NCBI GenBank assembly: GCA_014382805.1
Contig: JACNIZ010000251.1
Span: 1 to 33,076, forward strand
Source: Planctomycetota bacterium
GTDB taxonomy: Bacteria; Planctomycetota; UBA1135
Reading direction: 5' to 3'
Length of the DNA stretch: 33,076 nucleotides
In this document: piece by piece, positions 1 through 33,076 of the stretch
How the letters are laid out: the number at the start of each line of letters is the position of its first letter
Position numbering within the stretch: position 1 is the first letter of the stretch
Translations under genes and position numbers: made by a program
The notes under the pieces: generated by a model
Told to the model about the DNA's origin: nothing
Seen by the model: the letters and a program-made list of their open reading frames with translations, nothing else
The model's database searches: none

Positions 1-1429
1 TCAAGCACGGCGACGATGCGGTCAAGTGCAGGTCGCCGGCACTCCAATTCACAAATTTTGGAGCTTCGTCTATGCATTTCGGGTGGCTCGGTGATTCGAC
101 CGGGTCTTCATTTTCGATTTTGACCCACAATTCTTCCACGCAACAATTACGTATGTCGACGTTGCCGGTGAATTGACGCTTCACCCGCGGCGTTTGGTCC
201 TCACCTGGCAGAGCGCTGGGGCCGTCGTTGTAATAAAGAATGCAATTGGTCACTGGCAGCGCGTCGTTGCCGGACACGTATATGCCAGCACCTTTATCAC
301 AGTAGTTGTCGACGAAAGTGCTCGAATCCACCGAGCGCGTACGCCCGTTCGGTACATTTCCAAATACGCAAATCGCCGCGCCGACGTCACCGTCGTCGAT
401 AAACGAGTTGATCGGATAGGGTCGGGCGAAGTTGTCGAAGAAGCGCGAATTGCGCACCACCATGCCACCGTAAACGGTAATCGCAGAGCCGCCGTTGCCG
501 AATCCGCCGCTAAAGCTGCAGCTGTCGACAACCAGATCGCCGAAATTGAAAATTCCCGCGCCATAACTTCCGGACGAATCTCCTTGAGCAAACCAATTGC
601 CGATTTGATTGTTGATAAAGTCGCAGCGCAGAAAAGTAGCGTCGGCCCCAAAGCCACCGTAATAAGCAGAGCCATCATTGCCGCCGAAATTGGTGACGGT
701 GTAGTGGTTTTGAAATACGCAATCGGTGAAAGTCACGGTTGCGTCGTCCACCCAAACTCCGGCGGCGGTGCGGCTGAAGTTGTAGCCATCTTTGATCACG
801 CAATTTTCGAAGGTTGGACTGCCACCGTCTACGTAAGCCGCGGCACCGTGACCAAGCGAGTTGTAACGGAAGGTGCAATTGCGAATGGTGGGGCTGCCAT
901 TTTCAATGTAAAGCCCGCCGCCCAAATCGAAAGCCGGAGCGTTTGCGCCATAACCAGCTACGACGTGGAAGCCATCCAGAATGGCACTGGCTTGCACCCC
1001 GCTACCGTCGACGATGCGACCACAGTTTTCGGCCATTCCGGTCCAGTTGTATTGCCACCAATTCCAGGTGCTGCCGTAGGTGTCGTCGCCGGCGAGATCG
1101 CCGTCGAGGTAGGCGAGGAAGAGTCCTGGGTCGCGTTGATTGAGCGAGGTTTCGGTGCCTTGAAAGCCACCATAGAGCGCGACTTGGTTCTTGAGATTGA
1201 AGGAAACGGTGGGTTGGCCGGCTGGAGCCGGGCGATAGCGCCCCTCGGCCACCCAAATTTCGCCGCCGGAGGTAGCGGCCAGTGCAGTTTGCAGATCCTG
1301 ATAAGCGTCAGCCCAGCTGCTGCCATTATTTGCACCGTTGGCGTTAACGTCGACGTAAGTCGTTTGAGCCACAAGGGAAGTGGACCATGCAAAAGTAATT
1401 GCGAATGCCAAGCTGAGAGCGGTTTTCAT
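1..1429 (-). CDS. Choice-of-anchor Q, right-handed beta-helix secreted protein (3' end beyond window)
   Basis: This gene is absent from the ORF track because it runs off the left edge; I translated it directly on the minus strand. It starts at ATG 1429 with an AGGA-like site just upstream. The signal peptide reads MKTALSLAFAITFAWSTSLVAQ, followed by YVDVNANGANNGSSWADAY, the hallmark opening of choice-of-anchor Q proteins. The rest is repeats rich in G, N and D with motifs such as GGLYIENGSPTIRNCTF, typical of a parallel beta-helix (PbH1) fold. The last visible residues, SSPCL, resemble the SPCxDAG ending of this family, so only a short tail and perhaps a sorting domain are missing. It is probably an exported surface or extracellular protein; its ligand or enzymatic role cannot be told. 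The 432-aa plus-strand ORF over it is a shadow. Confidence 0.88.
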   Translation of the reverse strand, partial: MKTALSLAFAITFAWSTSLVAQTTYVDVNANGANNGSSWADAYQDLQTALAATSGGEIWVAEGRYRPAPAGQPTVSFNLKNQVALYGGFQGTETSLNQRDPGLFLAYLDGDLAGDDTYGSTWNWWQYNWTGMAENCGRIVDGSGVQASAILDGFHVVAGYGANAPAFDLGGGLYIENGSPTIRNCTFRYNSLGHGAAAYVDGGSPTFENCVIKDGYNFSRTAAGVWVDDATVTFTDCVFQNHYTVTNFGGNDGSAYYGGFGADATFLRCDFINNQIGNWFAQGDSSGSYGAGIFNFGDLVVDSCSFSGGFGNGGSAITVYGGMVVRNSRFFDNFARPYPINSFIDDGDVGAAICVFGNVPNGRTRSVDSSTFVDNYCDKGAGIYVSGNDALPVTNCILYYNDGPSALPGEDQTPRVKRQFTGNVDIRNCCVEELWVKIENEDPVESPSHPKCIDEAPKFVNWSAGDLHLTASSPCL

Positions 1430-1543
1430 TGTATTTTCCTGGGGAGGAAGCAGTTCTATGCTACCGGTTGAGAGCTTTTGCGCCGGCCAGAATCCAATGA
1501 CTATTTAGTTAGTTGGGGGTGTGTTACTCTTCCCTGGACACCC

Positions 1544-2161
1544 ATGAAATCCATTCGAAAGTCGCTTCGTCCCGTGAAGCGCTGGTTTAAGAGAAATATC
1601 TACCGGCGCTGGGACTTGATCGTTTGTGTACGGGATCTTGACCAGCCGCTGGTCAAGTTGCCGCGCTTGCGCTTTGATACTAGTGAGGTGGAAATTTTTG
1701 TCTCCAAGCCTGAGGACGCTCATTATTTTGACACCCCCGAGTGGAAGCATCAGCACGCCAATTTCATAGACCGTTGCCAAAACTTGCCCGGCTTCGCGTG
1801 CATGATGGGAGTGATTGGAGGAAAACTAGTTTCGTGCGGCCCCTTCGTCGCCGGGCCGATGTACGTCAAGGTATTGCACCACCGTTTTGACCCCGGCCCC
1901 GATGGAATTTATTGGTTCGAAGGGGAGACGCTGGAGGAATGGCGCAGTCGTGGCGTCGCGTTGGTTGGCATGAACTGGTTCTTTCCGCGTCTCGAAGAGT
2001 TGACTGGTCGCAAAAAAATCTTGACCAACTACGAGATGAAAAACCGCCCATCGCGAAAGTTGCATGATCGCTATTCGTTTGTGCCGCAGTACCGCCTGAT
2101 CTGGCGTAAACTCGGCCCATTTCGCTGGGCGCGACGCGCGGAGATCCCTGAGGACTTTTAG
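1544..2161 (+). CDS. Small cytoplasmic protein, possible GNAT-like acetyltransferase
   Basis: The track ORF begins at 1478, but I prefer ATG 1544 (MKSIRKSLRPVKRWFKRN), which gives 205 aa; the residues before it look non-coding. There is no signal peptide or membrane segment. The N-terminus is very basic. In the C-terminal half, EEWRSRGVALVGM followed about 20 residues later by LTNYEMKNRPSRKLHDRY resembles the acetyl-CoA pyrophosphate loop (R/Q-x-x-G-x-G/A) and the N-x-x-S helix of GNAT N-acetyltransferases. This is motif-level inference only. The gene stands alone, convergent with the next gene and only 2 bp from its stop, and divergent from the beta-helix gene. Confidence 0.65.
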   Translation: MKSIRKSLRPVKRWFKRNIYRRWDLIVCVRDLDQPLVKLPRLRFDTSEVEIFVSKPEDAHYFDTPEWKHQHANFIDRCQNLPGFACMMGVIGGKLVSCGPFVAGPMYVKVLHHRFDPGPDGIYWFEGETLEEWRSRGVALVGMNWFFPRLEELTGRKKILTNYEMKNRPSRKLHDRYSFVPQYRLIWRKLGPFRWARRAEIPEDF

Positions 2162-2163
2162 GG

Positions 2164-4839
2164 CTACTCCAGAACGAGATCCACCGAGGACTCGGTATTA
2201 ATTTTGACGACGACTTCCTTTTCGGCTTGGGCGACAATGGGATCGTCCAGCTTTGAGTCAAAGATGATGCAAAGGATTTTGTACTTTCCAGGTTGTACCA
2301 TCGGAAAGTAAAATTCATTTTGGACGAGTGCTGCGTAATACGATTGCATGGATCCATATTCACTGGCTGAAGTTAGCTCCGGGTCAAAGAGTGGATTCAA
2401 TATTACGCTAATGCCAGGTGGAAATGGCAAGCCCCAAACCACCGACCCTTTTACTGAGCCAAAACCTGTAGAAACCATCTCAATGAATTGGCTTTGATGA
2501 TCCTGAATTTCGACAGAGACCCTTATCAAAGCAACCTCGTAACCATCAATGATCTTTTGTACATCAACTCGATAATTGCCATCGGTTAGTTTGGTAAATT
2601 CGAAAGCGCCGTTTTGGTCACTAGTTACTTCGCGGCGATATCTAGGAACTCCGGGCAACTGCTCCCCAGTGATTCGCATCGTTGCATCTGTCCAAGGCGT
2701 GCCATCCTGTCGTGCGACGGTGCCTGAAATGCTTGCTCCAGCCCCAAGTTCGATTGTCGGCGCGGAAACATCACCGGTGGAAATTGCAATCGGCCCGGTA
2801 ATTGAAGTGGCGAAGTCGAAATGGCTGGCTCTTAACCAATACTCCCCAGGACTGAAATTTTCGAGTGTATATTCCCCCTGTTTGTTTGTGGTTCCGATAG
2901 GAATTGCGTCCCTTTGCTCATCGTATCTATTTTTGAGCTGTTCAGTTGTAAGTAGGTAGACCTTGCAGTTGGCAATGGGAGTTCGATTGGATTCAGCGAT
3001 TACGGTGCCAGTCAATTTGGAGCTAGGGTATAGGCTGACGATGAAGTCGTCGGGGTTGGGCTCCGCGCTTGGGGTAATTGGATCCGAAGTGACTGGTGCA
3101 AAACCGGGTGCGGATATTCGGGTGGTAACCTGGCCTCCCAGCGGCAGCTCGGCGTTAGCTGAATCCCAAATTCCATTTGAGTTCGAGATTAACTTCCCAT
3201 CTCGTGCCCATTCTCCAGAAATGCCCATGCCTCGCGGACCTTTTTCCGGGTGTGTGATCTTGAGGAAAGTTATATTGAAGGAGGTTAGAGGCATGCCAGT
3301 TTGACCGTCCACAACCTTGCCAGCGATTCTGCCGATGGGATCCAGGACGATGATCAAGTCATCCTGGTTAAGATCGGTGGCCGTTAATTCGATTTTTTTT
3401 CTTTGATGCACCACATGATAAATCTCAAGGGTAAAGCCATCTTTGGGAACAGATTCCAAACGGAATTTTCCACCTTCATCAGTTTGGACTCTCTTGCCGG
3501 TGTAGCTTGCTTGGTTCCTTACAGAAAGGTAAGCCTCCGCAACCGGATTTCCAGCGGGGTCCGTGACGGTGCCGGCAATAAAACTTCCCCGGTCTAGAGT
3601 CACATTCATGAACGGCATAGAGCCAGCATCTTCCGGCACAGAGAGCTCGATGACCTGTGGTGAAAATTTTTCTGCATTGATGTGTAAAAGTTGACCGCCT
3701 GGCGGGACGTTTGGGAACTGAAAAAGCCCTGTCGCATCGCTATGGGTGTCAATTCTTTCGAAGGATGAAGAATTTCGCCCTATGGAAAGGGAGGCGCCTT
3801 CAATCGCACCTCCGGACGGGTCAGACAATTTTCCGCTTAGCTCCGCTCCGGGGTAAAGTACAAACACATGGTTGGTGACGCTGCCGGACTTTGGGTTGAA
3901 GTCTGCTCTTCCCAGTAAATAGCCTTCTTTCTCGGCATAAATGAAGCAGAATTCATTATCAGGGTCTATATGGTTTAGAGCAAAGGTGCCGTCGGCTAGA
4001 CTCAGTACGTAATTTTTCTGGACACCAAATGCGTGGAGTCTGGCGCCTTGTATAGGAATGTCGTTTTGATCGACGACTTTGCCTGAGATGGTTAACTCGG
4101 GATGAAGCTGGAATTCAATCGTCTGCCCATCTTCATGGATTTCTATCCATAGCTCCTGTTGGGCGAAACTTGGGGCTCTGGCGAAAGCTTGTATCTGCCC
4201 AAAAAAAGAAGAGTGACGTAACTCCGCTTCACCGGCCTCGTCAGTTGTGGTCTCTCCATAAGTACTCAGCACTGTTGCATTTGCAATGGGTTTGTTTTCA
4301 TGATCGCGCACTACGGCCAGGACACGTCGGTCGAATTCAAAAACCTTGACTTGCAAATCTTGCGGTGGAGCTTGTCCCTTCAAAACGCTGGCGCTGGTGC
4401 TCATGCCCCAACGTTCGTCGGTTTTTTTCGGCTTAATGCGCACATAAACACTTTGTTTCGGTGCCGCCAATGGCCATTCAAAGATCCCTTGCTCATTCGT
4501 GGTTAAAGTTTGTTCTTGAATGAGTTCACCGTCTGAGCTGTAACCCAAAAACAGCGACGCCAACAGGCTGACGTTTTTTGCGGCTGAATCATCTTTGTAG
4601 GTGGCGGTCCCGCGAACTATCCATTGGTTTTGTATGTCAGTAGGGGATTGATATCGTTCCGCGACGCCTGGTTTCACGGACGGTGATAATTCAGTTTCAT
4701 TTGAGTCCGTTGCGGCTTCACCAACCCGATCCCCTGCGGTCGGGCTCATTTCAGCATCTTCGCTTGGAAAAGCAATCGGCCACAACACCACGATGCAAAG
4801 GGCAATGACCGCTAAGGAGAATAATCCAGTTCGGTTCAT
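2164..4839 (-). CDS. Large membrane-anchored carboxypeptidase-regulatory-like repeat protein
   Basis: This 891-aa protein starts at ATG 4839. An N-terminal hydrophobic segment (FSLAVIALCIVVLWPIAF) acts as signal or signal anchor. It is followed by roughly seven or eight beta-sandwich units of about 80-100 residues, each opening with a motif such as ISGKVVDQNDIPIQGARL, LSGKLSDPSGGAIEGA, IAGTVTDPAGNPVAEA or LTGTVIAESNRTPIANC. This G-x-V-x-D-x-x-G-x-P-[IV] pattern is typical of CarboxypepD_reg-like / SpaA-like Ig-fold repeats. I see no protease or other catalytic motif, so it is probably a structural or adhesive envelope protein. It is monocistronic as far as can be seen, convergent with the preceding gene and 25 bp downstream of the three-gene operon at 4865-7964, so read-through transcription is possible. 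Confidence 0.88.
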   Translation of the reverse strand: MNRTGLFSLAVIALCIVVLWPIAFPSEDAEMSPTAGDRVGEAATDSNETELSPSVKPGVAERYQSPTDIQNQWIVRGTATYKDDSAAKNVSLLASLFLGYSSDGELIQEQTLTTNEQGIFEWPLAAPKQSVYVRIKPKKTDERWGMSTSASVLKGQAPPQDLQVKVFEFDRRVLAVVRDHENKPIANATVLSTYGETTTDEAGEAELRHSSFFGQIQAFARAPSFAQQELWIEIHEDGQTIEFQLHPELTISGKVVDQNDIPIQGARLHAFGVQKNYVLSLADGTFALNHIDPDNEFCFIYAEKEGYLLGRADFNPKSGSVTNHVFVLYPGAELSGKLSDPSGGAIEGASLSIGRNSSSFERIDTHSDATGLFQFPNVPPGGQLLHINAEKFSPQVIELSVPEDAGSMPFMNVTLDRGSFIAGTVTDPAGNPVAEAYLSVRNQASYTGKRVQTDEGGKFRLESVPKDGFTLEIYHVVHQRKKIELTATDLNQDDLIIVLDPIGRIAGKVVDGQTGMPLTSFNITFLKITHPEKGPRGMGISGEWARDGKLISNSNGIWDSANAELPLGGQVTTRISAPGFAPVTSDPITPSAEPNPDDFIVSLYPSSKLTGTVIAESNRTPIANCKVYLLTTEQLKNRYDEQRDAIPIGTTNKQGEYTLENFSPGEYWLRASHFDFATSITGPIAISTGDVSAPTIELGAGASISGTVARQDGTPWTDATMRITGEQLPGVPRYRREVTSDQNGAFEFTKLTDGNYRVDVQKIIDGYEVALIRVSVEIQDHQSQFIEMVSTGFGSVKGSVVWGLPFPPGISVILNPLFDPELTSASEYGSMQSYYAALVQNEFYFPMVQPGKYKILCIIFDSKLDDPIVAQAEKEVVVKINTESSVDLVLE

Positions 4840-4864
4840 GCCAGCATTATGCCACTTTTTGGTC

Positions 4865-5224
4865 TCAGCCCTGGTTAAAAAATAGAAACAGCGATATTGC
4901 AGTTGTGAGGTAAAGCGTCGATTGGGTGAGGATATCGATGCGTTTGACGTTGGCAGGACGTCCGGTTAGCCGTTCGGCTAAATAGCTCATGTAATTCGGG
5001 CGTTTCTGATTACCCATGCGCTGCCAGATGCGGTGTTGGAATCCCGTCAAAAAGCAGTGGCCGGGTTGGCCGATAATGGGGCCGAGTATGAACCATGAGC
5101 CGAGGGTGAGGCCGACGATGATCAAATGGAAGGGGCGCGTCGTGGGCCAGATCCAGCCGATTAAGGTGAAGCCAATCACGCCGAGGTGAAGCAAGTGAAG
5201 CGCGGCGTTGGCGATGCGGATCAT
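4865..5224 (-). CDS. Small three-TM integral membrane protein (DUF2784-like)
   Basis: About 119 aa from ATG 5224 (MIRIANAALHLLHLGVIGF). The ORF track uses TTG 5236, which overlaps the upstream stop by 4 bp and is also plausible. Three hydrophobic stretches are visible: near the N-terminus (LGVIGFTLIGWIW), in the middle (FHLIIVGLTLGSWFILGPIIG) and at the C-terminus (LTTAISLFLFF). The order, with a polar GxxxxCFLTxxQ segment after the second helix, resembles DUF2784-type small membrane proteins; this is weak similarity judged by eye. It is the last gene of the operon with the DegT aminotransferase and the FAD dehydrogenase, which suggests a membrane role linked to their product. Function unknown. 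Confidence 0.7.
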   Translation of the reverse strand: MIRIANAALHLLHLGVIGFTLIGWIWPTTRPFHLIIVGLTLGSWFILGPIIGQPGHCFLTGFQHRIWQRMGNQKRPNYMSYLAERLTGRPANVKRIDILTQSTLYLTTAISLFLFFNQG

Positions 5225-5232
5225 TGCGGTGT

Positions 5233-6405
5233 TCAAGCCAGCTGGGCGAAGGCGTCGGCGTATTGATCGAGGATGCCGTTATCGTCGCTGGGGAAGTTGG
5301 GCAGGCGAATGAGGCGTGCGTTTTCGGCTTCGGTGCGCGGTAGCTCGGTGGTGGGGAGTTCCCTATTTGGCGCGCGGCAGATGGATTTCCAATGACCCTC
5401 GGTGAAGAAGGGTTGTTGATGTAGGAGCGGATAGCGCGGCGCAGCAACTTGACCGCCGACGGCTCGCAAGCGTTCAATGAAGCTGGCGACGTCGTAATTG
5501 GGGTCGCGATGGCGAATCAGGAATTCAAAATAAACGCGTTGAATGTGAGCGGGGGGCAGGAAAGTTTCGAAGCCTAGTTTTTCCAGCTGCTGGCTAAGCT
5601 TGATGTGGTTGGCGTTGCGGCGCGCGTTGTGTTTCGGCAGTTTTTGCAGTTGAATTTTGCCGAGCGCTGCCGACATCGGCGCGATGCGCGTTTTAATACC
5701 GAAGGAAGTAGCAGCAAAACGGCGCGCCGGCGATTCCAGCTCAATGATGCGCGTGATGTCACCCAAACAAACGGCGCGTTCCCAATAATTGGCATCGTCG
5801 GTGAGGAAGATGCCGCCTTCACCTGCCGGAGCCAGCTTGTCGCCTTGCAGGCTGAATACAGAAATGTCGCCTAACCGTCCGCACGGAATATCGTTCCAAC
5901 TTGCGCCGTGGGTATGGCTGGCGTCTTCAATGATTTTCAGGTCAAACTCATCGGCCAGCGCGCGCAGTTCGGTCATGCGCGCCGGCAAGCCCCACAAATG
6001 CACGATCACCATTGCTTTGGTGCGCGGCGTGATGCGCTGCCGCATGTCGTCGGGGCAAGGGCCCAAGCGGTGCATTTCACTTTCGCAAAAAATTGGAATC
6101 AGGCCGAACCACAACATGGGCAGGGCGGAAGCCCAAAAGGTGGCCGCCGGCACCAGGATTTCGTCGCCCGGTTGCAAATCCAACGCATGAAAAGCAGCCA
6201 TCAACGCCGACGTGCCGTTATTGTGCGCCAGCGCGTGGCGTCGGCCGGAAAAAATTGCGTAGTCGTGTTCCAGTTCGCGGATCACTTCGTGCGTGGAAAC
6301 GTTGCCGTGGCGAAGGATGGATAAAACCGCAGCTTCATCTTGGCTATCAAATTGCGGCCAAGAGCACGTTGGAGGGTGCGGTAAGGTGATCAATGGGTGG
6401 CTCAT
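5233..6405 (-). CDS. DegT/DnrJ/EryC1/StrS family PLP-dependent aminotransferase
   Basis: This 390-aa protein is normal length for the family. It shows the family features in order: HNNGTSALMAAFHAL (cofactor phosphate-binding region), GDEILVPAATFWASALP, IIEDASHTHGA with the Asp (about D161) that pairs with the pyridine nitrogen, and SLQGDKLAPAGEGG, where K190 is the expected Schiff-base lysine. These enzymes usually transaminate keto-sugar nucleotides for surface polysaccharide or antibiotic sugars. The ATG at 6405 overlaps the stop of the upstream dehydrogenase gene in an ATGA, indicating translational coupling. No sugar-nucleotide genes lie nearby, so the substrate is open; the dehydrogenase partner suggests a three-carbon or similar alcohol rather than a classic nucleotide sugar. 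Confidence 0.92.
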   Translation of the reverse strand: MSHPLITLPHPPTCSWPQFDSQDEAAVLSILRHGNVSTHEVIRELEHDYAIFSGRRHALAHNNGTSALMAAFHALDLQPGDEILVPAATFWASALPMLWFGLIPIFCESEMHRLGPCPDDMRQRITPRTKAMVIVHLWGLPARMTELRALADEFDLKIIEDASHTHGASWNDIPCGRLGDISVFSLQGDKLAPAGEGGIFLTDDANYWERAVCLGDITRIIELESPARRFAATSFGIKTRIAPMSAALGKIQLQKLPKHNARRNANHIKLSQQLEKLGFETFLPPAHIQRVYFEFLIRHRDPNYDVASFIERLRAVGGQVAAPRYPLLHQQPFFTEGHWKSICRAPNRELPTTELPRTEAENARLIRLPNFPSDDNGILDQYADAFAQLA

Positions 6406-7964
6406 GATTGGATTTGGCTAAGCAGATGGTCTTGTGCATCGGCACGCACTTCAAGTTCAAGTAGCGCTGCGTCCGCGCCATGCTCACCATGGAACCGCAG
6501 CGCAATTCGACGCAGGATTTCGCGATTTTCATTGTTGCGCCCTAAACCCAATCGCGGCGTCCACTGCGCAATGTTGGTACGGCGCCGTAGGTAGTCATCA
6601 AGGGTGGCGCACATATCACTAGGCGTCGCCCGAGGCAGTTTGCCGACGTGAACAGGCTTCGCATCACCCAACATTAGCTGCACTTCCCGGGCCGCCTTTT
6701 TTGCCTGCATCGGCGCCGACGTAATCTTGCCGCCGAACATGGTCATGCCGCGTTTTTCGTGGTCAACGTCAACTACACAGCGTCGCGATAAGTCTAGAGG
6801 ATAGTCATTGCCGCAGTAGCTTTTATGCACCGCCAATGGACGCACCCCGCAGCGCATAGAAATGATGTCTTTCGAGCCATATTCAGCACGCAGATTGTCC
6901 CGCGCGCTTTTTAGCAGAAACTGAATGTCGTCGGCGTTGGGGGAGAAGGCGTTGGTTAGTGATTGCAGCGGAGTTTCGGTGGGGCCCCAAAGTGCGATTG
7001 GCCCCCACGGCGTATAGGTCAAGGTATCGCCGTGCGCGCCCATTTCGAAGGCGAGGAATTCGCGCAGTTTAGGGGGCCGCGGTAGACCGAGGTAAACACC
7101 TTTGCTGAACACATGGCGGTGTTCGGAGTTCAGGCCGATTTGCTGGTTGAGGCGGTCGGCCCATACTCCGGCAGCGTTGACCACGACGCGGGCGCGGGCT
7201 TGCATGAAAGGAGGGACGTCCAGGCTTGATGGGTCGTCATTCGCTTGCGGCTGCAGGCGATCCTTCAGTTGCAAAGTCCAAGGTGACGAATCAGATCCAG
7301 CGCCATAGACTTGCGCGTCGGTCAACTCACAATGATTGATGGCAACGCAGGTCGACGGCGCGATGGTTGAAATCCAATCGGTGACTAGACACGCGTCTGA
7401 CATCGGCAAGTACGCCTCTTCATAGGTCAACGAATCCCCAAATCGATCCTGATCGAGCAAACTGCTGGCGTCGAACTCTTTTTCCCGGCCTGGCCGCTTG
7501 CGCTGGCAGGTCCCTAGCCACCAATAAGCTTCCAGCGCCGCCCGCACTAACCACGGCGGCCGCGATCCACGCCGACGCGATAAATAGCGGAATGCGGCCG
7601 GCTTCACCGTCGGCGCGTGCTCGCGGATCAACGCATCGCGCGCCTTCGAAAGCTGCCGCACCGTGATCAAATCCAAGTTTTTGAGGTACAGCAAGCCACC
7701 CCAAATCAGCATGCCCGACGCCTGACTGGTGCCACTGGCAAAGTCCGCTCGATCTAGCAACAAAACCCGATATCCGCGTTCAGCTAACTCGCGATAAAGC
7801 GCCGATCCAGCAACCCCTGCACCAATAATGGCGACGTCAAAAGTCCCGTTCTGCAGTCGCCGCCAGGCTTGATTGCGCTGTTGCTGAACAGTTGCCGAAA
7901 TCGCAGGGCGCGCAGACTTAACGTCTACCGCAGTCACGTCGGCCGAACGGATTACCGCATCCAT
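6402..7964 (-). CDS. FAD-dependent glycerol-3-phosphate dehydrogenase-like oxidoreductase
   Basis: From ATG 7964 the protein is about 520 aa; the track start (ATG 7988) would overlap the divergent neighbour's possible start and leave no promoter. After a roughly 45-residue leader comes the Rossmann dinucleotide fold FDVAIIGAGVAGSAL, ending at VLLLDRADFASGTSQASG, the GlpD-type FAD signature. Further matches are VVNAAGVWAD (second FAD-contact segment), FSKGVYLGL, a GVRPLAVH segment and MTMFGGKIT near the C-terminus. The family oxidises sn-glycerol-3-phosphate to DHAP and passes electrons to quinone at the membrane. It is the first gene of a tight operon with a DegT aminotransferase (4-bp overlap) and a small membrane protein, an arrangement unlike the usual glp context, so the true substrate may differ. 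I do not assign glpD. Confidence 0.88.
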   Translation of the reverse strand: MDAVIRSADVTAVDVKSARPAISATVQQQRNQAWRRLQNGTFDVAIIGAGVAGSALYRELAERGYRVLLLDRADFASGTSQASGMLIWGGLLYLKNLDLITVRQLSKARDALIREHAPTVKPAAFRYLSRRRGSRPPWLVRAALEAYWWLGTCQRKRPGREKEFDASSLLDQDRFGDSLTYEEAYLPMSDACLVTDWISTIAPSTCVAINHCELTDAQVYGAGSDSSPWTLQLKDRLQPQANDDPSSLDVPPFMQARARVVVNAAGVWADRLNQQIGLNSEHRHVFSKGVYLGLPRPPKLREFLAFEMGAHGDTLTYTPWGPIALWGPTETPLQSLTNAFSPNADDIQFLLKSARDNLRAEYGSKDIISMRCGVRPLAVHKSYCGNDYPLDLSRRCVVDVDHEKRGMTMFGGKITSAPMQAKKAAREVQLMLGDAKPVHVGKLPRATPSDMCATLDDYLRRRTNIAQWTPRLGLGRNNENREILRRIALRFHGEHGADAALLELEVRADAQDHLLSQIQS

Positions 7965-7992
7965 GTCCTTAGCATATCTAAACTGCATTACT

Positions 7993-9843
7993 ATGGTAGA
8001 CGTGACTCAGCGCACGTCCCTATTTCGTACTTGTATCAGTGCCGGTGCTATTACGGCTCTTGCTTCGGCAGTATGCATTGCTTTCAGCGCGCCGATGCTG
8101 ACGCGCCCGATTGTTCCTGGACTAGCCCTAAATGTGCTCGCGCCATTCGCAGTGGGGTTCTTCATTTGCTTCCTTCTTAGTTTGTTGCTATGGCAATTTA
8201 CCAAGTCATTTCAATACGGACAGGCATTGCTTCTGCCAGTAATAATGTTGAGTGCAGCTCCGTGGTGGTTCATTGCTCATGCAGCTGAGGCGGAACGGCA
8301 GTGGGTGGTGCTACCTGTGTTGGTCATTCTGGTTGTCGGCGTTCTATTTCTTCCGAAGCTAACCGGGCGTGGAGGCAAGATAGTTGTTTCCATTGCTTCC
8401 TTGGTGATACTGCTACCAAGTGATCGGAAATGGGATCCAGCGACAAACGATACGCTAGTGCCAACCCTGGTAATAGGGTTGGATGATGCCCCGTGGCAAG
8501 TTGTGGACGAATTGATACGTCGTGGCGAACTGCCAAATCTCAAGAAAATTTTGGATCGGGGAATCGTCAGTAAGTTTAGGTCTCCGATTCTCCTCGAGGA
8601 TTGGAGCCTTTGTCAATCAGCCTTCTCCGGCTATTCATCGTACGTCGATGAATCCCTATTTTCGATTCGCCAGGAAAGATTCCCCGATGAGGATAATCTG
8701 TTTGAATCCGTTTCCAGTATCGGGGCCGATGTCGGTGTGGGAGGATTCCCCATCCTATTGAAAAGTAATGATAGGCTGACAAATTTTACTCCTTACCGCA
8801 ATGGTGATTATTTGGAGGAATGGTCCACCGAAATCAACTACTTGATTTATTTGGATGGCTTCCACTGGAATTTGGGCCTTGAGGATTTGCTAACTCGTGA
8901 AGGAGGGTACTGGGCCCTCTCCAGCCTTGCTAACTCCAGTGCCAAGCATTTTTGGCAAAACCTAAGACAGGGAATGAAGTTACTTCCAGATGGAGGAGAT
9001 AGTGGTCGAGATCCGTGGAGGAAAAATATTGTAACCGACAATATTTGGATGGACGGGTTAACCAATTTCGTTCACCGTCATGATCCATTACTGGCCGCCG
9101 TGAATTTGGCGCCTTCGGGCGGATTTACTATGCGGGAGCAGAGTTGTTTATTTTTGCATGAAGACGGCAAGCATTTGGATGAAGAGATTTCGTGTAGTTT
9201 GATTCATTATCTTCGCTTGGTGGATGAGACTGTAGGTAATTTGACCGCCGGGGTGAGTGATCCCGACGTCAATTTGATTCTGATTTCAGTACGCGGTACC
9301 CAGCTCGTAAAAGAAAGCGATACATATTTCGGTCCCTACGTCATGGAGAAAATTGAAGAAAGCCATATGCCGGAATTAGAAGGAAGATTTGTGGGGAATT
9401 TCCAGCGAATTGGTGATTTCATGGTCTTTCAATTCTACGGACTAGCCGAGGAACGAATATGGAAGGCGAAAATGAAGGCTTGGGAAAGAGTGCAAATTCA
9501 ATCGGATCCTCCCACTCCATGGTTCGCTTCCATTCACTTTGAAGAAAATTCAAACGCGTTGATTTTTGAGCTATCCGAAGTTGGCAAAGGTATAGCTCCC
9601 TTTGTGGTCCAGGTCGATACCGATGAAATTGTGGTCGGACCGGCGGAACGGTACGGGACCCATCGCGAAGTACTATCCAATGAAGGACGAGTGGTGTTTT
9701 GTGGTCCTGCAATACAAAAGCCCATGCGTTTATCCGATCGTTCAATTTTAGATATCGCACCTACCATTCGTGCAATGATGAAGCTAAATGTAGACCAGGG
9801 AATGGTGGGCCGGAACTTGTTGATGGATCAAATCCCCCAATGA
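7993..9843 (+). CDS. Membrane protein with alkaline-phosphatase-superfamily (type I phosphodiesterase-like) domain, degenerate active site
   Basis: I place the start at ATG 7993 (MVDVTQRTSLFRTC; 616 aa), which leaves 28 bp to the divergent gene; the track start is ATG 7963. Four to five hydrophobic segments fill the first 140 residues. The extracytoplasmic part opens with VIGLDDAPWQVVDELIRRG and PNLKKILDRGIVSKFRSP, matching the start of the phosphodiesterase/nucleotide pyrophosphatase fold, and ends with SILDIAPTIRAMM followed by GMVGRNLL, matching the usual DxxPTIL...GR(P/V)L ending. Key residues look lost: where family members have SDHG the sequence reads LISVRGTQ, and the expected D-x-x-x-H ligand region reads HDPLLAAVNLAPSG. 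A possible serine stands in for the usual threonine nucleophile (EDWSLCQSAFSG). It is most likely a non-catalytic or altered homolog. Confidence 0.82.
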   Translation: MVDVTQRTSLFRTCISAGAITALASAVCIAFSAPMLTRPIVPGLALNVLAPFAVGFFICFLLSLLLWQFTKSFQYGQALLLPVIMLSAAPWWFIAHAAEAERQWVVLPVLVILVVGVLFLPKLTGRGGKIVVSIASLVILLPSDRKWDPATNDTLVPTLVIGLDDAPWQVVDELIRRGELPNLKKILDRGIVSKFRSPILLEDWSLCQSAFSGYSSYVDESLFSIRQERFPDEDNLFESVSSIGADVGVGGFPILLKSNDRLTNFTPYRNGDYLEEWSTEINYLIYLDGFHWNLGLEDLLTREGGYWALSSLANSSAKHFWQNLRQGMKLLPDGGDSGRDPWRKNIVTDNIWMDGLTNFVHRHDPLLAAVNLAPSGGFTMREQSCLFLHEDGKHLDEEISCSLIHYLRLVDETVGNLTAGVSDPDVNLILISVRGTQLVKESDTYFGPYVMEKIEESHMPELEGRFVGNFQRIGDFMVFQFYGLAEERIWKAKMKAWERVQIQSDPPTPWFASIHFEENSNALIFELSEVGKGIAPFVVQVDTDEIVVGPAERYGTHREVLSNEGRVVFCGPAIQKPMRLSDRSILDIAPTIRAMMKLNVDQGMVGRNLLMDQIPQ

Positions 9844-9853
9844 CAAACTGCCA

Positions 9854-11434
9854 TCAGTCAACCTGAACAGCATGCACAATGCTGTCCGTGAAGATTCCGC
9901 CTGCATCCAGCACGGCGAGTTCAAAATACAAAATCAATCCGGACAGGTTGGCGGATAGGGGAGCCGAGGTGAAACTCCCAGTGCCCGGTAATTGATGCGT
10001 GCCTGAGCCCAAAATTTTAAAGGGTTCTCCAACGTCATATCGATGTCCGGCGAAAGTGTAGCCGTCGGTGTTGAGGGAGGCTACTAAAGCATAGGGCGAA
10101 TTATGCGGTGCACCGTACCAACTTAGGTTGATGGTTTGCTGGGCGGAGCGGCGCAGTGGGCCAGTTAGCAATACGGAGTTCTGGGTGCTGCCGGCACCGC
10201 GATCACGCAGAAAAACGTCGTCTTCGCCGTGAAGATCGTTGGCGGTGTAGTTATTTGCCGATGACCAAAAAATGATGCGGCGGGCGTCGGCCGAAATGGC
10301 TGGGGCATAGGCGTAGCCGTCGGATTCTTGGTTGAGTTCGGTAAGATTAACGCGTTCGGTTTGGCCAGTTAAACGGTCGCGCAGGAAGATGTCTTCGCTG
10401 GGGTTGGTGTCGGCCGGGATCAAGTTGTTGGCCAAGGACTGAAATACTATGAAGCGACCATCTGCCGACATTTGTGCGGACGAACTCTGTGCGTTGGCTT
10501 GTTGATTATTGGAATCCACACTCACGCGCTCCGTCATGCCGGTTTGGCGGTCGTGCACAAATACGTCGGCAACGCCATTGCTATCGCCAGTCACCAAATT
10601 GCTGGCTTCCGAATAAAAACTTACGAAACGCCCGTCGGCGGAAATCACCGCATCCAAACAATCGGCGTTGGCTTGCAAACCGGTGCTGCTGACGCTGATC
10701 ATTTCCGTCGTCATCGTCAAGTTGTCGCGCACAAAAATATCGCTGACCCCATTGCTGTCACTCGACGTCAAATTCGTGGCCATGGATTGAAATGCAATCC
10801 ACCGTCCATTCGCCGACATGGATGGCTCTTGACTGCGATTATTCGCCTGCCCGCCTGCCGACGTCACGCTAACCCGCGCGGTAATTCCAAGATTGCGGTC
10901 ATGCAAAAAGATATCAACCTGATTATTGCTGTCATCCGTCACCAAATTATTGGCAACGGAATGAAACGCTACAAATCGTCCATCGGCGCTAATGCATGGG
11001 AACGAACTTCCCAAATTCCCCTCGACGCCATTTGCCCGCACGCTAACTCTTTCCATAGTTTGGGTTAACCTGTCATGCACAAAAATGTCGTACGCGATAT
11101 TGGTGTCATTCGGCACCAAGTTGGAAGCAAAGGAACGAAACGCGACGTAGCGGCCGTCGGCGGAAAGACACGACTCATAACTTGAGGCGTCGCCTTCCAC
11201 GCCAAAATTGTCGACGCTGACCCGTTCGGTGGTCCCGTACAACTGATCGCGCACGAAAATATCGGCGCGTTCATTGGTGTCATTCGGCACCAAATCCGTC
11301 GCGTAAGAACGGAAGCAAATGAAACGTCCATCCGCCGAAATACTGCACGTCGTACTGGCACCGTCTCCACCCTGATTGGCAGGATTCACGCTGATCAATT
11401 GCGTGCTTTGGGCCACGCTGGGGCTGGCGATCAA
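9854..11434 (-). CDS. Exported seven-repeat PD40/TolB-like beta-propeller protein
   Basis: Seven consecutive repeats of about 57 residues follow the template ISADGRFVxFxSxAxNLVxxDxNxxxDIFVxDRxxxxTERVSV, filling residues 30-430 and predicting a seven-bladed propeller. A roughly 95-residue C-terminal beta-domain (SWYGAPHNSPYALVASL onward) resembles planctomycete secretion or anchoring ends. The only canonical start in frame is TTG 11434, which leaves a stub (MIASPSVAQ). Upstream in the same frame, back to a stop at 11624-11626, the sequence reads like a full signal peptide (LRHPRWAALGVFAGLLIASP), but there is no ATG, GTG or TTG. The real start may be a non-canonical codon (CTG or ATC near 11486-11494) or may be hidden by a sequence error. 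The gene is convergent with the phosphatase-like gene, 10 bp away. Confidence 0.88.
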   Translation of the reverse strand: MIASPSVAQSTQLISVNPANQGGDGASTTCSISADGRFICFRSYATDLVPNDTNERADIFVRDQLYGTTERVSVDNFGVEGDASSYESCLSADGRYVAFRSFASNLVPNDTNIAYDIFVHDRLTQTMERVSVRANGVEGNLGSSFPCISADGRFVAFHSVANNLVTDDSNNQVDIFLHDRNLGITARVSVTSAGGQANNRSQEPSMSANGRWIAFQSMATNLTSSDSNGVSDIFVRDNLTMTTEMISVSSTGLQANADCLDAVISADGRFVSFYSEASNLVTGDSNGVADVFVHDRQTGMTERVSVDSNNQQANAQSSSAQMSADGRFIVFQSLANNLIPADTNPSEDIFLRDRLTGQTERVNLTELNQESDGYAYAPAISADARRIIFWSSANNYTANDLHGEDDVFLRDRGAGSTQNSVLLTGPLRRSAQQTINLSWYGAPHNSPYALVASLNTDGYTFAGHRYDVGEPFKILGSGTHQLPGTGSFTSAPLSANLSGLILYFELAVLDAGGIFTDSIVHAVQVD

Positions 11435-11904
11435 TAGGCCGGCAAATACCCCGAGCGCGGCCCAGCGTGGATGTCTGAGTGACGTGATTGCCAGTGGTTT
11501 TTCAGTTACCAGGATGTGACCTCCAATTTTTGCCCAAGTGAAATTGGAAATCTTGGACCAAAGTGCCCCAGTCCAAATTTTCCAGCGACGGGTAATCCAT
11601 AAATAACAAAATCTCCCAGTCCGTCACACGAAAAATCGAAATAGTGTGGATGGCAAGCGTGTTCCGTGTAACAAAACTATTGCACACCTAGTTCAGCCTT
11701 TCAGCGGGTCCCCATCCCACCCTCCAGCGCCCGATCGGACAGGAGAAATCGGATGGTCTCACTCAAAAGGCAAGGATCAAAGCGCACAGCGGCGATGCGC
11801 CAACCCTGGCTAGTTTTGCTCCGGGCGCTGGTCCCAGGCGTGATCCAGATCAGCGCTCAATTGTTGGATCGACGCAATTTCACCCTACTACATTACAAAC
11901 TCCA
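11435..11904. other. 470-bp stretch without a convincing gene
   Basis: The first 60 bases encode, in frame but without a canonical start, the signal peptide of the propeller gene. The 61-aa track ORF at 11502..11687 shows no recognisable features. On the minus strand between about 11700 and 11890, short coding-like pieces occur in different frames (for example SADLDHAWDQRPEQN, then FDPCLLSETIRFLLSDRAL), which could be a decayed gene upstream of the propeller gene; the pieces are too short to identify. No tRNA-like fold or strong terminator was seen. Confidence 0.4.
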
Positions 11905-12672
11905 CTAATCGCGGGTGTAAACCCAATCATTTTCTTTCGATAGCTCAGCATTGAATCGATAGCCGGCGACGCGGAATTTTTTGAGCTGCTGTGGTTCAGC
12001 TAGTTGGTTTTGCACCACGAAACGAGCCATCAAACCGCGCGCCTTTTTGGCGAACACACCGATCATGCGGAAGTCGTCGCCCTTTTTCTCTTTGAATTGT
12101 GGCGTGATGACTCGCGCTTGCAATTCTTTGGGCTGCAGAACTTTGAAATACTCCTTCGACGCCAAATTTACGATCACGTCGTCGCCCTGCTTCTTGAGCT
12201 GTTTTTGCACCGCCAGGCGCGCTTGTTCACCCCAGTATTCGTACAAATTGACACCATTAGGGTTGGCCAATGCGCGACCCATTTCCAGGCGGTAAGGGTG
12301 GATCAAGTCCAGCGGTCGCAGCACGCCGTAAAGGCCAGACAAAATACGCAGGTGCTTTTGGGCAAAATGGAATTCGTCGGCGTTGAAGGTTGCGGCTTTC
12401 ATCTCGAAGTAAACCTCGCCGGCAAAAGTCAAAATGCAGGGTGCTGCTGCGGGGCGCCGGTGCTTCGGATTCCAGTTCTCATATCGCAGCACATTCTGCT
12501 CAGCCAAAGCCGGGCTGAGCTTCATGAATTTCGCTAATTTGGTGGCGGAGAGCTTGCGTAATTCGTTGATCAAGACTGCGGCTTGATCAATAAATTCCGG
12601 TTTGCTGGCGCGACCACCGATTTGCGGTGGTGCGGCGTGTAATTTTTTGGCTGGTGAGAGGAGGAGAAGCAA
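11905..12672 (-). CDS. yaaA: Peroxide stress protein YaaA (DUF328 / UPF0246)
   Basis: This 255-aa protein matches the E. coli YaaA pattern over its full length: LLLLSPAKKLHAAPP at the N-terminus, HLRILSGLYGVLRPLDLIHPYRLEMG in the middle, NLYEYWG, IVNLASKEYFKVL, and FAKKARGLMARFVV near the C-terminus. Known family members bind DNA and limit intracellular iron and oxidative damage under peroxide stress. The start is TTG 12672; no ATG lies in frame close upstream, and position 1 aligns with the family's usual MLxLLSPAK beginning. It is a single gene, divergent from the FG-GAP gene across a 128-bp spacer. I saw no obvious OxyR or PerR operator. Confidence 0.95.
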   Translation of the reverse strand: MLLLLSPAKKLHAAPPQIGGRASKPEFIDQAAVLINELRKLSATKLAKFMKLSPALAEQNVLRYENWNPKHRRPAAAPCILTFAGEVYFEMKAATFNADEFHFAQKHLRILSGLYGVLRPLDLIHPYRLEMGRALANPNGVNLYEYWGEQARLAVQKQLKKQGDDVIVNLASKEYFKVLQPKELQARVITPQFKEKKGDDFRMIGVFAKKARGLMARFVVQNQLAEPQQLKKFRVAGYRFNAELSKENDWVYTRD

Positions 12673-12800
12673 TTTAGAGGCTTGTAGGGCGGCAATATTG
12701 TAGAAGCGGGGAAACCTAAGTTGGAATCGCCGCTAAGGTCTAGAATGCGGTGTAAAATTCACCGTTCGACGAGAAGTCGTGGAAAGTCCTGTCGCAGTCA

Positions 12801-14351
12801 ATGAAGTTTTTCGGTCTCATCACATTCGCCTTCTTGGCGTCGCATCTCCATGCCCAGCAGGGTCTTAGGGGGTTCGATCTGCACTTAGAGCTTGGTGGCG
12901 AGTTCACCAAAGAGAACTATGGCAAGGCGGTGAGCCCATTAGGGGACGTCAACGGCGACTTGGTGGACGATTTTTTAGTTGGCGCCGACTTCGCTAACGG
13001 CAACGGTTATTCGGAATCGGGCTCGGTTTTTCTGTACTCGGGTTCCGACGGCAGTGTGATTTACCGCCTGAATGGCGAGGCCGATGGCGACAAGTTCGGC
13101 GGCTCCATTTCCGACTCAGATGACATAGATGGCGACGGGATTCGCGATTTTATCGTCGGAGCGCGGCTTTCAAATACCGGATCCGCAGCCAAAGCTGGCC
13201 AAGCCCATGTTTATTCGGGAGCTACCGGCGACTTGATTTTCCGTTTCCAGGGCACGCTGACCAATGGCTTTTTTGGCATTGCAGTGGCCGCGGTGGGCGA
13301 TTGTGACCTCGACGGCGTTGCGGATTTCCTAGTCGGTTCACGCGGCTTGTTATCCGGCCCCGGCAAGGTATTTTTGTATTCAGGCGCCGACGGCTTGCTG
13401 ATCCGCCAAATCAACGGGACCAGCAGTGGTGACTCCTTCGGCGACGCGGTTTCCGCCATCGGCGACATCGATCAAGATGGTAGCGCGGATTTCCTGGTTG
13501 GGGCTCCTGGCATTAACAGTACTTACCTCTATTCCGGAAGTACCGGCAACCTGATTCGCTTGTTCAGCAGCTTTTCGTCGGGATCGGATGCTGGGTTTGC
13601 TGTGGCTCCCATCGACGACCTTAGCGGTGACGGCCTGCCCGACGTTTTGATCGGTGAACCATCGGCTAAAACAGTGCACATTTATGCTTCAAGCAGTGGC
13701 ATTTTTTTGGGTTCGATCATCGGCGGTTCGCAGCACGCGGAGTTCGGTTCTTCCGTAGTTTCGCCAGGCGACGTCAACCTAGATGGATATGCCGACATCC
13801 TGGTCGGCGCTTGGGATTCGATTCCTAGCGGTGGCGATAACACCGGTGCGGCCTTTTTGTATTCCTCTGCCGGCGGCTTCCTCCTGCAACAATTTAACGG
13901 TGACACTGACAACGGTAAATTTGGATCCAGCGTTGGATATGTTGGCGACCTCAATCGTGACAAGTTGCCTGATTTCGTGATTGGATCCCGTCACGGAGAC
14001 TTCCAGGGTGTCGTGCAAGCGGGGTACGTCGACGTTTACCTGACTCGGCATTACCTGAATCTAACCATTGATGGTCAAATTCCGGAGCCGCTATGGTTGA
14101 CTGCGAGGTATGCCAATCCTGGCGATCGAGTTGCTTTTTACTATGGCTTCCCAGGTACTTCCACCGGCAACTTTTTTGATTGCAATGGGGTGACCTTCGA
14201 CCTGGACATTCCACGCCTCAGCCGCATTTACCAAGCTGGCCTCAATGGCAAGGCCAACTTCTTAATCGCAGTGCCGCCGTCGGCCATCGGCCGCGTGGTG
14301 CAGGCTATGAACATGGATAACTGTGAAGTCAGTAATCCAGTCACCTTGTAG
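12801..14351 (+). CDS. Secreted FG-GAP repeat (integrin-alpha-like) propeller protein
   Basis: 516 aa from ATG 12801, with a signal peptide MKFFGLITFAFLASHLHAQ. Seven FG-GAP units follow, each combining an FG-like segment (KFGGSISDSDDI, FFGIAVAAVGDC, SFGDAVSAIGDI) with a calcium-binding loop DxDxDGxxDFLVG and a VYLYSG-type strand, which predicts a seven-bladed calcium-binding propeller. The last 100 residues or so (LNLTIDGQIPEPLWLTARY to SNPVTL) form a separate beta-domain whose ending resembles that of the exported protein at 18518-19519, probably a shared sorting or anchoring domain. It is an envelope or extracellular protein of unknown ligand. The stop codon directly abuts the stop of the convergent gene at 14352 with no intergenic base. 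Confidence 0.9.
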   Translation: MKFFGLITFAFLASHLHAQQGLRGFDLHLELGGEFTKENYGKAVSPLGDVNGDLVDDFLVGADFANGNGYSESGSVFLYSGSDGSVIYRLNGEADGDKFGGSISDSDDIDGDGIRDFIVGARLSNTGSAAKAGQAHVYSGATGDLIFRFQGTLTNGFFGIAVAAVGDCDLDGVADFLVGSRGLLSGPGKVFLYSGADGLLIRQINGTSSGDSFGDAVSAIGDIDQDGSADFLVGAPGINSTYLYSGSTGNLIRLFSSFSSGSDAGFAVAPIDDLSGDGLPDVLIGEPSAKTVHIYASSSGIFLGSIIGGSQHAEFGSSVVSPGDVNLDGYADILVGAWDSIPSGGDNTGAAFLYSSAGGFLLQQFNGDTDNGKFGSSVGYVGDLNRDKLPDFVIGSRHGDFQGVVQAGYVDVYLTRHYLNLTIDGQIPEPLWLTARYANPGDRVAFYYGFPGTSTGNFFDCNGVTFDLDIPRLSRIYQAGLNGKANFLIAVPPSAIGRVVQAMNMDNCEVSNPVTL

Positions 14352-15662
14352 TTAGTGCTGAACTTCGGCGCCTGACCCGGTTGCCATCGCTTCGAATTCC
14401 AGCGCCTGTTGGTTGAGGCCGACGCCGCGGAAAACCTTCGCCAAGAAACTGTAGTTGCGACTGCGCTTCGCCAAGCGCTGCCCGAACAGCAAAGCCGAGG
14501 CGTCGGTGGCCTTCGCTTCCATCGTCGTCGTCACGCCGACGTCTCGCAGCAAGTTTCCAACGGCGAGCTTGCCTTGGTAGATGACCTCCAAATTGCCGTG
14601 GGAGTCCAGCAGTAAACTGGTGGGTAGCGGCGTGCCCGTTGAGGTGCCAAGCACTTCGTAAAGCAGCCCATCCAGCAGCGCCAGGAAGCGTTCGTCGGTA
14701 TATCCGGCATGTTGCTCGAGCCCAAAGATTTTGATGCGCTCAAGGGCCTTGGCGTGCTTCTCCGGCGGGTCAGTGCTCAAGGCCACGATCTGCAGCCCGC
14801 GGCCGCCAATTTGCTTGGCGCGGCGTTGGAAGGCTTGGAATTCCTTCAGGCAGTTTGCGCAATCCAAGCCCCACAGGTTGATCAAAATCGGTCGCCCCGA
14901 CAGCTGACCGACGGTGCGATTGGGGTCGTCAAAGCTCGGAATCACGACGTCGCGCATCGAGATTTTTTCGATCAGGGGGATGCGCACCACCGAATTATTC
15001 TCGCGCGCCAGGGTAATCGGTACCAGTTTGGCCAAGTTTTTGGCAGTGCGCACTCGGGTCTGGGTTGCAGCACCGCTGCCTTGGATTAGGCGGTAGCAGC
15101 CGTCCACAGCGACATCCGGGAAGGTTTCGCTAGTGCCGTCTGGCCAAATGACCTTGACCTCTTTGATCGCGGTTGCGTCGCCTAGGCCGAAGTGCAAGCG
15201 CTTCGAGGATTGAGCCAAAAAGCTGTCGCCTGCATGCAGAGTACGGCGGAGCTGGCGGTCTACTAAGGTCACAAACACGCGTGCACCGATGGCGTCGCGA
15301 TTGCTTTGTGTGCCTTGTAGATCCAAAGCCAAGTAGTGACCACCGTTCTGATTTTGGTTGCGCATCAGGCGCACGCGTGGCGCGGTGCGGCTGCGCAGGA
15401 CTAGGTCCAATTGGCCATCGCCATCCCAATCGACCGTGCCAACGCCACGTGCGTCATCAGCGAAGTCTGCGCCGCCTAGGGAGGAGATGTCAGCGAAGGA
15501 TTTACCCGCCAAATTTAAGAACAACCGGTTTTCCTCGCGGCCGCTCCAAGATGCTCCTTGGTTGCGGGTCATCTCTTGGATGCTCGCCCAAGCTTGGCGG
15601 TAGGCGTCGGTGGCTTCAGTATCGGTGGGGGATTGCGACGTCACGCGTCGCCAGAAAAAACT
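14352..15662 (-). CDS. C-terminal half of CRTAC1 selenoprotein candidate: last FG-GAP unit, ASPIC/UnbV, redoxin
   Basis: The track shows this as an independent 430-aa ORF from GTG 15644, but it lies in exactly the same frame as the FG-GAP ORF at 15663-17477 and is separated from it only by TGA 15663-15665; the six codons between TGA and GTG encode SFFWRR. I read it as the continuation of one protein (residues 606-1041). It contains a final calcium-binding unit (VDWDGDGQLDLVL), an ASPIC/UnbV domain (IGARVFVTL to VIWPDGTSETF, about 726-799) and a TlpA/thioredoxin-like domain with LINLWGLDCANCLKEF (C873, C876) and a cis-Pro motif TPLPTS. Alone it has no signal peptide and no convincing start. 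The role is probably periplasmic or extracellular redox chemistry on or through a large propeller scaffold. Alternatives: true two-gene split, nonsense mutation, or sequence error. Confidence 0.85.
   Translation of the reverse strand, partial: SFFWRRVTSQSPTDTEATDAYRQAWASIQEMTRNQGASWSGREENRLFLNLAGKSFADISSLGGADFADDARGVGTVDWDGDGQLDLVLRSRTAPRVRLMRNQNQNGGHYLALDLQGTQSNRDAIGARVFVTLVDRQLRRTLHAGDSFLAQSSKRLHFGLGDATAIKEVKVIWPDGTSETFPDVAVDGCYRLIQGSGAATQTRVRTAKNLAKLVPITLARENNSVVRIPLIEKISMRDVVIPSFDDPNRTVGQLSGRPILINLWGLDCANCLKEFQAFQRRAKQIGGRGLQIVALSTDPPEKHAKALERIKIFGLEQHAGYTDERFLALLDGLLYEVLGTSTGTPLPTSLLLDSHGNLEVIYQGKLAVGNLLRDVGVTTTMEAKATDASALLFGQRLAKRSRNYSFLAKVFRGVGLNQQALEFEAMATGSGAEVQH
15635..15651 (-). 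promoter_or_regulatory. Bacterial SECIS-like hairpin downstream of the TGA
   Basis: In the mRNA the sequence GCGACG-CGUGA-CGUCGC forms a perfect 6-bp GC-rich stem with a 5-nt loop. The stem begins 12 nt and the loop 18 nt after the UGA, so 17 nt separate UGA and loop. The loop has G at its second position. General bacterial SECIS rules call for a short apical stem-loop about 16-37 nt after UGA with a G in the first two loop bases; this fits near the short end. It would recruit SelB-GTP-Sec-tRNA. The coding sequence here is GC-rich, so chance formation is possible. Confidence 0.55.
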
Positions 15663-15665
15663 TCA
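15663..15665 (-). other. In-frame TGA, candidate selenocysteine codon (Sec605)
   Basis: The minus-strand context is GAC GAC TTG TGA AGT TTT TTC TGG, reading DDL-U-SFFW. The frame is open and domain-bearing on both sides, and protein-like codons resume immediately after the TGA. A SECIS-like hairpin follows. No sel gene lies in the window, so the Sec assignment is inference. Confidence 0.65.
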
Positions 15666-17477
15666 CAAGTCGTCGGGGTCGGGCCCGGTCAAGAACCCGT
15701 TGGGCGCATAGATGTCGGCATAACCATCGTTGTTGAAATCGACGAATTTGGAACCCCACGACCAACCGCCGACGGAAATCCCCGCCGCCATGGTGACGTC
15801 GCTGAAAGTGCCGTCGCCATTATTGGACAACAGCGAATTGCCGCGGGCGTGGCGGCCGTAATGCTGGTGTACGTCTTTATTCTGGCCTTCCATAAACTGA
15901 TCGGTCTGCGGCACAATGCGCTGACCTGCTGACGAAAACATGTTGGTGATCAACAGATCCATATCGCCGTCCAAGTCAAAGTCAGCGGTACTCAAACCCA
16001 TGCCGGCAGCCATATCTTCGGCGCCAACTTCATACGCAACATCAGTAAATTTGCCGCCTTCATTGCGGTACAAATTGTTGGTGCCAAAATCATTCGCAAC
16101 GTAAAGATCGACGTCGCCATCGTCGTCAAAATCTTCCCAAATCGAAACCAAACTGAACTTGCTGTTGTTTTGGTCCAGCCCGACTTCGGCAGTTGCATTG
16201 GTGAACTTGCCGTAGCCATCGTTGCGCCAGTAAAAGTTCGACGCTCCGTTATTGGCATCGTGGTACGGCGTCGGCACGCCGCCCATAATTCCATTGCCGA
16301 CGTAGCGCGTTGCGTATAAATCCAAGTCGCCATCGTTGTCTGGGTCGCCTGCACTGATGGAATAAATGTCTTCCCAGCCGGTGCCCCGCAACGGCGTGAA
16401 ATCGCCAAATATGCCCTTGCCGCTGTTGTATGCAATCATGATGTTGGCGCCGATGGTGGCGGCCAAATCTTGATCTCCGTCGTTGTCCAAGTCGATCAGC
16501 AATGCGCTGCGAGTATTTTCCAGGAAATCAAGGTTGGAGCGCTTGGAGGCGTCGGTTGCGGTTCCGTCCAGGCTATGCAAGAACAATCGATTAGGCAGAC
16601 CGCCTTGTTGAGTGATGTACAAATCATCCAAGCCATCACCGTTGACGTCGCCGATCGCAAAACCTTGAGAGCCAATGAAGGACTGCCCGATCAGTCGATC
16701 CGTCTTCTTATGGTAGTCATCCACACCGCGTAGAAATTCGTTTTGCCAAAATGCGTTGTGGCCAAAAACGTGACTGGTGATTTCACCGAACAGCGCCTTG
16801 CGAGTACGGATCTCTTCGTAGGAAGTCAGCTCGATGGACTCCAGTAACAAGTCTTCGTCGGTTTCGCCGATCTGCCAATAAGTGGTCCATTCGCTGTTGG
16901 CCTGAAGAACCCCCGACGCCGTTTTCAAGGATAGGTGTAACAGCATGTCGCCGCGGAAGCGTTTGGGACCTTCAATCTTGATACGAACGAACTTGAAAAA
17001 CGGATGGACATGAGGGTCGTCGCCGAACGGTGCCCGTACCGATTTAGCCAGGGTCGAAAGCTGGCCCAAGCTCATTTGTTCCTGCGGGATATTGGTTGGA
17101 CGCCAAGCGTTGGTGACGCCATCGGAAAAAACTTGTTCGAGCTTGGCCGGGCGCAGAGGAGTAAGGGTGTGAAAGTTCGCGCTTAGATAGTGATCTAGTT
17201 CATCCTCGTGCTCGTTCTTTAAAAAATATGCAAGCAGAGCCTTCACCGGCTTTTTAGCGTTGCCATGCAAAACTTCGGAACGCCAGCCGTCGGTTGCGGC
17301 GTTGCGGCGTTCGAAGTTGTCCGTCACCCATTCGGGATAATCAATTTCAGCACTCTCCAGCAACTGGTCTGGATCCTTTGCCCCATCTTGCTGAGGGGGC
17401 GCGGGGGTGGAATCGCTCCAGGCGAAGACGGGGTGGGCACCTGCAAGAAAGGCGGCGAAAATAAGACAAGATCTCAT
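15663..17477 (-). CDS. N-terminal half of CRTAC1 selenoprotein candidate: signal peptide and FG-GAP/VCBS propeller
   Basis: I choose ATG 17477 (MRSCLIFAAFLAGAHPVFA, a clear signal peptide) over the track start at 17552. Residues 20-230 form a mixed region without a recognised motif, containing FVRIKIEGPKRFRGDMLLHL. From about residue 230 to 604 come FG-GAP/VCBS units with loops DVNGDGLDDLY, DLDNDGDQDL, DPDNDGDLDLY, DFDDDGDVDLY, DFDLDGDMDLL and DFNNDGYADIY. It stops at TGA 15663 directly after NGFLTGPDPDDL, in the middle of a CRTAC1 architecture, whereas the other UnbV-bearing proteins in this window continue through to UnbV. The reading frame continues open for 436 codons beyond the TGA. The complete gene would be 14352..17477, 1041 aa with Sec605. 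It is divergent from the gene at 17648. Confidence 0.9.
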   Translation of the reverse strand: MRSCLIFAAFLAGAHPVFAWSDSTPAPPQQDGAKDPDQLLESAEIDYPEWVTDNFERRNAATDGWRSEVLHGNAKKPVKALLAYFLKNEHEDELDHYLSANFHTLTPLRPAKLEQVFSDGVTNAWRPTNIPQEQMSLGQLSTLAKSVRAPFGDDPHVHPFFKFVRIKIEGPKRFRGDMLLHLSLKTASGVLQANSEWTTYWQIGETDEDLLLESIELTSYEEIRTRKALFGEITSHVFGHNAFWQNEFLRGVDDYHKKTDRLIGQSFIGSQGFAIGDVNGDGLDDLYITQQGGLPNRLFLHSLDGTATDASKRSNLDFLENTRSALLIDLDNDGDQDLAATIGANIMIAYNSGKGIFGDFTPLRGTGWEDIYSISAGDPDNDGDLDLYATRYVGNGIMGGVPTPYHDANNGASNFYWRNDGYGKFTNATAEVGLDQNNSKFSLVSIWEDFDDDGDVDLYVANDFGTNNLYRNEGGKFTDVAYEVGAEDMAAGMGLSTADFDLDGDMDLLITNMFSSAGQRIVPQTDQFMEGQNKDVHQHYGRHARGNSLLSNNGDGTFSDVTMAAGISVGGWSWGSKFVDFNNDGYADIYAPNGFLTGPDPDDL

Positions 17478-17647
17478 TAGCTTTGGATCGGAATGGCTGT
17501 GCAACAGGCTGGGGTGGCGCTGGGGTTGGGTGCTCAGGAGAGGGAAGGGCATTGGCTGCCGCTGATGGATGGGGGAGTAGGGCCTTTGGACTCTAATGGG
17601 TTTATTACTTTAGCAGGTAAATCCTATGAATTCGCTAGTCTATTGCC

Positions 17648-18442
17648 ATGAGTAAGGTGCTTTATGTGCATTGGAAGCATGCAGAGGGGCGTGCCGAAGT
17701 GGATGAGTTGCAAAGGCTTGGGCACGAGGTCACTGTCTTTTTCGAACCCGGCGGGCTGAAATTGGCGGACCTCAAGCCAACTTTGCCGGAAGTCGTTGTC
17801 ATCAATATGGATCGGTTGCCATCCCATGGCCGCACTACCGCGCACTGGTTGCGAAGCACAAAGGCTACCCAACACCTGCCCCTAGTTTTTTGCGGTGGCG
17901 CGGATAAGAAGGTCGCGCTTGCACGAGCCATGCTAGGCGACGCAGTATTTTGTCAGGGCAAAGACTTAGCAGAGGCAGTTCGTATTGCGTTGACGGTACC
18001 GCAAATGGATCGGCCGATCACAGCGTGTTCGAGCAAATCGCTGTGGCAGAAATTGGAAATTATGCCCGGGCATGTAGTATTCCAATTGGGTGGTCCAAAA
18101 AGTTTAAAAGATCTATTAGGAGATGACATGCCAGCGGACGTTAAGTTGCGTCGTTGGGTTGATGAAACTAAGATGCCAGCCACCGGCGCGAATTTAATTT
18201 TGCTGTTCGCGCAAACTAAGAGCTATTTAAAAAAGGCATTTCCTGTTGTTGAAACTGCATCTCAATCCGGTCGCCCCCTGTGGGTGTTTTGGATAAAAAA
18301 AACGTCTCCTCTTGTATCAAATTTGAGTCAGTCTGACTTGATTGGAATGATGAGAGAATGGGGTTGGAACGACTTGAAAATATGTAAGGTGGATGAAGAT
18401 TGGGCGGGTCAAATATTCCGTCGGAAAATCTCCAAGATATGA
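17648..18442 (+). CDS. Two-domain cytoplasmic protein: receiver-like N-terminus, DUF3052-like C-terminus
   Basis: 264 aa from ATG 17648, with no signal peptide. Residues 1-115 have an alternating alpha/beta pattern (VLYVHWKHAEGRAEVDEL, VVVINMDRLPSHGR, LPLVFCGGADKKVALARA) like a response-regulator receiver or flavodoxin-like fold, but the usual phosphoacceptor Asp surroundings are changed (INMDRLPSH), so phosphorylation is uncertain. Residues 120-264 resemble DUF3052: GHVVFQLGGPKSLKDLLG, NLILLFAQTKSYLKKAF, GRPLWVFWIKKT, LIGMMREWGWNDLKICKVDEDWAGQIFRR, with the G-W-x-x-L...V-D-x-x-W ending of that family. Known DUF3052 proteins have no settled function. The gene is divergent from the CRTAC1 selenoprotein candidate across about 170 bp. 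Confidence 0.8.
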   Translation: MSKVLYVHWKHAEGRAEVDELQRLGHEVTVFFEPGGLKLADLKPTLPEVVVINMDRLPSHGRTTAHWLRSTKATQHLPLVFCGGADKKVALARAMLGDAVFCQGKDLAEAVRIALTVPQMDRPITACSSKSLWQKLEIMPGHVVFQLGGPKSLKDLLGDDMPADVKLRRWVDETKMPATGANLILLFAQTKSYLKKAFPVVETASQSGRPLWVFWIKKTSPLVSNLSQSDLIGMMREWGWNDLKICKVDEDWAGQIFRRKISKI

Positions 18443-18517
18443 AATCTATGATAGCCTGATTTATGGAGGGGTGCAAAATCAGCTCCCTTCTAAACCCTAC
18501 CCCTTGGAGATCTCCCC

Positions 18518-19519
18518 ATGATTACTGCATTACTACTTGCGTGTAGCCCGTTGGCCGCACAGCTTCCTATCGACGCAACCTTGGATACCGCATTCCAACC
18601 TGCATCGAATTTGGGATCTGGCTCTGGTAGCCGCGCAACCTCCGCGTTTGATGATTTCAACCGCGCCAATAGCACCAGCATGGGTGCCGATTGGACTGAG
18701 CAAACTGGTGACATCGAAGTCTTGAGCAATCAAGGTCACGGTGTGACAAGCCTTTCGATGATGACCCACAATGGCGTCAACGACAGCTACGACACCTCTA
18801 CCATGAGTGCCAAATTTGACACTCAAGGTGGCTTGGTTTACGTCGCAATGGTTGCTGGCTACTCCAACATCAGCACCAACGTTTTCGTAAAAGTACAAGA
18901 CAACAACAGCAGCGGTGACTACGACCGCGTTTTCTTCTACTTCGGCAACAATGGTGGCTCTTGGTCCGGAAACACGGGTTACTACTTTGACCTGGCGACT
19001 CCGACTGTTTCGGGCACCATGACTCTGTCCTTCACCGGTGGTGGTGATGTTGCACAGCTTGACATCGCAAATGATGCAAGTGGCGCAACTGAAACCTTCA
19101 CTTGTGGTGGTTTGGCTGCTAACGCTGGTGGTTTAGGCACTGGCTTCGGCGTCGGTACCTATGGTGGTTGCTACTTCGATGACTTCACCGTTAACGGTGG
19201 CGGCGGCTTGACCTTGTCCACTACTGGCGCTGCTGGAGGCTCGATGACCTTTGATGTTTCTGGAGCCACTCCTGCTGGTCCTGTAGCTTACTGCTACGCC
19301 TTCGGCACCGGTTCACACCCAGCCTTTAACCCGCTCACTGGTAACACCATCGTGACCGGCTTGGCTTCTACTCGCTTCACTGTCGCTTACATTGGTGGCG
19401 CCGATGCAGCTGGTAACTCCAGCCACACCACGAACGTTCCTGGCGCAGCTGCTGGTCTAGTTCACGTTCAGTGTGTTGATGCAGTAACCGACGGTTTAAC
19501 TAACGTCGTTGCTCTCTAA
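18518..19519 (+). CDS. Exported beta-rich protein, probably highly expressed
   Basis: 333 aa from ATG 18518; GGAG lies 8 nt upstream, the clearest Shine-Dalgarno site in the window, and an in-frame TAA closes the frame further upstream. The N-terminus MITALLLACSPLAAQ is a very short export signal without a positive charge; cleavage after AAQ or lipidation at the Cys in LLAC are both possible. Residues 35-230 look like a concanavalin/LamG-type sandwich (FDDFNRANSTSMGADW, YYFDLATPTVSGTMTLSF, GGCYFDDFTVNGG). The last 100 residues or so, ending VQCVDAVTDGLTNVVAL, form a C-terminal domain related by eye to the end of the FG-GAP protein at 12801-14351. Codons are strongly biased (GGT, GCT, ACC, AAC, GAC), and a strong intrinsic terminator follows. 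Likely an abundant surface or secreted protein; function unknown. Confidence 0.85.
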   Translation: MITALLLACSPLAAQLPIDATLDTAFQPASNLGSGSGSRATSAFDDFNRANSTSMGADWTEQTGDIEVLSNQGHGVTSLSMMTHNGVNDSYDTSTMSAKFDTQGGLVYVAMVAGYSNISTNVFVKVQDNNSSGDYDRVFFYFGNNGGSWSGNTGYYFDLATPTVSGTMTLSFTGGGDVAQLDIANDASGATETFTCGGLAANAGGLGTGFGVGTYGGCYFDDFTVNGGGGLTLSTTGAAGGSMTFDVSGATPAGPVAYCYAFGTGSHPAFNPLTGNTIVTGLASTRFTVAYIGGADAAGNSSHTTNVPGAAAGLVHVQCVDAVTDGLTNVVAL

Positions 19520-19541
19520 TTCGGAATTTACCTTCCGATTC

Positions 19542-19578
19542 GCGCTCTGCTGCTAAAGTGCAGCAGAGCGCTTTTTTT
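19542..19578 (+). terminator. Strong rho-independent terminator
   Basis: A perfect 12-bp stem GCGCTCTGCTGC / GCAGCAGAGCGC with a 6-nt loop TAAAGT is followed by seven T residues. It lies 23 bp after the stop of the exported protein gene and 33 bp before the next ATG, so the downstream gene at 19612 probably has its own promoter or depends on read-through. Confidence 0.93.
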
Positions 19579-19611
19579 GTGCTCATCCCCGAAGCCACAC
19601 TTCATTCCACC

Positions 19612-20154
19612 ATGAATAGCCGCTACATTCTTGCTTTCGCTCTAGTTGCATTTACCGGCCTAGCCACACTGCTGACGTCTTTCACCCCTCCCGAGAAGCC
19701 GATTGGACTTGAGGCTTTGGATGGGTTCGTCGGCACTTGGGTAGCCGTCGGCGAAGACGGCAAGCCGACTGAGCTAGTCATGTCCGACGTACGCTCCACC
19801 GCCGGTGGTTCGGTGCTGATCGAAACGATGTTTCCTGGGACCGAAAATGAAATGATCACCATGTACTACACGCGGGAAGGTCATTTGATGATGACGCATT
19901 ACTGCGGATGTACCAATCACCCGATCCTCAAGGCCAGCCGCGGCGAGGCTGGTGCATTGAAATTTGATTGCATTGGTAGCGGTGAGAACTTTGCCAATTG
20001 CGCCAAGACACCACACATGCACGATGCAGTGTTTCATTTAAACGGCGATAGCTTCCAGTCCAAATGGCGCATGCTTGATAGCGGTGAATTCACTCACGTT
20101 GGTGATTTTAAGCTGGTTCGCAAGCCAAAGAAAAAGGTGAAAGTCGGCAAATGA
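19612..20154 (+). CDS. Small exported DUF1579-like (lipocalin-like) protein
   Basis: I choose ATG 19612 (MNSRYILAFALVAFTGLATLL); the track start at 19558 falls inside the terminator. The product is 180 aa with an N-terminal signal or anchor helix. The mature part begins LEALDGFVGTWVAV, continues with SVLIETMFPG, MYYTREGHLMMTHYC and FDCIGSGENFANC, and ends with a basic tail KPKKKVKVGK. The FVGTW opening and repeated short beta strands resemble DUF1579 and related calycin-fold proteins that may bind small hydrophobic ligands. Several Cys and His residues (HYCGCTNH, CAKTPHMHD) could bind metal or form disulfides; this is speculation. Convergent with the large operon, 7 bp from its last stop. Confidence 0.78.
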   Translation: MNSRYILAFALVAFTGLATLLTSFTPPEKPIGLEALDGFVGTWVAVGEDGKPTELVMSDVRSTAGGSVLIETMFPGTENEMITMYYTREGHLMMTHYCGCTNHPILKASRGEAGALKFDCIGSGENFANCAKTPHMHDAVFHLNGDSFQSKWRMLDSGEFTHVGDFKLVRKPKKKVKVGK

Positions 20155-20161
20155 CTTTGGC

Positions 20162-22735
20162 TTAACCATCCTTGGAGCTCTCAAACAGGGCCTTGTATTC
20201 TGCATCCAGGTTGGACGATCGATCGCTTAATGTACGCCAACGATGGAGCAGCGAAGCTGGGTCTTGATCGTGTTGTACCACCGTCATCGCTGAGCCGGCG
20301 GCAGTGTCACCTTCGTTCGAACTGGATTTACCAGCTTGGCCGCCTGAATCTAATGCAAGCTTGAATGCCACCTCCAAGTGTTGCTGAGCTTGCTCACGTT
20401 CTCCTTGCTTGAAAGCAATCCCACCTCTGTACCAACTTGCGGCAATCGACTTCGAATTGTGAGCAAAAGCGTCGGCGAAGTATTGCTCGGCTTCGTCTAG
20501 CTGGCCCTCAAGTAACGCCACAATCCCTAGCTGCACGGAGGGCTGACTTTCTTCCTTATTGATGCTCCGGCAGCGCAGAAAGGCCTCTTTTGCGGCGGCC
20601 AGGTCGTCCAAAATTGGGTCGCCACCGGGTAAGCGCAACTTGCCAATTTGCATCCAACCACGACTGCCGTTGGGCTGGTAAAGGACCAGCTCTTCCAACA
20701 CGGCAAGGGCTTCGACCTCGCGCTTTTGCTCGCTGAGTATGTTGCCTAAGTAGTAAAGGCTGTCCCAATGTCCAGGCCAAAGTTTTAATGCTTTGCGATA
20801 GCTTTCTTCGGCTGCTGCCAGGTCGCCGTCAATCCGCTGGCGCGACGCTTGGCGCAAGGTGGCGACGAACAATCGTTTTTGTTCAATGGATAGGCTGGGT
20901 TGCGCTTGTGCCAGCAGTTTTCCCGGCAAGGCCTCAATCCGCGGCTCGCTACCACGTTCCCAGGTGACCAATCGATTAGCTGCAAAAGGTCCAGCGCTAT
21001 CAGTGGTACCATCCGGCCAACGCACTACGACGGAATCAATTTTTTCGGCCGCGCCTAGGCCGAAACTGAGTTCGCCGACTGCGTGTTGAGACAGATAAGA
21101 TCCCTGAGCGCCGACTTGATCAATCATGCCTTGGCCATCCCAGTGAATAATCACCGAAGCGCCGATGGCAAACCGGTTGCCGTCGGGCTGGCGCAGGCGG
21201 AGTAAAACCGAACCACCAGCTTGCTTGCTGTCGTTGCGCAGTAAATGAGCCGTCTCGCCATGGCCGATTACGATGATGTCAAGATCGCCATCCAAGTCGA
21301 AATCAAAGTGGGCGCCGCCGCGACCAACGCGTTTTTCGGTAAAGAAGGAGCCTGCAGCAGCGCCTAATTCAAAAAATCCACGATCGGCTCCAGCGTTCCA
21401 AAACAACTGCGCCCGTTGCGGGACCAGCTTGGTGGCGTCATCAGCTTCGGGTATGGTGCTGCCGTTCACTACAAATAGGTCGCGTTTGCCGTCGTTATCG
21501 AAATCAAAAAACCCGGTGGCCCACCCGACCATGTCCAAGGCGATTTGACCCAAGCCGAAACGGTCGGCTTCATCCATAAAAAGCAGTTTTGGTTCTTTGC
21601 CTTCGCCCGCCATTTCACTGCTGACGTTTTCATACAGGGCATTTTCTTGTGCCACCCAATGGGTGATGAATAAGTCCAGGTCTTGGTCGAGGTCAAAGTC
21701 GTTTACGGCCATACCCATTGCGCCGCGGTAGTCACCAAGCAGCGCTTCGCTGGTACGGTTTTCAAAGGTGCCGTCGCCTCGATTCAGGTACAAAGTGTTA
21801 TCCGAGACATCGTTGGCTATGTAAAGGTCCAACCAGCCGTCATTGTTTAGATCGGTAAACGTAGCTCCCAAACCACGTCCATTTTCCTCTAGTACACCGG
21901 CAAATTCGGCAACCTCTTCGAAGTTTCCGTCGCCTCGATTGCGCAACAATAGGTTGCGCTCACCGTCAAACACAGAAGGATTGAGCAGCGCTGGAATTGA
22001 GGTTCCATATTGGCGCATCGATGAATTTGCTCGACCGGCGTCCTTGCGGAATTTTACATAACCGCAAATGTAGATGTCCAGATCTCCATCGCGGTCGTAG
22101 TCGCCGGTTGCAAGCCCAGTCCAGAAGCCGACGAATTCGCCAATGCCGGATTCCTTACTTATTTCGGTGAACTTTAAGCCACCATCATTGCGGAACAAAT
22201 GACAGCCGCCATAACTGGTCACCATTAAATCCAGGTCGGCGTCACCGTCGATATCCACCCAGGCAGCGCCATTAGCCAAAGCCAACAAGCCCAAGCCGGA
22301 GGATTCGGTGATGTCCTCAAAGCTGCCATTGCCAAGGTTGTGGAACATACGGCAGGTTGCACCGCCATTTATCCAACCAAGTTCGGCTTCGGACATTGGG
22401 CCAGCCAAATTGGCTAAAAATACATCAGTCCAACCGTCGCCGTCGGCATCGCCAAGGGCAACGCCAGAACCCATGTCTTCCGGCAAACGGCCGCTGCGCG
22501 TGGCCGGGAAATGGTTGAAAATTAAGCCCGCCTCCGAGGTCACCTCAGTAAATGAAACCGGCGGATGATCAGCGGGCAGAGCGCGGCCGAGGGTATCGGT
22601 AATACCCTCCAATTGCTCCCCTGGTACATAGGCTTCACCGCTGTTTTTCCAAAGCAACACCGAAATGACACCCCCCAAAAGGAGGGTGCCAAAGATGGCG
22701 AGTCGCCGTAAGGTTTTTCGTTTCCAGATTTGCAT
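20162..22735 (-). CDS. Membrane-anchored CRTAC1-type FG-GAP/UnbV protein with C-terminal TPR domain
   Basis: 857 aa from ATG 22735. A basic N-terminus and one helix (LAIFGTLLLGGVISVLLW) act as an uncleaved anchor. Residues 60-510 hold VCBS/FG-GAP units with loops DADGDGWTDVF, DIDGDADLDL, DYDRDGDLDIY, DLNNDGWLDLY, DFDLDQDLDLF, DFDNDGKRDLF and DFDLDGDLDII. UnbV follows (IGASVIIHW to VVRWPDGTTDSA). Residues 600-800 are TPR helices (AEESYRKALKLWPGHWDSLYYLG, AEQYFADAFAHNSKSIAAS). It is the last gene of the six-gene operon, 12 bp after the cytochrome gene, so probably partners it at the outer face of the membrane. It has no redoxin domain and no internal TGA, unlike the CRTAC1 gene at 14352-17477. 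Confidence 0.92.
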   Translation of the reverse strand: MQIWKRKTLRRLAIFGTLLLGGVISVLLWKNSGEAYVPGEQLEGITDTLGRALPADHPPVSFTEVTSEAGLIFNHFPATRSGRLPEDMGSGVALGDADGDGWTDVFLANLAGPMSEAELGWINGGATCRMFHNLGNGSFEDITESSGLGLLALANGAAWVDIDGDADLDLMVTSYGGCHLFRNDGGLKFTEISKESGIGEFVGFWTGLATGDYDRDGDLDIYICGYVKFRKDAGRANSSMRQYGTSIPALLNPSVFDGERNLLLRNRGDGNFEEVAEFAGVLEENGRGLGATFTDLNNDGWLDLYIANDVSDNTLYLNRGDGTFENRTSEALLGDYRGAMGMAVNDFDLDQDLDLFITHWVAQENALYENVSSEMAGEGKEPKLLFMDEADRFGLGQIALDMVGWATGFFDFDNDGKRDLFVVNGSTIPEADDATKLVPQRAQLFWNAGADRGFFELGAAAGSFFTEKRVGRGGAHFDFDLDGDLDIIVIGHGETAHLLRNDSKQAGGSVLLRLRQPDGNRFAIGASVIIHWDGQGMIDQVGAQGSYLSQHAVGELSFGLGAAEKIDSVVVRWPDGTTDSAGPFAANRLVTWERGSEPRIEALPGKLLAQAQPSLSIEQKRLFVATLRQASRQRIDGDLAAAEESYRKALKLWPGHWDSLYYLGNILSEQKREVEALAVLEELVLYQPNGSRGWMQIGKLRLPGGDPILDDLAAAKEAFLRCRSINKEESQPSVQLGIVALLEGQLDEAEQYFADAFAHNSKSIAASWYRGGIAFKQGEREQAQQHLEVAFKLALDSGGQAGKSSSNEGDTAAGSAMTVVQHDQDPASLLHRWRTLSDRSSNLDAEYKALFESSKDG

Positions 22736-22747
22736 TCCAGGCGTCAG

Positions 22748-24832
22748 TTAATTGCCAATTCGAATCGAGGCTTCTGCGGTAGACATCACTGTGATGGGGG
22801 AGGTCAAGCCAGATTCGGGGAAGGCGAAGTTGAGCAGGTATTGATCAAACTTGCGGTAGTTCAGTTTGGCGCGCACATTCAGAGTGCCGGTGGCGGCTGC
22901 AGGAACGGAAATCACCACTTCTTCGTTGGTCGGCGGCGGTGCTGGGTCACCCACTCCTGGACATGCAATGTCGTATTTCGCCATTTCTTCCGCCCCGGGG
23001 AACATCGAGCGCTTAAATCGGACGCCGACCATTTCCCACAAATTGTGGCGATCGATCAAATTGCCGTAGCGGTCCACTGGCTCAGCTTTCATCATGAATG
23101 AACCAGTTTCTACAAAATGCTGATCGTCCACCTTGCCGGAATGGAAGATGATGTTGCCTTGCTCATCAATCACCTCTAGCTCCACCCAAGCTTGAATGAT
23201 GTCTAATGGCCCAGTAGGGAAATCGTGACCGACTTTATTGTTCAGTAAGTGGACGCGCAGATCGAAATTTTCGCCGGCTTTTACCGAAGCAGGAGCTTCG
23301 ATTTCAATCGGAACCGCAGGACCGTCATTCCAGCGATCACTTATCTCTGGGATCGGGAATTCTCCGCGCAGCCATTTTTCGGTTAACTCAGCATGGTGTT
23401 CCGCCCCGGGCAGTTTGTGCAACAAAGGCATGTACTGATTGGCGCCAAGGAAGCGATGGCTACGGTGTTTACCGTCGTCGCCACTACGATTGAAGTCCGA
23501 TAAATCGCCCGCGGCAGGGTCCTTAGAGTTTGCAACCAGCGGCATGTGACACTCACGGCATTCAAGGGTTTTCTCTTGATTGTCCTCATTGTGCCAACGG
23601 CTAGATTTCCAGTTGTCGTATTGGTTTTGCAATTGCACCCAGCCAACTTGATTGACCTCTTCGTCGATGAACTGCTTATGACAAGCAGCGCAAAACTCGG
23701 GCGCTTTAAACATGCGACGGGACAAAGTCTCTACGTGCTTCTTTGGATAAGCCCGAATCAAGAAGTCACTCACAAATTTTGCCGCTGGACCTTCACCGAG
23801 TTCACCGAGGTAGCGCTCTGGCTGCGACATCAAGTAATTGGCATTGCCCTTGACGTCGGTTTCTTCGATGGCGTGGCAGGATAGGCAAGAAATTCCTTCT
23901 TGATAGCCCGCAAGGTCGCTTAGATTTTCGACGCCAATAAACTTAGTGCCCGAGAACAGCGAGATAGGATCATGGCAACCGGCACAATATCGAGTGGAGT
24001 CGGCGCCATTTTGGTCGGCCATGACGCTTTGAATCTTTTGGAAGCCGGCATCCATGGAAGCGTAGCGGTGGGCGCTAGGTTGCCATTCTTCGTAAATTTC
24101 TTCATGGCAACCGCTGGTGCCGCAGCCCTCCGAGCCGGCTAGCGATGCCGAATCATAGGCCCCGCCGGTCGACGTCTTGGCTAGGCTTGGAGCAAACGGA
24201 CCTTTGCCGTCGTAGGGGTCCAAATTGTATTCACTCGGGAATTGATTGACGAAAGTAGTCGGTGTAATCAAAAAAGCCAATACTCCAGTAAATGCCAATC
24301 CGCCAATGCCAAAAATTGCGGCTACGTTGCGATGGCTGCCAATGCCGCCCGCTACTTGCGCAGCATGGGCGACGTCGGTTTTACGTCGATTGCGCATAGC
24401 ACTAGTCAAGACGTGATGGCCGGCGAAAAATAGAACTCCGAATGTGGTGACGATATGAGTGTTTACCCAAAAAGGTGTCACCTTGGTACCCAGTACGGCC
24501 TCCCAAGTTAGAACCATGCCGGATATCACACAGGCAATTAACATTAAACCGCCTACCCAACCTGTGAACTTGGATTGGGTCAGTGGGTACTTCCAGTAGA
24601 CCTTTAAGTGGCTAATGCTGTATGCCAGAAACGGCAGCAGAAACAAAACGCCGCCAAGCGTATGAAGCACTACAGAATGCTGGTTGAAAACGCTAAACGG
24701 AAGCAAGAATATGCACAGTCCGCTCAATGTTAAGTAAAGGGAAAAACCAGAAACGGTTCGCGCTAGATTACTGCGCCACCCTTTCAGGCTTTGTTTTTCC
24801 CAGTGATGGATGCTGGAGTCGTCCTTCTTCAT
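22748..24832 (-). CDS. Fused cytochrome b-like membrane domain and multiheme cytochrome c
   Basis: 694 aa from ATG 24832. Residues 25-195 hold five hydrophobic helices with paired histidines (HTLGGVLFLLPFLAYSISH, WVNTHIVTTFGVLFFAGHH), resembling DUF4405/cytochrome b561-type di-heme domains. The periplasmic part has four CxxCH sites, CAGCH (283), CLSCH (316), CAACH (381) and CRECH (425), preceded by CGTSGCH (237), a CX4CH variant in the position of a first heme. Downstream histidines (SAHRYASM, SSRWHNED) could be distal ligands, as in cytochrome c554-like families. The C-terminal 220 residues are a beta-rich domain without heme motifs. Predicted role: take electrons from quinol through heme b to periplasmic hemes, or the reverse. 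It sits in the operon between two CRTAC1/UnbV genes, 12 bp from one and about 70 bp from the other. Confidence 0.9.
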   Translation of the reverse strand: MKKDDSSIHHWEKQSLKGWRSNLARTVSGFSLYLTLSGLCIFLLPFSVFNQHSVVLHTLGGVLFLLPFLAYSISHLKVYWKYPLTQSKFTGWVGGLMLIACVISGMVLTWEAVLGTKVTPFWVNTHIVTTFGVLFFAGHHVLTSAMRNRRKTDVAHAAQVAGGIGSHRNVAAIFGIGGLAFTGVLAFLITPTTFVNQFPSEYNLDPYDGKGPFAPSLAKTSTGGAYDSASLAGSEGCGTSGCHEEIYEEWQPSAHRYASMDAGFQKIQSVMADQNGADSTRYCAGCHDPISLFSGTKFIGVENLSDLAGYQEGISCLSCHAIEETDVKGNANYLMSQPERYLGELGEGPAAKFVSDFLIRAYPKKHVETLSRRMFKAPEFCAACHKQFIDEEVNQVGWVQLQNQYDNWKSSRWHNEDNQEKTLECRECHMPLVANSKDPAAGDLSDFNRSGDDGKHRSHRFLGANQYMPLLHKLPGAEHHAELTEKWLRGEFPIPEISDRWNDGPAVPIEIEAPASVKAGENFDLRVHLLNNKVGHDFPTGPLDIIQAWVELEVIDEQGNIIFHSGKVDDQHFVETGSFMMKAEPVDRYGNLIDRHNLWEMVGVRFKRSMFPGAEEMAKYDIACPGVGDPAPPPTNEEVVISVPAAATGTLNVRAKLNYRKFDQYLLNFAFPESGLTSPITVMSTAEASIRIGN

Positions 24833-24902
24833 GTGGAGAGGTTTTTGGGGGGGAAGAACGTGGTGGTTAAGTTCAGCCTAATCGAAAACATGGATGAATT
24901 GT

Positions 24903-27900
24903 TCATTTTTCAACCTTAGGCGGGTAGTTAAGCATTCCGTGGAATGGCAACGGTTCGATGGTGTCCGGGAAGGCCGTGTAAAGATCCATGTCCTTGCAAT
25001 AGCCATCCGAGTGGAGAATTAATGTTCGGCTCCAGTTTTCTGGCAAAGAAGGGAGCTGGCTGGCATCAAATTCAAGTGCTACTTCTTCGCCGCGTGCCAG
25101 GATTACAAATTGATCGTCTACAGTTTTCAGTAGATCGCGCACGTCGCCATGGTTGGTGAATGAACCGCGTAGGTTTTTAAATGGCACACCGAGGTCTAAA
25201 CGATGGTAATCATAAACCGTTGGATTGGATCCGTCGGGGGAGTACTCGCGTGGATAACCGAGGGTGCGTAGTTCAGCTACCACGGGCATGAGTTGATGCT
25301 GGATTAGAATGTTTTCTGAAATGTCGACACCAGCGTAAATTTGGTCCCAGAACACTTCCATGTTGGTGCGAATGCGTAGGCGGCCATCTTTTTGCAGCGG
25401 CAACTTGGAGATATCCACAGTCATCATGCGTGGCAACCCGGCTGGGAAGCCCATCTCTGGAGATGCTGGTATCCAGCCACCCTTGCCGTCGGGCAGTTCT
25501 ATCCATGGGGAACGCATGGTGATTCCGGCTTGCCACGCGGCATAGTTGACGTGCGAGTAGGTATATTCCACCCAACCGTGTAAATACAGAATGAGTGGTT
25601 TCGTTACGTCTAAATTCGACAAACGATCACCGAAGTCGAGCTCAATCCAATGATCCCGTGCGTAACCTACGAAGCGTGAATCCACCGGCGGCTGCGCGTA
25701 CTGCCGATCCACATGACGCAGGGTTTGCAGAAGATTGACGTTGCTATCGCTACGGGCCGACTGTGGGAAGATTGGGTTCGCCACTGCACCCGGTTTTCCG
25801 GTCGGGAACGGTGGACTGCCTGTAAAGCGTTCATCGGGGTAGATCTCCCAGTTCGCTGGATGATCGATGACCTTTAGATAAAGCTGGTCCAGGTATGTGA
25901 CTTCTTCTAATGGCTCAGCAACGCGCAATAAATAGCGGTCGTCCTTTAGGCTCACTAACTGCGGAGGAATGCGCACATCTTCGGTGGGGTCCGGTGGAGC
26001 ATATTCGCCGGGTGACATGAAAAATCCCATTCCGCCGACGCCAAGGAAATCGGTGACGTAGGCAAATCGTGCGCCGTCCCAGCAGAACAAAATCGGGCAG
26101 GAGGACGGCTTGCGCTTGATTTTATTAATTTGCCATAGCTGCCCGGCGGGCACTTCCAATTCGCTTTGCAGAACCGCGTCTAGCCAGCTGAGGCGAATGT
26201 AATCCGCAGCGGTTGCGTCGCCTAATCCAAAATGCAACTGGCGTGGAGTACTGCCTAGATAGCCGCTAGTGGAATGCATGCGGCGCAGTTGGGTGCGCAG
26301 CCCAGTTTTCATTTCAACCTGTAGATCGACCGCTTCGGGTTCGGCCCAAAAGCCATTTTCACTTTTTTGCTGCGTAGGGAGGATTTTTAACCAGTGGCGG
26401 TCAGGGTGGGGAGGGCTGCTCCAAAGCTGGGGCACGGCTCCAGCGCGAGCGATGAGCAGGTCTAGGCTGCCGTCGTTGTTAAAATCGGCACTGACTGCGC
26501 CGCGAGCTTGCGGCTGTAGCGTGCGGTCACCGAGTGCTATCGCTGGATGGAAACCGCCGCCGTCGCTCTTGTAGAGCAGAGTATGGCCAAATTCATAATC
26601 ACCGCGATTAGCATCACTAGCTAAATCGGATCCTTCCGGTCCTCTGGTTCCACTTGCAAAGCCGGCATCCAAAAGCAGCAAATCTAAATCGCCATCTAAG
26701 TCGTAATCGCCGAGCAAGGCGCCACTGGAACCTGGATAGGCATTCAGGCTTTGAGAAAGTGCGGACTGGTCAGTGAAGCTGGCTGGTGAAGATTGCAGGA
26801 ACAGTTTTGGCGAAGCGGGGCCGCGCAATACGAGCAGATCCTCCAAGCCGTTTTGATCAATATCACCACAGACTATGCCGTAGCTGTCTCCTGCATTTGC
26901 CAGTTCAGGAAATTGCCCATTCGCTGGTCGATAAATCCCGACGCGGTCATTGAGGAATATTTGATTGTCGCTGGCTTGATGCAAAAAAATTAAATCTAGA
27001 TCGCGGTCGTCATCCAGGTCGATGAGTGCAACGCCAAGAGTATGGCGCTCTCCGCCATCTAGCCCCGCTTCGGCGGCAACGTCTATAAAGCTGCCGTCAC
27101 CGTTATTGCGCCACAAAGAATTTGCGACGCCGCCATTACTGCGGTCGCCGCTATCACTGCGGTCACTGCCGTCACTGCCGTCACACCGCTCATAGCGAGC
27201 AACGAGTAAATCCAAATCATTGTCGTGATCGATGTCCGCCCAGGCCGCGCCGACGCTAATGCAATCACCGCCAGCCACGCCGCAAGCAGCAGTGATATCG
27301 GTGAAGTTGCCAGTGCCGTCGTTCTGATAAAAACGATCAGGACCAAAGCAAGTCAGGAAAATGTCGGGGTCACCATCCTTGTCAAAGTCGCCAAAAAATC
27401 CGCCGATGGCATCGCGTCCGTCAATGCCACAGTTCATCTTGGCCGTGAATACGCCATCGTGATTGAGGTACAGCACGCCACTATCGTCGACCCCGCAACC
27501 AGCTAAAAAGACATCCAAGTCACGGTCGCCATCGACGTCGGCGACGGCAACGCCGGGGCCAAAGTTACTGGCATGAAAGGTAGACTGAGGAATCCCAGTT
27601 TCAGATGAATTCAAAACACCTGGCCAGTTTGGCAAACCATAAGCCGGAAGGTTTAGCCTGCTGGCTGCGGCGACATCTGCGAAAGCCGGAAATGTGGTTT
27701 CTTCCAGTTCTGGCTGCGGCCGATCAAAGGCTCGAATCACGTCGGCATAGCGTCCCATTTCGCCATACTTCATGCCAGCTTCCACGCCGGCATTTGCATC
27801 CTTCAAAGTCCGGAAGCGATCCAATAACTCACTTGCGCGTTGCGGTTCACCCGCCTTGCGCAAGATGGCCGCTAAACGATAACAAGCGGATTGATGGTGC

Positions 27901-28418
27901 GGCAGTTTGGCCAGAGTTTGCTCAAGGTGAAAGCGCGCTTGTTGGACGTCGCTATCTTGCGCCAGGATGGCTAGTTGATAATGCGCATCAGGATCTCCGG
28001 GGGTGGCTTTCAAAACGCGTTCAAACAAAACTTTGGCTTCGTCGCCGCGTTCGTTATGACGTAATAGCACTCCCAGCGAATAAAGCGCATACGGATTCTC
28101 TGGCTCATGCTTCGCCACCCATTGCAGCTCTGCTTCGGCACGAACCAACGCCGCCTGGTCGTTGAGATTTAGTAGTGCGATGCCCAGATTGAAATGGCCA
28201 GGCGCCCATCCTGGGGCTAGGTTGACCACATCTTCAAACGCCACTACTGCCGCGGCCGGTTGAAATCGTTCCATTAGCGCGATACCACGATTAAAATCTT
28301 GGGCGACCGAATCTAAGTGCTCAGTCGGAATGGAAGAAGATGGCGTGGTATCCGTGCCGCAGCCCATCCACAACCCACCCGCACACAGCGCAATGAAAAA
28401 CCAGGATTTGTTGTTCAT
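24903..28418 (-). CDS. Lipoprotein with TPR, VCBS/FG-GAP, UnbV and large C-terminal domain
   Basis: 1171 aa from ATG 28418, which overlaps the nitrilase stop in an ATGA. The N-terminus ends in LWMGC, a lipobox-like site. Residues 35-215 are TPR helices (FNRGIALMERFQPAAAVVAFED, ALYSLGVLLRHNERGDEA). Residues 240-660 hold VCBS loops (DVDGDRDLDVF, DFDKDGDPDIF, DIDHDNDLDLL, DLDDDRDLDLI, DYDLDGDLDLL, DFNNDGSLDLL), then UnbV (LRRMHSTSGYLGSTPRQLHFG). The last 400 residues or so begin CPILFCWDGARFAYVTDFLG and contain LILYLHGWVEYTYSHVNYAA, a conserved-looking module often seen behind UnbV; its activity is unknown. A glycine/serine/aspartate stretch (SDGSDRSDSGDRSNGG) comes from a 9-bp repeat and may be variable. 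Probably anchored to a membrane facing outward. Confidence 0.92.
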   Translation of the reverse strand: MNNKSWFFIALCAGGLWMGCGTDTTPSSSIPTEHLDSVAQDFNRGIALMERFQPAAAVVAFEDVVNLAPGWAPGHFNLGIALLNLNDQAALVRAEAELQWVAKHEPENPYALYSLGVLLRHNERGDEAKVLFERVLKATPGDPDAHYQLAILAQDSDVQQARFHLEQTLAKLPHHQSACYRLAAILRKAGEPQRASELLDRFRTLKDANAGVEAGMKYGEMGRYADVIRAFDRPQPELEETTFPAFADVAAASRLNLPAYGLPNWPGVLNSSETGIPQSTFHASNFGPGVAVADVDGDRDLDVFLAGCGVDDSGVLYLNHDGVFTAKMNCGIDGRDAIGGFFGDFDKDGDPDIFLTCFGPDRFYQNDGTGNFTDITAACGVAGGDCISVGAAWADIDHDNDLDLLVARYERCDGSDGSDRSDSGDRSNGGVANSLWRNNGDGSFIDVAAEAGLDGGERHTLGVALIDLDDDRDLDLIFLHQASDNQIFLNDRVGIYRPANGQFPELANAGDSYGIVCGDIDQNGLEDLLVLRGPASPKLFLQSSPASFTDQSALSQSLNAYPGSSGALLGDYDLDGDLDLLLLDAGFASGTRGPEGSDLASDANRGDYEFGHTLLYKSDGGGFHPAIALGDRTLQPQARGAVSADFNNDGSLDLLIARAGAVPQLWSSPPHPDRHWLKILPTQQKSENGFWAEPEAVDLQVEMKTGLRTQLRRMHSTSGYLGSTPRQLHFGLGDATAADYIRLSWLDAVLQSELEVPAGQLWQINKIKRKPSSCPILFCWDGARFAYVTDFLGVGGMGFFMSPGEYAPPDPTEDVRIPPQLVSLKDDRYLLRVAEPLEEVTYLDQLYLKVIDHPANWEIYPDERFTGSPPFPTGKPGAVANPIFPQSARSDSNVNLLQTLRHVDRQYAQPPVDSRFVGYARDHWIELDFGDRLSNLDVTKPLILYLHGWVEYTYSHVNYAAWQAGITMRSPWIELPDGKGGWIPASPEMGFPAGLPRMMTVDISKLPLQKDGRLRIRTNMEVFWDQIYAGVDISENILIQHQLMPVVAELRTLGYPREYSPDGSNPTVYDYHRLDLGVPFKNLRGSFTNHGDVRDLLKTVDDQFVILARGEEVALEFDASQLPSLPENWSRTLILHSDGYCKDMDLYTAFPDTIEPLPFHGMLNYPPKVEK
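27136..27183 (-). repeat. Imperfect 9-bp tandem repeat inside the TPR-VCBS gene
   Basis: On the plus strand the unit TCACTGCSG occurs three times in a row at 27154-27180, with a diverged unit and TTACTGCGG before it. In the protein this is a flexible SDGSDRSDSGDRSNGG loop between two VCBS strands. Units are multiples of three, so copy changes would keep frame. It is short and may simply be a linker. Confidence 0.75.
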
Positions 28419-29413
28419 CGCGAATCCTCTTTGGCGCGGTCGATGGCTTGCTGGTTGAGTTCAACGCGTAGATTGCTTTCGTCGGTCCACATCCCAGGGG
28501 GATAATGACTGCAGCGGTAAACCGGATAGGCTTCGGTGCGCAAGTGTGCCGACATCGCGTGCCCGCTGCGCACCTTTCTTTCATGGCGCAACGCACTGAT
28601 GTCAATCGGCGCAACTACAATTTTTTCGCCCGGGCCTGGGTCGGCCTGAGCAAGGATGCGGCCATCGTAATCCACAACCATGCTGCCGCCGGGCCAAGAG
28701 AACGGCGGATAATTGGCAAGGCTAGCCGCTTGATTCGACGCCACCACAAAGGCGGTGTTTTCCAGCGCACGACAGCGGTTTACTGTGGTCCACCAATCCA
28801 TCGGCGGAGTGGCGCCCCACGGATCCATATAAGCCGAGACTCGAATCAAAACTTCGGCCCCGTTGGCAGTCAACTGGCGCAGCACTTCGGGAAACAGCCA
28901 GTCGTAACAAATAGCCACGCCCAGGCGGCCGATAGCGGTATCGGCGACCGGAAACATTTCATCTTTATAACCATCTAAATCGTGCGGACTTTTATGCACT
29001 TCCCATGGAATCCAGGGATTTACTTTGCGGTAACGGGTCAGAATTCCCTCTGGACCAATTAAACAAGTGGTGTTGAAGACTGTGTCGGGCCAGGCTGGAT
29101 CTTCTTCCAGGAAAGTCCCAGTTTGGATGTAGATGCCGAGTTCTTTCGCTAGTTGGTGGTAAGCGTCGGTGTGTTCATTCGGAATCTTCACGGTCAAGTG
29201 TTGCAGCAGCTCGGCGGCAGTTGCATAGACCGGTGCCGCATGCGCAAACTCAGGAAAGACCACCAACTTCACCGGCAGAAACGGCGAATATCCTTCTACC
29301 GCCATGCGTGCCATGCCCACCATATGTTCGGTTTTTACCCCGATCTCAGCGCGAACCTTCGGATTGGGCAGGTCAATCTGACAAGCGGCAGCGGAGTAGC
29401 GAATGGGATCCAT
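28415..29413 (-). CDS. Nitrilase/carbon-nitrogen hydrolase family amidohydrolase
   Basis: I place the start at ATG 29413 (MDPIRYSAAACQIDLP; 332 aa); the track start at 29506 lies inside the upstream gene. The nitrilase catalytic triad is complete: E55 in VVFPEFAHA, K130 in RYRKVNPW and C169 in GVAICYDWLFPEV. A second conserved Glu region (RCRALENTAFVVASNQ) and the GGSMVVDYDGRILA strand complete the fold. Family members hydrolyse nitriles, amides or N-carbamoyl compounds to acids and ammonia. The sequence has no signal peptide, so it should act in the cytoplasm, unlike its operon neighbours, which are exported. It lies 20 bp after the CRTAC1 lipoprotein gene and overlaps the next gene by 4 bp. 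The substrate is unknown. Confidence 0.92.
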   Translation of the reverse strand: MDPIRYSAAACQIDLPNPKVRAEIGVKTEHMVGMARMAVEGYSPFLPVKLVVFPEFAHAAPVYATAAELLQHLTVKIPNEHTDAYHQLAKELGIYIQTGTFLEEDPAWPDTVFNTTCLIGPEGILTRYRKVNPWIPWEVHKSPHDLDGYKDEMFPVADTAIGRLGVAICYDWLFPEVLRQLTANGAEVLIRVSAYMDPWGATPPMDWWTTVNRCRALENTAFVVASNQAASLANYPPFSWPGGSMVVDYDGRILAQADPGPGEKIVVAPIDISALRHERKVRSGHAMSAHLRTEAYPVYRCSHYPPGMWTDESNLRVELNQQAIDRAKEDSR

Positions 29414-29433
29414 GGTTTTGGGGATGGCTTTGT

Positions 29434-31086
29434 TCAGTTCCGAGTCACAGTCAGAACTTTGTTGGTTGCGACACCTTTGATCTTCTGCTTGAAACCGTCG
29501 CTCCAAGTCACGTTAAGGTTGGCGGGTTGCGCATTGGATGGCAATGCGAAGTGCGCGATCAATTCATTTGCTGCCAGAAAACTGGTGCCACTAGCGATCC
29601 AACGTGATTGCACCTGATCGCCGCTTTCTAGCACGACCTTGCTGCCGATTCCAAACCGATCGTGGCCTTTGCGCAAATCCTGCAACCTTACGATCAGCCA
29701 ATTGCCGCCGTCGCGATCATTGCGCAGTACCCGAATCGGGCCGTTGCGCTCGCCGACGACTATATCGATGTCACCGTCACCGTCTAAATCGCCAAATGCG
29801 GCGGTTCGGTCGCAGTGTGGTTGCGCCAACCATTTTCCGGCAGTGCCAGCTTCAGCGCGTTGAAACTTATTGCCGGTGCGTTGGTAAAGCACCGGTACTT
29901 GGTCGTAATCCCACTTCTGTTCTAGGCAGATTTCGCGTGGGTAAATGTGGCCATTGAAAAAGAGCAGGTCCTCGTCGGCGTCGTGATCAAAATCGTAAAA
30001 CCCGGCGGCCCAACTTAGGAACGGACGGCTATCCGTGTGCAGGCCGTAAGACATGGTTCGATCTTCAAAAAATGAATTGCCCTGATTCAGGTGCAAAGTA
30101 TTGGTGTCGTACATGAAGTTGGTGGTGAATAAATCGGCGAGCTGGTTGCCGTCTACATCCGCCACAGCAATGCCCATAGTTGCCTGACCGGCGCCTTCCT
30201 CATTAAAGGCGACTCCGCATGGAATACCGATCTCTTCGAAATTTCCGTCACCATTGCCGTGGTATAGGAAGCTAGCCATCGAATCGTTGCCGACGTAAAT
30301 ATCCTGATGTCCGTCTTCATCAAAATCCAGGATTACCGCTCCCAATCCCCAAGCCGCTTGACGTTTCCGAATTCCGCTAGTTTCACTGATGTCGCGGAAA
30401 TGCCCCATGCCATCATTTTCATAGAGTACGTCGGCCACCTTGGGCAAGCCCATTGGACCAGCAAAAACGGCTGCTCCAAGGAATTCTCGCATCGGCGACG
30501 GTAAGCCCGCGTCAAGCTTGCAGTAATTCACCACGTAAAGGTCGAGGTCGCCGTCGCCATCAATATCGCCGCAGGCCGCTCCAGTACTCCATGCATCGCC
30601 GCTGATCCCTGCGCTTGCGGTGACGTCCAAAAAACCACCTTGGCCAGTATTTTGCAGCAAAGCATTTTGGCCATAACAACTAACAAATAAATCCGGCCAG
30701 CCATCGCCATTAAAATCGCCTTGAGCCACGCCATATCCCCAACCTGCAAAGGTCAGACCAGCAGCAGTAGTGGCGTCGGAAAATCGCAGCTTGCCGAGGT
30801 TTTCGTAAAGGCGGCAGCCGGGGCCATTGCGAGGACTTGAAATGGTTGCCCCATTCGGCACGAATACGTCGACGTCGCCATCTTGGTCGTAATCAATGAG
30901 CGCGATTCCAGTTCCTTTGACCTCGAGTAAGTGTGTCGCTGGGTCATTACCATTTGTGACGATCATGGTGATTCCACTTTGGGCAGTTACGTCAGTGAAA
31001 TGTAGGCCAGCATGATTGGCGGAAGGTTCTGAATTCCCACACCCGCTAAGAAAAAGAGCAGACACTAGGTAAAAGAGGGGCTTCAT
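29434..31086 (-). CDS. CRTAC1-type FG-GAP/UnbV lipoprotein
   Basis: 550 aa from ATG 31086. The signal peptide ends in a good lipobox, LFLSGCGNS. The mature protein starts FTDVTAQSGITM, the usual CRTAC1 opening, and holds VCBS loops DYDQDGDVDVF, DFNGDGWPDLF, DIDGDGDLDLY, DFDEDGHQDIY, DVDGNQLADLF, DFDHDADEDLL and DLDGDGDIDIV. It finishes with UnbV (GIGSKVVLESGDQVQSRW to NVTWSDGFKQ). This is the shortest and most standard CRTAC1 member here, with no TPR or redoxin extension. It starts 4 bp after the TPR lipoprotein gene, and the nitrilase gene follows. A role as a calcium-dependent surface binding or scaffold protein is inferred from the fold only. Confidence 0.93.
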   Translation of the reverse strand: MKPLFYLVSALFLSGCGNSEPSANHAGLHFTDVTAQSGITMIVTNGNDPATHLLEVKGTGIALIDYDQDGDVDVFVPNGATISSPRNGPGCRLYENLGKLRFSDATTAAGLTFAGWGYGVAQGDFNGDGWPDLFVSCYGQNALLQNTGQGGFLDVTASAGISGDAWSTGAACGDIDGDGDLDLYVVNYCKLDAGLPSPMREFLGAAVFAGPMGLPKVADVLYENDGMGHFRDISETSGIRKRQAAWGLGAVILDFDEDGHQDIYVGNDSMASFLYHGNGDGNFEEIGIPCGVAFNEEGAGQATMGIAVADVDGNQLADLFTTNFMYDTNTLHLNQGNSFFEDRTMSYGLHTDSRPFLSWAAGFYDFDHDADEDLLFFNGHIYPREICLEQKWDYDQVPVLYQRTGNKFQRAEAGTAGKWLAQPHCDRTAAFGDLDGDGDIDIVVGERNGPIRVLRNDRDGGNWLIVRLQDLRKGHDRFGIGSKVVLESGDQVQSRWIASGTSFLAANELIAHFALPSNAQPANLNVTWSDGFKQKIKGVATNKVLTVTRN

Positions 31087-31090
31087 TCGG

Positions 31091-31909
31091 TTAATGCTGG
31101 GCGCTTAAGCGGCGGAACTGGTCAAAGGCTTGTTTGGCTTGTTCATGTTTGCCTTGCCGCATGTAGATCCGGGACAATGCGTAATAGGGTTGAGCTTGTG
31201 ATGGATCTAACTGCAGGCAAAGTTGGATCGCCTTGTGAGCCTCCTCGACCTGGTCGAGTTGCAGTAATGCCTTGCCAATTCCGGCTTGCGCTTTGGCTTG
31301 AGCAACGCTTTGCATAGCATTGGAATTTTCTAAGGATGGCAAGCTCTGCAATGCGAAACGGAAGTGCACCAAAGCCGAATCGGGATCGCCTTCCTGAAGC
31401 GTTAATTCACCTAAGGCAATTCGAGTTTCAATCCCACCGGGTTGCAGTTGTAGATGAACAAGTAGGGCTTCACGCGCTGATTCTGCTTCACCAAGCCGCA
31501 GCAAGCACATTCCATAAAGGTAAAAAATGCGATCGCAATCGGCGAAGCTAGGACCGTTTCGAATGACTTTTTCAAATAGGGGGCGCGCAGTTCCGAAACT
31601 GGCCGTTAAATAGAGAGTAACCGCTCTGGCATAAATGGCTTCGCTGTCCTCGGGGGAAGTATGGATAGCCGTTGCGGATAGTTTCAAAGCGCTGGCCATG
31701 TCGCCATGTGCGATTGCTTCAAAGATTCGACGCGTTTCGGGTCTTAAGGGTGGCAACTCTGTGTGAATGCCGTTTTCAAATAAAGGCAATGCTAGTTCGA
31801 GCAAGCTTGATTTATCCGTACCCCCGTTATTGCAGCCAAGACTGGCTGCTAGTGAAACCAACGCGGAAAGAGGAATGCGTTGCCAATGGGGGAGGGTTTG
31901 TTTTGGCAT
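31091..31909 (-). CDS. TPR-repeat lipoprotein, first gene of the operon
   Basis: 272 aa from ATG 31909. The N-terminus (IPLSALVSLAASLGCNNGG) is a lipoprotein-like signal with Cys following LG; position -3 is Ser, so the lipobox is imperfect. The rest is helical TPR units of about 34 residues: RRIFEAIAHGDMASALKLSATAI, AIYARAVTLYLTASFGTARPLFEKVI, IFYLYGMCLLRLGEAESAREALLVHL, ALGELTLQEGDPDSALVHFRFAL, AGIGKALLQLDQVEEAHKAIQLCL and YALSRIYMRQGKHEQAKQAFDQF. TPRs scaffold protein complexes, so it probably assembles the downstream exported partners. The start codon of the next gene is 4 bp after its stop. Confidence 0.88.
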   Translation of the reverse strand: MPKQTLPHWQRIPLSALVSLAASLGCNNGGTDKSSLLELALPLFENGIHTELPPLRPETRRIFEAIAHGDMASALKLSATAIHTSPEDSEAIYARAVTLYLTASFGTARPLFEKVIRNGPSFADCDRIFYLYGMCLLRLGEAESAREALLVHLQLQPGGIETRIALGELTLQEGDPDSALVHFRFALQSLPSLENSNAMQSVAQAKAQAGIGKALLQLDQVEEAHKAIQLCLQLDPSQAQPYYALSRIYMRQGKHEQAKQAFDQFRRLSAQH

Positions 31910-32024
31910 TGGTGGGGGAGATAAAGAAGGATAACAAGTGCATTAGTTTGAATGAATAGAAAGGAAAAATGTATTTGGAGACCAAATATTAAAGGGTGGC
32001 CACTAATTGTTTTGGGACGCAGTA

Positions 32025-32234
32025 TCAATAATTATCGTTTAATGGAATCAAGTGAACTACACGATCCTTGGAGACGTTGTGGATTACTTGATCCTTATAA
32101 CCGTCCGCTTTGATTTCGATTTTGGTAATCGCTTCGCGGGTGCAAATATTGCGGAAGCCTGCAAAAATATCCACCTTACCGGCGTGATTTTTGGTGTGCA
32201 CGACTAGGTCTCCTGAAACTCTGCCTTCGCTCAT
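32025..32234 (-). CDS. Uncertain small ORF, 69 aa
   Basis: ATG 32234 to TGA 32025, lying between the operon promoter region and the kinase gene, about 115 bp before the operon's first ATG. The composition looks protein-like and beta-rich (KVDIFAGFRNICTREAITKIEIKADGYKDQVIHNV), somewhat like one Ig-like repeat or the tail of a larger protein. There is no Shine-Dalgarno site, signal peptide or recognised family. It may be a small cytoplasmic protein, a leftover of a decayed gene, or a non-translated stretch. The bases on either side (31910-32024 and 32235-32380) show no gene and should contain the promoters of the operon and the kinase; I cannot pick a firm -35/-10 pair. Confidence 0.4.
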   Translation of the reverse strand: MSEGRVSGDLVVHTKNHAGKVDIFAGFRNICTREAITKIEIKADGYKDQVIHNVSKDRVVHLIPLNDNY

Positions 32235-32380
32235 TAGAGACTCAAAAGAAAAGCAATCCAGTGGGAATTCCGGCGAGGAAATTCAGCGCGTCGATGTGTC
32301 GGCCTGTGGTTTGATGGTGCTCTCTGCCTGCCAAACAGCTTAGGGGCGGCGTGCTATAACGGGGTATCCATTCATTGGCC

Positions 32381-33076
32381 GTGACTGAAGACGACGCAGA
32401 ATCTGAACCCATGGGAGCGGAGCCGTCCCTCGACGGGGCTGCCCGGTTTCGGTATTTGGAGCATGCCTTTGCTGAGGTGGCAGATGCTGCCTCAGGTGTG
32501 CAACGGGCCAAGGTCGCTGAATTGCGGCAACTTGATGCCGCATTGGGCGAGCAGCTAGCGCAATTATTGACGGCGGCCGGTAGCGAAAAAGCTGGCCAGA
32601 TGGATGTCCCGCAATTTGACCCCGAGCTGGTGCCGACGCCGTCCAAACCGGAGTCACGCCTCGGTCAAAACGTCGGCCCGTTTCAGTTGGATGCCGTACT
32701 CGGCAGCGGCGGTATGGGCGAGGTGTACCTAGCCAGCCGACGCGATGACTTTGCTCAAACTGTCGCCATTAAATTGCTACGCGGGGCAATGTCCGACGGC
32801 ATATTTGCGCAGCGGTTTTTGCAAGAGCGCGAAACCTTGGGGCGTTTGAATCATCCGCACATCGCAGGCTTGATTGACGGCGGTGCTACCAAAGAAGGTT
32901 CACCTTGGTTGGCGATGGAGCATGTTGCTGGGGTCAATTTGGTGGACTATTGCAACCAGGAGAAGTTGAGCGCCCAGGGGACGATCAAGCTGCTGCTCGA
33001 GGTTGCAGAAGCGGTGCAGTTTGCGCATCAGCAGTTGATTGTGCACCGCGATATTAAGCCTGGCAATATCATGGTG
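32381..33076 (+). CDS. PknB-type serine/threonine protein kinase, N-terminal part (3' end beyond window)
   Basis: Not in the ORF track because it runs off the right edge; translated directly. I choose GTG 32381 (TTG 32375 and ATG 32411 are alternatives; an in-frame TAA lies at 32357). 232 residues are visible. The N-terminal 95 residues are helical and acidic (AARFRYLEHAFAEVADAASG), like the leader found before many planctomycete kinases. The kinase domain shows the glycine loop LGSGGMGEVYLA, the ATP-binding lysine VAIKLL (about K131), the alphaC glutamate QERETLGRLNHPHI and the catalytic loop HRDIKPGNI with D224. All catalytic residues seen so far are intact. Downstream sensor or TPR domains would lie outside the window. 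It phosphorylates Ser/Thr of unknown targets. Confidence 0.93.
   Translation, partial: MTEDDAESEPMGAEPSLDGAARFRYLEHAFAEVADAASGVQRAKVAELRQLDAALGEQLAQLLTAAGSEKAGQMDVPQFDPELVPTPSKPESRLGQNVGPFQLDAVLGSGGMGEVYLASRRDDFAQTVAIKLLRGAMSDGIFAQRFLQERETLGRLNHPHIAGLIDGGATKEGSPWLAMEHVAGVNLVDYCNQEKLSAQGTIKLLLEVAEAVQFAHQQLIVHRDIKPGNIMV

Follow-up and report, generated by a model that had tools for sequence, protein, structure and literature searches.

Proteins of the CRTAC1/ASPIC-UnbV group (9etn) carry an UnbV domain behind an FG-GAP propeller. Known bSECIS selenoproteins, such as SelD and formate dehydrogenase (PMC13188914, Table 1), combine a UGA codon, a stem-loop that follows it immediately within the coding sequence and the SelA/SelB/SelD/tRNA-Sec machinery. 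TlpA/ResA oxidoreductases (1jfu, 1st9) have a CxxC motif. A 2026 review listed 119 prokaryotic selenoprotein families and subfamilies (PMC13188914), and selenoprotein genes have been reported from Planctomycetes (PMC4807772). The gene analyzed here resembles each of these systems. Compared to CRTAC1/ASPIC-UnbV proteins, its family has, in addition, an N-terminal domain, a C-terminal TlpA-like domain and a conserved insert that very likely carries a selenocysteine (Sec). Compared to known bSECIS selenoproteins, it is a large protein (at least 1000 aa) and Cys counterparts are almost absent. Lastly, the C-terminal domain matches TlpA/ResA by sequence and by fold and has the CxxC, but it is fused behind a propeller and an UnbV domain and scores far below the NCBIfam cut-off for TlpA.

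Reading frame and domain architecture

The window (i.e., the whole stretch of DNA analyzed, 33,076 nucleotides) carries on its minus strand two ORFs, 15663..17552 (629 aa) and 14352..15644 (430 aa), that have a common frame whose sole break is the TGA at 15663-15665. The earlier note had claimed that only this TGA splits the two ORFs, that the TGA is residue 605 of a joined chain of 1041 aa (from the ATG at 17477) and that gene callers split such proteins. All three claims held, standard calling giving two ORFs. The read-through frame would have 1066 codons if counted from the ATG at 17552, which places the UGA site at residue 630 instead of 605 and the CANC motif at residues 898-901 instead of 873-876. 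In the second ORF, the GTG taken as "start" (15644) codes for the V of WRRV and lies inside a hairpin. Three TGAs of the window are flanked on both sides by at least 90 open codons. Since the TGA at 15663-15665 is one of only three such codons and joins the two halves of a single domain architecture, it represents more than a chance occurrence. The features of the gene are listed in Table 1.

Table 1. Features of the read-through gene (positions in the window)
Feature	Position	Strand	Evidence
Whole gene, very likely encoding a selenoprotein	14352..17477	minus	1041 codons from ATG 17477; open frame with one TGA; homologs collinear over ~1000 aa
Probable signal peptide MRSCLIFAAFLAGAHPVFA	17418..17477	minus	Read from the sequence, without signal-peptide predictor
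FG-GAP propeller repeats upstream of the UGA (approximate extent)	15693..16664	minus	Pfam FG-GAP_3, 3e-36, five stretches; fold match to CRTAC1 (9etn)
UGA codon, very likely read as selenocysteine (Sec605/Sec630)	15663..15665	minus	TGA in 144/144 stop-bearing homologs; Sec machinery in the genome
SECIS hairpin GCGACG-CGUGA-CGUCGC	15635..15651	minus	Compensatory changes; synonymous-codon null; slid controls; model limits; MFE -9.6
UnbV/ASPIC domain	15102..15293	minus	Pfam PF07593, 3.9e-20
TlpA/ResA-like thioredoxin-fold domain	14586..14915	minus	Pfam AhpC-TSA, 2.1e-9; TlpA 1jfu, 2e-15 (family profile)
CANC redox motif, proposed Sec partner	14850..14861	minus	116/126 Sec members vs. 1/43 non-Sec members

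The encoded protein displays, in order, an N-terminal domain without any Pfam match, FG-GAP repeats, the TGA, an UnbV domain and an AhpC-TSA/TlpA-like domain carrying CANC; it has few other cysteines. The putative Sec belongs to a conserved DDL-U-SFFWRxV insert that precedes the UnbV domain. AlphaFold2, run with 39 homologs on the read-through chain minus its first 43 residues, gave a confident one-chain model (mean pLDDT 92.8, pTM 0.93). The best fold match of this model in the PDB is murine CRTAC1 (9etn, E 1.4e-22, TM-score 0.72 by target length), which is also the best profile match (2.9e-27); ResA and TlpA, found further down the list of fold matches, correspond to the C-terminal domain. 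The protein meets the criteria of the CRTAC1/UnbV family (FG-GAP and UnbV over the Pfam cut-offs, CRTAC1-like fold). Since it scores only 38.6 bits with the TlpA equivalog NF047696 (curated cut-off: 230 bits), its C-terminal domain was filed as TlpA-like and not as TlpA. Some members of the family additionally carry TPR repeats.

Other genes of the window encode related domains. On the plus strand, an FG-GAP protein gene (12801-14352, ending at 14351) is located tail to tail with the read-through gene, whose stop codon ends at 14352. Between 20162 and 31086, on the minus strand, long ORFs with CRTAC1-like FG-GAP repeats are found at 20162-22735, 24903-28418 and 29434-31086, and the ORF located among them at 22748-24832 (minus strand) has several CxxCH haem-binding motifs (all translations read by eye).

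Conservation of the UGA codon and of its hairpin

Relatives of the protein were found in 128 of the 154 genomes of the window's class (E ≤1e-25) and in 86 of 392 genomes sampled evenly from the phylum (1e-40). The family has two copies in the window's genome and several per genome in relatives. It is a large family present throughout the phylum, which is probably Planctomycetota. The critical column was read in 211 aligned places; Met entries and some others, which are alignments to other propeller blades, were ignored. A stop codon is found at this column in 144 members and is always TGA, never TAA or TAG. For example, the homolog from Planctomycetota bacterium isolate NAT19 (L017) keeps the TGA at 59% identity. 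The selection acting on both sides of the UGA is similarly purifying, with dN/dS of 0.06-0.25 upstream and 0.08-0.23 downstream.

The other members have a sense codon at this column: E (n = 19), A (n = 13), Q (n = 4), D (n = 3), N (n = 1), Cys only once (L134) and a few others. Replacement of Sec by E, A, Q or D is unusual, Cys being its usual stand-in, and the single Cys is a point against the selenoprotein reading, even if a selenoprotein can do without Cys homologs. A search with this Cys homolog did not retrieve any sense-codon group beyond those already read or neighbors from the same genera, although the new loci were not aligned. The sense-codon members are single unbroken ORFs of ~1000 aa or longer, never two genes, and therefore the two halves found in the window correspond to one chain. 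They sit mainly in two clades, where both the hairpin and the CxxC are lost too, and are likely members that have lost the selenium function.

Some individual copies deserve mention. The second copy of the window's genome (L081, G000:C49:4000-7133), cut off by a contig end, has the same TGA and a perfect hairpin. In L154 (G140:C861), a Cys precedes the Sec position (DC-U-SVFW), which could form a C-U pair. L084 (G002:C60:43367-44380) has one in-frame TAG besides the usual TGA and could be a decaying copy or an assembly error.

The hairpin located directly downstream of the UGA has a 6-bp stem and a 5-nt loop (15641-15645) that starts 18 nt after the UGA, leaving 17 nt between them. Its sequence differs between homologs (GCGGCA-GGUCG-UGUCGC, GCGCCA-CGUGG-UGGCGU, GCGUCA-GGUCG-UGACGC and others). 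In the class set, all six pairs are formed in 93 of the 95 TGA genes, compared to 2.5% expected after synonymous codon shuffling with the peptide kept fixed, and a perfect hairpin is found in only one of the 41 sense-codon relatives, which sit at their null mean. In the phylum set, the six pairs are formed in 128 of the 142 sequences, compared to 0-2 after shifting one of the arms by 1-3 bases. The exceptions mostly carry their hairpin in a different register, with up to 9-11 bp. The frozen codon choice is confined to the stem: TCG accounts for 112 codons at position +9 (115 Ser), whereas Ser at +11 uses several forms. Published limits for bSECIS (PMC13188914) are a loop of 3-9 nt with a G in its first two places, a stem of 4-16 bp, a distance of 16-37 nt after the UGA and an MFE of at most -7.5; the hairpin meets all of them (5-nt loop with a G in second place, 6 bp, 17 nt, -9.6 kcal/mol). 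Folding of the single sequence with various flanks did not give significant stability (z 0.8 to -0.4): the signal shows only across homologs. Among divergent paralogs, L204, L207, L209, L210, L212 and L234 keep the UGA and their hairpin is offset in register, its stem reaching up to 9 bp (L212).

Selenocysteine machinery

At 84.6% completeness, the window's genome contains a tRNA-Sec gene (selC, 72.9 bits for a cut-off of 47) as well as selA, selB and selD, all over their cut-offs. Its selD gene (L049, G000:C76:1211-2137, minus strand) has itself an in-frame UGA (SCSG-U-AAK) and, behind it, a hairpin whose loop is GGUU; judged by the same comparative criteria, this well-known selenoprotein also uses UGA for Sec in this genome. 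As selB is nearly universal in the class (139 of 154 genomes), its co-occurrence with the family is uninformative at this level and the comparison was repeated phylum-wide. There, selB was found in 79 of the 86 genomes carrying the family compared to 157 of the 306 genomes devoid of it (p 4e-13) and, when only genomes at least 90% complete are considered, in 41 of 42 compared to 84 of 174 (p 3e-10). These tallies were made by hand from two listings and were not corrected for genome relatedness. Seven genomes bearing the family have no selB match, and most of them are incomplete.

The earlier note had read the UGA as selenocysteine and had listed what would refute this reading: lack of selABCD, a sequence error, homologs encoded as two genes, or homologs with neither Cys nor TGA at this column. 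The first three do not apply, since all four genes are present, 144 TGAs recurring at this position in distinct genes and assemblies rule out an error, and homologs without TGA have one continuous ORF. The fourth applies in part, as shown by the sense residues given above. The reading itself held, being supported by the homologs, the hairpin and the machinery. It is thus very likely that this UGA encodes selenocysteine and that the gene is a selenoprotein gene, but this relies on comparative genomics and there is no chemical proof of selenium.

Proposed function and alternative explanations

Among the members with a complete 3′ end, the thioredoxin-fold CxxC is present in 116 of the 126 Sec members but in only one of the 43 non-Sec members, which mostly retain the thioredoxin-fold domain without its cysteines. 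In a tree built without the Sec and CxxC columns, three changes of Sec were found, two of them with CxxC moving the same way, which is not significant. A Fisher test of the association (p 6e-29) was set aside because it is pseudo-replicated, independent contrasts amounting to three pairs of which two are concordant. L236 (G130:C59), a lone member with a Ser at the site, keeps its CxxC and is an exception to the link between Sec and CxxC.

The ribosome very likely reads the UGA at 15663-15665 as selenocysteine, its insertion being directed by the SECIS hairpin (15635-15651) together with SelA, SelB, SelD and tRNA-Sec. The product is then a single exported chain, export being inferred from the sequence. 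In the mechanism that we propose, the Sec carried by the propeller insert may act as a nucleophile towards a substrate located outside the cytoplasm (peroxide, disulfide or similar), while the oxidised selenium may be reduced or resolved by the CxxC belonging to this chain; both steps are inferred. The partnership of Sec with C873/C876, already suggested by the earlier note, gains support from the distribution of CxxC, although few independent events sustain it. We slightly favor such a relay within one chain, but it remains an inference that relies on only two or three independent losses, and the distance between Sec and CxxC has not been measured. A bolder reading, for which arguments seem evenly balanced, is that of phylum-wide, paralog-rich exported propeller selenoproteins with Sec outside the thioredoxin motif and a self-contained CxxC relay, whose loss leads to non-redox E/A/Q/D forms and almost never to Cys.

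The alternative that survives best is that Sec has no functional tie to the thioredoxin domain and acts, for example, as a metal ligand or as a redox residue relying on an external thiol; its joint loss with CxxC would then merely point to lineages where the protein as a whole took on another function. The number of independent contrasts is too low to establish a coupling, and some Sec members have no CxxC: five that have the thioredoxin domain lack the motif and four short ones (L199, L205, L211 and L212) stop before this domain. Against it, CxxC is kept in most Sec members and nearly always lost in non-Sec members, even though most of these keep the domain. We consider this alternative a little less convincing than the relay, without being able to dismiss it. 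Returning to the codon itself, the UGA could be read through as another amino acid (e.g., Trp), the hairpin being a readthrough element and not a SECIS. The lack of direct chemistry leaves room for this, but it is very improbable given the full Sec machinery of the genome, the fit of the hairpin with bSECIS in loop, stem, spacing and energy, the association of the family with selB and the presence of E, A, Q, D, N or Cys, and not Trp, in sense-codon members. Finally, a genuine termination codon, implying two genes, a pseudogene or a sequencing error, agrees with the two ORFs given by standard gene calling but is all but ruled out by the 144 TGAs found at this single position, with an intact frame and purifying selection before and after the codon, by the single ORF of sense-codon homologs and by a second ORF that starts inside the hairpin and whose product would have no export signal.

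The selenoprotein reading being retained, the family appears to be new. None of the 119 entries of Table 1 of PMC13188914 is an FG-GAP, UnbV or CRTAC1 family (supplementary tables and RefSeq were outside the scope of this search). NCBIfam release 20, searched with the window's protein and eight divergent members, gave no selenoprotein model but only generic thioredoxin-fold, TPR and similar models, below cut-offs. A full-text literature search combining selenoprotein or selenocysteine with FG-GAP, UnbV or ASPIC returned no paper, and matches obtained with CRTAC1 were medical papers on unrelated subjects (judged by title). The family is thus likely new, being absent from the selenoprotein catalogue and curated models searched, RefSeq and supplementary tables excepted; an earlier sighting among the Planctomycetes candidates of PMC4807772, whose S9 table was outside the search, is possible.

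Overall, this work adds a large family of very likely selenoproteins whose genes are cut in two by standard gene calling and, given the near absence of Cys homologs, would mostly escape search methods based on Cys. It also offers a testable redox chemistry for the UnbV/CRTAC1 proteins, which are poorly understood. Furthermore, the Sec and non-Sec clades constitute a natural test of the role of Sec in a protein where Cys seems to be no replacement.
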